Source: Advenella sp. FME57
Lineage (GTDB): Bacteria > Pseudomonadota > Gammaproteobacteria > Burkholderiales > Burkholderiaceae_B
Direction: 5' to 3'
Length of the DNA: 64,000 nt
NCBI RefSeq assembly: GCF_014897675.1
Contig: NZ_JABUXU010000010.1
Location: 1 to 64,000 of the forward strand
A program made the position numbers and the translations under genes. The notes beneath the pieces were generated by a model. It saw only the letters and a list, made by a program, of their open reading frames with translations. It had not been told where the DNA came from and searched no databases. How positions within the stretch are numbered: position 1 is the first letter of the stretch; the number at the start of each line of letters is the position of its first letter. Of the stretch, positions 1 to 64,000 are shown one piece after another.

Positions 1-868
1 CGAGCCATGAGCGGAACAGCAGTACTACGTCATCGGCAGACCTTTCATCCGGAACGTAAGTGCAATAGCTGCGTGACGGCAGGCGTGGGCCGTTAAACGG
101 TGCAACAAGCCGGCCGGCAGCAAGATCGTCTGATACAAGCGACGTTGGTCCCATGGCGATGCCCATGCCGTCGATGGCTGCCTGCAACGTCAGGTAGAAG
201 TGATCGAAGGTCAGGGTGGCCGTCGGAGACAGGCCGTAAACCTGTGCCTTTGCCAGCCAGTCTGGCCACACTCGCGGCAGGCTGGTTGTGTGCAATAACG
301 TATGTTGTCGCAAGTCATCCGGCTCGCGTAGCGGCAGGCGCGAGAGGAGCGCCGGGCTGCAAACCGGCAGCCGCTCCTCGGACAGGAACGGTCTCATCGA
401 ATAGCCATAGAACGTGTCCGGACCGCCGCGGATGATGACGTCGTAGGTCTCTCTCAGGCTTTCCACCGGCTCGTTCGACGTCTCTACTCTGACGTCTATG
501 TCGGCATGTTCGCTACGGAATTTCTCCAGCCGTGGCACCAGCCAGCGCAAGGTGAACGTTGCCGATGCATTCACGGACAGCGTCCGGGAGACGGTTGCGG
601 GCACACCATAGCTGGCTGTAGCCCGCGTCAACTGTTCGAACAGGGGGTCGATTTGCGCCAGATAGGCTCTGGCGTCTGCAGTAAGCACCACGCGCCGGTT
701 ATGTCGTTCAAACAATGGCACGCCCAGCCATGCTTCAAGCAGGCGCACCTGCTGGCTTATCGCGCCATTGGTAACGTGCAGTTGCGCAGCCGCTTCCTTG
801 AAGCTGCCTAGTCGGCCGGCAGCTTCGAAGGCACGCAACGCGTTCAGTGGTGGGAGTCTTTGTTTCAT
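1..868 (-). CDS. LysR-family transcriptional regulator (GcvA-like), C-terminus cut by window edge
   Basis: Reading the complement from the ATG at 868 gives 289 open codons up to the window edge. The protein starts MKQRLPPLNALRAFEAAGR and continues with the winged-HTH signature of LysR proteins (GSFKEAAAQLHVTNGAISQQVRLLE, split here as GSFKEAAAQL then HVTNGAISQQ). The effector domain has the GcvA-type pattern, with TLRWLVPRL near residue 100. The gene is almost complete, as the family is about 300 residues. It is divergent from the EamA exporter at 968, with only 99 bp between the starts, so it probably controls that gene and the hydrolase behind it. That regulatory role is inference. Confidence 0.9.
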   Translation of the reverse strand, partial: MKQRLPPLNALRAFEAAGRLGSFKEAAAQLHVTNGAISQQVRLLEAWLGVPLFERHNRRVVLTADARAYLAQIDPLFEQLTRATASYGVPATVSRTLSVNASATFTLRWLVPRLEKFRSEHADIDVRVETSNEPVESLRETYDVIIRGGPDTFYGYSMRPFLSEERLPVCSPALLSRLPLREPDDLRQHTLLHTTSLPRVWPDWLAKAQVYGLSPTATLTFDHFYLTLQAAIDGMGIAMGPTSLVSDDLAAGRLVAPFNGPRLPSRSYCTYVPDERSADDVVLLFRSWL

Positions 869-967
869 TCGAAATAGTTTATCTAATACGAAGTGCCAAT
901 TTATCTGGTTTGTTGCCCAAGCACAAGATAGATATACTTCTTACTACACTTTTTTTTCGGGCCCTGC

Positions 968-1816
968 ATGCTCAGCTATGCTTATATTGGTGGTTTCGTC
1001 CTGCTTGCAGCGCTGCTTCATGCGAGCTGGAACGCGCTTTTGCATGGCAATGGCGATCGCCTGCTGTCCATGACGTGGATGAGCGTGGCCATCGCGGCAG
1101 TCTCTACGGTCGTGATTTTGTTCATTCCATTGCCAGCGCGCGCGGCCTGGCCATACATCATCACCTCGGGACTGATACACATCGTCTACAACGTAAGCCT
1201 TGTGCGGTCGTACCGTCGCAGCGACCTGGCGCAAGCGTATCCGATTGCACGCGGTTCCTCGCCGCTGTTCGTCACACTGGGCGCGGCGCTCTTCGCAGAT
1301 GAGGCAATCGGGCCTTTGCACGCCTTGGGCATCGTGATGATTTCGGGTGGCATTATGGCGATCGCGCTGCAGGGGCGCCAGGTGTCGCGCAAGGGCGTAC
1401 TGGCTGCGCTGATGACGGGTGTGATCATCGCGTTCTATACTGTGATCGACGGCATTGGCGTGCGCTTGTCGGGCGGGCAGGCGCTTTCGTACACTGCGTG
1501 GATGTTCCTGTTTTATTGGCTGATGCCGGTTTTGTTCGTTGCCAGGCGCGGGCTCGCAGCGCTGTTGACGTCGGTACGCACGGCGCCAAGGACAACTGGC
1601 ATATCGCTGATCGGCGGCCTGGTCTCGCTTGCGGCATATGGCATCGTGATCTGGGCGTTGCAGTCGGGCGCGATAGGTGCAGTCTCGGCATTACGCGAAA
1701 CCAGCGTGGTGTTTGCCGTGCTTATCGGACGAATGTTTCTGCAGGAAACGGTGAGTGCAAAACGCTGGCTCGCATGCCTGACTGTCGTGGGCGGAGCGGT
1801 TTGTCTTGGACTTTGA
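968..1816 (+). CDS. EamA/DMT-family membrane transporter
   Basis: The 282-residue protein has about ten hydrophobic segments in two EamA repeats. It starts MLSYAYIGGFVLLAALLHASWNALLHG, whose 'HASWNALLH' stretch is typical of the family. The second repeat ends in the usual pattern (VFAVLIGRMFLQETVSAKRW, then a last helix ending GGAVCLGL). Family members export metabolites or amino-acid-like compounds across the inner membrane, but the substrate cannot be read from sequence. The gene is followed after 22 bp by an alpha/beta hydrolase in the same direction, so the two are probably co-transcribed. Confidence 0.88.
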   Translation: MLSYAYIGGFVLLAALLHASWNALLHGNGDRLLSMTWMSVAIAAVSTVVILFIPLPARAAWPYIITSGLIHIVYNVSLVRSYRRSDLAQAYPIARGSSPLFVTLGAALFADEAIGPLHALGIVMISGGIMAIALQGRQVSRKGVLAALMTGVIIAFYTVIDGIGVRLSGGQALSYTAWMFLFYWLMPVLFVARRGLAALLTSVRTAPRTTGISLIGGLVSLAAYGIVIWALQSGAIGAVSALRETSVVFAVLIGRMFLQETVSAKRWLACLTVVGGAVCLGL

Positions 1817-1838
1817 CATTGACTGAAAGGATGACTTC

Positions 1839-2732
1839 ATGGTTAAGAAAATAGCAACCACGCAGCTTGAGATCGCCTACGAGGAACAGGGCAACGCCGA
1901 TGGATGGCCGGTCGTTCTGCTGCACGGCTTTCCCTACGACATCCATGCCTATGAAGAGGTCACACCGCAACTAGTAGCGCGGGGAGCACGCGTCATCACG
2001 CCGTTTCTTCGGGGATACGGGCCTACCCGATTTGTTGATGAGACCATACGTCGCTCGGGACAGCAGGCCGCGCTGGGGGCAGACTTGCTGGCATTGCTGG
2101 ATGCATTGAAGATCGAACAAGCCGTGGTCGGCGGATATGACTGGGGTGGGCGGGCCGCCTGCATCGTGGCCGCGTTGTACCCTTCAAGGGTGCGGGGCCT
2201 GGTTTCCGTGAACGGCTACAACATACAGGATATTGCCGCAGCCATGCAACCGGCCAGCCCGGAAAAAGAGTATCGGCTATGGTATCAATACTATTTCCAT
2301 GGCGAACGCGGTCGCGCCGTGCTGACAGAAAACCGCCATGCATTCTGTAAACTCTTGTGGTCCTTATGGTCGCCGACCTGGCGCTTTGACCAGAACACTT
2401 ACGCCCGCTCCGCTGCGGCGTTTGACAATCCCGATTTCGTCGACGTTGTCATCCATTCGTATCGACACCGATTCGGGTTGGTCGATGGCGACCCGCTGTT
2501 TGACGACATGGAAAAGCGTCTGGCCAGTGCGCCGCCCATCTCCGTACCCACGATTACACTGGAGGGGGATGCCGATGGGGTGACGCCAGTGGCAGATGGA
2601 CAAGCAAATCCATCGCGCTTCACAGGACGTCATGAAAACCGGATCATCCCCAATGTGGGCCACAATCTTCCGCAGGAAGCGCCCGACGCCTTCGCTGCGG
2701 CTGTGCTGGATATTAACGACTGGGCAGGCTAA
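1839..2732 (+). CDS. alpha/beta hydrolase, epoxide-hydrolase/dehalogenase type
   Basis: The protein has 297 residues and no signal peptide. The oxyanion-hole motif HGFP sits at residues 29-32. The nucleophile elbow GGYDWGG has Asp101 as nucleophile, which is the signature of soluble epoxide hydrolases and haloalkane/haloacetate dehalogenases rather than serine esterases. The C-terminal NVGHNLPQEAP supplies the catalytic His. It lies 22 bp after the EamA gene, so detoxification of a reactive halogenated or epoxide compound together with export is plausible but unproven. Confidence 0.87.
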   Translation: MVKKIATTQLEIAYEEQGNADGWPVVLLHGFPYDIHAYEEVTPQLVARGARVITPFLRGYGPTRFVDETIRRSGQQAALGADLLALLDALKIEQAVVGGYDWGGRAACIVAALYPSRVRGLVSVNGYNIQDIAAAMQPASPEKEYRLWYQYYFHGERGRAVLTENRHAFCKLLWSLWSPTWRFDQNTYARSAAAFDNPDFVDVVIHSYRHRFGLVDGDPLFDDMEKRLASAPPISVPTITLEGDADGVTPVADGQANPSRFTGRHENRIIPNVGHNLPQEAPDAFAAAVLDINDWAG

Positions 2733-2912
2733 TGCTCTGCACGCAAGGCAGTTGCCCAGCGTTCAATTCCCACCATACGGCCCAATGAGATGCCATCAGC
2801 CGGACCGCTGTGAAAAATCGGAAAGCGCAACGCAATCCGGTGTCTATTTGATGATTGACGGGCGCAGCAGTGCGATGTGTGCGCACTCTCGCGATTATTT
2901 CGGAGCGTGATG

Positions 2913-2942
2913 AAAGAAGCCAACCTGCAAGTTGGCTTCTTT
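2913..2942. terminator. bidirectional rho-independent terminator
   Basis: There is a perfect 12-bp stem, AAAGAAGCCAAC / GTTGGCTTCTTT, around a 6-nt loop. It has an A-run on one side and a T-run on the other, so it can terminate both the plus-strand hydrolase ending at 2732 and the minus-strand hydrolase ending at 2954. Confidence 0.85.
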
Positions 2943-2953
2943 GGTTCGTCTGG

Positions 2954-3826
2954 TCAGGGCTTGAGCGTTTTGATCCAATTGTCGAGCGCGTCCGCCAACG
3001 CTTGCGGCTGCTCCGGTACAAGCGCGTGGCTGGCATTGGCAATGACAACCGTGCTGATCCGGGCGCCGAACTCTTCTTTCATTTCCTGGCGGGTCGACTC
3101 CGGTTTGAAAGGATCAAGTTCGCCCTGTACTTCCAGCAAGGGAGCGTGTCCGCCTGACCACCATTCCGACTGCGGGGTCGCTTTGCCCGCTGCGCGTTGG
3201 CTCTTGGCGACATCGCCATAGCTGCCGTTCAACCAGGAACGTGCATCATGCCCTTTGGCAAAAAAACCGAATTGCAATGCGGCTAGCCGCTGGGCTTGTG
3301 GCACGCTCTGGTCGGTTGCATGACGCACTTTTTCCACCAGCTCCGGCATGGCTTCTGGATAGCTTTTGGCCGCCGCAGCAATGATGATGACACCACGTAC
3401 TGCGTCCGGGTGATCAACCGCCGTCATGCGAGCGACCCAGTTGCCGAAAGCATGACCGGCAATGATGACGGGCTTTTTGGCAACCTGCTGGATAACCTGG
3501 TTAATATCATCGGCCAGGTCATGCAAGGTGATGTTTTCTGTCGGGCCCAGGCTTTTGCCGATCCCGCGCGGCTCCGGGCGAATAACCTGGTAGCCTTTTT
3601 TCTGCAGGAATGGCACCAGCGGATCAAAATCTTCTGCGCCCCGACCACGAGACGGTAGCAGGACAATAGGCGTTCCGGTGCCATTGATAAAGACCTCGAC
3701 CTTTGCTCCCTTGTCTGTCTGGATAACGCGAGTCTGGGTATCGGCAATTTTGCTGGCATTGGCGTGAACAGTAAAAACCTGCGCAGCAAGACCCATCCCC
3801 ACTACCAGCGACAATAGCTTATTCAT
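2954..3826 (-). CDS. exported alpha/beta hydrolase-fold protein with Ala at the nucleophile position
   Basis: The start at 3826 is preferred over the upstream ATG at 3841 because GGAG lies 6 nt before it and the protein then begins directly with a signal peptide (MNKLLSLVVGMG...VHANA). The hydrolase fold is clear: VLLPSRGRG, a PEPRGIGKS strand-loop, and the elbow IIAGHAFGNW. In the elbow the usual GxSxG is GHAFG, with Ala126 where the Ser should be. The late His (NASHALVPEQP) is kept. The protein may be non-hydrolytic, a binding or signalling variant, or use another mechanism. It is alone on the minus strand. Confidence 0.83.
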   Translation of the reverse strand: MNKLLSLVVGMGLAAQVFTVHANASKIADTQTRVIQTDKGAKVEVFINGTGTPIVLLPSRGRGAEDFDPLVPFLQKKGYQVIRPEPRGIGKSLGPTENITLHDLADDINQVIQQVAKKPVIIAGHAFGNWVARMTAVDHPDAVRGVIIIAAAAKSYPEAMPELVEKVRHATDQSVPQAQRLAALQFGFFAKGHDARSWLNGSYGDVAKSQRAAGKATPQSEWWSGGHAPLLEVQGELDPFKPESTRQEMKEEFGARISTVVIANASHALVPEQPQALADALDNWIKTLKP

Positions 3827-3841
3827 TTTCGTCTCCGTCAT

Positions 3842-4168
3842 TGTTTGTATGAGAACGACAAATGATGAGTGATTCCTCCGCTTGGCACCAGATGTTCAGA
3901 TAGATTTCAGCTATAGGAAAAGGGCATAACCACTGTGATAAGACGGTGTTCTGAACGGCTGCGAACATATCCTGGTCGCACTGAAACGCTCAAGAGCGAT
4001 CTCTGGGCCAGGAACCAGAGCTTAGCAAAACTGCGGGAATTTCAACATTGCACGAAGGATAAGGAGGCAGGTTGTGGTGTGAATGATCTGGTCAAGCTAT
4101 AACGCCAAAGGCATAGGAAAGACGCCAATTATCATAATTCTTGCCTGTGTCAAGGATCCCATTTATCC
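3842..4168. other. intergenic, no gene seen
   Basis: These 327 bases contain no convincing reading frame. Base composition drops sharply towards AT from about 4120, at the edge of the Fic locus. Confidence 0.5.
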
Positions 4169-4313
4169 TGATATGTCGAAATAAATCGTTTTTGTCGACA
4201 TATCATACGAATATGTCGATGGCTTAAACATATTGATCATATATGTTGAAAAAATTTAAAAAAATCGACACATGAGAGAGATATGGTTAAAATTATCGAA
4301 ATATTCGACATAT
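4169..4313. promoter_or_regulatory. array of ATATGTCGA / TCGACATAT repeats upstream of the Fic gene
   Basis: The array starts with a perfect 11-bp inverted repeat, TGATATGTCGA (4169-4179) and TCGACATATCA (4195-4205). It is followed by ATATGTCGA at 4211-4219, a partial TCGACA at 4265-4270 and TCGACATAT at 4305-4313, which is 20 bp before the start codon. The stretch is strongly AT-rich. This looks like a multi-site operator for a dedicated regulator. The Fic protein's own C-terminal winged-helix-like part is one candidate binder (inference). Confidence 0.7.
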
Positions 4314-4332
4314 TTTCTCAAAAGGCCAGTGT

Positions 4333-5430
4333 ATGTTTAGCCCAGACCTGCCATATAACGATTTACCCCGTCTGCCGCCAAAAGCGGATATCGAGACAAA
4401 AGCCATTCTAAAAGCGTGCATTGACGCCAAGGCCTCACTGGCGGGTTTGAAGGCCATGGCAAAGCGCATTCCGAACCAGGAAATGCTGATTAATATTATT
4501 CCTATGCTGGAAGCGCAGGCCAGTTCTGAAATTGAAAATATCGTTACGACCACAGACCGGCTCTTTCAGTATGCGAGCGACGAGTCGAATGTTCTGGCCG
4601 ATCCTGCAACGAAAGAGGCCTTGCGCTATAGAACCGCGCTGTACCGCGGATACCAGTCACTTAACTCAAGGCCGCTGACGACGGCTACTGCAGTTCAGAT
4701 ATGCCGAACCATCAAAGGGGTGGAAACGGATATCCGTCGCGTGCCGGGTACGGCACTCCTGAACGAGGCCACAGGGCAGATTGTTTATACGCCACCGGAC
4801 GGGGAGGGGGCAATTCGCGATCTTCTTGCAGATTGGGAACGGTTCAGTCACACGCAAACCGACATTGACCCTCTTATCCGCATGGCTGTCATGCACTATC
4901 AATTTGAGGCGATTCATCCTTTCAGTGATGGCAACGGTAGAACCGGCCGTGTACTGAATCTGCTTTTTTTGATTTCCGAGAACTTGCTTGAAGCGCCCAT
5001 TCTTTACCTGAGCCGCTACATTATCCAGAATAAATCAGAATACTATCGTCGGCTGTTGCGAGTGACAACAGAGCAGGAGTGGGAATCATGGATTTTGTAT
5101 ATGCTGCAGGCCACGCATAGCACCGCTGAATGGACGTCGAAAAAAATCATCGCCATTTGTGACTTGATGGACCAAATCCGGGAACAACTACGCCGGGCCC
5201 TGCCGAAGATTTATAGCTACGAACTCGTCGACCTTATCTTTACACAGCCCTATTGTCGGATTGCCAATATTGTGGACCAGGGGATTGCCCAACGCCAAAC
5301 GGCGTCAAAGATACTACAGGCGCTTGTTGCGCAAAATGTATTGAGAGAAGTTCAGTCGGGACGCGAAAAAATATTCATCAATGTGGCATTGATGCGATTG
5401 CTGGCGCGTGAGGACGACAGCCCGAGCTAA
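4333..5430 (+). CDS. Fic-family AMP-transferase with built-in inhibitory helix
   Basis: The 365-residue protein has the complete Fic core HPFSDGNGRTGR, with catalytic His195. The N-terminal region carries the inhibition motif S64-S-E-I-E68-N69, matching (S/T)xxxE(G/N), so this is a class II, self-inhibited Fic protein. The C-terminal third (RIANIVDQGIAQRQTASKIL) resembles a winged helix that could bind DNA. Fic enzymes usually transfer AMP to Ser/Thr/Tyr of a target, which is unknown here. No separate antitoxin is seen, in line with the internal inhibitor. The gene and its leader are AT-rich relative to neighbours, which suggests acquisition. Confidence 0.93.
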   Translation: MFSPDLPYNDLPRLPPKADIETKAILKACIDAKASLAGLKAMAKRIPNQEMLINIIPMLEAQASSEIENIVTTTDRLFQYASDESNVLADPATKEALRYRTALYRGYQSLNSRPLTTATAVQICRTIKGVETDIRRVPGTALLNEATGQIVYTPPDGEGAIRDLLADWERFSHTQTDIDPLIRMAVMHYQFEAIHPFSDGNGRTGRVLNLLFLISENLLEAPILYLSRYIIQNKSEYYRRLLRVTTEQEWESWILYMLQATHSTAEWTSKKIIAICDLMDQIREQLRRALPKIYSYELVDLIFTQPYCRIANIVDQGIAQRQTASKILQALVAQNVLREVQSGREKIFINVALMRLLAREDDSPS

Positions 5431-5450
5431 TAAAACGGCGTAACCCGTGA

Positions 5451-5669
5451 ATCAGGCGTTTGCGCTATGGGCATCGTCTATCCTTACCGATTGATGCGAC
5501 GGTCCTGGACCACCAGCTTCTGGGTAATATTATTCGTTATTCTGTAGATACTGCTATTGGACAAATAACGGTGGAGCTGCTTAACCGTTCGTCTGAGCGG
5601 ATGCTTGAGCAAGGGGCTCGTCTGGAGCTGATGTTTAATAAGAATGAGATTCGGGAACTGACGAGCTAA
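5451..5669 (+). pseudogene. TOBE-domain remnant of an ABC transporter ATPase
   Basis: The open frame of about 70 codons has no good ATG start (TTG at 5460) and no upstream body. Its sequence reads LPIDATVLDHQLLGNIIRYSV, then GQITVELLNRS and GARLELMF, which is the pattern of the C-terminal TOBE substrate-regulation domain of ABC importer ATPases. The ATPase domain is missing, so it is most likely the 3' scrap of a deleted transporter gene. It could also be a small unrelated ORF. Confidence 0.5.
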
Positions 5670-5713
5670 GGGATACTGACTTGGAGGGTGGCGCGTGTCC
5701 CTTGACCGCCTTC

Positions 5714-6406
5714 CTACTTCCCCGACGTGTTCTTCTTGCTCAACCGCTCATAATTATCCCGCAGCAGCAAACCCGCAAAGTAGATATGCTCGCGCATCAG
5801 TTGTTCTGCCCGCGCGGCGTCCTTCTCGATCACAGCCGTGACGATACGGTGATGGTCCTGGTGCGAGCGGCTGATGATGCCGTGATCTTCCCACAGCATG
5901 ATTCTGTCCGAGGCAAAGGGCGCGGTTTGCGCCTGGGTGGTGAATCGGGTGACCCAGGAGTTTTCCGCAGCAGATAGTAGCGTTTCATGTAGCGTGACGT
6001 TCATCTCCTGGTAGGGCGCGTGATCTTCGGGCAACAGTACGCCCTTATTCAGAATCGCATCGCCTTGCGCCACGCATGCCTTGAGTTTGCTGATGGCAAG
6101 ATCGGACAGGCCCTTTTGCGCAGCGCGCCGACAGGCCAGCCCTTCGAGCACCGCACGCACTTCATAAGCGCCGATGATGTCTTCATATTGATAAACCCGC
6201 ACGGTGTAGCCGCGCTTGGTGCGATGCTCCAATAGGCCTTCATTGCCCAGGTTGCCAAGCGCCGCGCGCACCGGCGTGCGCGATACCCCAAGCTTTTCTG
6301 CTAGCGGAATTTCTTCGAGGCGCTCGCCGGGTTGCAATATGCCTTGCAGGATCCAGCTTCGGAGCGTGTGGGTGACGTGATCAGCCAGGGTGTTCATTGG
6401 TTTCAT
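5714..6406 (-). CDS. GntR-family regulator, FCD (FadR-like) subfamily
   Basis: The 230-residue protein has an N-terminal winged HTH (GERLEEIPLAEKLGVSRTPV, then RAALGNLGNEGLL) and an all-helical FCD ligand domain (YEVRAVLEGLACRRAA, then HHRIVTAVIEKDAARAEQLM). It is divergent from the TRAP transporter operon. The start ATG at 6406 overlaps a TGTATACA palindrome, and the in-frame ATG at 6397 is an alternative start. It is probably the ligand-responsive repressor of the operon at 6692-13998 and of itself. Confidence 0.92.
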   Translation of the reverse strand: MKPMNTLADHVTHTLRSWILQGILQPGERLEEIPLAEKLGVSRTPVRAALGNLGNEGLLEHRTKRGYTVRVYQYEDIIGAYEVRAVLEGLACRRAAQKGLSDLAISKLKACVAQGDAILNKGVLLPEDHAPYQEMNVTLHETLLSAAENSWVTRFTTQAQTAPFASDRIMLWEDHGIISRSHQDHHRIVTAVIEKDAARAEQLMREHIYFAGLLLRDNYERLSKKNTSGK

Positions 6407-6561
6407 GTATACATAAATAGAAAAGACTCATACTCCAGTATACGTAAAATTCCCGAAACTAGGGAAATCACTAATAAACTTCCTCCCTTCATGTATGCAC
6501 AATGGCATTTATTCCAAGGTTTTACCCTAAAAAACCGCCAATTTTAATAATTGTGTATACA
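6406..6561. promoter_or_regulatory. TGTATACA operator array between GntR gene and TRAP operon
   Basis: TGTATACA occurs exactly at 6406-6413 and 6554-6561. GTATAC occurs within AGTATACG at 6438-6443, and the one-mismatch copy TGTATGCA lies at 6492-6499. Palindromes of this size in a divergent GntR promoter region are the expected operators. The copy at 6406 covers the regulator's start codon and suggests autorepression. The rest of the 285-bp gap is AT-rich and has no gene. Confidence 0.72.
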
Positions 6562-6691
6562 TGAGACAAGAAATCCACATCGCGGATCGCCCCGCGCGTT
6601 CGCCTGATACTTCGGGTGTTTTCAAGGCAGGGGTCACAATCTCTCGGCAAAAATTTCCAAGACAAGACACCGCGATCAGGAGGAACAGACT

Positions 6692-7222
6692 ATGGACAGA
6701 CTAATTGTGCTGGCCAGTCGCGCACTGGTTTTGCTGTGTTCGGCAGCGCTGGTCCTGATGATGCTTCAGGTCACGCTGGACGTGGCAGGTAAGTATCTGT
6801 TCGATCAGCCTATCCCTGGCAGCGAGGCGATTGTGGCCAGCTACTACATGGTGGCCATTGTGTTTCTGCCGCTGGCCTGGGTGGAAGTATGCGGCGAATC
6901 CATTGTGGTCGAGCTGCTCTATAACATTGCTTCGAAACCGGTCCGCGTCATCATGGCCGCCTTGGGCACTGCGGCAACGGTGATCTGCTACGGGTTCCTG
7001 GCCTGGTTTCTGTGGGCGCCGGCCATGCATGCCTACCGGATTGGCGAATTCGATTCCAGCACCTGGAATGTCATTACCTGGCCTGCCCGGTTTTTGCTGC
7101 CGCTAGGACTGGCGCTGGGGGCGATTGTGGCGCTGCTTCAGCTGATGCGTATTCTGACAGGGCGCAAGCCGCTGCATCATGGCATCGCTGATGATGTCAC
7201 TGATCTTCCAGAACAAATTTGA
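6692..7222 (+). CDS. TRAP transporter small membrane subunit (DctQ-type)
   Basis: The 176-residue protein has four hydrophobic helices and the family pattern of a small TRAP permease (VMLQVTLDVAGKYLFDQPIPGS, shortened here as MMLQVTLDVAGKYLFDQPIP). An AGGAGG-like ribosome site precedes it. It is the first gene of the operon. It partners with the large permease that starts 10 bp later. Confidence 0.92.
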   Translation: MDRLIVLASRALVLLCSAALVLMMLQVTLDVAGKYLFDQPIPGSEAIVASYYMVAIVFLPLAWVEVCGESIVVELLYNIASKPVRVIMAALGTAATVICYGFLAWFLWAPAMHAYRIGEFDSSTWNVITWPARFLLPLGLALGAIVALLQLMRILTGRKPLHHGIADDVTDLPEQI

Positions 7223-7232
7223 GGGAACAGCA

Positions 7233-8534
7233 ATGGATCCGTTGTTAATTGGTGTACTGGGCATTTGTCTGCTGCTGGCTTTCATTGTTACCCGCTTTCC
7301 TATTGGTATCGCGATGGGGCTGGTGGGGTTTCTGGGCATTATCTTTATTATTGGCGTGACGCCCGCGATAGGGGTGGCCAAGGCGGTTCCCTATGAACTG
7401 GTGGGCGATTGGAATTTATCTGCAGTGCCCATGTTTTTGCTGATGGGTTATTTTTCATCGGCGGCGGGCCTGACGCGCGGCTTGTTCGGCGCGGCCCGGA
7501 TCTTTCTGGGTAAAGTGCCCGGCGGGCTGGCGTCTGCAACGGTATTGGCCAGCGCGCTTTTTGCTTCGGCCAGCGGCTCCAGCGTGGCGACCGCCGCTGC
7601 CTTTTCCCGCATTGCCGTTCCTGAAATGCTCAAGGCGGGCTACAAGCCATCGTTGGCCACGGCTTCGGTGGCCTCGGCCGGCACATTGGGTTCCTTGATT
7701 CCACCCAGCGTGCTGCTGATTATCTATGGGTTGATCACCGATCTGTCGATTGGCACGCTGTTTGTCGCGGCTGTAATTCCGGGGGCGTTGTCTGCCGTGG
7801 TCTATATTGCCATGATCACGATCCGCTGCAAGCTGGATCCGTCCCTGGCGCCCCGCATCAATGAGACCTACACGGCAGAGCAAAGAAAAGAAGCGATCAA
7901 GGACATCTGGCCGTTGCCGCTGCTTATTGCAGGTGTGCTCGGCGGCATCTTCACGGGCGTGTTTACTGCGACCGAGGCCGGTGCCATCGGCGCATTCCTG
8001 GCTGTTGTCATTGCGGTTGCAAGGCGCCAGTTTACGTTGAAGGTGGCAGAAAAAGCCCTGTTTGATACTGCGGTCAGCACATCTGCCATATTCATTATTG
8101 TTGTAGGCGCCGCGATCTTCTCGCGCTTTATTGCGCTGTCAACGCTGCCGGTGTGGGTGACCAGTTCGCTCAGCGGCTTTGACTTTATTACAGTCATCAT
8201 CCTGATCTGCCTTGTGTTTCTGGTGCTGGGCTGCTTCATGGAGAGTATTTCCATCATGCTGCTGACCTTGCCTGTGCTGTCTCCGCTATTGGATGGTTAT
8301 GGCATCAACATGATCTGGTTTGGCGTGCTGGTGGTCAAGCTGCTGGAAATCGGCCTGATCACGCCGCCGCTGGGTCTGAACGTGTACGTCATCCGATCAA
8401 GTCTGGGCAAAACCATCAAATTGGGCACCATCTTCAAGGGCGTGGCCTGGTTTATTTTTGCCGACTTTTTCACGGTCGCATGCATGATCGCCTTCCCGGC
8501 TCTCACGCTCTGGCTTCCTTCTTTTATGCAATAA
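7233..8534 (+). CDS. TRAP transporter large permease (DctM-type)
   Basis: The start ATG at 7233 is chosen because GAGGGAACAGCA precedes it. A longer frame begins at 7179 inside dctQ and is unlikely. The 433-residue, very hydrophobic protein has the DctM hallmarks RFPIGIAMGLVG, SASGSSVATAAAF and GSLIPPSVLLIIYG. It forms the ion-coupled channel of the tripartite transporter with the proteins at 6692 and 8604. Confidence 0.95.
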   Translation: MDPLLIGVLGICLLLAFIVTRFPIGIAMGLVGFLGIIFIIGVTPAIGVAKAVPYELVGDWNLSAVPMFLLMGYFSSAAGLTRGLFGAARIFLGKVPGGLASATVLASALFASASGSSVATAAAFSRIAVPEMLKAGYKPSLATASVASAGTLGSLIPPSVLLIIYGLITDLSIGTLFVAAVIPGALSAVVYIAMITIRCKLDPSLAPRINETYTAEQRKEAIKDIWPLPLLIAGVLGGIFTGVFTATEAGAIGAFLAVVIAVARRQFTLKVAEKALFDTAVSTSAIFIIVVGAAIFSRFIALSTLPVWVTSSLSGFDFITVIILICLVFLVLGCFMESISIMLLTLPVLSPLLDGYGINMIWFGVLVVKLLEIGLITPPLGLNVYVIRSSLGKTIKLGTIFKGVAWFIFADFFTVACMIAFPALTLWLPSFMQ

Positions 8535-8603
8535 ACAATCTCACATTATTCCAAGACTGATCGCTGTCACAGGCGGTCCGCAACCCAAACGAGGAGCACA
8601 ATC

Positions 8604-9719
8604 ATGAAAAAAACCGTAATGACAGTTGCAATCGCCAGCCTGCTGGCGTCAACCGCCGCAATGGGCGCCACTTACCGGGCCACCAACTGGCTGCAACCCA
8701 TTCATACGCTGAACGCCGAACCCTACCAGAAATTGGCCGAGGGTCTGAAGAAAGCCACTAATGATGAGATTGCCTTTACGGTCTATTCCGGGGGTACGCT
8801 GGTGCCGGCCAAGGCAACCATCCAGGCCCTGCGCGACGGTACGGCGCAACTGGGTATCGTGTATCCCGGTTACACGCCGGCAGAATTGCCACTGAACAAT
8901 GTGCTGGTCGACCTTGGCTTTCTGGTCAAAGACCCCATGGCTGCTGCCTTTGCCTATACGGAAATCAATCTGTCCAACAAGGACCTGATCAACGAATGGC
9001 AAAAGCAGGGTGTGATCTTTACCGGTGGCTATTCAACACCGATCTATAACTTCATGTGCACAAAGCCCATTCAGTCCCTGGCGGATGCCAAGGGCAAAAA
9101 AATCCGCACGGCGGGCGGCACGCAAACTGATTGGGTCGCCAGCATTGGCGGCGTACCGGTTTCGGTGCCCATTGGCGACGTGTACACGGGCCTGTCGCGT
9201 GGCTCCGTGGACTGCACCATGGCCGAAGTGCCCAACCTGATCAACTCCAAATTCATTGAGGTTGCCAAATCTATTACGCGTATCGACATGGGCGCCGTGC
9301 CCGGTGCGACCTATGTACTGAATCCGGATTTCTGGAAGGAACTGTCTGCCGAGCACAAGAAAACCATGATTTCGCTGATGGCCAAAGGCCTGGCGGACCA
9401 GCAGGTGGGTTATTCGGCCCGGGCAGAGGAAGCATTGAAGCTGGCGCAAGAGAAGATCAAGGTGATCCAGCCGGACCAGGATCTGGTCGATGCGCTGGCG
9501 GCTTTCCAGGCCAGCTACATCAAAGACCTGGCCAAATCGTCCGTGAAAGAACGCAAGATTGCCGACCCCTCGAACCTGATTGACCAATACACCAAGCTGG
9601 AAGCCAAGTGGCGCGACCTGCTGGACAAGGTTGATCGCAAGGATGCCAATGCCGTGGCCAAGCTGCTGGAGCAGGAACTCTACAGCAAGATCGATGTAGA
9701 GACCTTTGTTATGCCATAA
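8604..9719 (+). CDS. TRAP transporter periplasmic substrate-binding protein (DctP-type)
   Basis: The 371-residue protein begins with a signal peptide (MKKTVMTVAIASLLASTAAMGA). The mature part shows the DctP fold pattern (LAEGLKKATNDEIAFTVYSG, GTLVPAKATIQALRDGTAQLGI) and a conserved mid-region IGGVPVSVPIGDVYTGLSRG. It captures the substrate for the DctQM pair encoded just upstream. The ligand is not predictable from sequence, but the accompanying oxidoreductases argue for a carboxylated, probably cyclic, compound (inference). Confidence 0.94.
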   Translation: MKKTVMTVAIASLLASTAAMGATYRATNWLQPIHTLNAEPYQKLAEGLKKATNDEIAFTVYSGGTLVPAKATIQALRDGTAQLGIVYPGYTPAELPLNNVLVDLGFLVKDPMAAAFAYTEINLSNKDLINEWQKQGVIFTGGYSTPIYNFMCTKPIQSLADAKGKKIRTAGGTQTDWVASIGGVPVSVPIGDVYTGLSRGSVDCTMAEVPNLINSKFIEVAKSITRIDMGAVPGATYVLNPDFWKELSAEHKKTMISLMAKGLADQQVGYSARAEEALKLAQEKIKVIQPDQDLVDALAAFQASYIKDLAKSSVKERKIADPSNLIDQYTKLEAKWRDLLDKVDRKDANAVAKLLEQELYSKIDVETFVMP

Positions 9720-9720
9720 G

Positions 9721-9738
9721 CGGGGCAGCCCCGATTTT
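9721..9738 (+). terminator. short hairpin after dctP, possible partial terminator
   Basis: CGGGG-cag-CCCCG is followed by ATTTT directly behind the dctP stop. The stem is only 5 bp, so it probably acts as an attenuator or RNA 3'-end stabiliser and lets part of transcription continue into the catabolic genes. Confidence 0.5.
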
Positions 9739-9793
9739 AGAGGTGCGGGCCAAGGACGGCCCGGCCATATTACCGTTGTTCAGGAAACAGACT

Positions 9794-10204
9794 ATGAATC
9801 ACGAGCGTGATAGCACCGTTGCGGCAGTGCGCAACCTTTACGCCAGACAGGCGCATTTGATTGATAGCGGCCAGCATGATGACTGGGCGCATACCTTTAC
9901 CCCGGATGGCCAATTTCATTCGCCCACCTACGGGCAACCGGCAGTGGGCTACGAACAACTGGCTGGTATTTCAAACGCGTTTGGTCAGGCGGCGCTAAAG
10001 AGCGGCGAACGCCATCGCCACCTGGTGGACAACATCTGGGTGGTTGAATGTGATGCGGCTAGCGCCCAAGTGCGTGCTTACTTGTCCATTGTGGCGACCA
10101 AGGAGGCCGGCGAGACGCGAATACTGCGCATTGTCACGCTTGACGACCAACTGGCAATGACGGAACAAGGGTGGCAGGTGCGCCGCAGGACGGTGACGTA
10201 TTGA
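9794..10204 (+). CDS. SnoaL-like / NTF2-fold protein
   Basis: The start ATG at 9794 gives 136 residues beginning MNHERDSTVAAVRNLYARQ. The pattern YARQAHLIDSGQHDDWAHTF, then TPDGQF, is typical of the SnoaL/ring-hydroxylase-beta-like NTF2 superfamily, which includes isomerases, dehydratases and hydroxylase small subunits. The longer frame from 9743 has no ribosome site. It sits between the transporter and the SDR genes, so it is likely an enzyme of the same pathway. Confidence 0.82.
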   Translation: MNHERDSTVAAVRNLYARQAHLIDSGQHDDWAHTFTPDGQFHSPTYGQPAVGYEQLAGISNAFGQAALKSGERHRHLVDNIWVVECDAASAQVRAYLSIVATKEAGETRILRIVTLDDQLAMTEQGWQVRRRTVTY

Positions 10205-10337
10205 TGGCGACATTGATGACTTACTAATGGCGTAGTAAGGGCGAAATACCGATTTCAGTTGGCAAGCCTGCAGGGCGCGATGATGCTGGATGACGCGCGA
10301 TCGCAGGTGTTTATGAATTTTTATCAAGGACGTAGAA

Positions 10338-11147
10338 GTGGAAAATCAATCGAATAACAAACAGCCAGAATTCAAACTGGCCCAATATCCAGAGCTGGCC
10401 GGACGCGTGGCCGTGGTAACCGGCGCCGCCAGAGGGATGGGCGCATGCTTTGCGGCAGGGCTGGCCAGCCAGGGCGTGCATGTGATCGGCGTGGATATCA
10501 ATGAAGACGAATTGAAAGCGGCGTTTGCCAAATCACAGACGGCAGATGGCAAGACGCAAGGCGGTACGCTGACCGCCATGCGCGGGGACGTGACCGCCAG
10601 CGAGAGCCTGGTCAACATTGCCGACGAAGCAGTCAAACGATTTGGTCGCCTGGATATGTGGGTCAGTAACGCAGGTGTGTTCCCGCAATCGGAAATCGGA
10701 TCGGTAACGGCCGAGCAAGTACGACAGACATTCGGCGTCAATGTAGACGGGGTGTTTTTCGGGGCACAGGCGGCGGCAGACGTGATGCAACCGGGCGGCG
10801 TGATTGTGAACATGGCCTCTGTGGCGGCCTTCCGGGTCAGGCGCGGCCGGGCCATTTACTCGGCCACCAAGGCTGCCGTACACAACCTGACCCGTTCGCT
10901 GGCGGTGGAACTGGGCGACAAGGGAATTCGGGTCAACGCACTGGCGCCAGGGTTTATTGATACGGAAATGACCAACTGGGTGCGCGAAATACCGGGCGCC
11001 ATGGACAAGGCCCTGGCCTCTATCCCGCTGGGCCATATCGGCACGCCCGAGCATGTACTGGGCGCATTGCTGTTCCTGGTCTCCGACTCTGCTTCATATG
11101 TCTCCGGCCAGACGCTGGGTGTAGACGGGGGCTCGCGCCATGGCTGA
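10338..11147 (+). CDS. short-chain dehydrogenase/reductase (SDR)
   Basis: The 269-residue protein starts at GTG behind AAGGACG. The cofactor motif TGAARGMG, the NAG motif (SNAGVFPQS) and the catalytic YSATK are all present, followed by the C-terminal SGQTLGVDGG of classical SDRs. It overlaps the next SDR gene by 8 bp, which implies translational coupling. It probably oxidises a secondary alcohol of the imported compound. Confidence 0.93.
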   Translation: MENQSNNKQPEFKLAQYPELAGRVAVVTGAARGMGACFAAGLASQGVHVIGVDINEDELKAAFAKSQTADGKTQGGTLTAMRGDVTASESLVNIADEAVKRFGRLDMWVSNAGVFPQSEIGSVTAEQVRQTFGVNVDGVFFGAQAAADVMQPGGVIVNMASVAAFRVRRGRAIYSATKAAVHNLTRSLAVELGDKGIRVNALAPGFIDTEMTNWVREIPGAMDKALASIPLGHIGTPEHVLGALLFLVSDSASYVSGQTLGVDGGSRHG

Positions 11148-11928
11148 TCACAAGGGCGCGGTAATTATTACGGGCGGCGCCCAGGGCATGGGCCAATCCC
11201 ACGCGCACGCGCTGGCTCAGACTGGCTGGCATGTTTGCGTGGCAGACGTCAAGGACACCGAGGCGACCGTTGCCGCCATTGGCGAGAACGGCGGCTCAGC
11301 CAGCGGCCATGTGCTGGACGTGACCGATTCCAAATCGTGGGAAGCGCTGGCCGATGACATCCGAAATAATCTGGGCCCGTTGGTGGGGCTGGTCAATAAC
11401 GCCGGCGTATCGTACCGCCAGGGTATTGGCGACACCGACGATGCGAACTGGGACCGGGTCATGGCCGTGAACCTGACCGGCGCATTCTATGGCATAAGGA
11501 CCATGGCGCCGCTCATGCGCGAGAGCGGGGGCGGGTCCATCGTGAATATTTCTTCCATTTCCGGGCAGCTTGGTTACCATGGCGCAGCGTACGGCGCCAG
11601 CAAATGGGGCCTGCGCGGGCTGACCAAAACCGCCGCAGCCGAATATGCGCCCTGGGGCATTCGCGCCAACTCCATCCATCCGGGCCTGATTCAGACCGCC
11701 ATGGTCAATAGCGCCACGGCCTTTGTGGCGTCATCACTCAAATCCATTCCCCTGGCGCGTGCCGGGCAACCCTCTGAAGTGAGCGCTGCCGTGGTCTTTC
11801 TTATTTCTGAAGCCTCTTCATATATGAGCGGCAGTGAACTGACGGTGGATGGCGCGCTGGTTGCTGCCGGCACCTATTGGCGCATCAACCACGAAGCGGC
11901 AGAGCTCTCACAGGGAGGCGACTTATGA
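11140..11928 (+). CDS. second short-chain dehydrogenase/reductase
   Basis: The 262-residue classical SDR has TGGAQGMG, NNAGVSYRQG, ISSISG and the catalytic YGASK. It differs clearly from the SDR just upstream, so the pair probably acts on different hydroxyl or keto positions rather than being a recent duplication. Its stop overlaps the ATG of the FAD dehydrogenase by 4 bp (ATGA). Confidence 0.93.
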   Translation: MADHKGAVIITGGAQGMGQSHAHALAQTGWHVCVADVKDTEATVAAIGENGGSASGHVLDVTDSKSWEALADDIRNNLGPLVGLVNNAGVSYRQGIGDTDDANWDRVMAVNLTGAFYGIRTMAPLMRESGGGSIVNISSISGQLGYHGAAYGASKWGLRGLTKTAAAEYAPWGIRANSIHPGLIQTAMVNSATAFVASSLKSIPLARAGQPSEVSAAVVFLISEASSYMSGSELTVDGALVAAGTYWRINHEAAELSQGGDL

Positions 11929-13367
11929 GCAATTGGGATGTGATTGTCATCGGCGCCGGGGGCGCGGGCCTGGCCGCCGCGATCTCTGCTGCAGAAGAGG
12001 GCGCACGCGTGGTCATTCTGGAATCGGAAAAGGAGATTGGCGGGTCTACCCAGCTTTCGGCCGGCATGTTTACCGCCGCCAACACCAGCGTGCAGCGTGC
12101 GCTGGGCGTGGAAGATTCTGCCGAACGGTTCTTCCAGCACTACATGGACCTGAACCAGTGGCGCCTGCGCCCGGGGCTGATCAAACGCTTTTGCGATGAA
12201 TCGGGCCCCACGCTGGAATGGCTGATCACACTTGGCGTAGACTTCCCCGCCAAATTCTCTACCAACGCCCACGACCCGGGTCTGATGCAGGCCGGCGTGG
12301 AAGACGTCTGGCGTGGTCATGTGCCCAAAGACCAGGGCTATGGCCTGGTTACCGCGCTGAACCAGCAAAGGCTGGCAAAAGGCATAGACCTGTTCCTGGA
12401 TAACCGGGTAGAAGACCTGGTGGTGGAAGACGGGCAGGTGCGTGGTATTCGTATTGGCGGTGAGTTGATCGAGGCTTCTGCCGTGATTGTGGCCAGTGGC
12501 GGCTTTGCACATAACAGCCAACTTCGCCGCCTGTATTACCCCGAAACGCTGGAAGCGGGTGAAGACCTGTTCATTGTGGCCGCGCCCGGCAGCCGGGGCG
12601 ACCATATCCGCTTTGCCGAATCGGCCAACGCGGCGCTCACCGGCCACGGCCAGGGCCTCTTGATGGTGACCTCTTATATACAGCGCCTGCACCACTGGCA
12701 GTCCGGCTTTCCGCCACGCTCGCGGATCTACATCAACCAGGCGGGCGATCGCTTTATGAACGAAGACATCCCCTATGCAGTCTCGCCCGGAATCGTGCGT
12801 GATAACGGTGGCAGCGTATGGAACGTGTTCGACGAAAAAGCACGCAACGCGCTGCCTGAAGGCTACGCCCACTGGAACAAAGAACGTGTTGCAGAAGATG
12901 CCAGGGCCGGGCACATGTTAAGTGCGGACACCCTGGAAGAGCTCGCCGCCAAAATGCACGTACCGGCGGACCGCCTGACCGCAGCCGTAGCGCGCTGGAA
13001 CGAACAACTGCCCAACGGCCAAGACCCGGACTTCCTGCGCCAGGCCACCATGCAAAACAAGGGCGACACCAAACCGCTGGAGCCCATTGCACACCCGCCA
13101 TACTACGCGGCTCGCACATGCCCGGCAGAACTGGTGTGCACACACACGGGCCTGACCATCGACACTGAAGCGCGCGTCTGCGATGTACGGGGGGCGGTGA
13201 TCAAAGGCCTTTATGCGGCAGGTGAAGCAGGCGGCGGTGTACTGGGTAACCGGTACGTGGGCGGCGGCAACTCCATTGCCAACGCGCTGACGATCGGGCG
13301 TATTGCGGGCGTGTCTGCGGCTAAAGACGCGTTGCAGAATGCTGTCCAGAGTACGGCAGCGGGTTGA
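11925..13367 (+). CDS. FAD-dependent dehydrogenase, fumarate-reductase/ketosteroid-dehydrogenase superfamily
   Basis: The start ATG at 11925 overlaps the SDR stop. The 480-residue protein has the N-terminal dinucleotide fold VIVIGAGGAGLAAAISAAEE, then LESEKEIGGSTQLSAG. It closes with the second FAD contact GLYAAGEAGGGVLGNRYVGG. Members desaturate or reduce C-C bonds next to a carbonyl or carboxylate. With two SDRs before it, introduction of a double bond alpha to a keto group is a reasonable guess. The substrate is unknown. Confidence 0.9.
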   Translation: MSNWDVIVIGAGGAGLAAAISAAEEGARVVILESEKEIGGSTQLSAGMFTAANTSVQRALGVEDSAERFFQHYMDLNQWRLRPGLIKRFCDESGPTLEWLITLGVDFPAKFSTNAHDPGLMQAGVEDVWRGHVPKDQGYGLVTALNQQRLAKGIDLFLDNRVEDLVVEDGQVRGIRIGGELIEASAVIVASGGFAHNSQLRRLYYPETLEAGEDLFIVAAPGSRGDHIRFAESANAALTGHGQGLLMVTSYIQRLHHWQSGFPPRSRIYINQAGDRFMNEDIPYAVSPGIVRDNGGSVWNVFDEKARNALPEGYAHWNKERVAEDARAGHMLSADTLEELAAKMHVPADRLTAAVARWNEQLPNGQDPDFLRQATMQNKGDTKPLEPIAHPPYYAARTCPAELVCTHTGLTIDTEARVCDVRGAVIKGLYAAGEAGGGVLGNRYVGGGNSIANALTIGRIAGVSAAKDALQNAVQSTAAG

Positions 13368-13449
13368 TTGATTTGGCTTTTTTTGATGAGACAGACTAAC
13401 CATAGCCAGGCGGAAATTGCGATCTGGCCATATTTGCGAAGCATAAACC

Positions 13450-13998
13450 ATGAATGAAAATGAACAATTCCTGCAGCGCCTGCGTGCAGAAGACGAAATC
13501 AAGCGCGTATTGCAACTGTATTGTCGCGGCGTGGACCGACGCGAGTTTGACCTGGTGCGAGGCGTTTACCATACAGACGCCATGGACTACCACGGTCCTT
13601 ATAATGGCAATATTGACGGCCTGATCCAGTGGATGATCCGTCGCCATGAAGGCGTCGCCCAATCCATGCACCTGCTGGGCAACTGCCTGATCGACTGGCG
13701 GAGCGACGATGTTGCATTAGTAGAAACCTATTGCGTGACCTACCAACGACTTAAACCGGGTGACGGGGCCTCAATCTCGGATGTTGGGCTGAAAGTGGGC
13801 GGCAGCGGACAGCAGACGCAGGTACGGTGCCGGTATCTGGATCGGTTTGAAAAGCGGGAAGGCCAATGGAAGATTGCCAACCGGGTGGTGGCGTATGAGT
13901 CGTTACTGCTCGAGGACGCGCCGGAGTCGCCGTTTGCAGAAGGGATGCAGATGGCGACGCGGGGGAGGGATGATCCGTTGTGGGGGTTGGTGGGGTAG
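13450..13998 (+). CDS. second SnoaL-like / NTF2-fold protein
   Basis: The 182-residue protein begins with a helical stretch, then IKRVLQLYCRGVDRREFDLV and VYHTDAMDYHGPY, typical of SnoaL-like proteins with the conserved RG-D pattern. It is longer than the one at 9794 and not a close copy. It is the last gene of the catabolic group, 82 bp behind the FAD dehydrogenase. Confidence 0.85.
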   Translation: MNENEQFLQRLRAEDEIKRVLQLYCRGVDRREFDLVRGVYHTDAMDYHGPYNGNIDGLIQWMIRRHEGVAQSMHLLGNCLIDWRSDDVALVETYCVTYQRLKPGDGASISDVGLKVGGSGQQTQVRCRYLDRFEKREGQWKIANRVVAYESLLLEDAPESPFAEGMQMATRGRDDPLWGLVG

Positions 13999-14103
13999 GT
14001 TATTCAGCAAGTATTGATCTTGAAGTACTTCCCTAGTCTTTTTCTTGCGTGAAAAAGCTTACTAACGTCGCTAGAATATTATTAATTTAACCTTCATCAA
14101 GGT

Positions 14104-14122
14104 GATAATGATTCTCATTATC
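14104..14122. promoter_or_regulatory. Fur box
   Basis: GATAATGATTCTCATTATC matches the classical 19-bp Fur consensus GATAATGATwATCATTATC at 18 of 19 positions. It lies 39 bp before the start codon of the small exported protein at 14162. This implies repression by Fe(II)-Fur and induction under iron limitation. Confidence 0.88.
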
Positions 14123-14161
14123 TAATATTGAGGCTGTAATCATTGCCTGTCGGAGGTTAGA

Positions 14162-14425
14162 ATGAAAAGCGCTTTGAATGTTGTTATTTTATTTGTCGCA
14201 ATTTTTTTTAACACAGCGAACGCTGACATGTTGGCCAATGCGGCTGCAAGCCTGGGTTTTAATTGCGAGGAATGCGGTGCATTTCATGGAGGGTTATACG
14301 AGAATCTTTGTCCTGAATGTTATAACCGGAAATTATTCGAATTATTAGAAAAAGACCCAACAAACCTAGGAACCATATGCGAGTGGGAAAAATTCGCTGG
14401 AGCCCCATTAACGCATTGCAACTAA
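14162..14425 (+). CDS. small exported Cys-rich protein, iron-regulated, function unknown
   Basis: The 87-residue protein starts MKSALNVVILFVAIFFNTANA, a good signal peptide. The mature part has two CxxC pairs (C35-C38 and C50-C53) plus C73 and C86, so it could bind a metal in a zinc-ribbon-like way or form disulfides in the periplasm. GGAGG precedes the ATG. The strong Fur box 39 bp upstream places it in the iron-starvation response. I do not recognise the family. Codon use is more AT-rich than that of the preceding operon. Confidence 0.75.
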   Translation: MKSALNVVILFVAIFFNTANADMLANAAASLGFNCEECGAFHGGLYENLCPECYNRKLFELLEKDPTNLGTICEWEKFAGAPLTHCN

Positions 14426-14435
14426 TTCCTCATAT

Positions 14436-14816
14436 ATGACCATCAAGAACAAAGCTAAGCAAGGGAAGCTAGGCCCTCATGAGCTTCAGGAAGCAAAATT
14501 GATGCTTGCTGAAAAAAAAGAGGTTGCCTACTTCCACTGTGACTATCCCGAAGTGCACTTTCAAGATATGAAAAAATGTCTTGACGAAGGAGTATTCGAA
14601 TCAATAAAGATTGGCGAAGGTCCGCCGTATGAGACCCTGGTGGTTTGGGTTCCCGGTGCGAAAGATAAAGCCTTAAAATTGATCGAGCTGATTCAATATT
14701 CCTGGGAGAACGGTTGCTCCGAATCTGTGGAACGCCAAAAAGGACAAATTTTAGGATATTCCGAAGAAGATATTGATTTTTATATTGCTCATTTAAAGAG
14801 TCGTTCACGCCTTTGA
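14436..14816 (+). CDS. hypothetical cytoplasmic protein
   Basis: The 126-residue charged protein, starting MTIKNKAKQGKLGPHELQEA, has no signal peptide or membrane segment and no motif I recognise. It follows the Fur-controlled gene after 10 bp, so it is probably co-transcribed with it. Size and composition resemble small immunity-type proteins, but nothing specific supports that. Confidence 0.6.
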   Translation: MTIKNKAKQGKLGPHELQEAKLMLAEKKEVAYFHCDYPEVHFQDMKKCLDEGVFESIKIGEGPPYETLVVWVPGAKDKALKLIELIQYSWENGCSESVERQKGQILGYSEEDIDFYIAHLKSRSRL

Positions 14817-15104
14817 ATTAGTGATCACTACTTGTGATAGTAGTTAGCACACCCCACCTAAATCTCGATTAATCGTTGCGATCTTATTCTTCTTGTGGTC
14901 TATTAAGATCAGTTTACCAAATCGAGAGAGCAGTGCTACATTTAACTAAATATGGCGATCCTTCTAAAAGCTTGTTTCTCACCTGCTTATGCCTTTTCAT
15001 CATGGCGGTACGGCGGTGAAGCTCTTTAGATTTCAGTCTTCACTATTGACCCTTTCCCTGCTATGGTAGTGAACCTGTTGCGCCCGGCCTGTAGGGTATG
15101 CCAA

Positions 15105-16046
15105 CTATCGGTTGGTCATGTCATCTAGAAATACTTCAGCCCGGTGATATGCCATGTAATCCTCTTGTTGTCGAGAAAAAGGTTTGGCTGTGATTGACGC
15201 GTCCAAACTCCAGGCTCGGTATATCTCAGTCGGCAATTGCGGGCTAAAGCGCAACAGACCGTCGTTTTCGAACGTCATGTATCCTTTGTCAAACAATCGA
15301 TCAATATGCGGTGCCAATAACAAACCGTTATGGCCATCGAGTTTCTCTATATTATTGCTCTTTGACCACGGTTTAATATGGCTAGCTATTAGAAATCTGG
15401 GATCAATAATCCCAGTGATACGGCAACAGGGTTCAAGCGCTGCAACGCGTGAACGAAACAGTCCCTGGCCGATGCGAGCCTGGATCAATTGGGTACGCTG
15501 GGTGGCGGGTAGAGCTCCATCAGAGAGCAGCCTGTCAATGTTGATACTGTCGTCGGTTTCCGCTGTATTGCTCTTATTGGCAAGAATAGATTGTACTTGG
15601 CCATCTAGTATGGCCTCCAACTCATGGGCTAGGTCGTCTGGTACCGATGCGAGATATACACCCTGGTTGCCATTACCATTTTCTTGAAGAGGAGAATATT
15701 TTGATGGTAAGAGGGGAGCCAAACGATCCATATGGTCTTTGGGGCGAATTGGATTGGCTAGTTCTATGAAATCTACTGGCACATACCAACCTTCATCTGT
15801 CCAATTAGCACCAGCAGAGCCGAATTCAACTGGCTTGCTAGCTGACTGGTGTACCTCCCTAGCTATACCAATGGCCTTAATGTGCGTATCTGCGAATGAA
15901 AATATTACGTCACCGGGCGCAACCTGAGTCATGGTGTCGTAGAAGTGGTTACGTTCGCCGTTTGCCTTTGTCTTAGGGGACCAGAGATAGCCACCGTTGA
16001 CTTCGTGAACGTAGGTTTGATTTTGATTTACCCACCAGTATGTCAT
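15105..16046 (-). CDS. HNH endonuclease with N-terminal EVE/PUA-like domain
   Basis: The start ATG at 16046 has GAGG 8 nt upstream and is preferred over the ATG at 16070. The N-terminal part (MTYWWVNQNQTYVHEVNGGY, then VAPGDVIFSFADTHIKAIGIA) has the look of an EVE/PUA-like fold that reads modified bases. The C-terminal part is an HNH_2-type nuclease: CRITGI, SHIKPWS, DGHNGLLLAPHIDRLFDKGY. Such fusions act as modification-dependent restriction enzymes. It lies downstream of, and in line with, the nuclease-helicase gene ending at 16202. Confidence 0.85.
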   Translation of the reverse strand: MTYWWVNQNQTYVHEVNGGYLWSPKTKANGERNHFYDTMTQVAPGDVIFSFADTHIKAIGIAREVHQSASKPVEFGSAGANWTDEGWYVPVDFIELANPIRPKDHMDRLAPLLPSKYSPLQENGNGNQGVYLASVPDDLAHELEAILDGQVQSILANKSNTAETDDSINIDRLLSDGALPATQRTQLIQARIGQGLFRSRVAALEPCCRITGIIDPRFLIASHIKPWSKSNNIEKLDGHNGLLLAPHIDRLFDKGYMTFENDGLLRFSPQLPTEIYRAWSLDASITAKPFSRQQEDYMAYHRAEVFLDDMTNR

Positions 16047-16201
16047 TACTTGTTCCTCGGAGATTGGCATGCACGGCCTCTAGGGTGTGTGCGTTTTGGA
16101 GAACTTACAGTTAATCACAAAAGCAATATTATTATTGCGTCGCGATTTTATTGATTCCTAGCGTCAGAATCGTATTTATGTGCTTTTAAGCTAGTGGTAT
16201 T

Positions 16202-18118
16202 TTATTTCCCAGCTGCTTGCATTTCTGATCTAGGATAGGCGCTCGCTTGGACTGATGAATTGGAACGAATCATTGTACGAAAGTACTCTGCTGTTTCCTC
16301 GTCAGTGCAATATACGTAACAGCCTTTCATTCCGCGAGTCATGAGGGTTCTGTACGTATTCTTGATGATGAGGCCAACCTCTGCTCTTACTTGCTCAGGG
16401 TCAGTTTTTAGTCTTGTCTTGTATCCTCGAATCGATTTGTCGTGCCGGTCTCTTTCTTCTGCGCGAGTAATAATTTGTCCGTCGCGTACAATGAAGTCTG
16501 GCCCGATAATGACACCGATGTAATCCACCTCAAGGCCTTGGCAAGTATGGATACATCCAACTTGTTCAATGGATTCTGGCGCAATAATCCATAGGCTGCC
16601 ATCTTTATCGAGATTCCATTGGCGGCGATATTCATCACCAATAATAATGTCATCTGCTTGAGAATTCCTCTTGCTTAACCAAGGCCAACAATATCCGGCA
16701 ACGACTCGGGCTCGGTTCCGATCGTTCTTCGCTTCAATTGCCTCGTGAAGCGCTTGAGGAGATTCAAATACACGGAAATCGTATTCAGAAGTGTCCAAGA
16801 TTTGATTCGCAGTTGGACGGATGTCAAGCGTGTTGTCCAACCACGCCAGGTACCCGTCAGATCCGCTGCAACGAAATTGTGAGGCAAGTTCATATTCCTC
16901 GATAGTCGCTCCCTTAGCGGCAGCAAACTCACGGATTGCTTGCTTTGAACCTATATCGCTTAATGTGACGCGTTGGTCTTCATCAATGAAAAAGACGGTG
17001 CAAGCTGAGGCGTTGATGAGTTCCTGGACTTGGTTTTCGCCAAGATTTCCATACAGGCCGCTCTTTTCGTTCAGGCGATGTGCTTCGTCAACGATCAGAA
17101 AATCGTAGACATTGGGCTCTGCATCAAAAAAACGTCCTGACCCTGAAAAGAGACTCGAGAACTTACTTCTGGTAATCGTTCCTGCCAATTTTGATTGATA
17201 AACAACACGAGGGGCAGCGTTCTTTGAGACATATTGACCTAGCAGACCCGCGCTAGTCAAACGCACGAGCAAGTTAATCGCAACTACGGTCTTGCCTGTT
17301 CCTGGCCCGCCTTCGATAATAATGACTTTGGGTGAGGCGGCAGAGGCGGCGCGTGCAGAGGCTAACGTTGCTTCGAATACTTCCTTTTGATCGTCAATCA
17401 GGACAAACTCTGGTTGCGCGGTCAGGAGCCCTTTTAGCGCATCGGCCAGTGCTTTCGAGGGTCGAATGCGGCCGTTAGCAAGTTCATAGAGTACTTCTTT
17501 CGAGTCGCCGTACTTAACATGCTGTTTGATAAAACTGCGAAGATGCTCTTGTTCTTTGGCACCCTTTAGAAATAGCGGAGCTTTCTCGGTATACCCGGAG
17601 TAATATGGATTGTCTATTACGCCGTCTCGCGCATAATTATGCAAAAAAGCGCAAGGTTTGATCGCTATTCCTCCGTTATATACCGCTTCGTTAAAGCCTT
17701 CCAGTAATGACGCATACGACCAAGCTTGGTACGAGGGATGGACAACCTCCCTAAGCCCTTTGCCTAAATACGTCACCACAATCCCATCTTTATCGGTCGA
17801 GACTGCTTTTTCCCATTGCTTGATTTCGATAACGATGGCGTTTTTGCTGCCGGTTGAGTCCCGCCCAGTCAGCGTGACGTCTATTCTTTTCGCGGATTGG
17901 GGAATGTGTAGTTCGACAGCGACGCCAATTTGATCGGGGATCTCGTCATCGCGTAATACACGCGCAATGTAACCAAGAGACTCCCTCCACGAACGGATCT
18001 CAGAGCTATTGACTCGTCTACCAGTGGCGGCCACAAAGCGCGTCAGAATGACCTCTTCGATGTCATCGAAGTCGATATGATTCAGAAACTGCCTCTTGTC
18101 GGCTTCGTAAACGATCAT
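16202..18118 (-). CDS. DUF2075-type nuclease-helicase
   Basis: The 638-residue protein has three parts. The N-terminal region has a PD-(D/E)xK nuclease pattern (D80 in KRIDVTL, then E98-I-K100 in VIEIKQW). The helicase core follows, with Walker A GGPGTGKT at residues 270-277, Walker B FLIVDEAHRL and the arginine-containing SQFRCSGSDGYLAW. The C-terminal region carries superfamily-1-like motifs (HTCQGLEVDYIGVIIG, NTYRTLMTRGMKG). Proteins of this build occur in phage-defence islands. It is probably the upstream partner of the HNH enzyme, with a 155-bp gap between them. Confidence 0.87.
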   Translation of the reverse strand: MIVYEADKRQFLNHIDFDDIEEVILTRFVAATGRRVNSSEIRSWRESLGYIARVLRDDEIPDQIGVAVELHIPQSAKRIDVTLTGRDSTGSKNAIVIEIKQWEKAVSTDKDGIVVTYLGKGLREVVHPSYQAWSYASLLEGFNEAVYNGGIAIKPCAFLHNYARDGVIDNPYYSGYTEKAPLFLKGAKEQEHLRSFIKQHVKYGDSKEVLYELANGRIRPSKALADALKGLLTAQPEFVLIDDQKEVFEATLASARAASAASPKVIIIEGGPGTGKTVVAINLLVRLTSAGLLGQYVSKNAAPRVVYQSKLAGTITRSKFSSLFSGSGRFFDAEPNVYDFLIVDEAHRLNEKSGLYGNLGENQVQELINASACTVFFIDEDQRVTLSDIGSKQAIREFAAAKGATIEEYELASQFRCSGSDGYLAWLDNTLDIRPTANQILDTSEYDFRVFESPQALHEAIEAKNDRNRARVVAGYCWPWLSKRNSQADDIIIGDEYRRQWNLDKDGSLWIIAPESIEQVGCIHTCQGLEVDYIGVIIGPDFIVRDGQIITRAEERDRHDKSIRGYKTRLKTDPEQVRAEVGLIIKNTYRTLMTRGMKGCYVYCTDEETAEYFRTMIRSNSSVQASAYPRSEMQAAGK

Positions 18119-18249
18119 TGTGGTTTTGCCTTTTCATACGTATTTTTACTTATACGCTATTCTAAGCGGTTGGTTACGATATGTAAAAGGGCAGGGGCTT
18201 GCTTGGTTGATTTGGGTCCTGACTTAATAGATAAAGCGTGGCTGCTGAT

Positions 18250-19428
18250 CTATATGGGTTGTCCACTAGCCAATACCACCCCCAACCCCTCCCGCAAATC
18301 CCTAACAAACTCCCGCGGCACCTCCAACGACGGAAAATGCCCGCCAGCCTCAGGCTCCCTCCACCTCACAATCTTCCGATACCGCTCCTGCGCCCAGGGA
18401 CGCGGGCACTTTTCAATATCCCTGGGATAGATGCTGATTGCCGCCGGAACATCTACCCGGAGTTCGGGATCAAGCGAGTTGTGGCTCTCGAAATAGATGC
18501 GGGCGGCCGATGCGCCGCTGCGCGTTAGCCAATACAGGGTGACGTTGTCAAGAATGCGATCTCGGGAAATCCGCTCGAACGGGCTGTCTTCGCTGTCTGT
18601 CCACTCATAGAACTTGTCCAGGATCCAGGCAAGCAGCCCGACCGGGGAGTCGACTAGTGCGTAGCCGATGGTCTGGGGCCGGGTTGCCTGTTGCTTGGCG
18701 TAGGCTGCACGATACTGCCAGAAGTCGCGGGTTTGCTCGGTCCATTGGCGCTCGGCCGGCGTTAGCCCCTCTGTTGTCAACCCTGGCGGCGCCTGCGCGA
18801 GTGTTGAGTGGATGCCAAGAACGTGGTCCGGAAAGCGGCCGGCCAGGATGGTGGTGATCACGCCGCCCCAGTCGCCGCCGTGGGCTGCGAATTTGCTGTA
18901 GCCCAGTCTTCCCATGAGTTCCACCCAGGTGGCTGCGATTTTCTCGGTTCCCCAGCCGGTGGTGGTCGGCTTGTCGCTGTAGCCAAAGCCGGGCAGCGAT
19001 GGGGCTACAACATGGAACGCCGGCGTATCTGCGTCTTTGGGGTCTGCCAGCTCCTCGATGATATCGACAAACTCGGCAACACTGCCTGGCCAGCCGTGCG
19101 TCATGATCAGGGGCGTGGCGTCGGCGCGCTCGGAGCGGCGGTGCAGGAAGTGGATTCCCAGGCCATCGATAGTCGTTCGGAACTGGCCGATCTGGTTAAG
19201 GCGCGCTTCAAACGCTCGCCAATCATAGTCGGTGCGCCAGTAATTCACGATATCGATAAGGTCCGCGAGCGGCACGCCCTGGTCCCAGCGGTGCGGGTCG
19301 GGGGCGGGGCGATAGACCGTCTCGGCCTCTGGCAGCCGCGCTGCGGCTAATCGGGCACGCAGATCGTCCAGGTCGGCGTCGGTTGCGTGGGCTTCAAATG
19401 CGTGTACTTCGTTGGTCAGGCTAGGCAT
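18250..19428 (-). CDS. epoxide hydrolase with N-terminal EHN domain
   Basis: The 392-residue protein has the N-terminal EHN lid domain (ADLDDLRARLAAARLPE, YWRTDYDWRAFEARLN) and the hydrolase core. The oxyanion motif is HGWPGS and the nucleophile Asp lies in GGDWGG. The late catalytic His region is GGHFPSLEVP. This is the juvenile-hormone/microsomal epoxide hydrolase type. It is divergent from the CGNR regulator gene, whose operators lie in its promoter. Confidence 0.93.
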   Translation of the reverse strand: MPSLTNEVHAFEAHATDADLDDLRARLAAARLPEAETVYRPAPDPHRWDQGVPLADLIDIVNYWRTDYDWRAFEARLNQIGQFRTTIDGLGIHFLHRRSERADATPLIMTHGWPGSVAEFVDIIEELADPKDADTPAFHVVAPSLPGFGYSDKPTTTGWGTEKIAATWVELMGRLGYSKFAAHGGDWGGVITTILAGRFPDHVLGIHSTLAQAPPGLTTEGLTPAERQWTEQTRDFWQYRAAYAKQQATRPQTIGYALVDSPVGLLAWILDKFYEWTDSEDSPFERISRDRILDNVTLYWLTRSGASAARIYFESHNSLDPELRVDVPAAISIYPRDIEKCPRPWAQERYRKIVRWREPEAGGHFPSLEVPREFVRDLREGLGVVLASGQPI

Positions 19429-19470
19429 AAGATCTCCTTGCGATCGTGGGTCCGGCCATGAACTATTGCG

Positions 19471-19529
19471 AACCGGCTAAGATGGTTGTAACATGTCATC
19501 AACAATAACGTCAACCAGCTAAGGTGGTT
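19471..19529. promoter_or_regulatory. tandem palindromic operators in the epoxide hydrolase / CGNR promoter
   Basis: AACCGGCTAAGATGGTT (19471-19487) and AACCAGCTAAGGTGGTT (19513-19529) are near-identical direct repeats, each itself a near-palindrome. Their starts are 42 bp apart, which is four helical turns. The second ends 2 bp before the regulator's ATG and covers its ribosome site, so bound protein should block its own expression. Confidence 0.78.
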
Positions 19530-19531
19530 CC

Positions 19532-20107
19532 ATGAGTACTGAATATCCTGACTTTCGCCTCGGTAATGTGCTGGCCACCAGCTTCACGGGGACGCTTTCT
19601 GAGCGTTGTGGTAATCCTATCGAGCGCATTCCCACGGCGCAGCGGCTTGTCGACTGGCTGGCCGTCTATGGCCTGGCGGTGCAAATGTGTACCACAACCC
19701 AGTTCAACCGCGCCCGGGAGCTAAGGGAAGCCATTCACGCCGCTGCGACAGCCGCCGCCATTGGAAGCGCGCCGCCAGCATCTGCCATCCAGGTCATCAA
19801 CGACTGCAGCGCTGCGGGCAAGGCAGCCGCATTCCTGACGCACGGCGGCAAGCGGATATGGAAGCTTGGCTCGACATCCAGCGTGGAAGATGCCTTAAGC
19901 GTAATCGCCGCCGATGCGATCAGCATCCTGGCAGGCGAACGGGACGGAAAACTGGCCTTGTGTGCATCGCCCAGTTGCCAGGCCGCGTTCTTTGATACCA
20001 GCCAGAGTCGCACCCGCAGATGGTGTGATATGGGTACGTGTGGGAATAAGGAGAAGAAAGCGCGGTTTGTGGCGAAACGGCGGGGGAAGGCTAGGGCGGG
20101 GGAGTGA
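19532..20107 (+). CDS. CGNR zinc-finger / ABATE-domain transcriptional regulator
   Basis: The 191-residue protein has an N-terminal helical ABATE-type ligand domain. The C-terminal metal-binding region reads CASPSCQAAFFDTSQSR, then RRWCDMGTCGNKEKKARF, with the diagnostic CGNR-type spacing (CGNK here). It is divergent from the epoxide hydrolase and most likely represses both genes through the tandem operators. Confidence 0.88.
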   Translation: MSTEYPDFRLGNVLATSFTGTLSERCGNPIERIPTAQRLVDWLAVYGLAVQMCTTTQFNRARELREAIHAAATAAAIGSAPPASAIQVINDCSAAGKAAAFLTHGGKRIWKLGSTSSVEDALSVIAADAISILAGERDGKLALCASPSCQAAFFDTSQSRTRRWCDMGTCGNKEKKARFVAKRRGKARAGE

Positions 20108-20418
20108 TTGGGGTGACTGGTGCTTCGGGTAGGAGCAGGCCTGCGACATATGTTTAATCGACAACCGTTTTTGATGGTGACGCAAACCAACTGACTGGGT
20201 TCAGTGCCTGGAAAGCAATGCCCATATACCAGACTAGGACGATGCACTGAACAATGACGAAACGAAAAGTAAAAATTTGGCGCTCTTGGTTTCGTAAATG
20301 GTAATTTTCAATGGATTCTATCTAATCGTGCGTTTTGATATGTAATGAGCCCAGAGGGCCGTTTCACCATAATTGAAGAATACAGAACGAAATTTAACAA
20401 CGAGACCAAAGGAAAAAC
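20108..20418. other. intergenic, no gene seen
   Basis: The 311 bases become more AT-rich towards 20340-20418 and probably hold the promoter of the small membrane gene at 20419. No conserved protein or RNA pattern was recognised. Confidence 0.5.
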
Positions 20419-20703
20419 ATGATTACCCTTGCTTTGCCGGCTCTAATTTTGTCGTATATTGCAGGTCGATTTACCTCGGTAAAAATATCCGTCATTCTGC
20501 TGACAGTGCTGCTAGTGGTACTGGTTGGATGGGTCTTTTTTATGACGTCCGAGGGGCGCACACAACTGGCAGCGATGTATGATTCATCTGTGCTTGTCGC
20601 ACTCCTGGCAGGGCATCTAGCCTTTCCTATTTTCGTCGCCGCTACCTACGGTTTGCTTATAGGCCAGTGGTCTCAAAAACGACGGAAGAGCCAGAAAGGA
20701 TAA
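20419..20703 (+). CDS. small membrane protein of unknown function
   Basis: The 94-residue protein has three hydrophobic segments (MITLALPALILSYIAGRF, KISVILLTVLLVVLVGWVFF, ALLAGHLAFPIFVAATYGLL) and a basic tail KRRKSQKG facing the cytoplasm. AAAGGAAA precedes the ATG. No family was recognised. Confidence 0.68.
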   Translation: MITLALPALILSYIAGRFTSVKISVILLTVLLVVLVGWVFFMTSEGRTQLAAMYDSSVLVALLAGHLAFPIFVAATYGLLIGQWSQKRRKSQKG

Positions 20704-20723
20704 ACAATAGCTGGAACCAAAAT

Positions 20724-21164
20724 ATGAACTATAAGACTTTTTACAGACTCTCCTTAAGTGTTCCTGTTCTGGTGCCATTGCTTTTTTACTTATTATCTTT
20801 ATCGAATGCTCCCGATAAGTTTTCAAATTTACTGATGGCGTCATTGACATTTGGCGGCATTCAATACTTGTTTTTCGCCGCCGTCATGGTTTATTTGATT
20901 GGTCGTCTCGGATCTCTCAGGGAAATAAAAATATTATTCTGGTGCTCGCCACTTATTTATATCATCTTCGCAACTATTGGTTGGCATGTGTTTGATGCAT
21001 GGATGTACCTCAAGTCAATGAAACAAATGTCTGTTGACGATGTCTTCGGGCCACTGCTTTTCTTTTCGATATTCGGATCGTTATTTGGCTATATCTATTG
21101 TTTGATCATCGAGATGCTTTTTCAAATATTCAAAGCGCATGGAGGGATTGCTAAGGATTCTTAG
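20724..21164 (+). CDS. membrane protein of unknown function
   Basis: The ATG at 20724 gives 146 residues starting MNYKTFYRLSLSVPVLVPLL. There are four hydrophobic segments, the last ending YIYCLIIEMLFQIFKAHGG. It follows the previous membrane gene after 20 bp, so the two likely form a unit. A longer frame from 20667 would overlap the upstream gene and has no ribosome site. Confidence 0.68.
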   Translation: MNYKTFYRLSLSVPVLVPLLFYLLSLSNAPDKFSNLLMASLTFGGIQYLFFAAVMVYLIGRLGSLREIKILFWCSPLIYIIFATIGWHVFDAWMYLKSMKQMSVDDVFGPLLFFSIFGSLFGYIYCLIIEMLFQIFKAHGGIAKDS

Positions 21165-21200
21165 CAGCCCACCATTAAGATACAACCCTCCCAACGCACC

Positions 21201-21899
21201 CTAATTTTCCTTGGCCGCCGCAGAAAATTTCTCAACCAAATGTTTAGGCCCTGAAACGATCAGGATATCTCCGGGCAGAATACGGGTTTCTGGCGTTGCA
21301 TGAACAAAATCTTCGTTGCTTCGTTTGACCCCAACAATGGTGACGCCAAATTTTCCGCGAACGATGGATTCGGTCAGTGATTTATTATGTGTTGGAGGAG
21401 GGGCCCAGATTTTTGCGATGGCATACCCGTCATCGAATTCTATGTAATCCATCATCCGGGAGGTGACCATATGCGCGATTCGTCGCCCCATATCGGCCTC
21501 TGGGTACACCACGTGATGGGCGCCGATGCGCTGGGCGATATGGCCGTGCTTGGGCGACATGGCCTTGACCCATATGTCCTTGATGTTTAGTTCGCTAACA
21601 GCCAGCAAGGCCATTAGGTTTGCAGACATATCGTTACCAATGCTGATTATTGCATGTGAAAAATCCGCAACCCCCAACTGACGTAAAACCTGGGCATCCG
21701 TGGCGTCTGCCTGTACGGCATAAGTGAGTTTATGCGCCCATTCCTGCACGGTCTCTTCACTGGAGTCAATGCCCATCACATCGTTTCCCAATTCGATCAG
21801 GGATTGAGCGACCGCACCACCAAAAGTGCCCAGACCGATGACGATAATACTGTCACTTTGAGAAAAGGCGTACTGTTCTGTAAATAGGCTACCCAACAA
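21201..21899 (-). CDS. ktrA: potassium channel regulatory subunit KtrA (RCK domain)
   Basis: The 232-residue protein has the RCK N-domain nucleotide-binding motif IVIGLGTFGGAVAQSLIELG, then D at GIDSSEE. It also has a TrkA-C-like C-domain (RGKFGVTIVGVKRSNEDFVH, then LPGDILIVSGPK). The likely start is TTG at 21899 with GGAG 7 nt before it, overlapping the ktrB stop by 11 bp, so translation is coupled. It gates KtrB in response to bound nucleotide. Confidence 0.9.
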   Translation of the reverse strand: MLGSLFTEQYAFSQSDSIIVIGLGTFGGAVAQSLIELGNDVMGIDSSEETVQEWAHKLTYAVQADATDAQVLRQLGVADFSHAIISIGNDMSANLMALLAVSELNIKDIWVKAMSPKHGHIAQRIGAHHVVYPEADMGRRIAHMVTSRMMDYIEFDDGYAIAKIWAPPPTHNKSLTESIVRGKFGVTIVGVKRSNEDFVHATPETRILPGDILIVSGPKHLVEKFSAAAKEN

Positions 21900-23217
21900 T
21901 TGGATGCTCCTCTGCGTAGCGATATGGCCTGTAGCGCTGATCCAGCGCCAGTGAGGCGGCTAACGTGATCGTTCCGACTCGGCCAATATACATCAAGGTT
22001 ATGAGGGTAAGTTTACCCGAAGCCGGCAGATCTGCGGTAATTCCCGTAGACAGGCCGACTGTGGCAAACGCTGAAATAACTTCAAAAATGACTTTGTCCA
22101 TCGGCAGATTGCTGCCGAACAGGATAATGGTGGTGCCTACTACAATTGAGGTGCTGCTGAGCATGAGTACGGTAATCGCCTGACGCTGAGCGTTAAGCGA
22201 GATGCGCCGTCCGAACGCTTCGGTGTCCGATCGGCCTTTTATTTCCGACCAGACCATAAGAACCAAAATGAGAAACGTGCCCACTTTTACGCCACCGGCC
22301 GTGCCGCCGCTACCGCCACCGATGAACATTAAAAGGTAATTCAACGCCAGGCTGGCTTGCGTGAGGGCGCCGGTATCTATCGAATTGAACCCTGCGGTCC
22401 TGGCGGTCACAGAGGCAAAACTTGCGGCAGCAAGTTTATCGTGCAAACTCATATTCCCCAGCGTTCCGGCGTTATCCCATTCAAATAGCAATGTGCCGAT
22501 ACACCCGGCCAGCAGCAGGGCCGCCGTTCCAATTAAAGTCAGTTTTGTATGCAGTGACCAGTGGCGAGGATCGTTTAATCTAGTCTTAAGATCATGTAAA
22601 ACAGGAAACCCCAGCCCGCCTACGATGATGGCAAACATGACAGGCGAAATAATCCAGAAATCCCCTGCGTATCTGACCAGGCTATCGCTATGTAAAGAGA
22701 ACCCTGCATTATTAAACGCCGATACGGCATGAAAAAAACCATTCCACAGCGCCTGCGGCCAGTCCATGCCATAGTGTGTCTGGAATCGAATGGTAAGAAT
22801 GATGGTCAGGCCAATTTCTATTATTACGGTGATCAATAATATTAATTTGGCGACACCCTTGATATCTCCCAGGCTGATGGCGTTTTTCTCGGCCTGGGTA
22901 ATCATTTTCATGCGCAGCTGCAAGGAGCTGTTTACCATCAAGCCCAGCAGCGTAGCGAAGGTCATGATGCCGAACCCGCCAACTTGAAAGAGAATGAGGA
23001 TGACCCATTGTCCGAACGTTGACCAATGCGTCCCGGTGTCGACAACGCCCAGCCCGGTTACGCATACGGCAGAAACAGACGTAAAAAGCGCGGTAATCCA
23101 GTGCGTCACTTCACCTTGGCTGCTTGATATTGGCAGCATGAGCGCGCACGTTCCTACTGTAATTGCCAACAAAAAGCCTAACGCAACGGTCTGGGCAGGA
23201 CGAAATAAACTTTTCAT
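21889..23217 (-). CDS. ktrB: potassium uptake channel KtrB (TrkH/KtrB family)
   Basis: The 442-residue membrane protein has four pore repeats of the SKT family. Selectivity-filter-like segments read SVSAVCVTGLGVVDTG, FHAVSAFNNAGFSL, SVTARTAGFNSIDTG and SAFATVGLSTGI, each with the conserved Gly. It imports K+ coupled to Na+. It is the first gene of the ktrBA pair. Confidence 0.94.
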   Translation of the reverse strand: MKSLFRPAQTVALGFLLAITVGTCALMLPISSSQGEVTHWITALFTSVSAVCVTGLGVVDTGTHWSTFGQWVILILFQVGGFGIMTFATLLGLMVNSSLQLRMKMITQAEKNAISLGDIKGVAKLILLITVIIEIGLTIILTIRFQTHYGMDWPQALWNGFFHAVSAFNNAGFSLHSDSLVRYAGDFWIISPVMFAIIVGGLGFPVLHDLKTRLNDPRHWSLHTKLTLIGTAALLLAGCIGTLLFEWDNAGTLGNMSLHDKLAAASFASVTARTAGFNSIDTGALTQASLALNYLLMFIGGGSGGTAGGVKVGTFLILVLMVWSEIKGRSDTEAFGRRISLNAQRQAITVLMLSSTSIVVGTTIILFGSNLPMDKVIFEVISAFATVGLSTGITADLPASGKLTLITLMYIGRVGTITLAASLALDQRYRPYRYAEEHPIVG

Positions 23218-23510
23218 TCTAGTTAGTGTTGACAGGTTGGATGTTTATTTGCAATAGGGGTGTTCTTGCAATCGGTTTTTTTGCTTTTTTGCATTCGGGA
23301 TGTTAGTTTGCAATAGTACCTTGGCTGAACGGCCAAGTTGTTGAATGTCGGATAGGCAGGAAAAATTAATTGTCTCTGCATTTTTTCGGACATAAAGTCG
23401 CTTTTGCCCTGCGGCACAGGTTACATTCGGGAAAAGTTCTGATCTGTTTGTTGACGTAGCCGAGCGATATGTTCCGTATATCCTTAAAAGGCGTTAAAGG
23501 AAAAACCCAT
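23218..23510. other. intergenic, divergent promoter region
   Basis: These 293 bases separate ktrB from the glycosyltransferase gene. No reading frame with recognisable similarity was seen. Confidence 0.5.
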
Positions 23511-24749
23511 ATGCGTGTGGCCATTCAAACCTTAGGCACCAGAGGCGATGTTCAACCCTACATCGCATTGGCGCTTGGACTGATCAACCAGGGTCATGAG
23601 GTGCAAATTACCGCACCGGTTCAATTCGATGCCATGGTTCGCGAGCGCGGCATCGCCTTTGCGCCGCTTCCGGGCGAATTTCTGGCGCTCCTTGACACGC
23701 CGCAAGGGAAGGCTGCGATAGCAGGCAGCCAGGGTTTCACCGCGGGCCTCAAACTGCTCAAACATATGCGCCCGCTGATGCGGCGGCTGCTGGAAGAGGA
23801 GTGGGCCGCCGTCAAGGCGTTCGCACCCGATATTATTGTGTCCCACCCGAAATCAATCGCTTCGCCGCACATGGCCCAAGTCCTTAAATGCCCATTCATT
23901 CTTGCATCGCCACTGCCCGGCTTTACGCCAACCTCTGCCTTCCCGAGCCCGATGCTGCCCTTTGCGACTTTGGGGCCGTTGAACCGTGCCAGCCATAGTC
24001 TGGCCATCAAGGGCGCGCAGTTTTTGTTCGCAAAGCTGATCCGCGATTGGCGAGAGGCCTCGCTGGGTCTTTCTGGCCGTTCCCGCGGCGTTGCCAAGCC
24101 TGCTGGCACGCTCTATGCTTATAGCCCCCATGTTCTCCCTGTACCATCGGACTGGGACAGCACTGTCCTGGTCAGTGGCTATTGGTTTCTGGATGATGAG
24201 GATTGGCGGCCGTCTTATGCGCTTGCGTCCTTTCTGGATGCCGGTGAGCCTCCCGTTTACGTCGGCTTTGGCAGTATGCCCGGCCTGGATCCGCAGAAAA
24301 CCACAGAGATTATTATTGAAGCCCTTGCCAGCGCGGGCAAGCGTGGATTGCTGGCTAGTGGCGGTGGTGCGCTGGGGGCGGTAGAGAACATGCCGGCCCA
24401 CATCTATATTGTTGCAGACGCGCCGCACCACAAACTGTTTCCCCACGTGGGGGCGACTATTCATCATGGCGGCGCAGGAACGACGGGGGCGTCGCTGCGT
24501 GCGGGCAAGCCCACGACGATTTGTCCGTTTTTCGGGGACCAACCTTTTTGGGGAAGGCGCGTTGCGGATCTGGGCGTCGGGCCGACGCCACTGGATCGCA
24601 AGGCGTTGTCGGTTGACAGCGTCGCGGCGGCAATCGCGGCGATGGACGACCCGCAGATGCGCGAGCGCGCAGCCGCATTGGGCGCTGCGATTGGCCAGGA
24701 GAATGGCATTGCTGCCGCCGTTAAATTCGTTGAAGAGAGAGGCCGTTGA
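23511..24749 (+). CDS. UGT-type glycosyltransferase
   Basis: ATG at 23511 is chosen because AAAGGA lies about 9 nt upstream; the earlier frame start at 23469 has none. The 412-residue GT-B enzyme has the N-terminal motif TLGTRGDVQPYIALALGL. The C-terminal nucleotide-sugar site is IHHGGAGTTGASLRAGKPT, then CPFFGDQPFWGRRV. This is the pattern of GT1 enzymes acting on lipophilic acceptors (sterol, flavonoid or rhamnolipid type). The gene stands alone. Confidence 0.9.
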   Translation: MRVAIQTLGTRGDVQPYIALALGLINQGHEVQITAPVQFDAMVRERGIAFAPLPGEFLALLDTPQGKAAIAGSQGFTAGLKLLKHMRPLMRRLLEEEWAAVKAFAPDIIVSHPKSIASPHMAQVLKCPFILASPLPGFTPTSAFPSPMLPFATLGPLNRASHSLAIKGAQFLFAKLIRDWREASLGLSGRSRGVAKPAGTLYAYSPHVLPVPSDWDSTVLVSGYWFLDDEDWRPSYALASFLDAGEPPVYVGFGSMPGLDPQKTTEIIIEALASAGKRGLLASGGGALGAVENMPAHIYIVADAPHHKLFPHVGATIHHGGAGTTGASLRAGKPTTICPFFGDQPFWGRRVADLGVGPTPLDRKALSVDSVAAAIAAMDDPQMRERAAALGAAIGQENGIAAAVKFVEERGR

Positions 24750-24869
24750 AACGCAGTTCAGCGCATCACAGAAGTGGCGATGAACTGCGGCTTCAAGGAC
24801 GTCTCGCATTTCAGCAGGGCGTTTCGGGCAATGTTCGGCACCGCTCCTTCATCGATAGGGCGTGGGTAA
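24750..24869 (+). pseudogene. C-terminal scrap of an AraC-family regulator
   Basis: Directly behind the glycosyltransferase stop and in the same frame, about 40 codons read RITEVAMNCGFKDVSHFSRA, then FRAMFGTAPSS. This is the second HTH of AraC/XylS regulators. No upstream half exists, so a deletion joined this tail to the glycosyltransferase gene. Confidence 0.75.
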
Positions 24870-24885
24870 AAGCCAATCAGAACGT

Positions 24886-24928
24886 TAGCGTAATTTCACG
24901 AACTTATCGAGAATGGATCAGTGCACCT
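24886..24928. repeat. dispersed repeat, copy 1
   Basis: TAGCGTAATTTCACGAA is identical to 44589-44605, and the next 26 bases still match at most positions (AGAAT, AT, GTG, ACCT in register). The copy sits in a gene-free scar next to the AraC scrap. It could be the end of an extinct mobile element. Confidence 0.6.
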
Positions 24929-25348
24929 GAACTATCGAATAATCGCCCTCAGTACAGTCAAGCCTTGTTGACTCATTTTAGTAATACCTGCGTTGTAATA
25001 TCTGCGTTAATGAGTGCTGGGCTCTTCGATCAGCCCAAGACCCTTCGCACAAAAACGGCTTGCCAGCCAACCCGTTTGGCGACATACTCAGAACTTCAAG
25101 GGGAGCCCCCACGAGGGCAAGGTCCATTAAATCATCTGCGACCTGACACCTATTGTCTGTTTTTTTCGCCGTTCGGAACCGCCGAAATGGAGAATCCAAG
25201 GCCTGCAGCATTTACTGCGTGAATGCATGGCATTGTGCAGCCTATAAAACTTAACGTGCGTTTTGTTCGGTATGACCCGAGGTTCAATACTTCGGTCCCG
25301 AGCGTCGGGATCGGAAATCTGCAATCCAACTCAAATCGAGGAGCAAGC
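24929..25348. other. intergenic, no gene seen
   Basis: The frames through this stretch look random. The promoter of the gene at 25349 is probably in its last 150 bases. Confidence 0.5.
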
Positions 25349-26905
25349 ATGAATCCGTTTGACCACGTCGTTCCAATGCGAACAGAAGAACTGCACCATG
25401 TCCCCCCGGCGCAAAGCGCGCGCAACCGCTTTGCCGATGCCGCGATCCCGCAAAACCCGTGGATGGCTAAAAATGATTTCGGGAGTCCGCACCAGGATAG
25501 TTGGTGCTCCGAATCTGTGTCACTTGACGGGCCCGTTAGCGACAATCTTCTGCTTATCAAGCAGCGCAACCCGTTCGGATACACACCGAATATGGTTTGC
25601 AACAGCCAGAACCAAATGGTAGGCATCGCGCTGGATTATGCCTCATCCCAGTTTTGGGTGGTGGTGTTCGACGAGAACTGCAACCTTATTTCGGGCACGC
25701 CCGCAGGCAAGCGCACCAGCAACACCTTCGGCGGCGGCTATTTTTACCTGGATAATAACGACAACACGATTGTCGTACAGGAAAATCGGATCGTCAGCTA
25801 TCCGACAGCGAACGTGCAGCCAAAAGAAGGCGATATTTATGAACTTGAACCGAAGTGGGAGAGCCTCGACATCATTGAGTTGGTCACCGGTTCGGGGCAC
25901 GGTAATTCGCTTTACTCGGCACTTCCCGTTTGGGATCATAACCGTCCGAATCTTTACTGGTGTCTGATTGCCGGTAACTACGACTATGAGAACTATCCGG
26001 ACAGCACACTCAGGAATCAGGCATGGATGGCGGTTGTGGAAATCAATCCGAGCGACGGGAGCACAACGCTGATTAGCGCCGAGAGGCTGGAGAATCAGTG
26101 GAACAACAACACGTTCGCCGTTGATGCGAAGGGGGCTTATATTGTCACCAACGGTCTCGACAGTGAAGGCGCCTGCACCGAAGGCTATCTCTGGGCTTTT
26201 GGTCTGGAGGGGAACAACATCACCGTGCGCTGGAAGACGCTCTACAAGAACGCCGGTTATTTGAAACCGGGTCAGAAGAACATCGGTTCGGGAACCACGC
26301 CGACGCTCACCATACTGGAAGACGGCACTGAATTAGTGGGCATTACCGACAATGCCGATCCCCGCCTGAATGTGGTGGTCTGCAATCGCGCGGACGGGAG
26401 CATCATCTCCGAAACGCCGTGCTTTGCGACGATGAGAAGCGCCGACGAAGCCTCGCTGATTGGCGTGGGCGATAGCTTTGTGGTCGAAAACAATTTCGGC
26501 CACTACCCAACGTGGCCGTTCTCGCAGCTGGTTCCCAATGGGCCTGGCATGGCGCTGATCCGCATTAACCCCCAGAACGCCGAGCAGCCTGATGAACAGG
26601 TCTGGGAGCTGCCGGACATGCACTTTTACGCGATGAACATGCTCTGCCGCGGCAGCGGTATCATCTTCGCCCATACGTGTGACTGGTCCGATGACATCTC
26701 GTCCTCAAAGGGAGGGATGTATTACATCAGCGCGATCGACTCTTTTAACGGCAGGGTGATTTGGAATATCCCTCTGGGCAGGGGTGTTAACTATTGCCAC
26801 GAGTATGGCGGCATTTACTTTAACCGGAATGGTGATCTCTACATCGGTACCAATCGGTATCTGATCGCTATTAAGAATTTCCGACGCCTTGTCGAAAAGC
26901 CATAG
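25349..26905 (+). CDS. beta-propeller-like protein of unknown function
   Basis: ATG at 25349 follows GAGGAGC and gives 518 residues starting MNPFDHVVPMRTEELHHVPP. There is no signal peptide. The body is rich in Trp, Gly and Asp, with repeated blade-like strands (WTALYKNAG-type turns, YYISAIDSFNGRVIWNIPLG, NGDLYIGTNRYLIAI) that resemble PQQ-type propellers. It is convergent with the sulfatase gene at 27054. An unusually low content of recognisable motifs prevents a firmer call. Confidence 0.7.
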   Translation: MNPFDHVVPMRTEELHHVPPAQSARNRFADAAIPQNPWMAKNDFGSPHQDSWCSESVSLDGPVSDNLLLIKQRNPFGYTPNMVCNSQNQMVGIALDYASSQFWVVVFDENCNLISGTPAGKRTSNTFGGGYFYLDNNDNTIVVQENRIVSYPTANVQPKEGDIYELEPKWESLDIIELVTGSGHGNSLYSALPVWDHNRPNLYWCLIAGNYDYENYPDSTLRNQAWMAVVEINPSDGSTTLISAERLENQWNNNTFAVDAKGAYIVTNGLDSEGACTEGYLWAFGLEGNNITVRWKTLYKNAGYLKPGQKNIGSGTTPTLTILEDGTELVGITDNADPRLNVVVCNRADGSIISETPCFATMRSADEASLIGVGDSFVVENNFGHYPTWPFSQLVPNGPGMALIRINPQNAEQPDEQVWELPDMHFYAMNMLCRGSGIIFAHTCDWSDDISSSKGGMYYISAIDSFNGRVIWNIPLGRGVNYCHEYGGIYFNRNGDLYIGTNRYLIAIKNFRRLVEKP

Positions 26906-26920
26906 GAAAGCGCGACTGAA

Positions 26921-26961
26921 CCGGTGGGAATGATGGGGCGTTTTCTTGATCATTCCACCGG
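26921..26961. terminator. hairpin between convergent genes
   Basis: CCGGTGGGAATGAT pairs with ATCATTCCACCGG (one bulged G) around a 14-nt loop. It lies between the ends of two convergent genes, 15 bp after the first stop. There is no strong T-run, so it may be a roadblock-type or rho-assisted terminator. Confidence 0.6.
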
Positions 26962-27053
26962 AATTGCTCGAGGAGCCGCCCGCTGCTGACTGACTGTTCG
27001 GCTGTTCATGGCAGCGGGCTACAAAAGACCCCGCAATCGATATTACCGTTGCA

Positions 27054-28727
27054 TTAATCAGCCGCCTGCCCAGTCGGCCGTAGGCGTTTCTTGGCTCGCT
27101 GCTCCCGCATCACGGCCTGCAGCGCCTTGATCACGGAGTCAGATGCGGGTGTCTGGCCGCAGTTGCCGGCCAGGTTTGTGGTTTCCAGCGGGTCTTCGCT
27201 CAGGTTGTACAGCTCGAATTCGGCCGGGCCGCCTTCAGGCTGCGGGGTAATGCTTTGGTCCGGGTTGCTCGCCCCTCCCCAGAATTTCGGATTGCTATAG
27301 TAGTGCGAATATTTCCAAAGCTGTTTTTCGCCGCTATCATTTATTAAATGTGTGATAACGGTTTCCACATGGCTGGGCTCGGCAATTGGCGAATACGGGT
27401 TGCCACGTGGATTGACGTCGGTCAGGCCTTCGCTCACCTCGTCATCTGTCATGAAATAGAGCGCCTCGTCACTGCTGCCGCCGGTGCCGCTGCTGCTGAC
27501 CAGCTCGGAAAGATTTGCGCCAACCAGTGGATGGACTTCGGAATGGCTTGGTTTGAGTGCGTCGGCGGCTTCTTCCTGGTTGATGCCGGCCAGGCCCATG
27601 AGGGTGGGAAGGATGTCTACATGGCTGGTCAGGGCGTGACTGTTGTTCTGGCCGCTAAACAAGGTCGGATTGGATATGATGAACGGAATATGTAAGGATT
27701 CTTCGTAGGCGTTATACCATTTCTGGTGCATACCGCCATGCGCGCCCAGCATATCACCGTGGTCCGAGGTGTAAACGACGATGGTGTTCTCGAAAAACCG
27801 GCTGTTGCGCAGTCTCTGGTAAACCTTGAGAATTTCCTGATCGACCACGTACTGCAGATAGTAATACATCTGGAAATACTGCGGAATGGTCGGGTTGCGG
27901 AAGAACATTTCGCCGTACTTTTCGGCATAATCCTTCTGCGCCCGGGGCTTGGTGGACAGGTCCTCGCAGCGGGTTGGCGGCAGCGGCAGGTTCAGGTTCT
28001 TGATGAAATCCGGGAAATCATAGTTGTATTCGAAGCCCAGCAGCCACGGCGTGCCGAAAAATACGATGTCATGCGGGTTGGTGAACGAGGCAACCGTCAG
28101 CCAGGGTTGATTGCTGTCATCGTTTTCCAGCGTGTCCAGCAGGCCGACAATCTGATCGGCAAAGCCGGGATCGCGGTTGACGCCCGCGTTGGCTTTGGCC
28201 GAGCCATGCGGGTCGGGGCCGATCCAGCCGTCAAAACCATATTCATTCAGCTTATTCGCTGATTTATACAATTGCTCCGCACGTGTTATGGGTGTGCCGT
28301 CGTCTTTGGTACTCATCATGACATCGACACTGCCGGGCAGAATGATATCCGGGTGCGACAGATGCCATTTTCCGCGGTAAAAGGTGCGGTATCCTCCGGC
28401 GCGAAAATAGTCGCCCATGGTCGGCACGGTGTTTGGATCCAGATAGAGCATATTCGGGTCGTACCACTCTTTGGCCATGCCCGACGTTTGCGTGACGCCA
28501 TGCAGGGAAGGGTATTGGCCGGTGTAAATACTGGTCCGACTGGGGCTACAGGCGGTGCTGGCGGTGTAATGCCGGTGCATCTCCAGGCTGTTTTCGCGCA
28601 GCGCGGCAATGCCGTGCAGATACTCCTGGCGATATTGTCGAATACTCTCGTCTTCATATACTGGAGGGTAACGCTCTTCGTCCGTGGTGATAATCAAGAA
28701 ATTGAATTGCCCATTGTTCGCTGCCAT
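27054..28727 (-). CDS. type I sulfatase
   Basis: ATG at 28727, behind AGGAG, gives 557 residues starting MAANNGQFNFLIITTDEERY. A longer frame from 28829 has an implausible leader. The active-site motif is C60-S-P-S-R64, with Cys to be converted to formylglycine, followed by TSIYTGQYPSLHG. Metal ligands are visible in VVYTSDHGDMLGAHG. Without a signal peptide it should be cytoplasmic, like choline-sulfatase-type enzymes, so its substrate must be imported or made inside. Confidence 0.93.
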   Translation of the reverse strand: MAANNGQFNFLIITTDEERYPPVYEDESIRQYRQEYLHGIAALRENSLEMHRHYTASTACSPSRTSIYTGQYPSLHGVTQTSGMAKEWYDPNMLYLDPNTVPTMGDYFRAGGYRTFYRGKWHLSHPDIILPGSVDVMMSTKDDGTPITRAEQLYKSANKLNEYGFDGWIGPDPHGSAKANAGVNRDPGFADQIVGLLDTLENDDSNQPWLTVASFTNPHDIVFFGTPWLLGFEYNYDFPDFIKNLNLPLPPTRCEDLSTKPRAQKDYAEKYGEMFFRNPTIPQYFQMYYYLQYVVDQEILKVYQRLRNSRFFENTIVVYTSDHGDMLGAHGGMHQKWYNAYEESLHIPFIISNPTLFSGQNNSHALTSHVDILPTLMGLAGINQEEAADALKPSHSEVHPLVGANLSELVSSSGTGGSSDEALYFMTDDEVSEGLTDVNPRGNPYSPIAEPSHVETVITHLINDSGEKQLWKYSHYYSNPKFWGGASNPDQSITPQPEGGPAEFELYNLSEDPLETTNLAGNCGQTPASDSVIKALQAVMREQRAKKRLRPTGQAAD

Positions 28728-29402
28728 GACCAGGATCTCCTCAGTGTGCTGGTGGATGATAGGGGGTGTAACCTTGATGATTGCGTGGCGTGTGTTTGAA
28801 TAAAGCAGGGTATTGAGCGTACGAATCATTCATTATGTCGATCGGGGCGGTTTGCCCGGTGATTTTCTGAATGCAGTGGCGAGTGATGGTCTGTCGCGCG
28901 CAGTGGAGTGCGCGGATTAGCTTGATGAGGGTGATACAGCAGCTGGTCACAGTCGCGTAGAGAGCCACGCAAATAGCCACGTAAGGGCCATGACGGTCGT
29001 TCACCGTATAGCAATTGTGATTTGATTGGAGATTCCGCAGCTTGGTATTGGTCAGCATGGTTTCTGTACGTCCCCACTTCGAGTACCATGCTCACCAGAC
29101 CTGCAGATATTGACGATACCATTGGCTACGTTTTCTTAGTAGCATGGTAGGAAGGCTCTGGCATGGGAAGAGCCGATGGCGTCTATTATGCCATATGAAT
29201 TATGATGTCGCCGAATAAAAAGGAATGGTGAACTTCTTGCACGGCCTTCGCGATTGCATACGATTCGGTCAACTAAGGCTAACGTTTATTTCAAATCAAT
29301 GAAACGGATGAATGCCGGGACTAAACAGGATTTGCCGGCGCTTGTGTGTTGTGCTATCGCGTCGTTTGATGCGATCTGTTCGAGGTTTATTCAACAGTTG
29401 CG
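28728..29402. other. gene-poor stretch with an integrase scrap
   Basis: Apart from the integrase-like remnant at 28963-29058 I see no supported gene in this 675-bp interval. The frames that stay open on both strands look like random sequence. Confidence 0.5.
28963..29058 (-). pseudogene. N-terminal scrap of a phage/island integrase (arm-binding domain)
   Basis: From the ATG at 29058 the complement reads MLTNTKLRNLQSNHNCYTVN, then DRHGPYVAICV. This closely follows the start of P4-type tyrosine integrases (LTdtkiRnlkP...ykv.D..GLyv.V, DUF4102). After about 32 codons the similarity stops. It is probably what remains of an island integrase. Confidence 0.55.
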
Positions 29403-30065
29403 CTATTTAGTCAGGGCTGACTTCACTATACTCAAACCGATCAGCCCCAAGACTACGCCTGTGCATTTATCAATGTAGTAAGCCAGCTGGGAAAACCTGT
29501 TACGTACCTTGTTGGCGGACAATAAATAGATGACTGCGACATCCCAAATAAACACGACCGCGGTCATCCAGACACCCAGCACAACCTTGAAAATAAGACC
29601 AACATCTTTAGTTAACACAAGTGTGAATAAACTTATGTAGAACAACAGGTTTTTTGGATTCAAGACCCCTGACATAAATCCGGTAAAAAACTCTTTGGCC
29701 AAAGAAGAGTGCGTTACACCGGCACTCATATCGTCAATGGCTAACTGGCTATAGTCGCTCTTTTTTGCCTTCATTGCCATCACGGCCAGATAAATCAAGA
29801 ACAGGCCGCCAGAAATTTTCAAAGCGATCATGACAGGGACAGAAGCAGCAAGAATTGTCCCGACACCAAGCAGGCAAAGCGCGATATATAACGCATTTGC
29901 ACTTGCTATACCTGCTGCAATGCCAATCGAACTCTTTGTGCCATTTTTAATTGCACTTTTTACGACCAGGATAAAATCTGGCCCAGGGCTTAATAATGCC
30001 AAAAAATGCGCAATGGCGACTGTAAAAAATATACCAATTAAACCGATTTCCATATGTTGTGCCAT
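29403..30065 (-). CDS. LysE/RhtB-family amino-acid exporter
   Basis: The 220-residue protein has five or six hydrophobic helices and the family motif ALLSPGPDFILVVKSAIKNG, followed by GIAAGIASANALYIAL. It exports amino acids or analogues. The start may instead be the ATG at 30053, four codons in. The next gene upstream is a GNAT acetyltransferase in the same direction, 119 bp away. Confidence 0.92.
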   Translation of the reverse strand: MAQHMEIGLIGIFFTVAIAHFLALLSPGPDFILVVKSAIKNGTKSSIGIAAGIASANALYIALCLLGVGTILAASVPVMIALKISGGLFLIYLAVMAMKAKKSDYSQLAIDDMSAGVTHSSLAKEFFTGFMSGVLNPKNLLFYISLFTLVLTKDVGLIFKVVLGVWMTAVVFIWDVAVIYLLSANKVRNRFSQLAYYIDKCTGVVLGLIGLSIVKSALTK

Positions 30066-30184
30066 CTGGATATACCTATACGTCCAAAACGTTGGGCTTC
30101 GCTCTTAAGGACGAAGGCAAGCCGTTGTGTGTAAAAAAAACCGAAGTAAAAATAGGAAATTTTCGGCTTATCTGGGTACGATAT

Positions 30185-30640
30185 TTATAAATGTAGCGTC
30201 ATGAAGACACTATTCGGGTCTTCGACGTACTCACCAAAGGGACCACAATACGTGAAGCCGAAGCTTTCGTATAGCCTCCTGGCAGCGAGGAATTCTTCCA
30301 TTGTTCCAGTTTCAAGGCTTAATCGTTCGTATGCTCTTGATCTGGCAATTTCGATCACATGTGTAAGGATGGCTCGCCCTGCGCCTTTGCGACGAATCGC
30401 CTTGGGCGTACGCATGGACTTGACCTCGCCGTGTTTACTATCCAGTTCTTTTAGGGCGCCACAGCCAAGCAGTCGCGGACCGTCCCAAGCTGTCCAAAAT
30501 GTGATGTCTGGCTGCCGGAGTTTGTCAAGATCCAATGCGTGCACACTCTCTGGCGGTGAGAGTTCGTACATGCTCTGCAAGTGTTCGTTGAGAAGGGCGT
30601 GAGTCTCATCGCGTGAAAGGTCGTCGATCTCGATCCTCAT
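30185..30640 (-). CDS. GNAT-family N-acetyltransferase
   Basis: The 151-residue protein has the acetyl-CoA-binding region EVKSMRTPKAIRRKGAGRAI, then LTHVIEIARSRAYERLSLET and FYESFGFTYCGPF-like end (RLYESFGF). This matches the YafP/ElaA-like branch of GNAT enzymes. The acceptor is unknown. Confidence 0.9.
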   Translation of the reverse strand: MRIEIDDLSRDETHALLNEHLQSMYELSPPESVHALDLDKLRQPDITFWTAWDGPRLLGCGALKELDSKHGEVKSMRTPKAIRRKGAGRAILTHVIEIARSRAYERLSLETGTMEEFLAARRLYESFGFTYCGPFGEYVEDPNSVFMTLHL

Positions 30641-31211
30641 AGTGGCTTGTTCCGTACGAATAGCGCGCCGAAACTAACGGCGCTGTGAGCAATTGCGCGC
30701 TCGCTGATTTGCCAACCTCTGCATATTCACGGCAGATACATCGGGCAGTCATATTTCATTCAAGTATAGAAGCGGCGCGTTCCAAGAGAACAATTTTATT
30801 CGCTACTAGTTGTCGTTAAATCCAATAAATGAATGACACCAATAAAAAGTGTTGGTTACACAACGAATTTATAAAATTACATCTGACACAATAGTTCGGC
30901 AAAAGAATTCATAAAATCGTAATTAATTAAAAATCAAAAAATTATGTAACTAATTGCGTAGCTTGAATAACTCAATCTTCAATCTTCCGATATCTTTCCT
31001 ATAAACCCCGTCCAATCTGCCTTATGGCTCTTTTTTTATCACTACCAATATTCACCTGGAAATATGTATCATTATTTCAAATGAAATAAAAAATACAATT
31101 ACTTACTTGGTTGCGATATACAAACCTGGAGCAAGTAACATAAAGTCATCACAGGTGTATTAAGAAACACCTGCTAACCTTTTAATACCTACTAACCGAT
31201 TGGAGAAAATT
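30641..31211. other. long AT-rich leader region
   Basis: These 571 bases hold no ORF of note and are very AT-rich from about 30780 on. They end in the hairpin and ribosome site of the small peptide gene at 31212. Part of it is probably a long 5' untranslated region or an sRNA locus, but no specific RNA family was recognised. Confidence 0.5.
31152..31173 (+). promoter_or_regulatory. leader hairpin before the 32-residue peptide gene
   Basis: CAGGTGT and ACACCTG form a perfect 7-bp inverted repeat with an 8-nt loop, ending 38 bp before the ATG. It may be an operator or an RNA structure in the leader that tunes translation. Confidence 0.5.
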
Positions 31212-31310
31212 ATGGACCTGATTTCCGGCCTTCTTGATTCTATTTTTAGTATTTTAGACGGGCTCCCAATTATTGGGGATCTCTTAGGCAGTGGCGACAT
31301 TTTTGGGTAA
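31212..31310 (+). CDS. 32-residue acidic amphipathic peptide, unknown
   Basis: ATG at 31212 has GGAG 7 nt upstream. The frame runs 33 codons to a TAA, and a long hairpin follows 18 bp later, so it has its own translation and termination signals. The peptide begins MDLISGLLDSIFSILDGLP. It has no Lys or Arg and five Asp, four of them exactly seven residues apart (2, 9, 16, 23), with Leu, Ile and Phe between them: an acidic, amphipathic, helix-prone peptide reminiscent of secreted surfactant-type peptides. No export signal or maturation gene is adjacent. Family unknown. Confidence 0.6.
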   Translation: MDLISGLLDSIFSILDGLPIIGDLLGSGDIFG

Positions 31311-31327
31311 TGCTTTATAGATAGTTC

Positions 31328-31360
31328 TTGGTCGACCATAAATTATTTATGATCGACCAA
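31328..31360 (+). terminator. hairpin terminator behind the small peptide gene
   Basis: TTGGTCGACCATAAAT (31328-31343) pairs with ATTTATGATCGACCAA (31345-31360) with a single G-T wobble. The centre must open to form a loop. AATTTTCC follows a few bases later. Together with the ribosome site it supports a real transcription unit at 31212. Confidence 0.75.
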
Positions 31361-31426
31361 AGTCGAATTTTCCTCAGGCTATGATTCGGCACCCAGGATG
31401 GCCGTATAACAACCACAATGCCAGCG

Positions 31427-32002
31427 CTACCTTGGTATCAAGCCAGCAGACGAATAACCAACAATGAGTTGATCATACAAAGCGATATCAGAACGGCTCC
31501 TTGCTATAAGCTGTGCGCCTGCGACGGCTGCAAAAATAGCTTCTGCACGGACCTCACACTCCTTTTCGGGTATAGAGGCAGAAGAGAGCAGCATTCTTTT
31601 TAGCCAGGCAATATTTACGTCGGCGAATTTTCGTACCTCTTTCTTAATCTCGTGCGGAAGATCATCTGTTTCGGCTGCCATGAAACTACACAGGCAAATG
31701 CGATTGTCTCGCGTGAGCGCCTTTCGGAAAGTTTCAGAATATCTGTGCAGGCATTCAAGCGGACTATCGAGCGCTACCTCCATCGCATGCAGCGTCGCCT
31801 CGGAATCTTCCCAATAGCGTCTTGCCACCGCAGCACCAAGATCCGCTTTGCTGGCGTAATGATGATAGACGCTGGCCGCCTTGATCCCGACAGCGCTAGC
31901 CAGATCTCGAACATTCAATCCGTTATAGCCGTGCGCCTGCGCCATCTTGGTCGCCTCCAATAGGATTTTCTCCTTTGAACTACCTGCTGCTTCGCTCATC
32001 AC
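31427..32002 (-). CDS. TetR-family transcriptional regulator
   Basis: The 191-residue protein has the N-terminal HTH KILLEATKMAQAHGYNGLNV, then RDLASAVGIKAASVYHHYAS. The C-terminal domain ends CEVRAEAIFAAVAGAQLIAR. It is divergent from a glutathione transferase gene, and a 28-bp perfect palindrome lies between them. It is most likely an autoregulated repressor of that gene. Confidence 0.92.
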   Translation of the reverse strand: MMSEAAGSSKEKILLEATKMAQAHGYNGLNVRDLASAVGIKAASVYHHYASKADLGAAVARRYWEDSEATLHAMEVALDSPLECLHRYSETFRKALTRDNRICLCSFMAAETDDLPHEIKKEVRKFADVNIAWLKRMLLSSASIPEKECEVRAEAIFAAVAGAQLIARSRSDIALYDQLIVGYSSAGLIPR

Positions 32003-32053
32003 CTTAGCTCCGGCTAAAAAAACATTGACAGAGCGCAGTATAACGCAATACAG

Positions 32054-32081
32054 TTAATCTACCTAACGTTAGGTAGATTAA
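32054..32081. promoter_or_regulatory. 28-bp perfect palindrome, TetR operator
   Basis: The centre is CTACCTAACGTTAGGTAG, and the symmetry extends without mismatch to TTAAT...ATTAA on both sides. It lies 52 bp from the TetR start and 57 bp from the GST start. Position and symmetry fit a TetR dimer-pair operator. Confidence 0.85.
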
Positions 32082-32137
32082 TTAAATCCTTAACTAAATC
32101 CTTTCGTTGGCTTTTTCAACTTGTTCAGGAGTAGACA

Positions 32138-32824
32138 ATGACATCCGTCATTACAAACATTGATCCTAATAACCGTCCCGCCATGACGGTCTACGACTTC
32201 CCGGTCGGCCCCTATCCAACGAGAGTTAGAATCGCTATCGCAGAAAAGCAATTGCAACAGCGCGTTCGATTTGAGATGGTCGATCTGTACAAGGGCGAAC
32301 ACAAGAAACCAGAGTTCATCGAGCAGAAAAATTACTCGGGAACACTGCCAGTTCTCGAACTGGCGGACGGTACGCTTATTGCCGAATGCACGGCTATCAC
32401 CCAGTATCTGGATACGCTGGATGGCGCGCCTAGCCTTACGGGCACCACACCCCTGGAACAGGGGATCATACATATGATGAGCAAACGGGCCGAAATCGAA
32501 TTGCTTGATGCCATCAGTGTCTATTTCCACCATGGCACACCGGGCTTGGGACCATTGGTGGAGCTGTACCAGAATCAGGAATGGGGGCTGCGGCAGCGTG
32601 ATAAGGCGCTTCGCGGCATGCATTACTTTGATAAAGTGCTTCAGCAGCAACCCTATATTGCAGGCGAACAATTCTCGATGGTCGATATTACGGTCATTGG
32701 TGGTTTAGTATTTGCTGCTATTGTCAAGCTCGAGATCCCACCTGAATGTGGGGCCTTGCTCTCATGGTACGAACGGATGAAAATGCGCGACAGTGTGGCA
32801 AGCCAACCGGCGTTTTCCGGATAA
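32138..32824 (+). CDS. glutathione S-transferase family protein
   Basis: The 228-residue protein has an N-terminal thioredoxin-like domain (MTVYDFPVGPYPTRVRIAIA, SGTLPVLELADGTLIAECTA, then ITQYLD) and a C-terminal helical domain (EQFSMVDITVIGGLVFAAIV). The cis-Pro of LPVLE and the ECTAITQYL segment match the YfcG/YghU-like group. CAGGAG precedes the ATG. The TetR repressor next door suggests induction by an electrophile. Confidence 0.92.
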   Translation: MTSVITNIDPNNRPAMTVYDFPVGPYPTRVRIAIAEKQLQQRVRFEMVDLYKGEHKKPEFIEQKNYSGTLPVLELADGTLIAECTAITQYLDTLDGAPSLTGTTPLEQGIIHMMSKRAEIELLDAISVYFHHGTPGLGPLVELYQNQEWGLRQRDKALRGMHYFDKVLQQQPYIAGEQFSMVDITVIGGLVFAAIVKLEIPPECGALLSWYERMKMRDSVASQPAFSG

Positions 32825-33038
32825 ATGAGCCAGGACTGGGCGTTGCGAACCGCGATGATGAGTGACATAAAACACTTTTCAAGGATCTGAGCGCCCGTTT
32901 GCAGGCTTTGGCAGGATTCAACCACCCTCTTAGCGATCGCGTCACAGATCGGCAGACTTAGTGATCTGCGCCAGGACCATACTGAAAACGTTGCCCATCT
33001 TGTGCAAAACAGGGCATCGTCCTGGTAGCGGCCACGAT

Positions 33039-33944
33039 TCATACCAGATACGGCGTTAGCACACCTTCAATCCATTTCATGAATGCGCGGACCCGGCGCG
33101 ACAGATTGCTCCGGTGTGCTACTACGAGGGACACGGCAATTGCCCGGCGACGAAAATCGGGCATCACCTCCACAAGCGCACCACTGTCCAGATATTGACC
33201 AATTCCCAGGAGTGGCGCCTGAATCAGGCCAAGACCGGCCAGGGCAGCGGCTTCGTAGGTCTGCGCGTTATTGACATGTAGTGCGCCGGGCAATTGAAGC
33301 GTCGCGTAGCTGTCGCCGTCCTGATACTCCCACCCATAAGGCCTTGCGCCCTGCATCGTGGAAAAATGTATGGCCCGATGTTCCTGGCGCTTGAGGTCTT
33401 CCAGTGATCGAGGAACGCCATAGCGCGCCAGATAGGCGGGGCTGGCAGCGTTGATCATGCATAACTTGCCCAGTGGACGGGCAATCAGCGTCTCGTCTCG
33501 TATCGGACCAAGCCGCAATACACAGTCTAACCCCTCCTGAACCAGATCGACCTGCCGATCCGTACTCGACACCTCCAGCTCCAATTCGGGGTGAGCCGCC
33601 ATGAACTGTGGCAAAGCCGGCACGATCGTTGTACGCGCTATTTCGGTCGGAAGATCGACCCGTAAACGCCCGCGAAGCCCCTCGTGATCGCCTGCGAACA
33701 TCGAGTACAGGTCATCGACTTCGGCCAGCAGATCGCGGGCGCGTGCATGGAATGCGCGTCCGTCCTCGGTCAGCTGCACCCTGCGCGTCGTCCGGTGCAG
33801 GAGCCTGACACCAACCTGTTCCTCCAGCTTGCGCACCGCCGTTGAGGCCCGCCCCTTCTGGATGCCCAGGCGATCGGCGGCGTGGGTGAAACTGCCCATT
33901 TCCGCTATCGTGATGAAGATGAGGATGGGATTGAGATTTTGCAT
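33039..33944 (-). CDS. LysR-family transcriptional regulator
   Basis: The 301-residue protein starts MQNLNPILIFITIAEMGSFT with the HTH HAADRLGIQKGRASTAVRKL. The region after it (RTTRRVQLTEDGRAFHARAR) is typical of the DmlR-like group of LysR proteins. It is divergent from the small membrane gene at 34073 and the reductase at 34541, its likely targets. Confidence 0.93.
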   Translation of the reverse strand: MQNLNPILIFITIAEMGSFTHAADRLGIQKGRASTAVRKLEEQVGVRLLHRTTRRVQLTEDGRAFHARARDLLAEVDDLYSMFAGDHEGLRGRLRVDLPTEIARTTIVPALPQFMAAHPELELEVSSTDRQVDLVQEGLDCVLRLGPIRDETLIARPLGKLCMINAASPAYLARYGVPRSLEDLKRQEHRAIHFSTMQGARPYGWEYQDGDSYATLQLPGALHVNNAQTYEAAALAGLGLIQAPLLGIGQYLDSGALVEVMPDFRRRAIAVSLVVAHRSNLSRRVRAFMKWIEGVLTPYLV

Positions 33945-34072
33945 TTTGCGCCTCTATATTGTTCACCCTGAAGAGAACAGTAAGTTCAATTCCTGGGTGT
34001 TTATCATACCTAAGGTACACGGTAAGCTTCAGCAATTGGGATCCCCCAGCCGTATATTAAGGAGAATGGCAC

Positions 34073-34495
34073 GTGTCCGAAACGATGAAACTGCATCAGG
34101 CGCCTGAAACGATGATCCTGCCTCGCGCCCTGTGGGCCGGCCGGATCATAAGCACATTCGTCGTTCTTGCGCTGTTGGCAGACGGCCTCATTCAGCTTCT
34201 GGCGCCGGCGCAGATTGCAAACATGTTGCAGGAAACCGGGTTCGCGCTGGAGCTGACCCGTGTCGTGGGGCCGATCCTGCTTGCCTGTGCCATCCTTTAC
34301 GCCATTCCAGCCACCTCCGTTCTTGGCGCGATCCTGGTGACAGGTTTTCTGGGAGGCGCGATCTGCGCCCATGTCCGCGTTGGCGAGCTGGGCTCGCCAC
34401 CGGAAATCATTTGCCTGCTTCTGGGCGCGATGACATGGGCAGGCCTATACGCGCGCGATTCCCGTATCCGGGCGCTTCTGCCGCTCGTTCGTTAA
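34073..34495 (+). CDS. small integral membrane protein (DoxX-like)
   Basis: GTG at 34073 has AAGGAG 8 nt upstream and gives 140 residues with four membrane segments. The pattern FVVLALLADGLIQLLAPAQI, then GPILLACAILYAIPATSVLG and FLGGAICAHVRVGE is that of DoxX-like proteins. Family members are linked to redox or stress functions. It is followed after 45 bp by an NAD(P)-binding reductase. Confidence 0.85.
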   Translation: MSETMKLHQAPETMILPRALWAGRIISTFVVLALLADGLIQLLAPAQIANMLQETGFALELTRVVGPILLACAILYAIPATSVLGAILVTGFLGGAICAHVRVGELGSPPEIICLLLGAMTWAGLYARDSRIRALLPLVR

Positions 34496-34540
34496 TTCAA
34501 CCGGGGCAGTGCGTTGCCCCTTCATATCAGGAGTAAACAC

Positions 34541-35413
34541 ATGTTTTTAGTCATGGGCATCACAGGGAAAGTGGGCGGCGCAACGGCAGAGCATCTGCTG
34601 GCGCAAGGCAAGCAAGTACGCGCGCTGGTGCGCAATCGTGAGAAGGCAAGGCACTGGGCGAACCAGGGCGTGGAACTGGTCGACGGCGACTGGAATGATT
34701 CGGCAGCCATTGATCGGGCGCTCAACGGCGTCGAAGGCGCGTTTGTCATGTTGCCTCCGGTCTGGGCGCCGTCGCCCGATTACAAAGAGGCAAAAGGCGT
34801 GATTGCAAGCTATGTCGAGGCGTTGACCAGGACAGCGCCGCCGCGCGTGGTGGCGCTTTCGTCGCTGGGCGCAAACAGAACCAGCGGGCACGGGGTGATT
34901 ACAGCCTTGTCGCTGCTGGAGCAAGGCTTTCGGGAACTGATATCGCCAACCGCATTTGTGCGCGCAGGCGGATTCTTCGAGAATTTTCTTTACGGCCTGC
35001 AGGTCGCGCAGGGCGGGACACTACCGGTCTTCTACAATCCGACAAACCGCAAATCGACCATGGTTGCGACGAACGACATCGGCGCGCAAGTCGCAACGCT
35101 TTTGACCGGACCAGCCTGGTCAGGGCAGCGTGTCGTCGAGCTCGGTTCGATGGTGAGCGCGGACGACGTTGCCAAACAGCTGGGTGAGGTTCTGAATCTT
35201 GACGTGAAAGCCTATGCCGTCCCGCGTGCGGGATGGACGCAAGCGCTCGAACAATTCGGTATTCCGAAGGGCCACAGCGGACCTGCTGAAGAAATGTACG
35301 AGGCCGTAAACGCAGGATGGATGGACCTGGGCGTGCCGGGAACGGAACACGTCGCGGGCACGACGTCGGCGCGCGATGTCTTTGCTGCAGCGTCGAAAGC
35401 CGCTGCAGCATAG
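34541..35413 (+). CDS. NmrA-like NAD(P)-binding oxidoreductase
   Basis: ATG at 34541 follows CAGGAG. The 290-residue protein has the atypical SDR motif VMGITGKVGGATAEHLLAQG at the N-terminus, then RALVRNREKA and FVMLPPVWAP. It lacks the YxxxK dyad at the usual place, as is common for NmrA/HSCARG- and quinone-reductase-2-like proteins (QorB type). It is probably in one unit with the DoxX-like gene and controlled by the LysR protein. Confidence 0.9.
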   Translation: MFLVMGITGKVGGATAEHLLAQGKQVRALVRNREKARHWANQGVELVDGDWNDSAAIDRALNGVEGAFVMLPPVWAPSPDYKEAKGVIASYVEALTRTAPPRVVALSSLGANRTSGHGVITALSLLEQGFRELISPTAFVRAGGFFENFLYGLQVAQGGTLPVFYNPTNRKSTMVATNDIGAQVATLLTGPAWSGQRVVELGSMVSADDVAKQLGEVLNLDVKAYAVPRAGWTQALEQFGIPKGHSGPAEEMYEAVNAGWMDLGVPGTEHVAGTTSARDVFAAASKAAAA

Positions 35414-35733
35414 GCTCGTGGATACTTGCGGTGGGATGCGCCTTTTGGAACCTGCTCTGGCAACGTGCATCCTATCGTGACTCTTGCAGAGAACCCAAAA
35501 GCGCTCGTTTTCTAGCGCAGTGTCGCTCTGTTCGTAGTGGCGTGGTTGACGACTAGGACCTGGTTAAAGCCGACCGCCAATGAGGGCAAGCCCTGGATAC
35601 ACAAAACAGGAAGAAGCCGAACCGGCTGATTACCCGCCAAAACGACGTTGTGTCCGGTTCCATATAGGTAAAGTAGAAGGTCACAGGAAACTGTGCGCTT
35701 TCAACTGGCAGCGCCTGGGCAATCTTTCAGGCT
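35414..35733. other. intergenic, no gene seen
   Basis: The 320 bases between two convergent genes contain no convincing frame, repeat or terminator. Confidence 0.5.
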
Positions 35734-36582
35734 TTACTCAGCCCGTTGCGCTGCATATCCCTCGAGCGCATTCGGCCATGCGGGCGTCCAGCCGCTGGCT
35801 CGCAGCCGCGCGTTCGACAGCCGCTTGCCGCTGGGTGCCCGTAGCTGCCGGGCAGGTGAGGGTGCGCCCATCAGTTGCGCCAGTGCGTCGTATAGTTGCG
35901 CTGTTGGCATGGGGCAATCATCCGTTCCTATGTAAAGTGGCTGGGGGTTGGCCAGCGTAAGCAAATGCGCGCAGGCGCTCGCAGCATCATCGATATGAAT
36001 CCGGTTCGCCCAATGGCCCGGCCCGTCGGGCGCCGTGATCGTGCCAGCCTGCAGCCCTTTTAGCAACTGCAACCGCCCCGGACCGTATAAGCCCGACAGA
36101 CGCAGCGAGACCCCTGCGCCCGGCGACAGCGAAGCATGCAGCGCATCTTCGGCTTCCAGAAGCGAGATGGCCCGAAAGTTCGTACGCTCTACGGGGGTAT
36201 TTTCGTCGACCCCATCTTCGGATGGTCCCCAGACGGCGGATGAACCTACCAGTACACACCGTTGTAGCTTGTGCAGGCAACCGGCAGGCAGACTGCCCAG
36301 CAGCCTTGGCAGGCCTAGCGAGTACACCCCCGTGTAGTGTGCCGTTGTCCTGCTGTCCGGCGATGGGGCATACAGAATATGGGTAACCTCCGAGAATTCA
36401 TCCGCACTCAGGAAAGAGAGGCTTTCCGGGTTCAGTAGATCAGCCTCGCGCCAGGAAATGGTGTTCTCGCCGGTAGGCGTCACCTTGCTACGGCGCAGGC
36501 CAATGCATTTCCAATGGGCCGGGTCAAACAGCGTCGCTGTCCGTTCACAGAGGTCACCACCTACCAGCAAAAGCGTATTCAT
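35734..36582 (-). CDS. NAD-dependent epimerase/dehydratase-like protein (YeeZ type)
   Basis: The 282-residue protein starts MNTLLLVGGDLCERTATLFD with a shortened nucleotide-binding loop. It has VLVGSSAVWGPSEDGVDENT, SLRLSGLYGPGRLQLLKGLQ and IHIDDAASACAHLL, the usual epimerase-fold landmarks. The classic active Tyr-x3-Lys is not evident, as in other YeeZ-like proteins. It is not in an operon. Confidence 0.85.
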   Translation of the reverse strand: MNTLLLVGGDLCERTATLFDPAHWKCIGLRRSKVTPTGENTISWREADLLNPESLSFLSADEFSEVTHILYAPSPDSRTTAHYTGVYSLGLPRLLGSLPAGCLHKLQRCVLVGSSAVWGPSEDGVDENTPVERTNFRAISLLEAEDALHASLSPGAGVSLRLSGLYGPGRLQLLKGLQAGTITAPDGPGHWANRIHIDDAASACAHLLTLANPQPLYIGTDDCPMPTAQLYDALAQLMGAPSPARQLRAPSGKRLSNARLRASGWTPAWPNALEGYAAQRAE

Positions 36583-36899
36583 ATTGGTTACTTAATTACG
36601 TATGTGTTTAATTGTGGATGATTGTTTTCAGCACTTCAGAATAACCAAACCGATCAAATAAAGCTAATGGCGGATCCACTTTACCGGGGCCTGTCCATGC
36701 TACTTAAATGGTTTTCCTTTTAAACAGCATTCTAAAAACACTTTTATTTCACGAGTGAAACTAAAAAAGAGATCAGCGCAATTTGAGTGCCGGTGCTCGA
36801 ATGGGCACTTCAACAATGGCTATTTACCTTGAAAGCTGAAAATGGTTGATTCGCCTGCGATGATCTCTATATGAGGTTCTATCAAAAAATGAGTGCTAT
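36583..36899. other. intergenic, no gene seen
   Basis: This is an AT-rich gap of 317 bases between two minus-strand genes. It probably contains the epimerase promoter. No RNA gene or repeat was recognised. Confidence 0.5.
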
Positions 36900-37358
36900 C
36901 TATTGCTTGGTTACCAGCTTTTGCACTAACTTTTCCGCCTGCCCCAACGCTTTGCCTTCTTGGACAGGCAACTGCAAATTATTAAACGATGTTTGATAAG
37001 AATGCATAATGACGTTTACCCCGTTCTTATCCTGATTCACCAGAACTCTTAGCGGTAGGTCAAGTGCCAAGGTTGGATATTTCACCATGAGTGGTGTCCC
37101 GGCTTTTGGATTGCCAAAAATAATCACCTTGGTCGGCGGCATTGTAAGATCTGCTTTTTTCGCAGCCTGGGCATGATCAATGACGGCGAAAATCGACATC
37201 CCTTTTTCCTTTATCCCGCTCTCTAGTCTTGATACTGTTTCCTCAAAGGGATAAGCACTTTTAAAGTGATGAGTCGATTGAGCAGAAGCAATATTTGCAA
37301 GAACACTCACACTACAAATTGAAGCCGTTACCAATATTCGATTGAAGGTGGATAACAC
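36900..37358 (-). CDS. exported DUF302 protein
   Basis: The 152-residue protein begins with a signal peptide (MLSTFNRILVTASICSVSVL, ending ANIASA). The mature part has the DUF302 pattern FEETVSRLESGIKEKGMSIF, DHAQAAKKADLTMPPTKVII, then FGNPKAGTPLM. The role of this family is not established. It is usually periplasmic and linked to stress or metal exposure. Confidence 0.9.
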   Translation of the reverse strand: MLSTFNRILVTASICSVSVLANIASAQSTHHFKSAYPFEETVSRLESGIKEKGMSIFAVIDHAQAAKKADLTMPPTKVIIFGNPKAGTPLMVKYPTLALDLPLRVLVNQDKNGVNVIMHSYQTSFNNLQLPVQEGKALGQAEKLVQKLVTKQ

Positions 37359-37562
37359 AGGGCATCTCCATATACAGTTAATTTAGTCAATGACATCAAT
37401 AACATAGTAACGGAAGCCAGATCTCGCCCAGCAATTTTGCGTCATTGTCAGCTGTAATCGTGACGGTCTTTCACTTCAAGCATTCACGCCACGCACATAA
37501 GTTGTGCATAAAGCACTGGGTCATTGCAAAAATCCAGAATTAGGGTTAATACCATCTATATT

Positions 37563-37584
37563 TCTATACGTCTAGACGTATAGA
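37563..37584. promoter_or_regulatory. 22-bp perfect palindrome upstream of the Bug/acyl-CoA operon
   Basis: TATACGTCTAGACGTATA is the core; symmetry extends to 22 bp without mismatch. It lies 77 bp before the first gene of the operon whose last gene encodes a GntR/UTRA regulator. GntR proteins of the HutC class recognise GTnTAnAC-type palindromes, and GTCTAGAC at the centre fits. Confidence 0.82.
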
Positions 37585-37661
37585 CTATAAATACATTAAG
37601 CCATTTAGTAGTTGGCCTTTGCAGAATCGTTATATAGAAACGATCAAAATTGGAGACTTTT

Positions 37662-38633
37662 ATGAAAAAGAACGTGGTTATAGTCGCTGCGGCAAACATG
37701 CTTGCCCTTACCGGCCTGTTGTTTACGCCTGCCGCCTCAGGCGCAGGCAAGAACGATACCTACCCCGATAAACCGATTCAGCTCGTCGTCGGGTACGGCG
37801 CCGGGGGCGGCACGGACATGTGTTTTCGCGCGCTGGCGCAGGGCGCGGCAGAAAAGCTGGGTCAATCCATTGTCGTGGAAAACAAGCCCGGGGCCGGCTC
37901 CTCGCTGTCGATCTCTTACATCGCACGGCAAAAGCCGGACGGTTATACGTTGGCAGCCCTGTCTACCGGTGCAGTCCTGAATCAGTTTCTCGTAAAAAAT
38001 ATTTCATATGATGTAGGCAAGGATTTGACGCCCATTGCGATGATGGCGCAATATCAGGTCGGCGTTCTGGTGCGGGCTGATTCTCCCTATCACAATGTTG
38101 CGGACCTGATCGCTGCAGCGAAGAAAAAATCCATGACCTATAGCACCGCAGGGGTGGGCACGCCACAGCACCTGGCAATGGAAAAACTGGGTGGAATAAC
38201 CGGCGGGCAGTGGATTCATACGCCTTATAAAAGCGGTATCGAAGCGTCCACCGGACTGATGCGTGGCGATGTCGATTTCATGACGCAGACGGCCGAATGG
38301 GCGCCATATGTGCGTGACAAGCGCTTGCGTCTGCTCGCCGTTTTTACCAACAAGCGCATAGACGAGTTCAACCAGGCGCCAACGATGCAGGAGGCCGGGT
38401 TCGATATTGTTGCTCCTAGCATTTTCGGGCTGGTAGGCCCCAAGGGGATGGATCCGGCCATCGTCCGCAAACTCGATGATGCGTTTCATCATGCGATGTC
38501 CACCAGCACATTCAAAAATTGCGCAAATCAGTTCGGGCTCATGATCGACTATCGCAACGCAAGCGACTTTGCCCGCCATATTGACAATACCGCAGTTCAA
38601 TGGGGTCCTGCAGCGGCAGAGCTCAAGAAATAA
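37662..38633 (+). CDS. Bug/TctC-type tripartite tricarboxylate receptor
   Basis: ATG at 37662, with GGAG upstream, gives 323 residues. A signal peptide (MKKNVVIVAAANMLALTGLL...) is followed by YPDKPIQLVVGYGAGGGTDM and later VVENKPGAGSSLSISYIARQ, both hallmarks of Bug proteins. It captures an organic acid in the periplasm. No TctA/TctB membrane genes are nearby, so it must borrow them from elsewhere or act in sensing. It is the first gene of the operon running to 44072. Confidence 0.94.
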   Translation: MKKNVVIVAAANMLALTGLLFTPAASGAGKNDTYPDKPIQLVVGYGAGGGTDMCFRALAQGAAEKLGQSIVVENKPGAGSSLSISYIARQKPDGYTLAALSTGAVLNQFLVKNISYDVGKDLTPIAMMAQYQVGVLVRADSPYHNVADLIAAAKKKSMTYSTAGVGTPQHLAMEKLGGITGGQWIHTPYKSGIEASTGLMRGDVDFMTQTAEWAPYVRDKRLRLLAVFTNKRIDEFNQAPTMQEAGFDIVAPSIFGLVGPKGMDPAIVRKLDDAFHHAMSTSTFKNCANQFGLMIDYRNASDFARHIDNTAVQWGPAAAELKK

Positions 38634-38657
38634 TTTACCTTATCAGACCGACGCGCA

Positions 38658-39845
38658 ATGATTAAAAACGATATGCTTGACTGGCCATTTTTTGATGAAT
38701 CTCACCGGGTGCTCGGTGAAACGCTTGACCGCTGGTGTCAGGATAACCTACAGGCGCTCGGGCACGACGACGAGTTTTCTGCCTGCCGCGAACGCGTAGC
38801 CGCTTTAGGCAAGGCCGGCTGGCTTAAATATTGTGTGCCTGCAGGAGAAAATGGCGTGTGGGGCGGGGCCAGGCAGGATCTGGACTCCCGGTCCTTATGC
38901 ATTTTGCGTGAAACGCTGGCGCAATACGATGCCCTAGCCGATTTTGCGTTTGCCATGCAGGGACTGGGGTCAGGTGCGATCAGCTTGGGCGGGAGTCGCG
39001 CCATCCAGGATGCCTATCTACCTAAAGTGAGTAGCGGGCAGGCGATTGCAGCGTTTGCCTTGTCGGAACCGCAGGCGGGGTCCGATGTGGCCGCGCTGTC
39101 GTGTCGGGCCGATGCCGATGGCAACGAGTATGTCTTAACGGGTCGTAAAACGTGGATATCCAATGGCGGTATTGCGGATTTTTACACGGTATTTGCACGG
39201 ACGGGTCAGGGATTGGGCGCTCGCGGGATCACCGCGTTCGTCGTGGATGCCGATACGCCTGGCCTGCATATTGAAGAAAATATCCGCACGATCTCTCCAC
39301 ATCCGCTGGCGACGCTGCGTTTTGATCAATGTCGGATTCCTGCGGATCGCATGCTTGGTAATCTGAACGAAGGGTTCAAACTGGCCATGCGTACGCTGGA
39401 TATTTTTCGCAGCTCGGTAGCTGCGGCGGCCAATGGTTTCGCGCGTCGTGCGTTGCAAGAGGCATTGACCTATGCTGGTGAGCGAAAAATGTTCAATCAG
39501 GCTCTGCTGGATTTCCAGCTCACGCAATCATATCTGGGCGAGATGGCAACTGAAATTGACAAAGCTGCATTGCTCACTTATCGCGCTGCGTGGTTACGAG
39601 ATGTGCAGGGCGTCAGAACCACCAAGGAAACCGCGATGGCGAAAATGGCGGCGACCGAATCTGCGCAATGGGTGATTGATCGGGCGGTACAGATGCTGGG
39701 TGCCCGCGGCGTGGTCAGTGGTAGTCCGGTTGAACGGCTCTATCGTGATATACGGGCCCTGCGTATTTACGAAGGGGCAACGGAGGTTCAAAAGCTGATC
39801 ATTGCGCGTGAGTTGATCAAGCAGCAGCAAACCGAAACAATATGA
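38658..39845 (+). CDS. acyl-CoA dehydrogenase
   Basis: The 395-residue flavoprotein has [40 protein letters not shown] and the C-terminal [20 protein letters not shown], then [18 protein letters not shown], where Glu of YEGATE is the usual catalytic base. It introduces a 2,3-double bond into a CoA thioester. The SDR gene start overlaps its stop by 4 bp. Confidence 0.95.
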
Positions 39846-40585
39846 ATCGATATGGAAAAATGATGACTGAACAGAAAAAAGTCCTGGTCACAGGCGCAAG
39901 CAAAGGGATTGGTCGTGCGATCTGTCACCGTTTGCTCGACGATGGGTATGCCGTGACGGGCATTGCGCGTACCAAACCGTCTGACTGGCACGAAGAAGCA
40001 GCGTTTCACCAGGTCGATCTGTCTGACCGCGCCCAGTTGTCAGCCGTACTGGAAAAGCTGGCGCAAGAGCGCGCCTTTTACGGGCTGGTCAACAATGTGG
40101 GTATCGTGCCAATCGGCGCGATCGAAAGTGTGAACATGGCAGAGCTGCAGGTGGCCGTGCAACTGAATATCGAAGTGGCGATTGCGTGTACACAGGCCCT
40201 GCTGCCCGGTATGCGAAACCTGGGCGCAGGGCGTATTGTGAATATCAGCTCGCGTGCGGCGCTGGGCAAGCAGAATCGCACGATTTACAGTCTGACCAAG
40301 GCTGGCATGATTGGCATGACCCGCACCTGGGCGCTTGAGTTGGCCGGCGCGGGCGTTACCGTTAACGCCATCGCACCAGGCCCGATTGCCACGGAGTTCT
40401 TTAACAGCGCGAACACTGCTGACGATGCGGCGACTCAGAAACTGCTGGCGGCCATTCCTGTGGGGCATATAGGCAAACCCCAGGATGTCGCGCATGCAGT
40501 CGCTTATTTTATTGACGAGCGCTGCAGTTTTGTCACTGGGCAGACGCATTACGTTTGCGGCGGTGTGACAATTGGCGCCGCGTAA
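39842..40585 (+). CDS. short-chain dehydrogenase/reductase (FabG-like)
   Basis: The 247-residue classical SDR has [31 protein letters not shown] and the catalytic YSLTK. The C-terminus ([12 protein letters not shown]) is typical. It is translationally coupled to the acyl-CoA dehydrogenase and probably oxidises the 3-hydroxy group formed in the same pathway. Confidence 0.93.
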
Positions 40586-40607
40586 AAACATATTACAGGA
40601 GAAGGAA

Positions 40608-41651
40608 ATGCAACGATGGAAAAAGCGGCCGGATGGCTCGAACTGGGGCGAGTTCGGCTCAGATGATCAATTGGGACGCGTCAATTTACTGACGTCCGAG
40701 CAGGTGCTCAAAGGCGTAAAGGAAGTGCAGCATGGCAAGGTTTTTTGCCTGTCTCTGCCGCTGGATATGCCAGGCGGCATGGTCCTGAATCCCAGACGCA
40801 AACCGCCCCAATTGGCCGCGACCGAGAATGATGGCGTTCCGTACATGAACTTTTCCATGGAGAATCTGGACGCAAGCGCCATCGATATCCTGAGCGATGA
40901 TCAGGTCACGCTGTCGTTGCAATATTCCACTCAATGGGATGCGCTTGCGCATGTGGGTGCCCAGTTCGATGTAGACGGCACTGGCGCGTTGAGAAAAACG
41001 TACTATAACGGCTACCGCGGCGGCGAAGACATCCTGGATGCCGGTCATACCCATGACCACGACGATGGCGAAGGCGAGTGCAATCACGGTATGGGCGCGT
41101 TAAAGCTGGGCGTAGAGAACTTTGCGGTCCAGGGCATGCAGGGGCGCGGCGTGATGGTGGACTTTGTCAGGCATTATGGCCATGGCCGTACCCTGATCGG
41201 CTATGAACAATTGATGGCTGTGCTTGAAAAGGATGGAATCAAGATCGAACAGGGGGACATGCTGGTGCTGCGGACCGGCTTTGCGGAAACTGTCATGGAG
41301 ATGGCCGGCAATCCTGATGCGCAGGCGTTGCACGAGGCCGGCGCCGTACTCAATGGTGCAGATTCACGGCTGCTGCAATGGATAACGGATAACGGCATTG
41401 CATGTATTTGCGCAGACAATTATGCTGTCGAAGCGTACCCCGCCTTGAGCGAGGGTGAGAAAAAATCATTGCTGCCATTGCATCATCATTGCCTGTTCAA
41501 GCTTGGACTGCCACTTGCTGAGCTATGGTATCTGAAGGATCTGGCGATATGGCTGCAAGAGCAGAATCGCTATCGCTTCCTGTTGACCGCGCCGCCATTG
41601 CGTTTGCCTGGCGCAGTCGGCTCTCCGGTGACCCCCATCGCGACGGTGTAG
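40608..41651 (+). CDS. cyclase-family metal-dependent hydrolase
   Basis: ATG at 40608 follows GGAGAAGGAA. The 347-residue protein starts MQRWKKRPDGSNWGEFGSDD, and QLGRVNLLTSEQV is typical of the large form of the cyclase family (kynurenine formamidase/isatin hydrolase superfamily). The metal-site region is QYSTQWDALAHVGAQFD, and later ADNYAVEAYP is conserved. It may open a ring C-N or C-C bond, so the operon substrate is probably cyclic (inference). Confidence 0.88.
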   Translation: MQRWKKRPDGSNWGEFGSDDQLGRVNLLTSEQVLKGVKEVQHGKVFCLSLPLDMPGGMVLNPRRKPPQLAATENDGVPYMNFSMENLDASAIDILSDDQVTLSLQYSTQWDALAHVGAQFDVDGTGALRKTYYNGYRGGEDILDAGHTHDHDDGEGECNHGMGALKLGVENFAVQGMQGRGVMVDFVRHYGHGRTLIGYEQLMAVLEKDGIKIEQGDMLVLRTGFAETVMEMAGNPDAQALHEAGAVLNGADSRLLQWITDNGIACICADNYAVEAYPALSEGEKKSLLPLHHHCLFKLGLPLAELWYLKDLAIWLQEQNRYRFLLTAPPLRLPGAVGSPVTPIATV

Positions 41652-41652
41652 C

Positions 41653-43251
41653 ATGACAACGCAAATGAAGACGTTCCATCAGCTGCTGGACCAACACCTG
41701 CGTGTGCGTCCCTCTTCAACTGTGTTATATGATGTAGACAAAGCGTTCAGCCTTCAGGATCTTCATGAAGAGGCCGACCGGGTTGCGCGGCTACTGGCGG
41801 CAAACGGCGCGCAGCCAGGAGAGCGCCTGGCGCTTTGGTTACCGACATGCAGCGCCTGGCTGTCGGTGTTCTACGCCTGCGCGCGTCTGGGCATCACGGT
41901 GATTGCAATGAACACCCGGTTTCGCAGTCGCGAGGTGGCCGATCTTCTGGCTCGCGGGGAATGCCGCTGGCTCGTGCTCTGGCCCGAATTCAAGGGTCTG
42001 GATTTTGGCGGAATTCTGAAGGAAGTGGATACCGGTATTCTCGATACGCTCAAGGGCATTGTGGCCGTGGGCGACGCGCCCAGGCCAGATTGGCTGGGCG
42101 CGCCTGCGTGGCTGGATTATTCGGTTGAGCCTGGTCAGGTCAGTCTTCCGGAACCCCCTGAAGGCACGGCGCCTGCTCTGGTCTATACGACCTCTGGAAC
42201 AACCTCGCTGCCCAAACTCGTTTGGCATGACCAACAGACGCTGCTTGGTCACGGCTGCGAGGTGGCCAGGCGTTTCGATATCACTGCCCGGGACGTTTTG
42301 CTACTGGGGGCGCCGTTGTGCGGCGCATTCGGTTTCTCCAGCGCATTGGGCGCCATGTTCGCCGGGGCCGCCATGGTGTCCTCACCGGTTCTGGATCCCA
42401 AAGAATGCACGGAGCAAATCAGGCAATTCAAGGTCACGCATACCTTTGCGAACAATGAATTGCTGAACCGGATTCTGGATTACGCGCAGCAGGCCGATGG
42501 CGATAATCCACTGATGACCTTAAAACTTGCCGGCTTTGCCAGTTTTGCGCCTTCCTTGGGTGATTTTCCGACCCGGGCGCAAAGTATGGGGATGACACTG
42601 GTCGGACTTTACGGCTCCAGCGAGATGCAGGCGCTGGTGGCCTCACAAGAGGCCGACGCCTCGTTAGCGCAGCGGCAGTTGCCGGGTGGACGACTAACCA
42701 GTCGTGACGCTCGGGTACGGGCCCGCGATACGCATTCAGGCCAAGTGCTGGCGCACGGTCAATTAGGCGAAATTGAAATCAAGGCGCCCAGCATGATGCG
42801 TGGTTATCTGAATAACCCCGAGGCGACGCACGAGGCGATCGACAGCGACGGTTATTTTCGCACGGGCGACCTGGGCTACACCCTGAACGACCAGCATTTC
42901 ATCTTTCAGGCCAGGAAGGGAGATTATTTGCGACTGGGCGGTTTTCTGGTGAATCCACAGGAAGTGCAGGACTATATTGAATCGCTGGATGGCGTCAAAT
43001 CCTGCCAGGTAGTTGGTGCCAGCTTGCAGGGTAAGGCAGTGCCAGTGGCGTTTGTCATTGCGCATGAAGGGTCAAACCTGTCGGAGGCCGAGATCATTGC
43101 GCTTAGCCGACATCAGCTTGCGGGTTTCAAAGTACCGAAGAAAGTTGTGTTCGTGACGGCCTTTCCTGTGGTCCAAAGCGCGAATTCCAATAAAATACAG
43201 CGAGGTGAACTGCAGAAGCAAGCACAGCAACTCCTGGATACGCAGGCCTGA
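41653..43251 (+). CDS. AMP-dependent acyl/aryl-CoA synthetase
   Basis: The 532-residue ANL enzyme has the P-loop-like ALVYTTSGTTSLPKLVWHDQ, then GLYGSSEMQALVAS, GYFRTGDLGY and LRLGGFLVNPQEVQDYIES. The usual C-terminal catalytic Lys is present within SANSNKIQRGEL. It activates the carboxylate to a CoA thioester, the substrate for the acyl-CoA dehydrogenase upstream. It starts 2 bp after the cyclase stop. Confidence 0.94.
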   Translation: MTTQMKTFHQLLDQHLRVRPSSTVLYDVDKAFSLQDLHEEADRVARLLAANGAQPGERLALWLPTCSAWLSVFYACARLGITVIAMNTRFRSREVADLLARGECRWLVLWPEFKGLDFGGILKEVDTGILDTLKGIVAVGDAPRPDWLGAPAWLDYSVEPGQVSLPEPPEGTAPALVYTTSGTTSLPKLVWHDQQTLLGHGCEVARRFDITARDVLLLGAPLCGAFGFSSALGAMFAGAAMVSSPVLDPKECTEQIRQFKVTHTFANNELLNRILDYAQQADGDNPLMTLKLAGFASFAPSLGDFPTRAQSMGMTLVGLYGSSEMQALVASQEADASLAQRQLPGGRLTSRDARVRARDTHSGQVLAHGQLGEIEIKAPSMMRGYLNNPEATHEAIDSDGYFRTGDLGYTLNDQHFIFQARKGDYLRLGGFLVNPQEVQDYIESLDGVKSCQVVGASLQGKAVPVAFVIAHEGSNLSEAEIIALSRHQLAGFKVPKKVVFVTAFPVVQSANSNKIQRGELQKQAQQLLDTQA

Positions 43252-43313
43252 CGGCGGCCGATCCGCAGACGCCACGGTCAACCCGCGTCTGCGGCCTCCT
43301 TTCTTACCGGACT

Positions 43314-44072
43314 ATGACAGATAAATCTTCCAATTACGCCGTACTGAGCCGTAGCAAGCAGCCCATCTATCTTCAACTGGCCACTGAATTCAGACGCAGT
43401 ATCGACGTCGGGCTATGGCATGTGGGTGAGCAGATCCCGCCTTTGGAAGAGCTCATGCGTACCTATGAAGTCTCTCGCATGACGATACGCAATGCTTTGG
43501 AGATTCTTGAGGCGGAACAACTGATCACAAGGAGTCGGGGCAAGGGCACTTTCGTGCAGCGTCGTCCGCCCCAGGTCAGTGAACTGCAGTTGCCCACTAC
43601 CTGGCAGGAAGCCGTGGCACTGAGCGATGTGCTGGGCACGCACAGCATTACAGAGTCTGAAGGGACGATCACGCAATTGCCGGATATGGGCATGCAATGT
43701 CGCGCGCAGCCGGCCCAGTCCTATAAATATCTGTGTCGGCTGCATAGCCGGAACAACGTGCCGTATTGTTATAGTGAAGTCTATGTCGATATGGCGCTCT
43801 TTCAGCAATATGAAGATAATTTTCTGAGCCATGCGGCCGCGTCGGTCATCGCCCGTATTCCTGGATTGCACGTCGATGAATCCCGGCAAAGCCTGGCGAT
43901 TATCAATGCCGGATTCGTTTCTGCCAATGCATTGCAACTGGCGGCCGGCGACAGCGTCGCCGAGGTAAAGCGTCTGGCCTGCGCCAATGAAGTAATTATT
44001 TACTATGCCCGGTTGGAGTTTCCCACCCGGTATGTCAAGCTTGAGCTGGATTTGCTCGCTGGCGAGCGCTGA
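43314..44072 (+). CDS. GntR-family regulator with UTRA domain (HutC-like)
   Basis: The 252-residue protein has the winged HTH GEQIPPLEELMRTYEVSRMT, then IRNALEILEAEQLITRSRGK, followed by a UTRA ligand domain (YKYLCRLHSRNNVPYCYSEV). It is the last gene of the operon and most likely its regulator through the 22-bp palindrome at 37563. Confidence 0.93.
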   Translation: MTDKSSNYAVLSRSKQPIYLQLATEFRRSIDVGLWHVGEQIPPLEELMRTYEVSRMTIRNALEILEAEQLITRSRGKGTFVQRRPPQVSELQLPTTWQEAVALSDVLGTHSITESEGTITQLPDMGMQCRAQPAQSYKYLCRLHSRNNVPYCYSEVYVDMALFQQYEDNFLSHAAASVIARIPGLHVDESRQSLAIINAGFVSANALQLAAGDSVAEVKRLACANEVIIYYARLEFPTRYVKLELDLLAGER

Positions 44073-44450
44073 TTTTTATTGTCTTTTTGGTGCGTTTGCC
44101 AGGGTTGTCAATCTAGCGGAACGTGGGGCGAGCGACGTTCGCTCCAGACGATTCTCTACAATCGCGGATAAAGAGCGTTTTTTGTGTGGATTTTGGGTAA
44201 TCTTGCACCCGATTCGCACTCGCGACAAAAAATCCTGTATTGAAAAAAATCAGCAGCGCTTAGATTATTCTCGAGTAAAGGATATTTCAATACACGCCTG
44301 GAAGAGGTCGCCATGTGTGCGAGGTTGACCAAGCGGGATTGGTTTCGGTGGTTGTCCGGCGGGCGCTGTTATGTTGGAAAATACCTCCAGTATTGGGCTA
44401 AAAGCTGGGATCACTCTAGAGTATAGGATTTTCTAGGAATTTCACTATGA
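44073..44450. other. intergenic, no gene seen
   Basis: This 378-base stretch between the GntR gene and the tRNA fragment shows no supported frame. It marks the transition from operon to scar zone. Confidence 0.5.
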
Positions 44451-44505
44451 TGCCCCGAGGCCAGAATCGAACCGGCACGCCTTGCGGCGGAGAATTTTGA
44501 GTTTG
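44451..44505 (-). pseudogene. 3' fragment of a tRNA-Leu gene (attachment-site scar)
   Basis: The complement contains, from the anticodon loop to the 3' end, CTCAAAATTCTCC, a long variable arm, the T-arm GCCGGTTCGATTCTGGC and the acceptor strand CTCGGGG. A CAA anticodon is readable. The sequence on the 5' side does not form the rest of a tRNA. A tRNA broken at the anticodon loop is what tyrosine-integrase islands leave at the distal att site. The element would then lie towards higher coordinates. Confidence 0.7.
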
Positions 44506-44588
44506 CGTTTTAAGGGGTTAGTATAGGAAAACGTAGCGAAGCTGAGCGTAGATGGAAGCAGGTAAAAAATAATTACTAATCAATGGTA

Positions 44589-44631
44589 TAGCGTAATTTC
44601 ACGAAGTTGTTAAGAATTGATGTGTGTACCT
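44589..44631. repeat. dispersed repeat, copy 2
   Basis: Shares TAGCGTAATTTCACGAA exactly with 24886-24902 and continues to match loosely for about 26 bases. It lies 84 bp from the tRNA fragment. Confidence 0.6.
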
Positions 44632-44926
44632 ATACTGTATTGAGTTTTGGTACAGCATTTAAAACCCGAACGGGTGATCGTACTTTGCCACAAAAGCTGT
44701 GGAAAATTGAGTTCTAACTTCTGAAGGTCAGTTCAATTCCAGGATGCTTTATTGAGACAGTTTCAAACGTTCAATACGTATCGATCCGTTCATTTTTCGA
44801 ATCTAAATGCATCCCAATGTAGGCTCTCTTTAACGCTAAATGATCCTTGCGGGTGAGAGCAAGTTTGCATAAGAGGATAGACCAGTCAAAACTATCTACT
44901 CTCAAACCCCTTTCAGGGATGACCGA
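44632..44926. other. intergenic scar, no gene seen
   Basis: About 295 bases between the repeat copy and the recombinase remnant, without a supported frame. Confidence 0.45.
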
Positions 44927-45300
44927 AACTGGCCTTGCGGGGCAATCGCCGGAAACGATGAAGGCACTCAGGCCTGGTATTTGTCAGTCGAGGGAAAAGG
45001 GGGACGGGCAAGAGACTTGTATCTGATCAAACCCGCCTTGGAAATACTACAACACTAGCTGATAGCACTGGAGCTAGGGCCAGATTCTAGGTTGAGTGAC
45101 GCTGATGAGCCGCTGATTGAGTACAAATAGTGGGAAGATAAAGAACAGGATGGGGAAGGGCGGGTTGAGAGATATCCTCTTTACCATACGGTGATCTATA
45201 TGGATATTAAGCGGTTTTTAGCGGAGCTGGTGTAGGAAATCGAGGGCAAAGCTCCGTTCGATGCACGAGCGCTGAAAGCCATTACGCCACATTGGTGGGG
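44927..45300 (+). pseudogene. decayed tyrosine recombinase
   Basis: One reading frame gives WYLSVEGKGGRARDLYLIKP, then stops, then DADEPLIEYK, YPLYHTVIYMDIKRFLAELV and ALKAITPHW. The VxGKGGRxRDlyL strand and the ITPHW segment match the catalytic domain of tyrosine integrases (the latter just before the HxxRH box). At least three in-frame stops make it non-functional. With the tRNA fragment it marks a decayed integrative element. Confidence 0.62.
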
Positions 45301-45655
45301 CGGCGATAGCAAAGGATCGATAACTTCTCCCTCATTGTAGCGCTCACCGCCATAAAAGCATCCTTCAGCGGAAATGCTATTTATGTGTTGCCTAAAACAA
45401 AATACTCCGGAGAGCGTACACCAGGGCGGTGCTCAGGAAGGGTTCTCACGTTGCGCCAACAATACATAGCATGTCCATGTTGGGCCGGTCAATTAAATTG
45501 GACTATCTAATTAAGTTAAGCAAAAATGAGATAATAACGGATTTATCGTGACCGAAACCTATACAATCTGAGCGCATAACATCATCAAATTCTCAGCGAT
45601 CACGATAGACCGGAATCAGCGGCCATCCTCACTGGAGTATGCAGTTAGTATACTG
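45301..45655. other. intergenic, MarR promoter region
   Basis: No gene in 355 bases. TTAAGTTAAG at 45511-45520 resembles a half of the operator seen at 46327 and 53794, so the MarR gene may control itself. Confidence 0.45.
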
Positions 45656-46252
45656 ATGCAAACTTTACTCGGACACATTCAAGGTACAACGCCCATGACA
45701 CGGATTAAGAAGGATTCCCACAACCTGACAACGCTTCCTCTTACCGCCTCCCAGCCTTCGCTGCTGCCAGATGGGTCAGACCAGGTATTACGGCACTTGA
45801 CTCTGGGCTTCGCTGTTCTGGGGTGGCAGCTTATCGACATTCGAGCCTCTTTCGGGAAATTACTCCATCTCTCACCATTTCAGTATGTGGCTCTTCAGGC
45901 AATTGCGCGTATTGACAACAACGAACCTTGGACCACTCGATTTCTAGCAAAGCATTTTCGGGTAACAAACGCATACGTAAGTATGGAGATTCGTCCGCTC
46001 GTTCAGCAAGGCTTGATAAGCAGTCTAGCCAATCCTGACGATAAAAGAGTGAAGTTGCTCTCCGTTACACCGAAAGGCAATTCCTTATTGACAAAGCTGG
46101 CCCCGATACAACAGCAAGTAAATGATCGCTTATTTTCCCAATTTAACGAAGCTCGCCTTCTCGAGCAGTGCCGCACTATCGAGCGGATGATCGAAGATGC
46201 GGAGCGAGCAAAGAAGCACCTGCAAGATGTCTTGTCCAATCGCGGCTTTTAG
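45656..46252 (+). CDS. MarR-family transcriptional regulator
   Basis: The protein has up to 198 residues. ATG at 45695, with AAGG upstream, is an alternative start giving 185. The winged HTH is EPWTTRFLAKHFRVTNAYVS, then MEIRPLVQQGLISSLANPDD and KRVKLLSVTPKG, matching MarR proteins. A shared inverted repeat in front of the hydrolase at 46405 and the monooxygenase operon at 53782 makes it the probable regulator of both. Confidence 0.9.
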   Translation: MQTLLGHIQGTTPMTRIKKDSHNLTTLPLTASQPSLLPDGSDQVLRHLTLGFAVLGWQLIDIRASFGKLLHLSPFQYVALQAIARIDNNEPWTTRFLAKHFRVTNAYVSMEIRPLVQQGLISSLANPDDKRVKLLSVTPKGNSLLTKLAPIQQQVNDRLFSQFNEARLLEQCRTIERMIEDAERAKKHLQDVLSNRGF

Positions 46253-46326
46253 CATCCATCTATAAACTAAATCTAACTTCAGAAAAAATCTTGAGAAAAG
46301 GCATTGACAACAACAGAGTCATTAAT

Positions 46327-46353
46327 TATAGTTAAGTTACTTACTTAATATAT
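46327..46353. promoter_or_regulatory. putative MarR operator before the hydrolase gene
   Basis: TATAGTTAAGT-5 nt-ACTTAATATAT, with core TTAAGT/ACTTAA. The left arm is identical to the one at 53794-53804. It lies 51 bp before the ATG at 46405. Confidence 0.72.
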
Positions 46354-46404
46354 TTATGATATGAATCTGAGAATGTATTATTAAAAACACTAGGAAGAGA
46401 TGGC

Positions 46405-47229
46405 ATGTCAAACGACCAAACACGGATCATATCTCGAAGGGAATGGATGTTGACAACGGGAAGCGGGCTCGCGCTGTCATTAGTACCACTAAGTGGCGTA
46501 CAGGCGACTTCAGTATCCGACAGAGGAAAATTCTCGCGACCGGATATCTTACTCGTCCACGGAGCTTGGCATGGAGGGTGGTGTTATCGGCGTGTCGCCG
46601 ACATTCTTACCGGGCTCGGTCATCGCGTTTTTGCACCGACCCTCACGGGCTTGGCTGATAGATCTCATTTGCTCACCACAAATGTTACGTTGACGACGCA
46701 CATTCAGGATATCGTGAATCTGGTACGCTGGGAAGAACTCGATAAGTTCATTTTGGTTGGCCATTCCTATGGCGGTATGGTTATCTCGGGCGCAACGGAG
46801 CAGATAGGTGCAAACAAAATTCAGTCACTGGTGTTTCTAGACGCCTTTCTTCCCAAAAATGGACAAAGCCTGGTCGATCAATCAGACGTATCTCGACAAA
46901 TGGTGAAGAATAACCCGACAGCCTTGTTGGAGCCTATTCCAGCAGCGGTTTTTCAAGTTAACGAAGCAGACAGAGAATGGGTGGATCGGCAATGTACTCC
47001 ACAACCTCTCAAGACTTTCACAGAAGCCCTCACGCTATCAGATATTCGGGATAAAGTGAGTAAGAAACTATATGTTAGGGCAGCCAACTACGAGCAACCG
47101 GCATTTGATTCGTTTTTCGATATGGCGAAATCGGATCCTCGATGGTCCGCACATCATCTGCAGTGTGGACATGATGTAATGCTCGACATGCCAGAAGAAG
47201 TGGCTAAGCTCATCAGCTCAAGCGCTTGA
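46405..47229 (+). CDS. Tat-exported alpha/beta hydrolase
   Basis: The 274-residue protein begins with a twin-arginine signal (ISRREWMLTTGSGLALSLVP). The hydrolase core has LVHGAWHGGWCYRRV, the elbow LVGHSYGGMVI with Ser121 as nucleophile, and the C-terminal LQCGHDVMLDMPEEV with His. The HGAWHGGWCW-type motif places it near salicylate-esterase/hydroxynitrile-lyase-like hydrolases. It shares its operator with the operon at 48199-53782 and may release that operon's substrate from an ester or amide outside the cytoplasm (inference). Confidence 0.9.
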   Translation: MSNDQTRIISRREWMLTTGSGLALSLVPLSGVQATSVSDRGKFSRPDILLVHGAWHGGWCYRRVADILTGLGHRVFAPTLTGLADRSHLLTTNVTLTTHIQDIVNLVRWEELDKFILVGHSYGGMVISGATEQIGANKIQSLVFLDAFLPKNGQSLVDQSDVSRQMVKNNPTALLEPIPAAVFQVNEADREWVDRQCTPQPLKTFTEALTLSDIRDKVSKKLYVRAANYEQPAFDSFFDMAKSDPRWSAHHLQCGHDVMLDMPEEVAKLISSSA

Positions 47230-47463
47230 CCAATGCTTCTCGGTATGAACGACGTTGTATCGCCTGGGTCGCCTAGAGCGGCCCGATCAACACCGCTCTG
47301 TGGTATCGCATGACTTCCTCGGGCGAAGTAACGTAGGATGCCGAAGTAGGGATGACCTCAGCAAACGGAAAATAAAACACGCAGCGTCTCGGCGGCCGAG
47401 TTTAGCCAGCGCTACTTCGTGGGAAGACAGATGATCTGCGCCCGCCAAACAATGCGAAGGAAC

Positions 47464-47491
47464 TGCGGATAGCAAATATATGCTATCCGCA
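47464..47491. repeat. perfect inverted repeat upstream of the resolvase remnant
   Basis: TGCGGATAGCA and TGCTATCCGCA form an 11-bp perfect inverted repeat with a 6-nt centre (AATATA). It lies about 30 bp before the first recognisable resolvase codon. It could be a recombination-site half or an old operator. The gap from 47230 has no gene. Confidence 0.55.
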
Positions 47492-47519
47492 AATGCATCA
47501 GATTACCCATAGACCATAG

Positions 47520-47966
47520 CTCGATGCAATGCTGGCGTTTGTGCATGAAGGTGATACGGTCATAGTGCATAGAATGGATCGCCTGACGCGAAACCTTAAC
47601 GATTTGCGCCGGCTTGTCCAGTTGCCAACTAAACGTGGTGTGCGTATTGAGTATGTCAAGGAAAGTCTGATCTTTACTGGTGAAGATTTACCGATGGAAA
47701 ATCTATTGTTATCGGTGATGGGCGTGTTTGCCGAGTTCGAGCGGGCACTGATCCGCGAGTGACAACGGGAGGGTATTGCTCTGACAAAACGCGGCGCCTA
47801 TCGTGGCCGCCAAAAGTCTATATCATCTGAACAAGTGATCGTCCTGCTTCCTGGGATTGCGTCTGGTGAGAAACAATCAGTGCAGGCCGATGAGTATGGT
47901 ATTAGTAGGAGAGCGAAGTACCAATATCTTCGGGCTGCTCAACGTCTCACACTGACAAATAAATAA
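47520..47966 (+). pseudogene. truncated serine resolvase with an internal stop
   Basis: The frame reads LDAMLAFVHEGDTVIVHRMD, then RLTRNLNDLRRLVQ and GVFAEFERALIRE, all from the catalytic domain of Tn3-type resolvases. The first third, including the catalytic Ser, is missing. A TGA at 47760-47762 stands where relatives have Arg. After it the frame continues QREGIALTKRGAYRGRQKSI to the DNA-binding end at 47966. Two defects make it dead. Confidence 0.82.
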
Positions 47967-48157
47967 TGACATGGTAAAGCGTGCCCAGGTAGTTCAAGCC
48001 GTTCCGGAAGTGCATATTCCGTCGCCGAATAAACCAAATGCCGTATTACTACCTTCTGCGGTAATAGAAGACGCCGCTGCTTTGTAGACTTTCACAATGG
48101 CTATTTGCTCATAATTGATGGAGCGACGTGAACAATGATGGTCGTGACCGATGCGAG

Positions 48158-48184
48158 AGAGGGCAGATTTCCGTCCTGCCCTCT
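48158..48184 (-). terminator. hairpin behind the minus-strand operon
   Basis: AGAGGGCAG pairs perfectly with CTGCCCTCT around a 9-nt loop, 15 bp beyond the stop of the gene ending at 48199. There is no T-run on that strand. Its position is right for the operon end. Confidence 0.6.
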
Positions 48185-48198
48185 ATAATATAGTGTTG

Positions 48199-49194
48199 TT
48201 AGCGAGTGATTTGAATGCCGGCTTCCCGAATTAGCTTGCCTATATTCTGATTATCATTTTTTACGAAATCCGTAAACTCCTTTGGCGTAAAGGTGCCAGG
48301 ATCTACACCCAGTTCTGTTAACCGCTTTTTGCGTTGTGGATCCTTAAGCGCAGTCCGTATTGACTCATTCAATTTTTTCACAATGCCGGGTGGTGTGCCG
48401 GCGGGGGAAAATACGCCGAACCAGGATTGCATCTCATAGCCATCCACGCCCGCTTCTTGAAAGGTAGGGACGTCAGGTAAGAGGGGGTCGCGTGTCGAAC
48501 TGGTTACAGCGAGTGGGCGCAGCTTCCCTGCATGGATGTGCGGAATCACCGAAATCGTGTTGGCAAACATTGCCTGAACTTCTTCACCAATCACGGCGGT
48601 CGTCGCTGGTGCGGAACCTTTGTACGGAACCGAAACAATCTTGGCGCCCGATTTGATTTTGTACAGCTCTGCTGCAAGACTCATGGATGTTCCGACACCC
48701 GCATGTGAAAAGTTTAAGCCACCGGGATTGTTGAAGGCGTGTTTTGTGAAGTTACCTAGCGTTTTTGGCGGAAACGCGGTCGGCACAACCAGCACGTTGT
48801 TAACTGTACCGATCAGGGCGACAGGAATGAAGTCTGCCATTGGATCGTAAGATAGATCGGATATTAGATAAGGATTAGCTGAGATGCTGCCTTGACTCCC
48901 GATCAGTAGTGTATACCCGTCCCCAGGTGCGCGGGCGACAAGTGAGCTGCCCACACTTGCACTTCCACCGGGCTTGTTTAATACAATGACTGGTTGATCG
49001 AGGTTCGGACTTAGGGCTTCCGAAATTATCCGCGCAAGCACGTCGTTTGTTCCTCCTGCAGCAAACGGCACCACGATTTCTATTGGCTTTGAGGGATAGG
49101 TCTCTGTGGCGGCAACGGAGCTAGTTATTGGGATCATGCCAACTGTTATCGCGATGATAAATGGGCCGACTGAATACTTTATCAATGAATTCAT
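48199..49194 (-). CDS. Bug/TctC-type tripartite tricarboxylate receptor
   Basis: The 331-residue protein has a signal peptide (MNSLIKYSVGPFIIAITVGM...SSVAA), then YPSKPIEIVVPFAAGGTNDV and VLNKPGGSASVGSSLVARAP, the Bug landmarks. It is the last gene of the monooxygenase operon, so it probably presents the operon's substrate or senses it. TctA/B partners are not in the window. Confidence 0.94.
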   Translation of the reverse strand: MNSLIKYSVGPFIIAITVGMIPITSSVAATETYPSKPIEIVVPFAAGGTNDVLARIISEALSPNLDQPVIVLNKPGGSASVGSSLVARAPGDGYTLLIGSQGSISANPYLISDLSYDPMADFIPVALIGTVNNVLVVPTAFPPKTLGNFTKHAFNNPGGLNFSHAGVGTSMSLAAELYKIKSGAKIVSVPYKGSAPATTAVIGEEVQAMFANTISVIPHIHAGKLRPLAVTSSTRDPLLPDVPTFQEAGVDGYEMQSWFGVFSPAGTPPGIVKKLNESIRTALKDPQRKKRLTELGVDPGTFTPKEFTDFVKNDNQNIGKLIREAGIQITR

Positions 49195-49254
49195 GTTTGT
49201 CTCCTCGATGGGTAATGAATAGACCGAAGGTCATTCAAATGTTTTCTCGTGCTG

Positions 49255-49800
49255 CTATGCGTCAGATTCAATATAAGTACCTCGACAATAGATGAGAGGG
49301 TGCGGAGCATGGCCTTGGAACGAATTAATTTTGCAAAGATGAATCGTATGGTCCCCACCATAGTAGTGATCGATAATTTCGCAGATGAAGGTTGCCGCGC
49401 AGTCTTCCAGTACGGGAGTTCCACACTGTGCAAGGCTGTAGCTGATCCCCGCGAATTTATCGACATCCGGCCGGGAAAATTGCGCCGCAAGGCGTCGCTG
49501 CTCGGCGGACAAAACATTGATGACAATCGTTTTCGCTTTGAGAAACCCTGAATGGCTGGGTGCTGTATTCACCTGGCTCCATAGCACTAGAGGTGGGTCA
49601 AGTGAGACCGATGCAAAAGAATTGACGGTAACCCCAAGTGGTGACCCTTCCGGGTTCAATGCAGTGACAACTGTCACCCCTGTGGCAAAAGATGCTAGCG
49701 TGTTACGTAACTGCTTTTGTTGTTCCTGATTCAGCAGAGATTCCGTGTCGTTGGGTTTGAACGGCGCTCGCGGCTTTGAAACAGTGTCTGAAATAATCAT
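49255..49800 (-). CDS. flavin reductase (HpaC/DIM6-NTAB type)
   Basis: ATG at 49800 has GAGG upstream and gives 181 residues; the longer frame from 49866 overlaps the neighbour's end. RNTLASFATGVTVVTALNPE, GVTVNSFASVSLDPPLVLWS and RRLAAQFSRPDVDKFAGI are typical of reductases that supply FADH2 or FMNH2 to two-component monooxygenases. Its partner is the HpaB-like protein at 52265. Confidence 0.92.
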   Translation of the reverse strand: MIISDTVSKPRAPFKPNDTESLLNQEQQKQLRNTLASFATGVTVVTALNPEGSPLGVTVNSFASVSLDPPLVLWSQVNTAPSHSGFLKAKTIVINVLSAEQRRLAAQFSRPDVDKFAGISYSLAQCGTPVLEDCAATFICEIIDHYYGGDHTIHLCKINSFQGHAPHPLIYCRGTYIESDA

Positions 49801-49831
49801 GTCTAAGTTCCTCGATATTGCAAATGAGTTG

Positions 49832-50632
49832 CTACAGCAACGACGTTCGCTCGCTCCAGCCACCAATCAGTGTTTCTCCGGCTTCCGTCCGCGGACGAGG
49901 GTACGGGGAGCAGGCTATCTCAAGCATTGCCCATGCAAGGCAAAGATTCGATGAGATGACAGGTTTGCCTGACAGTTCAGCGATGGCTGGAATCGCGCGC
50001 AGCGTGGGCATTCCCGTGCCTGACAAAAGAATTGCGTCCGCTCTGTTTGTCGCTAGAGAATTTGTCGCTTCCAGAATCATTTCGGTATTCAATTTATAAA
50101 CATTACGCGTATCTTCCGCCTCGAGCATTGTTCGTACAGAGCCAATGACCGTGAGCCCGCACTTTTCCCAATGTGCATGGCTAATGTCAACCAACCATTG
50201 GGGGTATGGCGCGATTAATGCAATTTTTGAAACTCCGAGATGTTTCAGTGCAGAGAGAATGGCTTCTGCAGAAGTGATGATAGGGTATCCGTACTGCCGT
50301 GAAAACTCATCTATTCGACGCCGCTCCTCATCCCGCCCCAAAAGGTAGGTACTTCCTGTGCATGCGTAACCGACCACATCGAGCTTGGCGGTGTCGAATG
50401 CGTTCAGACTCGCGGCAAGATTGTGCATGTAATCCACCAGTCTGCTTTTTGAATCGACTCGGCTTCCTTGGAGTCGCGTTGTCAGTACACCGATCTGATC
50501 AGGCATCAATGCGGAAATCTCCGGTTCGACAATTGGATTGGCCTGTGGCACTGCAATACCAAACAGCCCCTGCTTGCTGTACTCTCTTTCGGGATGGCGA
50601 CTTATGTTTTGCGCAGTATCAATGACATGCAT
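49832..50632 (-). CDS. Asp/Glu racemase-superfamily enzyme (maleate isomerase / arylmalonate decarboxylase-like)
   Basis: The 266-residue protein has MPDQIGVLTTRLQ, the first active region DVVGYACTGSTYLLG, GVSKIALIAPYPQWLVDISH and the second region AILLSGTGMPTLRAIPAIAE. The first-half Cys is present. In the second half, where racemases and maleate isomerases carry another Cys, this reads SGTGM. Maleate isomerase, hydantoin racemase and arylmalonate decarboxylase activities all occur in the family, so the exact reaction is open. It starts 3 bp before the end of the upstream gene's spacer, so tight coupling is likely. Confidence 0.85.
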   Translation of the reverse strand: MHVIDTAQNISRHPEREYSKQGLFGIAVPQANPIVEPEISALMPDQIGVLTTRLQGSRVDSKSRLVDYMHNLAASLNAFDTAKLDVVGYACTGSTYLLGRDEERRRIDEFSRQYGYPIITSAEAILSALKHLGVSKIALIAPYPQWLVDISHAHWEKCGLTVIGSVRTMLEAEDTRNVYKLNTEMILEATNSLATNRADAILLSGTGMPTLRAIPAIAELSGKPVISSNLCLAWAMLEIACSPYPRPRTEAGETLIGGWSERTSLL

Positions 50633-50635
50633 TTG

Positions 50636-51544
50636 TTATCTCCCATCACCAGGTACGGTACCTTTAGGAAGATCGCTCACGTATTGCGCGATTTCACCTG
50701 GAGTGGTAAGCCATATCGAATCGCGATTATTATTGATGTGTTCCAGCACTGTCCTTAGCTGGTGGATGCGATGTGGATGCCCAGTCATGAACGTATGTAA
50801 CGACACGCAGTAAACCATAGGGAATGATTTTGATTCGTGTAGCTGTTCATCAAATGCATTTATCATCATTCGGGTGAAGTCGGTGTCGCTGGAACCCCTA
50901 TTGATATATGCGGGAAGGTCATTTAATTCCATCGACGGATACGGAACCGCCAAAATCGGTCCCTTACCGGTCTTGAACCACATCGGCTGTTCATCAAAAA
51001 ACCAGTCGAGCATGTATGTAAAGCCCAGTTCCTTCAGTAGTTCGGGCGTATTGGCGCTTTGCGAAATAAAAGGTCCGAGCCAGCCCTTGGGAGCCACACC
51101 CTCCGCTGAATTCATTTGATTGACAACCTGAACGATCATTTCTCGCTCCTGTGTTTCCGACATATCGATCTGCCGTTCTGAGTTGGTTCGACCGTGTCCT
51201 ACGAATTCATCTCCACGTTCACGAAATGCATCAAGAACTCGGGGGTAAACGTCATACACGGATGAGTTGGCGAGGATAGCCAGCGGTATTTCCAGGTCGT
51301 CAAAGAGTTTTTTAATGCGCCAGACCCCTACCCGGTTTCCATAATCACGATAGGCATAACCTCGATGGTAGGGCGCTGAAGGGGACGAGGTAAAGTCGTT
51401 TCCGGGATTCAGACCAAATTCAAAGGCTTCAATATTCAGTGCGAAGTAGACGGCAAGTCTTGTGCCATTTTCCCAATCGTAAGTCGGTCGATCGACGATA
51501 GCAGAATATGGATAGCGGTCTAGTTTTGTATCAAATTTTTTCAT
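50636..51544 (-). CDS. polysaccharide-deacetylase-family hydrolase (PuuE-like)
   Basis: The 302-residue protein, without a signal peptide, has RLAVYFALNIEAFEFG, YGNRVGVWRIKKLFDDLEIP, then DEFVGHGRTNSERQIDMSET. This cytoplasmic NodB-fold group includes PuuE allantoinase and other enzymes that hydrolyse cyclic amides. In this operon a ring-opening amidohydrolase step is likely. Confidence 0.88.
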   Translation of the reverse strand: MKKFDTKLDRYPYSAIVDRPTYDWENGTRLAVYFALNIEAFEFGLNPGNDFTSSPSAPYHRGYAYRDYGNRVGVWRIKKLFDDLEIPLAILANSSVYDVYPRVLDAFRERGDEFVGHGRTNSERQIDMSETQEREMIVQVVNQMNSAEGVAPKGWLGPFISQSANTPELLKELGFTYMLDWFFDEQPMWFKTGKGPILAVPYPSMELNDLPAYINRGSSDTDFTRMMINAFDEQLHESKSFPMVYCVSLHTFMTGHPHRIHQLRTVLEHINNNRDSIWLTTPGEIAQYVSDLPKGTVPGDGR

Positions 51545-51569
51545 GATTGCTCCTAGTTAATTATCAGTT

Positions 51570-52268
51570 TCATTTGGGAGATACGGATATTTCTCGCAAA
51601 CGTTTTAAGAGCTCGTTCGCCGGAAGTACCTCAGCATACTTTTGGGACATATCGAAGAGATTGACGACATGGGACACCTCTCCTCTGTCATAGACGCAAT
51701 CTTCAGGAACAATTACGTGGTAGTTATAGGAGAAGCCATCTACGACGCTGGCGCGTATACATCCAGAAGTCGTGCAGCCAACCATGAGTAAAGTGTCGAC
51801 ACCTAAATTCACCAGATGGCTGGCCAAGGACGTGCCGAAGAAGGCGCTGGGATGATGTTTCGGAATTAGAATGTCTCCCTCTATTGGAGCCAGATCGCCA
51901 AAGAACTCATAGCCACGAAGCGGTATATCCATCATGGTCGGGACTTTTTCCGTCAATCGACCTCTGTCGTATAATTTCTTTGGCGCAACGTGCGGATAAA
52001 GGACGGGCCAGTTCTTACTCCGAAACAGGGATAACAATGGCTTAACCTGATCAGCAGCAGCCCAGGCGGCGTCGCCACATGATGTGGGAAACTCTTTCAT
52101 CGCTTCCGCAATTGGGACACGAGCTGTGCCCGTCGTTCTGTATTGCATATCGATAATGAGAAGTGCCGGATGCTTTCCCATTCCGCCGGAGCCGCCAAAT
52201 CCTGCGGTGGCATATGCAGCTTTATCAGCATTTGTAATCAAGTCATCCCAAGGCCGTTTAATATTCAT
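51570..52268 (-). CDS. isochorismatase-like cysteine hydrolase
   Basis: The 232-residue protein has the catalytic triad pattern of the family: Asp in LLIIDMQYRTTG, Lys in PKHHPSAFFGTSL and Cys in VGCTTSGCIRASVVDG. The group contains N-carbamoylsarcosine amidase, maleamate amidase and ureidoacrylate amidohydrolase (RutB). It likely removes ammonia or a carbamoyl group from a linear intermediate. Its ATG overlaps the stop of the monooxygenase gene (ATGA). Confidence 0.92.
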   Translation of the reverse strand: MNIKRPWDDLITNADKAAYATAGFGGSGGMGKHPALLIIDMQYRTTGTARVPIAEAMKEFPTSCGDAAWAAADQVKPLLSLFRSKNWPVLYPHVAPKKLYDRGRLTEKVPTMMDIPLRGYEFFGDLAPIEGDILIPKHHPSAFFGTSLASHLVNLGVDTLLMVGCTTSGCIRASVVDGFSYNYHVIVPEDCVYDRGEVSHVVNLFDMSQKYAEVLPANELLKRLREISVSPK

Positions 52269-53782
52269 CTCGTAATTCCTCTGGGTGTCAAACCGCCAGT
52301 ATTAGCGGGTTCAACTATTTCTAATGGATTCAAAGAAGTGGTATGGTCATATGTCGCCATGAAGTCTTCGACTATTGCGTCGAACTTCTTCCAGGGAGCT
52401 TGTCGGAGGCTATAAGCTCGTACGACAAACGATGGGCCGGCGTAGAAGTTCTCATATTGGAGATGGCGGCTTGCAAATTCAGAGCCGAGCATGTCCCACG
52501 CTAGCTTGTAAAGCTTCATACGGTCTAACGCGGTTTCATGGTCTGTGGACCAAAACTCTTCAAAGATGGCATTCAGAGACTCATCATGTATTACCGAAAC
52601 GTTCGCGGGCATTTGGAAAACGGAGCCACCCATGAGCTCCCGTACCGCGGTGCACAACGAGACGTAGTTTTCTTGGCACCAATTCAAGGTTGCGTACATG
52701 TATCTACGATTGGGCAACACAAGTCCTTCGCCAATCTCTTCAAATGCGAGGATTTGCCCCGCTATCATTGCGGCGAGACTAGCTTCATACGCAGCAAGGC
52801 GACCTAACGTATCTTGGACGGCGGGAATGTTGCGGACGCCACCCGATTGACAAATTTTGTTCGCAAGCCCGAGGATGAATTGCAACTTCGACCAAAATCT
52901 GACGTTCGATTGATGGTTACCGAAACAATGACCCGCGGTATCAACGTATATGGACCTACTTAGCTCTATATGACCCAGGGTGAAGATACGGTTCCAAGGA
53001 ACCTTTACTTGATCGCAGAACAGCATCATGTCCGATTCGTCGAAGCGGGATGACAAAGGGTTATCAAATGCGCTTTCCGCCATCGCCTCCATGGACTTTC
53101 GGGACCATAGGCTAATCCCCGGTGTAGCGACAGGCAGTGCACATGTTATTGCCTCCTTTTCTCGACCTGGAGCTAGAGCTGATAGGTTACCAATCCAGAC
53201 TTCGTCGACAAAGGCGCCACCTGTCGCGAGCATTTTCATGCCATGGATGGTTACCCCAGACTCATCGGACGCGATTACCTGCAATGATGGGGAGTCAAAT
53301 AAATGTTCCTTAGCATCAGAGCTCCAGTTTTTGGCGCCAGCGGGAGGATGAACCGCGTATGTTACATACAGATCATTATCGCGAAGGTAACGATAATAAG
53401 CTTCAATGTTTTGTCGAAACCCGTGGTCTGAAAGGTCAAAAATATCAGGCTTCAGAGTCATCCCCGTGACGAAGGACGAAACATGGTCAGGCGAACGGCC
53501 CAATAATCCATAGCTGAAATCCGCCAGTAACTTGTGCCCGTTGCTCCGGAACTTCAGGTCTTCGATATTTCGGGGCTGCATGTAGTAGAAGCTATATCTC
53601 TGACCATTCTCTTCAAAAGACATTCCTGGCGTTGTTCGCTTGTAATCAAAAAGTTTGGCATATGTGCCAGCGGCATTGCGAAATGCGGGATGTTTCGTTA
53701 CGTCAGTGACAAGCTCGCCTCCAATATAAACTCGCCGTCCGTCGCGTAATGATTTTAAATATTCTTCACCCGTTCGTAGCAT
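52265..53782 (-). CDS. 4-hydroxyphenylacetate 3-hydroxylase (HpaB)-type FADH2 monooxygenase
   Basis: ATG at 53782, with GAGG 7 nt upstream, gives 505 residues starting MLRTGEEYLKSLRDGRRVYI, the usual HpaB beginning. The ATG at 53794 lies inside the operator and is rejected. Later landmarks are YAVHPPAGAKNWSSDAKEHL, FCDQVKVPWNRIF and IYVDTAGHCFGNHQSNVRFW. It needs reduced flavin from the reductase at 49255. As first gene of the operon it probably hydroxylates the ring of the substrate, which could be aromatic or N-heterocyclic. Confidence 0.94.
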   Translation of the reverse strand: MLRTGEEYLKSLRDGRRVYIGGELVTDVTKHPAFRNAAGTYAKLFDYKRTTPGMSFEENGQRYSFYYMQPRNIEDLKFRSNGHKLLADFSYGLLGRSPDHVSSFVTGMTLKPDIFDLSDHGFRQNIEAYYRYLRDNDLYVTYAVHPPAGAKNWSSDAKEHLFDSPSLQVIASDESGVTIHGMKMLATGGAFVDEVWIGNLSALAPGREKEAITCALPVATPGISLWSRKSMEAMAESAFDNPLSSRFDESDMMLFCDQVKVPWNRIFTLGHIELSRSIYVDTAGHCFGNHQSNVRFWSKLQFILGLANKICQSGGVRNIPAVQDTLGRLAAYEASLAAMIAGQILAFEEIGEGLVLPNRRYMYATLNWCQENYVSLCTAVRELMGGSVFQMPANVSVIHDESLNAIFEEFWSTDHETALDRMKLYKLAWDMLGSEFASRHLQYENFYAGPSFVVRAYSLRQAPWKKFDAIVEDFMATYDHTTSLNPLEIVEPANTGGLTPRGITR

Positions 53783-53793
53783 TGCATACCTCA

Positions 53794-53820
53794 TATAGTT
53801 AAGTAAGTGACTTAACTATA
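53794..53820. promoter_or_regulatory. putative MarR operator before the monooxygenase operon
   Basis: TATAGTTAAGT (53794-53804) and ACTTAACTATA (53810-53820) form a perfect 11-bp inverted repeat with a 5-bp spacer, ending 11 bp before the chosen start codon at 53782. The left arm and spacing are shared with 46327-46353. Confidence 0.8.
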
Positions 53821-53858
53821 TTTGATGGCTGTTTTGTTGTCAATACCTTTTCTCAAGG

Positions 53859-54059
53859 TTTGTGGTGTCATCACTCCTTTTCCTTAGTCCGTTAACCGCT
53901 GTATTGCTTGGATGGCTCTTTCTCGACCAAACACTGACCTTGCTTCAGATCGCCGGTCTTGTGTTCATCATTGGCAGCATCTGGTTGAGTCAACGCGCCA
54001 ATCGTCAGCCCTCAAATAAGGCTATTTCGCTTGAGCCTGAGTCAAGTGGACGAACTTAA
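53859..54059 (+). pseudogene. C-terminal scrap of an EamA-family transporter
   Basis: About 65 codons read SSLLFLSPLTAVLLGWLFLD, then QTLTLLQIAGLVFIIGSIWL, the last two helices of an EamA protein. The first eight helices are absent. It is a leftover of a deletion at the edge of the monooxygenase operon. Confidence 0.78.
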
Positions 54060-54129
54060 CTCATGATTTTTTGACAGGGGCCGCAAAGCAAGGGTATTCT
54101 GAAAATCTGGTTAATCAAGGGTTCAAGTA

Positions 54130-54567
54130 ATGAAGATCGAGAGTGCAGGAAACAAAGAGCATCAGCAGCTTATCGAAATCTGGGAGTCCTCGGTCCGGGC
54201 GACGCACAATTTTTTGGCCGAGCGCGACCTCGTTGAACTGAAGCCGCTTATCCTGAATCAGTATTTCAAGGCCGTTGACCTGAGCGTTGCCAGGAACGGC
54301 GAGGGGGAACTATTGGGGTTTTGCGGCGTGAGCGATGGCAATATTGAGATGCTGTTCGTTGCGCCGGAAGCGCGCGGCAAAGGCATCGGGGCGTCGCTTG
54401 CCCGGCATGCGATAAGCGCTCGAGGTGCCACAAGGGTGGATGTAAATGAGCAGAACGAGCAGGCGCTGGGGTTTTATGAGCATCTGGGCTTTGCGGTGAT
54501 TGGGCGTTCCCCCCTTGACGGTCAGGGCAAGCCTTATCCGTTGCTGCATATGCGGCTTAGCGCATGA
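54130..54567 (+). CDS. GNAT-family acetyltransferase
   Basis: The 145-residue protein starts MKIESAGNKEHQQLIEIWES. The acetyl-CoA loop is VAPEARGKGIGASLARHAIS, followed by VDVNEQNEQALGFYEHLGF. This is the YjaB-like group of GNAT enzymes. It is a single gene. Confidence 0.93.
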   Translation: MKIESAGNKEHQQLIEIWESSVRATHNFLAERDLVELKPLILNQYFKAVDLSVARNGEGELLGFCGVSDGNIEMLFVAPEARGKGIGASLARHAISARGATRVDVNEQNEQALGFYEHLGFAVIGRSPLDGQGKPYPLLHMRLSA

Positions 54568-55147
54568 GATACCATCACTCTGTACGGTAGCCACGGCAAC
54601 CAAGCCTTGGATGCCCAGCTCGAGGATCGAGATACGCGCCAAACACGCCGCTCAACCACTGAATCCAGATGCCCAAAAGGTGACTTTGTCCCTGGAAAAA
54701 CGGATCCCGGGCGAAGTGCTTGAACTTGGCCAAAGGGACACGAAATGGCAACCATAGCAAAATCACGCTGGCTCGCCAAAGCGCGACTCGCCCCTCGCGA
54801 TGCAGACGGGTCGCTGGATGCGCAAGACTCGCCACACTGGAAGGCTGCACTTATCGACGCGGCGGAAGCGCTGCTTACCGAAATTGGCATGCATCCGGGA
54901 ATTGCGGGATCTGTGGGAGCTGAAGGACGGAGTCAGCAGTCTAACGCGAGATCTGTAACGTTAGGGGGCTCTCATTGCAAGAAATCTAGTACTATTCAAA
55001 TGCGACGAACGACTTTTAGTTGAGGCAAGTGTTTGCGGCTTGCCGAGACGAGACGGAAGAAACGTCCGTTGTACGACCACCTTACGGACAAGGACAAATA
55101 GCGCTGACTTTTGCGCAGTGTAAAGTCTGCGATTTTTTACGACACGC
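54568..55147. other. gene-poor stretch, possible remnants
   Basis: A plus-strand frame at 54745-55023 contains HWKAALIDAAEALLTEIG, which vaguely resembles the start of a TetR HTH but then loses it. A minus-strand frame at 54575-54850 is equally open. I do not support either as a gene. The interval looks like eroded coding DNA. Confidence 0.4.
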
Positions 55148-55777
55148 ATGAAGATTTCCAGCCCGATCTCGACCGATACAGTTGATGCTTTGATCGTAGT
55201 CGATGTTCAGAACGCTTTCGTTTCTGGACCTGAAGCTGTGCCGGAACATAAGCAGCTCATTTCTATGGTCGGCTATGTGCTTAGCCAGGCCAGGTCCGCC
55301 AACGCGCCCGTGATCTTCCTCCAGAATGATGGTCCGGCCGGCGCCGTCGATGAGCCGTACCAACCAGGATGGGCGCTATTGTTCCCTCCGCAACCTGGCG
55401 ACAAGATCGTGCGGAAGAAAAACGATAACGGGTTTGACGGAACGAGCCTACATGCCATCCTCACCGGTCTGGACATACGAACGGTCGCGATATGCGGCTT
55501 GCTTTCGGAAATGTGCGTTGCGGCGACCGCGCGGGCAGCCATGGAACATGGTTATGGCGTTCTGCTGCCGCACGATGCGCATGCAACTTACGACGTTCCC
55601 GCCGGTCCAGGATCAGAGGGCGTGCCTGCAGCGATGGCGGCGCGGGCGGCTGAATGGTCGCTTGGCGACGAGATCAAAATCTGTGCGTCGGCGCATGAAG
55701 TTCAGTTCGCGGCAAGTCATTTCGAATCCGAGCAAAATCCCAGCAAAGTGTCTGAAAATTCTACTTGGGATTCCTGA
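55148..55777 (+). CDS. isochorismatase-like cysteine hydrolase
   Basis: The 209-residue protein has Asp in LIVVDVQNAFVSG, Lys in KIVRKKNDNGFDGTSL and the nucleophile Cys in GLLSEMCVAATARAAMEHGY. The YcaC/nicotinamidase-like group hydrolyses amides, but no substrate can be named. It is only distantly similar to the enzyme at 51570. Confidence 0.92.
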   Translation: MKISSPISTDTVDALIVVDVQNAFVSGPEAVPEHKQLISMVGYVLSQARSANAPVIFLQNDGPAGAVDEPYQPGWALLFPPQPGDKIVRKKNDNGFDGTSLHAILTGLDIRTVAICGLLSEMCVAATARAAMEHGYGVLLPHDAHATYDVPAGPGSEGVPAAMAARAAEWSLGDEIKICASAHEVQFAASHFESEQNPSKVSENSTWDS

Positions 55778-55828
55778 TTAATGTACCGTAATCACATGTA
55801 TCATGCTTACTAAGCGCCAGGCGGCACC

Positions 55829-56293
55829 ATGCACTTACTCATAGATTTGGCATCGTCTGAGGAAAAATCGCAGCTGAGGACGCTCCTTGCCGACTGCCTG
55901 TCGGAGTTAAGCCGCTACGGCACCGTCGACTATGCCTATCCCTACTTTGACACCTATTGGGATCACAAAGAACGCCGCTGGCCTTATCTGATACGTCAAC
56001 GCAACCAAATTGTTGGCTTCTCTCTTGTGAATACCTGGTCTCCATCTGGGAACGGGACCGACTTCGCAATCGCCGAATTCTATATCGTACCCGATGCGAG
56101 GGGGTGTGGAATTGGACACAATGCTGCAAAAAACATTTTCCTGATGCACACCGGCATATGGGAGCTTAGCGTTATGTCGTTGAACGCACCGGCTCAAAGA
56201 TTTTGGCCGAAAGCCATTGCCGCGGCTCAAGTAAGTACGCTGGAGCGAATGCAGGGCGATGGCGAGATGATCTATCGTTTCACGACTGGATAG
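55829..56293 (+). CDS. GNAT-family acetyltransferase
   Basis: The 154-residue protein starts MHLLIDLASSEEKSQLRTLL. The acetyl-CoA-binding segment is FYIVPDARGCGIGHNAAKNI, and a late SLNAPAQRFW matches the usual final strand and helix. It lies 51 bp behind the cysteine hydrolase and may be co-transcribed. Confidence 0.85.
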   Translation: MHLLIDLASSEEKSQLRTLLADCLSELSRYGTVDYAYPYFDTYWDHKERRWPYLIRQRNQIVGFSLVNTWSPSGNGTDFAIAEFYIVPDARGCGIGHNAAKNIFLMHTGIWELSVMSLNAPAQRFWPKAIAAAQVSTLERMQGDGEMIYRFTTG

Positions 56294-56414
56294 GATGGAC
56301 AGAGACGAGGACAAATGATTTGTCTCGCACGGCGCCAAACCATCTTTGGTCTGGTTGACGCTGCACTCACTGACGCGACATAAGCGCAAGCGGTCAGAAC
56401 TCGGCACAAGCCCG

Positions 56415-57029
56415 TTATACGACCATGTTGAATGCCAGCGCAACGATGAGTCCTCCCGAGATAAACGCCGTAACAGTTCTCCCGCGGTCACTCGTGAGTT
56501 TACGGCCGAGTGTAGCGCCTCCGCCTGCCAAAAGAAGCTGCCAACTGGCGGAGGCAACAACGATCGCGGCGATATAGGCTGTAGCGTGTGACGGGGCCAT
56601 CTCGCGCGTCGCCTGTTCTCCAAGGACCAGCGACACAAAATAGATCGCGGGCCAGGGGTTAAGTGCCGTCAGACAAAAGAATGTGAAATAGGCGCGCCGG
56701 CAGGTTATGCGAACCGATGCCGCAGATGACGTGCGTTCCTCTTTATGTACCGTAGCCATCACAATATGGGCTGCCATCACAATAAGGACGATAGCGGCCA
56801 TCCACCGCAAGGGTTGCGAATAAGGCTGAATGGCAATGGCAAGCGCGCTCCCACCAGTCACCGCCGCTATGGCATATAAACCGTCTACTGTGACGGCACC
56901 CATTGCTGCTGCGGCACCGACACGAAAAGACGACCGTGCGGTCATGTCGACCATTAGCACCGCTACCGCGCCCAGGGGCACGGCGAGTCCGTATCCCGCC
57001 CAAAGGCCAGCGACAATTTTCTCAATCAT
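56415..57029 (-). CDS. LysE/RhtB-type exporter
   Basis: ATG at 57029 gives 204 residues starting MIEKIVAGLWAGYGLAVPLG; the frame open to 57212 has an implausible leader. Six hydrophobic helices and the family pattern (AVPLGAVAVLMVDMTARSSF, then GAAAAMGAVTVDGLYAIAAV, and TFFCLTALNPWPAIYFVSLV) are clear. It is divergent from the LysR gene at 57135, which likely controls it, as in ArgO/ArgP-like pairs. Confidence 0.87.
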   Translation of the reverse strand: MIEKIVAGLWAGYGLAVPLGAVAVLMVDMTARSSFRVGAAAAMGAVTVDGLYAIAAVTGGSALAIAIQPYSQPLRWMAAIVLIVMAAHIVMATVHKEERTSSAASVRITCRRAYFTFFCLTALNPWPAIYFVSLVLGEQATREMAPSHATAYIAAIVVASASWQLLLAGGGATLGRKLTSDRGRTVTAFISGGLIVALAFNMVV

Positions 57030-57134
57030 AAATGAAATCCATGTTCGATTTGAATCTTTGAAAAAGACAGTTTTACACATACATTCATGTACGTATATCG
57101 AATATTTATATACAATACCTTGTGGAAAAATTAC

Positions 57135-58064
57135 ATGATTGATCATCGACTTCGTACCCTGCGCGTATTGGCGTCCGAGGGCACCGTCACAGCGGCTGCC
57201 CTCACGCTGCATCTCACGCCGTCCACCGTTTCACAGCAGCTTCGCCACCTTGCTGAAGACCTTGGCGTACGATTGCTCGAGCCTGACGGGCGCAGGGTCC
57301 GCCTTACAGCCGCAGCACTTGCCATTATTGAACACGCCGATATCCTATATGCGCAATGGGAACGGACAAGCGCAGATTTGGATGCATACCGAGACGGAGA
57401 GGCTGGCCACCTGCGAATAGCCGGGATTGCCACAGCGCTGTCCAGTATTATTGCTCCAGCCATGGTAAAGCTCAGGCGCCAATACCCACGTATGACCTTT
57501 GATCTCGGAGAGTACGCAGGCGAGAATCGGTTCAAACTCCTGGTCGCCGGACAGGTGGATATTGCGGTAATCATCCCGACGCCCGACGGGCCTGCCCCGA
57601 ACGACGGCAGGTTCGAGCAGCAAGTGCTTCTGGAAGAACCTCAGGACCTGTTGGTCCCTGCGCAACATCGGTTCGCTTTGCGAGATGACGTAAGCCTGAG
57701 CGATGCAGCAGAAGAAATCTGGATTCAGGCGGGAGATCAGCGTGACCAGCACCAACTCTTGTTGAGTGCCTGTGCCGCCGCCGGCTTCATGCCTCGCCTA
57801 GCTCACAACGCTATTGATTGGTGCGCAGTGGGGGCTCTGGTTGCCCATGGATACGGAATCTGCCTATTTCCTCGGCTTGCTCATTTAACATCGGGTCAGG
57901 AGGTCAAGCGGGTTCGTCTAGTGGGCGCCCATGCTCCTGTGCGAAGGCTGCTTGCTTGTATACGTCGCGGTAGCGCCGATCAATTCTCCATCGCCAGCGG
58001 GCTCTCAGCACTACGCAGCGCCTCGGACGAATGGAAAGCCCAAGAGGCCACGGCACGATCGTGA
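57135..58064 (+). CDS. LysR-family transcriptional regulator
   Basis: ATG at 57135 gives 309 residues starting MIDHRLRTLRVLASEGTVTA, with the HTH AAALTLHLTPSTVSQQLRHL. The effector domain carries GHLRIAGIATALSSIIAPAM. The pairing with a LysE-type exporter across a 105-bp gap suggests an export response to an accumulating amino acid or analogue. Confidence 0.92.
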   Translation: MIDHRLRTLRVLASEGTVTAAALTLHLTPSTVSQQLRHLAEDLGVRLLEPDGRRVRLTAAALAIIEHADILYAQWERTSADLDAYRDGEAGHLRIAGIATALSSIIAPAMVKLRRQYPRMTFDLGEYAGENRFKLLVAGQVDIAVIIPTPDGPAPNDGRFEQQVLLEEPQDLLVPAQHRFALRDDVSLSDAAEEIWIQAGDQRDQHQLLLSACAAAGFMPRLAHNAIDWCAVGALVAHGYGICLFPRLAHLTSGQEVKRVRLVGAHAPVRRLLACIRRGSADQFSIASGLSALRSASDEWKAQEATARS

Positions 58065-58109
58065 AAGCCGACAGCAATCCGAAGGCCCGAGGATTTTGAA
58101 GCCCATGAC

Positions 58110-58310
58110 GGCGGAGTGAGTCAGCGCAAACTGAGCACAACGCACCGCATCGGCAGCGCCACGGTCGAGCGGTGGCACCAGCCCTACGTTAAACAACGAG
58201 TGTCAGAGCTGTTGGGACGAAGCTGCCCACAGGTGCTCGGCATTTTTTCTGTCACAAACGAGGCTGTGACGCATGGAAATAGGCTATTTAAAGGTTGATC
58301 GCTCGCCAAC
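58110..58310 (+). pseudogene. ISL3-family transposase scrap
   Basis: The frame gives RKLSTTHRIGSATVERWHQP, then YVKQRVSELLGRSCPQVLGI, which matches the HTH and linker just before the DEHFF catalytic segment of ISL3-type transposases. The next frame continues HFFCHKRGCDAW, so a small deletion and frameshift removed the DE pair. No terminal repeats were found. The surrounding gap from 58065 to 58477 has no other gene. Confidence 0.62.
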
Positions 58311-58477
58311 ATTTTTAGCAATGAAGAATTAAACTGTTACCTTGGTCCGCAATGAACGTACCACCTCTTTAGAGGGAACAGGCCAAATATGAAGGTGTTG
58401 CGTGAGGGCACTTTCGATGCAGCGAGAGCGTAACAAGATTTTGAAAAGGAAGAACAACCTGTTTGTTATCGATCATT

Positions 58478-59389
58478 TCAAGCCGATTCAGTGGCCGCCT
58501 GGAAGGGCCTGTCAAATGAGCAGCAATCCCTGGCCAGCCGGACCAGGTCCGTCACCAAGGTGCTTCGTCGATCTGCGCGCTGAACAGCGACAAAAGGCAC
58601 ATCGGGCACAACTGGCGTGACATGTAATACCTGCAGCAGACCAGCATCGATCATCGGTTTTAGGCAATGCACGGGTAGATGGCTCACGCCAAGTCCAGAG
58701 ACCGTCATACCGATAATCGCCACGAGATTATTGCTTGTGATGCGCTCGACGGGCTCCAGCCCTGCTGCCTTGAACCAATCTTCGTAAAGAACGCCAGTCG
58801 CCGATAGTTGGCCCTGAGTGAGAAGGCGCCGCTGGGCAATATCGTGGACGCGAAGCTTAGACTTCGTGTCTATGAGGCCCGGCTTGCACATCCAAGCATT
58901 TCGCACGGCACCGATGCGTGTCTTTAGCAGGCGGACATCCTCGAAGAGGTCGGGCACAACAATTAAATCAAGACGTTCGCTCAGGACTTTCTCGCGCAGG
59001 CTAAAACTGTCGTCGACGTCTGGCTCGAAGTGCGCCTTGGGGTAGCGGCTCTGCACCGCGTTGACCAGTCGCGGGAGCCATGTCATAGCGGGAAGCTCGG
59101 TCATGCCAATACGCAGACGACGCTCCACTACCTCGGGGCGTTCGAACTGCTCAAGTGCTTCCTCGCGCTGGCGTAGAAAGCGCTTGGCGATAAAGAACAT
59201 TTCTTCACCTTTCTCGGTCAAGCGCGCAGTTCTTTGCGAGCGGTCGAAGAGCTGCGTTTTAACAGTTTCCTCGAGTTCCTGCACGCGCTTGGACACAGCG
59301 GACTGCGTCGTCGCGAGCTTGTTTGCGGCGTGTGCGAATCCACCCAACTGTACGACCCAGAAGAATGCCTCCAGCTGTTTGAAAGTCAT
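58478..59389 (-). CDS. LysR-family transcriptional regulator
   Basis: The 303-residue protein starts MTFKQLEAFFWVVQLGGFAH with the HTH AANKLATTQSAVSKRVQELE. The effector domain has RLRIGMTELPAMTWLPRLVN. It is divergent, across 130 bp, from the dioxygenase gene at 59520 and probably activates the operon that runs off the right edge. Confidence 0.93.
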   Translation of the reverse strand: MTFKQLEAFFWVVQLGGFAHAANKLATTQSAVSKRVQELEETVKTQLFDRSQRTARLTEKGEEMFFIAKRFLRQREEALEQFERPEVVERRLRIGMTELPAMTWLPRLVNAVQSRYPKAHFEPDVDDSFSLREKVLSERLDLIVVPDLFEDVRLLKTRIGAVRNAWMCKPGLIDTKSKLRVHDIAQRRLLTQGQLSATGVLYEDWFKAAGLEPVERITSNNLVAIIGMTVSGLGVSHLPVHCLKPMIDAGLLQVLHVTPVVPDVPFVAVQRADRRSTLVTDLVRLARDCCSFDRPFQAATESA

Positions 59390-59519
59390 GACTCTATCTC
59401 ATTCCATTTGACGATAATAAAGAATCGATAAATATCGCTTTTTTTATTCTTCAACCGATCATACCATAGCAATCGTAGGCAGTACGCCCAATACCTTTTC
59501 ACCGCTCAGGGAGACCAAA

Positions 59520-60578
59520 GTGAAACAACGCAAACCTATTGAAGATGCCAGCGCGTGGACGGCAGCCCAAGTAAACGGCGATCAAAGCTGGATTTATCGC
59601 TTCACGCCAGAGCAGATCGCCGAGCTTGACGCTGCTTTGGAGAAGGTGAAGCACATGCCGATCACCGACATCACAAAAGAGGACTTTCCTCTAGACAAGA
59701 CCCTGGTGATGCTAAACAAAGTAGCCGCACAAGTCGAAGACGGCATTGGCATGGCTGTGCTGCGGGGCCTGCCGGTTCTGAACTACTCGAAGGACGACGC
59801 ATCGCGGATCTACTGGGGCATCGGCCGGCATCTTGGGCAACCGGTCACGCAGAACTCGCGTGCGCACTTACTCGGCCATGTGAAAGATGAAGGGGTGAAG
59901 TACGGCCATAAGACACGTGGCTACAACACCAGCGCCAAGCTCAACTTCCATTGCGACAACTGCGACGTCGTGGGTCTCTTATGTCTGCGCGTGTCGCGCA
60001 CCGGTGGCCTCAGTCGCATCACAAGTACGACCTCAATTCACAATGAAATACTAAAGCGCAAGCCCGAACTGCTCGAACCGCTGTTTGCGGGGTTCTTCTA
60101 TGACCTGAAGGGGGAGCACTTGCCGGGTCGCACCCCGCTGTCCGAGCACCGCATTCCGGTATTCAGTCTCTTCGAAGGCAAGCTCAGCTGTCGTTACCTT
60201 CGCAACGCGATAGAACCTGCGTTCGAGAAGAGCGGCATTCCGGCGACGCCTGAGCAAGTTGAAGCGATGGATCTTTTCGACGAACTCGCCGGCAGCAAGT
60301 CACTGTGCTTCGAGATGGAGATGGAGCCGGGCGATATGCAGCTATTGAACAACCACGTGACAGTGCATTCGCGCACGGCCTTCGAAGATTACGAAGAGGA
60401 GGACAAGAAGCGCCATCTACTACGGCTTTGGATGCGCACAGATGTGCGTCCTCTTGCGCCCGAATTTGCCGAGCGTTTCGGGCCTGGCACTGCCCGCATG
60501 GGCGTTCCCGCGCCTGAAGCTTTCGGTCTTCCACCACGCCCGCGATTGGAACACGGTCTGCCTGAGATGGCCCACTGA
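59520..60578 (+). CDS. TauD/TfdA-superfamily Fe(II) dioxygenase
   Basis: GTG at 59520 lies behind GGGAG. The 352-residue protein has the metal triad pattern H144-C-D146 (KLNFHCDNCD) and distal His279 in QLLNNHVTVHSRT, with an Arg in RHLLRLWMRT for 2-oxoglutarate. This is the family of taurine and 2,4-D dioxygenases; other members oxidise many small acids. It is the first gene of an operon with a Bug receptor and a nitrilase. Confidence 0.9.
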   Translation: MKQRKPIEDASAWTAAQVNGDQSWIYRFTPEQIAELDAALEKVKHMPITDITKEDFPLDKTLVMLNKVAAQVEDGIGMAVLRGLPVLNYSKDDASRIYWGIGRHLGQPVTQNSRAHLLGHVKDEGVKYGHKTRGYNTSAKLNFHCDNCDVVGLLCLRVSRTGGLSRITSTTSIHNEILKRKPELLEPLFAGFFYDLKGEHLPGRTPLSEHRIPVFSLFEGKLSCRYLRNAIEPAFEKSGIPATPEQVEAMDLFDELAGSKSLCFEMEMEPGDMQLLNNHVTVHSRTAFEDYEEEDKKRHLLRLWMRTDVRPLAPEFAERFGPGTARMGVPAPEAFGLPPRPRLEHGLPEMAH

Positions 60579-60609
60579 TCGAACAATAAATCTCTCTGGC
60601 AGACACCCA

Positions 60610-61566
60610 ATGAAAACCATTCTGAAAACCTTTTTTCTCGCCAGTTCCTTGCTTGCCGGTGCTGCACTTGCGGCCTATCCTGAGCGCCCTGTGACCATCG
60701 TCGTACCCTACGCGCCTGGCGGAGCGGCCGACGCTTTGGCTCGACAACTGGCGGTGCGCATGGGCACCAATCTGGGTACCAGCGTGATCGTGGACAACAG
60801 ACCCGGGGCAAGCGGCATTATTGGCAAATCCCTTGTGGCACGTGCGCCGGCTGACGGATATACCCTGCTGTATGACGCGACGCCGTCCTCCATCAATCAG
60901 GCGCTGTTCAAAAGCCTGCCGTTTACCAACAAGGATTTTCAGCCACTGTCGCTGATCACCATGATGCCCAACGTGCTGGTCGTGCGCAAGGAGTCATCGA
61001 TCAAGGACCAGGCAGACCTGATCGCCCGCGCCAAGGACCAACCCGGCAAGCTGACCTTTGCTTCAGGAGGCAGCGGCACGGTGCAGCGCATGGCAACCGA
61101 GCTGTATCGGCAGGGTCTCGGTCTGGATATGCTGCACGTGCCTTATAAGAGCGGCGGGCCAGCGATCTCGGACACGATGGGAGGGCAGGTCGATGTCATG
61201 TTCAGCAATATCGCAGCGTGCTATCCGCTGATCTCGGCGGGCAAGTTACGCGCGTTGGCGATTTCCTCTGCTGAACGTTCCCCTTTGCTGCCCGACGTGC
61301 CTGCCGTTGCCGAGAGTGCGTTGCCAGGCTTCGAGGTGTACGAATGGGCTGGCCTGCTGCTGCCGGCGGGCACGCCCGAAGCGGTCATCGACCGTCTGCA
61401 CAAGGCAGTGGTCGAGTCACTTCAGGACGAAGCGTTGAAGCAGCGTTTCGCTGAAATTGGCGCGCAGCCCATCGGCAATACTCCGGCCGAGTTTGCCACC
61501 TTTTTACAGAAGGAATCGGCCAAGTGGGCCGAAACAGTACGCAAGGGCAAGATCAAGCGCCAATGA
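60610..61566 (+). CDS. Bug/TctC-type tripartite tricarboxylate receptor
   Basis: ATG at 60610 gives 318 residues; the frame open from 60442 runs inside the upstream gene. A signal peptide (MKTILKTFFLASSLLAGAAL) is followed by YPERPVTIVVPYAPGGAADA and VDNRPGASGIIGKSLVARAP. It lies 31 bp behind the dioxygenase gene and presumably binds the operon's organic acid. Confidence 0.94.
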   Translation: MKTILKTFFLASSLLAGAALAAYPERPVTIVVPYAPGGAADALARQLAVRMGTNLGTSVIVDNRPGASGIIGKSLVARAPADGYTLLYDATPSSINQALFKSLPFTNKDFQPLSLITMMPNVLVVRKESSIKDQADLIARAKDQPGKLTFASGGSGTVQRMATELYRQGLGLDMLHVPYKSGGPAISDTMGGQVDVMFSNIAACYPLISAGKLRALAISSAERSPLLPDVPAVAESALPGFEVYEWAGLLLPAGTPEAVIDRLHKAVVESLQDEALKQRFAEIGAQPIGNTPAEFATFLQKESAKWAETVRKGKIKRQ

Positions 61567-61624
61567 GTTTGGACTAACTTCGCCACAAGCGCATTACTAA
61601 TACCTATATTTCATTATACATATC

Positions 61625-62641
61625 ATGCAAAAAATATTTAAGGCTGCAGTCGTGCAGTCGGCTGCAGTCGCCTTCGACAACTATCGGACCATGCTGCGCA
61701 TGAAAGAGCTGGCGAATCAGGCGCGTGATCAGGGTGCCTCGCTAGTCGTCTTTCCTGAAGCAATGCTCGGTACTTATCCCAAGGGCAGTACATTCGGCGC
61801 CTACGTTGGTGGCAGAAGTGAGCAAGGCCGGGACGAGTTCCTGCGCTATCACCGCAACGCCATTGATGTGCCCGGCCCTTACATCGACGAACTCGCCGTA
61901 CTGGCCAAAGACCTTGGCGTGTATTTGGTCACAGGTGTGGTTGAACGAGCGGGCGGTACCCTTTACTGCACCGTCGTTTTTTTCGACAACAAGGGAAACT
62001 TCCTGGGCAAACATCGCAAGCTGATGCCCACCGGCAGCGAGCGAACCATCTGGGGTTTCGGGGACGGCTCTACGCTTCCCGTGTATGCGACAGATTTGGG
62101 CAGGCTCGGTGCGGTGATTTGCTGGGAAAATTACATGCCTTTGCTACGCACTACCATGTACTCGAAAGGCATCGAACTGTACTGTGCACCAACGCTTGCC
62201 AGCAGCGACATCTGGCCAGCTTCGATGCAGCACATCGCTATGGAGGGGCGTTGCTTTGTGTTTAGCGCCAACCAGTACGCCACCGCTTCTGACTATCCGT
62301 CAGACTATGTGAGCGTAGCAAGTTCGGACCCCGCACAACCGCTGACCCGGGGTGGAAGCTGCATCGTCGATCCCTTCGGGAACTTTCTGGCAGGCCCCAA
62401 TTTCGAGGGTGCAGCCGTAATGGTGGCTGAGATCGACCTGGACGATACCATTCGCGGCAAATACGACCTCGATGTCACTGGCCATTACGCGCGCCCCGAT
62501 GTGTTCCAGCTGTTTGTCAACGAGCGCCCACAGGAAGTCGTCCAGTCGGACAGAGGGCCATTCGCAAAGTCTGATCCAAGACACCTGACGGAAAAGCATA
62601 AATCACCAATCGGTTCCAAGACCTGGGGCCATCACAAATGA
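61625..62641 (+). CDS. nitrilase (aliphatic/aromatic nitrilase branch of the CN-hydrolase family)
   Basis: The 338-residue protein has the catalytic triad Glu45 (VVFPEAMLG), Lys132 (GKHRKLMPT) and Cys166 in GAVICWENYMPLLR. The CWENYMP sequence is the signature of true nitrilases. It converts a nitrile to the acid and ammonia. The next gene's upstream ATG at 62638 overlaps the stop. Confidence 0.94.
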   Translation: MQKIFKAAVVQSAAVAFDNYRTMLRMKELANQARDQGASLVVFPEAMLGTYPKGSTFGAYVGGRSEQGRDEFLRYHRNAIDVPGPYIDELAVLAKDLGVYLVTGVVERAGGTLYCTVVFFDNKGNFLGKHRKLMPTGSERTIWGFGDGSTLPVYATDLGRLGAVICWENYMPLLRTTMYSKGIELYCAPTLASSDIWPASMQHIAMEGRCFVFSANQYATASDYPSDYVSVASSDPAQPLTRGGSCIVDPFGNFLAGPNFEGAAVMVAEIDLDDTIRGKYDLDVTGHYARPDVFQLFVNERPQEVVQSDRGPFAKSDPRHLTEKHKSPIGSKTWGHHK

Positions 62642-62667
62642 AATCGCCCCATTCAGAAGGAGGCCAC

Positions 62668-63504
62668 ATGTTCACCACATTCAAGACCATTTCCCGGCAG
62701 GCGCTAGGTTGCTGCCTGCTCGTTGCGCTTTCAGGCGTTGCTACCACCGCACACGCCAATCGTCTGGAGGAGATCAAGAGTCGGGGTCGCTTGGTTTGCG
62801 CCACGCTGTCGGGGACTGAGCCTCTGGCTTTTCAGGACCCGCGCACCCGTCAGTATGTCGGTTTTGACATTGACCTTTGCAATGCGTTGGCCAAGCGATT
62901 GGGCGTCACTCTCGAACACAAGCCTATCGCCGTAGAAGCACGCATTCCCGAACTTAGCCTGGGACGCGTTGACGTGGTCGCTGCCGCCATGGGCTACACC
63001 AAGGAGAGGGCTACGCGAATTGCATACTCCGACATTCATTACCAGTTACCCATCAAAATCGTTGTTTCGAATTCGTCGGGTATCAAAACCTTTGCTGATC
63101 TGGCTGGAAAAAAAATCAGCGCCAACAAAGGCAGCACTCCTGAGACCTTCACACGAGAACGGATTCCTAGCGCTGAAGTGGTGACCTATCAGGACAGCTC
63201 CACTGCATTCCTGGCGCTGGCGCAAGGCAAAGTGCAGGGCCTTGCGATCGGCCAGGCGGCGGGCGCACGTTTTGTCGACCAAGGCGAAGGCAAGTTCAGA
63301 TTCCTGGACGAGTCCTTGTTCTTCGAGCCGACCGGTCTTGGCATTAAAAAAGGCGAGCCCGAGTTGCTCGACGCCGTGAACAAGGCACTGCACCTGATGG
63401 AAGACAGCGGTCAGCTCGATGTCATGTGGAACAAGTGGTACGGCCCAAGCACGAAGTTCAAGATTCCCCGCGAAAAGAAGCTGACTCCCTTGTCTGACCT
63501 TTGA
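62668..63504 (+). CDS. amino-acid ABC transporter substrate-binding protein
   Basis: ATG at 62668 is preferred because AGGAGG lies just upstream; the ATG at 62638 overlaps the nitrilase. The 278-residue protein has a signal peptide (MFTTFKTISRQALGCCLLVA...THA) and the SBP_bac_3 pattern RLEEIKSRGRLVCATLSGTE, YVGFDIDLCNALAKRLGV, DVVAAAMGYTKERATRIAYS. It is the binding protein of the importer whose permease follows. Confidence 0.93.
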   Translation: MFTTFKTISRQALGCCLLVALSGVATTAHANRLEEIKSRGRLVCATLSGTEPLAFQDPRTRQYVGFDIDLCNALAKRLGVTLEHKPIAVEARIPELSLGRVDVVAAAMGYTKERATRIAYSDIHYQLPIKIVVSNSSGIKTFADLAGKKISANKGSTPETFTRERIPSAEVVTYQDSSTAFLALAQGKVQGLAIGQAAGARFVDQGEGKFRFLDESLFFEPTGLGIKKGEPELLDAVNKALHLMEDSGQLDVMWNKWYGPSTKFKIPREKKLTPLSDL

Positions 63505-63535
63505 TCGATCCCTGTAACTCTTCATCGTTGGCACT

Positions 63536-64000
63536 ATGGAACTACTCAATTTCGGTGTGGTGCTTCAGGGCAAGTACCTAAGCTGGCTGCTGGCCGGTGC
63601 AACAATGACGCTGGTACTCTTTGCTGCATGCTGGCTCGCGGGCTTCGTACTATCGCTTTTTCTACTCGCCTTGCGACAGTCCGGCGTCAGTTTGCTGGCG
63701 GCGTTTACCAAGGCGTTTGTCGCCTACCACCGCAACGTGCCGCAACTGGTTCAGGTCTTTCTATGGTACTTCGGTGTGCCACAGCTCCTGCCAGAAGCAG
63801 GGCAGACCTGGATCAACACGCACGACAGCGAGTTCGTCCTGGTGTGGATCGCTCTCTCCTGGAATTGTGCCGCGTACATGTCGGAGGATCTGCGCAGCGG
63901 CCTGCGGTCACTGCCACACAGCCAGTTGGAAGCCGCGCGGGCGATCGGCATGACCTACCTGCAGTCCATGCGCATCGTACTCGTTCCACAGGCGCTGCGG
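63536..64000 (+). CDS. amino-acid ABC transporter permease, partial
   Basis: From ATG at 63536 there are 155 open codons to the window edge. The protein starts MELLNFGVVLQGKYLSWLLA and has YHRNVPQLVQVFLWYFGVP and the EAA loop (SQLEAARAIGMTYLQSMRIV, then LVPQALR). This is the HisM/GltK-type permease. Helices and the ATPase gene should follow outside the window. Confidence 0.92.
   Translation, partial: MELLNFGVVLQGKYLSWLLAGATMTLVLFAACWLAGFVLSLFLLALRQSGVSLLAAFTKAFVAYHRNVPQLVQVFLWYFGVPQLLPEAGQTWINTHDSEFVLVWIALSWNCAAYMSEDLRSGLRSLPHSQLEAARAIGMTYLQSMRIVLVPQALR

Follow-up and report, generated by a model that had tools for sequence, protein, structure and literature searches.

The minus strand of the window, by which the whole 64,000-nucleotide stretch analysed from Advenella sp. 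FME57 is meant, carries at 48199-53794 (longest ORFs) a set of six genes that overlap or are separated by gaps of at most 60 bases. Two starts have been chosen inside the longest ORFs: MonoOx has been started, instead of at 53794, at the ATG at 53782, which is preceded by AGG and agrees with the orthologue starts, and FRed at the ATG at 49800 instead of the TTG at 49866, our own choice based on where the orthologues begin. The resulting inter-gene distances in reading direction are -4, 25, 3, 31, and 60 bases. The features of the locus are:

52265..53782, minus strand: MonoOx, HpaB-family FADH2-dependent oxygenase component of 505 aa (longest ORF from 53794; Pfam HpaB_N/HpaB)
51570..52268, minus strand: CysHyd, isochorismatase-fold cysteine amidohydrolase (Pfam Isochorismatase, PF00857, 4e-27)
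50636..51544, minus strand: PuuE-like deacetylase-fold hydrolase, probably metal-independent (TIGR03212 5.1e-36; nearest structure PuuE 3cl6)
49832..50632, minus strand: Race, Asp/Glu racemase superfamily, arylmalonate decarboxylase (AMDase)/maleate isomerase branch (Pfam Amdase 67.5 bits)
49255..49800, minus strand: FRed, flavin reductase partner (Pfam Flavin_Reduct 1.7e-34; longest ORF from TTG 49866)
48199..49194, minus strand: Bug/TctC solute receptor (Pfam TctC 1.4e-68)
53795..53819, minus strand: putative operator palindrome ATAGTTAAGT-cactt-ACTTAACTAT, overlapping the -10 box
46329..46348, plus strand: second operator core with 1 mismatch and a similar promoter, upstream of the alpha/beta-hydrolase gene
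46405..47229, plus strand: alpha/beta-hydrolase (Pfam Abhydrolase_6 1.3e-22) with the operator upstream
45656..46252, plus strand: MarR-family regulator (Pfam MarR) with orthologues in two other genomes

An earlier note on this DNA had described six same-strand genes with overlaps or short gaps and had assigned them to enzyme families; the ORFs have been found where it placed them, and Pfam matches agree for all six, the PuuE-like hydrolase falling just under the cut-off (Polysacc_deac_1, 8.8e-5, 22.9 bits against 23.1). Its racemase-superfamily call for Race is right and has been refined to the AMDase/maleate isomerase branch, and its span of 48199-53820 does hold the six genes but is too short for the functional unit, which extends to the MarR gene and the operator-bearing alpha/beta-hydrolase gene. 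No TctA/TctB-like gene has been seen by eye among the window ORFs.

Variovorax sp. 770b2 and Bordetella sp. BOR01 carry the same six genes in identical order, together with an orthologous MarR gene, at 53-80% protein identity (MonoOx 77-79%, PuuE-like hydrolase 77-80%, FRed 53-61%, Bug receptor 55-59%). Because the entire six-gene order recurs in two further genera, the set is not a product of chance, and the co-conservation outside its own genome, proposed earlier as a check, has been borne out. A search of the open-access literature has returned no description of the set as one pathway, so that the other earlier check, for an existing assignment of the gene set, has also come out in favour of the proposal within that scope. 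Homologues of the PuuE-like protein at E <= 1e-60 have been found in 46 of 399 genomes of the order, the own one counted; the best match outside it has 49% identity. They have been rejected as a marker of the cassette, as homologues of the oxygenase, CysHyd, Race, and flavin reductase (1e-8) occur in 0 of 29 short loci (3.5-3.9 kb) around them; these cover 29 of the 45 other genomes with such a homologue. A few of the short loci hold Bug homologues.

The promoter ahead of MonoOx reads TTGACA-N17-TATAGT, and the palindromic putative operator overlaps the promoter upstream of the oxygenase gene in all three genomes. A genome scan has located its 20-base core at 53799-53818 and has returned only two sites with at most one mismatch in the own genome, one upstream of the oxygenase gene and one upstream of the alpha/beta-hydrolase gene; Bordetella has two 3-mismatch matches elsewhere in its genome. 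Since the only other such site precedes its gene, the alpha/beta-hydrolase is, judged from the sequence, a probable member of the regulon in the own genome. Its N-terminus looks twin-arginine-like by eye (SRREW), and a search at E 1e-3 through the retrieved loci above 5 kb, among them the two other cassette loci, has found no homologue. The MarR protein is 65% identical to that of locus L040, 53% to that of L039, and at most 34% to five other MarR proteins compared, and its orthologues stand directly upstream of the operon in both other genomes.

The nearest solved structures to CysHyd (phmmer) are N-carbamoylsarcosine amidohydrolase 26st (1.3e-29) and 3ot4/3uao (3.2e-28), the latter pair listed as 'putative isochorismatase' and taken to be Bordetella NicF. 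The catalytic triad of NicF is Asp/Lys/Cys; Lys137 and Cys170 of CysHyd are conserved in 26st, 3ot4, 4l07, and 1nba, and Asp40 in 26st, 4l07, and 1nba, the 3ot4 alignment beginning after Asp40. For the PuuE-like hydrolase, PuuE 3cl6 is closest (6.7e-27) and HpPgdA 3qbu reaches only 9.2e-12, which sets the protein apart from the HpPgdA/CIH branch as represented by 3qbu, not by CIH AAY98498. The metal motif of the deacetylase fold is HxxxH, whose second His is lost (HGRTN, against HGYRW in PuuE and HGYSH in 3qbu), and the enzyme is probably metal-independent. Its predicted structure is poor (mean pLDDT 55.8) and has been left out of the analysis. The PuuE and Rut systems, drawn upon earlier as partial analogies, do not extend to membership: the PuuE model TIGR03212 misses its curated cut-off by a wide margin (124.2 bits against 424.6), and the RutB model (48.6 against 377.95) and the RutF model (67.1 against 254.75) stay far below theirs. 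The closest structures of the two hydrolases suit a ureide or hydantoin route, in which MonoOx would hydroxylate to give a cyclic ureide for the PuuE-like enzyme to open, as PuuE does with allantoin, CysHyd would serve as N-carbamoyl amidohydrolase, and Race would handle stereochemistry like hydantoin/allantoin racemases; a PuuE-like homologue in Variovorax RA8 also adjoins hydantoinase/oxoprolinase genes. The PuuE score is low, however, and Race is distant from these racemases, which reach Foldseek E values no better than 9e-6 and 2e-4, whereas those of maleate isomerases and AMDase are 7e-14 to 5e-10. As Race also lacks a second-position Cys, two-base racemisation is unlikely, and we regard this route as unlikely.

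MonoOx matches Pfam HpaB_N (1.4e-68) and HpaB (1.1e-41) and, with both domains and a flavin reductase in the operon, conforms to the two-component HpaB superfamily, its scores lying under the curated HpaB cut-offs (TIGR02309, 269 against 480.2 bits; TIGR02310, 215 against 885.2 bits). In FAD-type HpaB, as described in PMC10537072, Arg100, Tyr104, and His142 contact the phenol hydroxyl, and FAD/FMN-type HpaB enzymes are said there to be entirely without this trio. Compared with T. thermophilus HpaB, MonoOx keeps Arg100 and shows a His/Tyr exchange at Tyr104/His142, the contact set thus being incomplete; the exchange is shared by 26 of 31 relatives. C-N hydrolase homologues have been found near 13 of 29 oxygenase-relative loci and in none of 20 control regions, an enrichment that holds against background only, the controls being arbitrary regions and not neighbourhoods of other catabolic oxygenases. 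With panel sources and cassette genomes removed, the count is 9 of 25, and a panel C-N hydrolase is absent from 16 of the 29 loci. Bug receptors turn up no less often in controls (8/20) than at oxygenase loci (9/29), and a Race homologue is present in one of the 20 controls. Seven oxygenase relatives outside the cassette share 53-56% identity; six of them adjoin a cupin gene, and only three lie near a panel C-N hydrolase. In all three plasmids viewed, out of 26 records found, an amidase gene lies no more than 3 kb from the PuuE-like homologue. DUF2848 recurs in related clusters, and a literature search for it has given no papers. Some related clusters hold, by eye, Rieske-like or UbiD-like genes, as would fit ordinary aromatic catabolism, in which the oxygenase would act on a phenolic with amide substituents and the hydrolases would trim side chains without ring opening. 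HpaB enzymes do act on phenols, and the clusters of several relatives include cupin, Rieske-like, or UbiD-like genes; the domains of the six gene products, however, include no ring-cleavage dioxygenase, a PuuE-like enzyme would be odd for side-chain amides, and the phenol-contacting Tyr104/His142 are exchanged, though the FAD/FMN-type enzymes do without the trio altogether. We consider this explanation distinctly improbable.

Race matches Pfam Amdase (PF17645) at 1.7e-18, above the gathering cut-off of 25.9 bits, and Asp_Glu_race at 1.4e-9, and remains under the cut-off of the NCBIfam AMDase model (63 against 225 bits); the ectoine utilisation EutA model TIGR02990 likewise falls short (83.4 against 318 bits). 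Its predicted fold (mean pLDDT 71) likewise matches 3ixl, 4fq7, and 2xec. In the alignment to these structures, Cys91 takes AMDase position 74 and Gly205 position 188, the catalytic Cys188 of AMDase thus being Gly, and T75, Y126, and G190 are kept. Cys at 74 with Gly at 188 is the arrangement of the engineered (S)-selective AMDase G74C/C188G, as described in PMC12576825. With respect to maleate isomerases, an alignment of Race with 14 other rows shows the first Cys (Cys91) kept and the second replaced in 3/3 orthologues (GTGMP against CVQMP). The NicE analogy drawn earlier is not sustained: because Race keeps one catalytic Cys without the second, isomerisation by the NicE two-Cys mechanism is unlikely from its sequence, and Race has been rejected as a NicE-type maleate isomerase. 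A route from a maleimide-type imide to maleamate, with CysHyd as NicF and Race as maleate isomerase forming fumarate, is accordingly very improbable, since, despite the 3ot4/3uao match, the retained first Cys, and maleate isomerases being the best matches of Race in sequence and fold, the second Cys is replaced, PDB 2xed (title) is a C194S maleate isomerase with a covalent succinylcysteine, so that a one-Cys enzyme may stall, and the own genome has a two-Cys paralogue elsewhere (G000:C37).

We consider it somewhat better than an even chance that the locus is a catabolic operon under MarR control that serves the use of an N-heterocyclic compound, possibly a ring carboxylate. Gene content, conservation, operator, and active-site residues are what the analysis establishes, and every reaction, the reaction order from uptake to central metabolite, and the substrate class are our inference. 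Of the earlier proposal, the class N-heterocycle or cyclic amide would be the best reading, its NicE analogy is not supported, and Rut and PuuE membership misses the curated cut-offs; the class fits best because oxygenase relatives co-occur with C-N hydrolases and because an imidase-then-amidase tail, cyclic imidase HxnM followed by amidase HxnN, has been proposed for fungal nicotinate breakdown (PMC9304392, PMC8478523). The substrate would be taken up via the Bug receptor together with a permease whose gene lies elsewhere, and in the own strain the possibly exported alpha/beta-hydrolase may release it from an ester. MonoOx, with reduced flavin from FRed, would hydroxylate the ring, yielding a cyclic imide or lactam in a tautomeric form, the PuuE-like enzyme would hydrolyse a ring C-N bond to a half-amide, and CysHyd would take the nitrogen off as ammonia, leaving a dicarboxylate. 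Race, via Cys91 alone, would decarboxylate or protonate an acid that is conjugated or of malonate type, acting on the opposite face from classical AMDase and yielding a central metabolite, and MarR would repress until substrate or an intermediate binds. Its enzyme combination, for which no description as one pathway has been found, makes the operon a good candidate for a new route of degradation. The complete version, a new aerobic route for an N-heteroaromatic carboxylate with an exchanged-contact HpaB-type oxygenase forming an imide, a PuuE-like imidase without ring-cleavage dioxygenase, a cysteine hydrolase, and a one-Cys (S)-AMDase-like decarboxylation, is tentative and rather doubtful. 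If true, it would add a further bacterial hydrolytic N-heterocycle opening, in which an HpaB-type oxygenase supplies a PuuE-like imidase, and Race would be a naturally occurring enzyme whose active site is arranged as in the AMDase variants engineered for inverted stereochemistry. According to PMC9304392, it is a fungus for which the deacetylase-fold imidase step has so far been proposed, and bacteria are already known to open the ring between C and N with another type of enzyme. The oxygenase clade, in which the contact residues are exchanged and C-N hydrolases are frequent neighbours, would offer a sequence handle for related routes.

Among related operons, that on a Rhizobium sp. ACO-34A plasmid (CP021373.1) likewise unites an HpaB relative (39%), a PuuE-like gene, a flavin reductase, and a racemase-superfamily gene. 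It differs in that an AS-type amidase and an extra amidohydrolase replace CysHyd, the Race relative has its Cys at 188 and lacks one at 74, and the regulator is, by eye, AraC-type; the function of the operon is annotated by domain only. A 'pyridoxal 4-dehydrogenase' adjoins it, a label that is often misapplied; pyridoxine catabolism has been dropped as a candidate, the neighbours (carbohydrate kinase, SgcQ) looking like sugar metabolism. The Rut system (RutA/RutF plus RutB) shows a similar pattern, in which a two-component flavin system oxygenates an N-heterocycle and an isochorismatase-fold hydrolase acts next, but RutA is luciferase-like whereas the window oxygenase is of the HpaB family, and the RutB and RutF cut-offs are missed by far. 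The NicF/NicE tail is echoed by the likeness of CysHyd to 3ot4/3uao and by the superfamily branch that Race shares with NicE-type maleate isomerase, and differs in the missing second Cys and in the absence of a ring-cleavage dioxygenase from the six genes. The Aspergillus nidulans hxn pathway, as described in PMC9304392, shares oxygenation, deacetylase-fold C-N ring opening, and then amide hydrolysis, the HxnM reaction being its authors' proposal from mutants and metabolites. In that description, however, the monooxygenases HxnX/HxnV resemble NicC and phenol 2-monooxygenase rather than HpaB, the amidase HxnN belongs to the AS family, a step like that of AMDase is absent, and HxnM shares 64% identity with the cyclic imide hydrolase of P. 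putida and is structurally closest to HpPgdA, while the window protein is nearer PuuE. The Rhodococcus/Arthrobacter 2,3,6-trihydroxypyridine pathway is also a bacterial N-heterocycle pathway with C-N ring opening, set apart by the description of its opener as a polyketide-cyclase-type and not a PuuE-like enzyme (PMC9304392). AMDase, finally, resembles Race in the Pfam score above gathering, in T75/Y126/G190, and in the Cys74/Gly188 pair of the engineered variant, but Race lies below the NCBIfam AMDase cut-off, and natural AMDase has Gly74 and Cys188, the reverse of the layout found in Race.

The operon reported in the earlier note has been confirmed in the 4.74-Mb host genome by ORF and domain evidence: six minus-strand frames encode an HpaB-type oxygenase, an isochorismatase-fold hydrolase (CysHyd), a PuuE-like hydrolase, a racemase-superfamily protein (Race), a flavin reductase and a Bug receptor, with gaps of -4, 25, 3, 31 and 60 bases for the chosen gene starts. 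It lies among the following features:

45656-46252: MarR gene
46329-46348: operator-like site
46405-47229: alpha/beta-hydrolase gene
47529-47762 (+): serine recombinase/resolvase-like fragment, recognised by eye between the alpha/beta-hydrolase gene and the operon; possible mobile-element remnant
48199-53794 (-): six-gene operon
55148-55777 (+): second isochorismatase-family gene, ~1.4 kb upstream of the operon on the opposite strand, without a site nearby in the operator scan

A pattern scan with the oxygenase over 84,980 species, each represented by a single genome, which detects close relatives only, has returned two loci, in Variovorax sp. 770b2 and Bordetella sp. BOR01, and both carry all six genes in identical order, which settles whether the set occurs outside this genome, a question raised with the earlier note. 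The identities to the window (Variovorax/Bordetella) are 79/77% for the oxygenase, 72/67% for CysHyd, 80/77% for the PuuE-like protein, 65/55% for Race, 61/53% for the flavin reductase and 59/55% for the Bug receptor. When 268 genomes of the family, 399 of the order and 398 of the phylum, in samples that overlap, were searched at the protein level, an oxygenase above 60% identity was found, besides the window's own, only in G493, which is counted once with Bordetella sp. BOR01; the cassette is thus rare among the genomes searched. The pathway had been put forward as a candidate undescribed one, and in the open-access literature we have found no description of the six-gene set or close combinations.

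A MarR gene is located directly upstream of the cassette in both Variovorax and Bordetella, and the window's MarR protein shares 53% and 65% identity with theirs, respectively, vs at most 34% with five other MarR proteins compared. The oxygenase promoter reads TTGACA-N17-TATAGT, its -10 box is covered by the palindrome ATAGTTAAGT-cactt-ACTTAACTAT, and related palindromes have been observed at the equivalent position in the two other species. Scanning the three genomes for TARTTAAKTCACTTANTTAA with up to three mismatches has recovered the operon site in each, with 0 mismatches in the window's genome, 1 in Variovorax and 0 in Bordetella, and in each this palindrome also matches on the complementary strand with 3. 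Beyond these, the window's genome has one site with 1 mismatch (46329-46348), Variovorax none and Bordetella two unrelated ones with 3. As the reversed pattern, used as a control, also matches (2, 1 and 4 times in the same order of genomes, at unspecified mismatch levels), three-mismatch sites are meaningless by themselves. The site at 46329-46348 and a similar promoter precede the alpha/beta-hydrolase gene, and on this basis the regulon in the window's genome likely comprises the MarR gene, the six genes and this hydrolase, of which no homologue has been detected at E 1e-3 among the fetched loci above 5 kb.

All six operon proteins are nearer to Variovorax than to Bordetella, although the latter belongs to the window's own family, which together with the recombinase-like fragment hints at horizontal transfer; the hint is weak, since the MarR identities run in the reverse order. 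In the Variovorax locus, three genes similar to a molybdenum hydroxylase have been noticed by eye (L039 1820-5770), ~3.4 kb from the MarR gene; none have been seen in the Bordetella locus.

Regarding the wider oxygenase clade, 13 of 29 oxygenase loci, which are mutually related, contain a gene homologous to a member of a C-N hydrolase panel (CysHyd, AS amidase, PuuE-like), vs none of 20 control regions (Fisher p 0.0003), the controls being arbitrary 18-kb regions elsewhere, 18 of them in test-set genomes, that represent background and not neighbourhoods of other oxygenases. Without four loci that are panel sources or belong to cassette genomes, the count is 9/25 (p 0.0025). The 29 leave out L076 (Thermomicrobium), the Bordetella cassette locus (same genome as L060), the oxygenase matches at 9 of 18 non-self places in one of the protein searches and 11 of 16 plasmid matches. 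Bug homologues are non-discriminating (9/29 vs 8/20), and a Race homologue is present in one control region. A simple reading is opposed by the 16 loci without a panel hydrolase and by cupin neighbours: a cupin gene adjoins six of seven relatives at 53-56% identity outside the cassette, and three of the seven have a panel hydrolase. Seven of the 29 loci (L061, L066, L072, L073, L098, L103, L105) hold a cluster of flavin reductase, HpaB relative, cupin, AS amidase and DUF2848 genes, with branched-chain ABC transporter genes annotated at L072 and L073; our literature search has returned no paper on DUF2848. Rhizobium sp. ACO-34A carries in a row an HpaB relative, AS amidase, PuuE-like protein, amidohydrolase, flavin reductase and racemase-superfamily protein, and in two genomes of the window's family (G582 L062, G513 L064) oxygenase, CysHyd and racemase-superfamily genes are grouped, while the stretches fetched there contain no PuuE-like gene. 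An amidase gene lies within 3 kb of the PuuE-like homologue in all three plasmids viewed, of 26 records.

According to passages of PMC10537072, the T. thermophilus FAD-type HpaB binds the substrate hydroxyl by Arg100, Tyr104 and His142, a trio that FAD/FMN-type HpaB enzymes lack. The three reference chains compared show R/Y/H at these positions; the window oxygenase and its two orthologues show R/H/Y. Among 31 relatives (30 fetched loci, the two orthologues included), positions 104/142 are His/Tyr in 26, Ala/Tyr in two and Tyr/Tyr in one, and Phe/His and Tyr/His in two Thermomicrobium relatives adjoining hpaD.

CysHyd retains Asp40/Lys137/Cys170; its similarity to an N-carbamoylsarcosine amidohydrolase hardly differs from that to 3ot4/3uao, structures that we take to be NicF. 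For the PuuE-like protein, the closest match is PuuE (6.7e-27); both proteins are missing the second metal-motif His, but the score, 124.2 bits, falls short of the cut-off of 424.6. In excerpts of the HpPgdA paper (PMC3084791), the PuuE substrate is termed a small cyclic imide, and metal binding is possible in HpPgdA, unlike PuuE.

Both the sequence and the predicted fold of Race (mean pLDDT 71) group it with maleate isomerases and arylmalonate decarboxylases (AMDase), far from hydantoin and allantoin racemases. In the alignment, Cys91 and Gly205 fall on AMDase positions 74 and 188, and Thr92, Tyr143 and Gly207 on Thr75, Tyr126 and Gly190, of which Thr75 and Tyr126 have roles in AMDase. The Cys74/Gly188 pattern recurs in 5 of 14 other rows (two cassette orthologues and relatives from Roseomonas, Streptomyces and Rhodococcus fascians), and neither Cys is found in three (two from other oxygenase clusters, one from Shinella). 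Natural AMDase uses Cys188, whereas moving the Cys to 74 (G74C with C188S, C188G or C188A) gives (S)-products, as stated in parts of PMC12576825, and Race shares the arrangement of the engineered (S)-selective enzyme. By its entry title, PDB 2xed is a maleate isomerase with the second Cys mutated, solved as a covalent succinylcysteine intermediate. This structure and the residue pattern argue for decarboxylation or protonation as the putative Race step and disfavour a NicE-type isomerisation. The window's genome also encodes two paralogues, one a racemase-superfamily protein of the other Cys type (GTSAG/CTNL) adjoining a dihydropyrimidinase/hydantoinase-like gene (L146 6350-8547), and a two-Cys maleate-isomerase-type one (L145 7969-8718) beside a LysR-like gene, both neighbours being recognised by eye. 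On Streptomyces and Rhodococcus fascians plasmids, Cys74/Gly188-type 'arylmalonate decarboxylase' genes (L139 5977-6747, L140 5986-6672) neighbour ArgC- and RimK-annotated genes, and in L139 a LysW-annotated one.

The Bug receptor and the AMDase-like protein suggest that the substrate may be a carboxylate. The parts of the operon would fit an oxygenation, then a C-N ring opening and then a deamidation, each of which we infer from the encoded proteins, and this logic matches that of the fungal hxn pathway as outlined in portions of PMC9304392 and PMC8478523.
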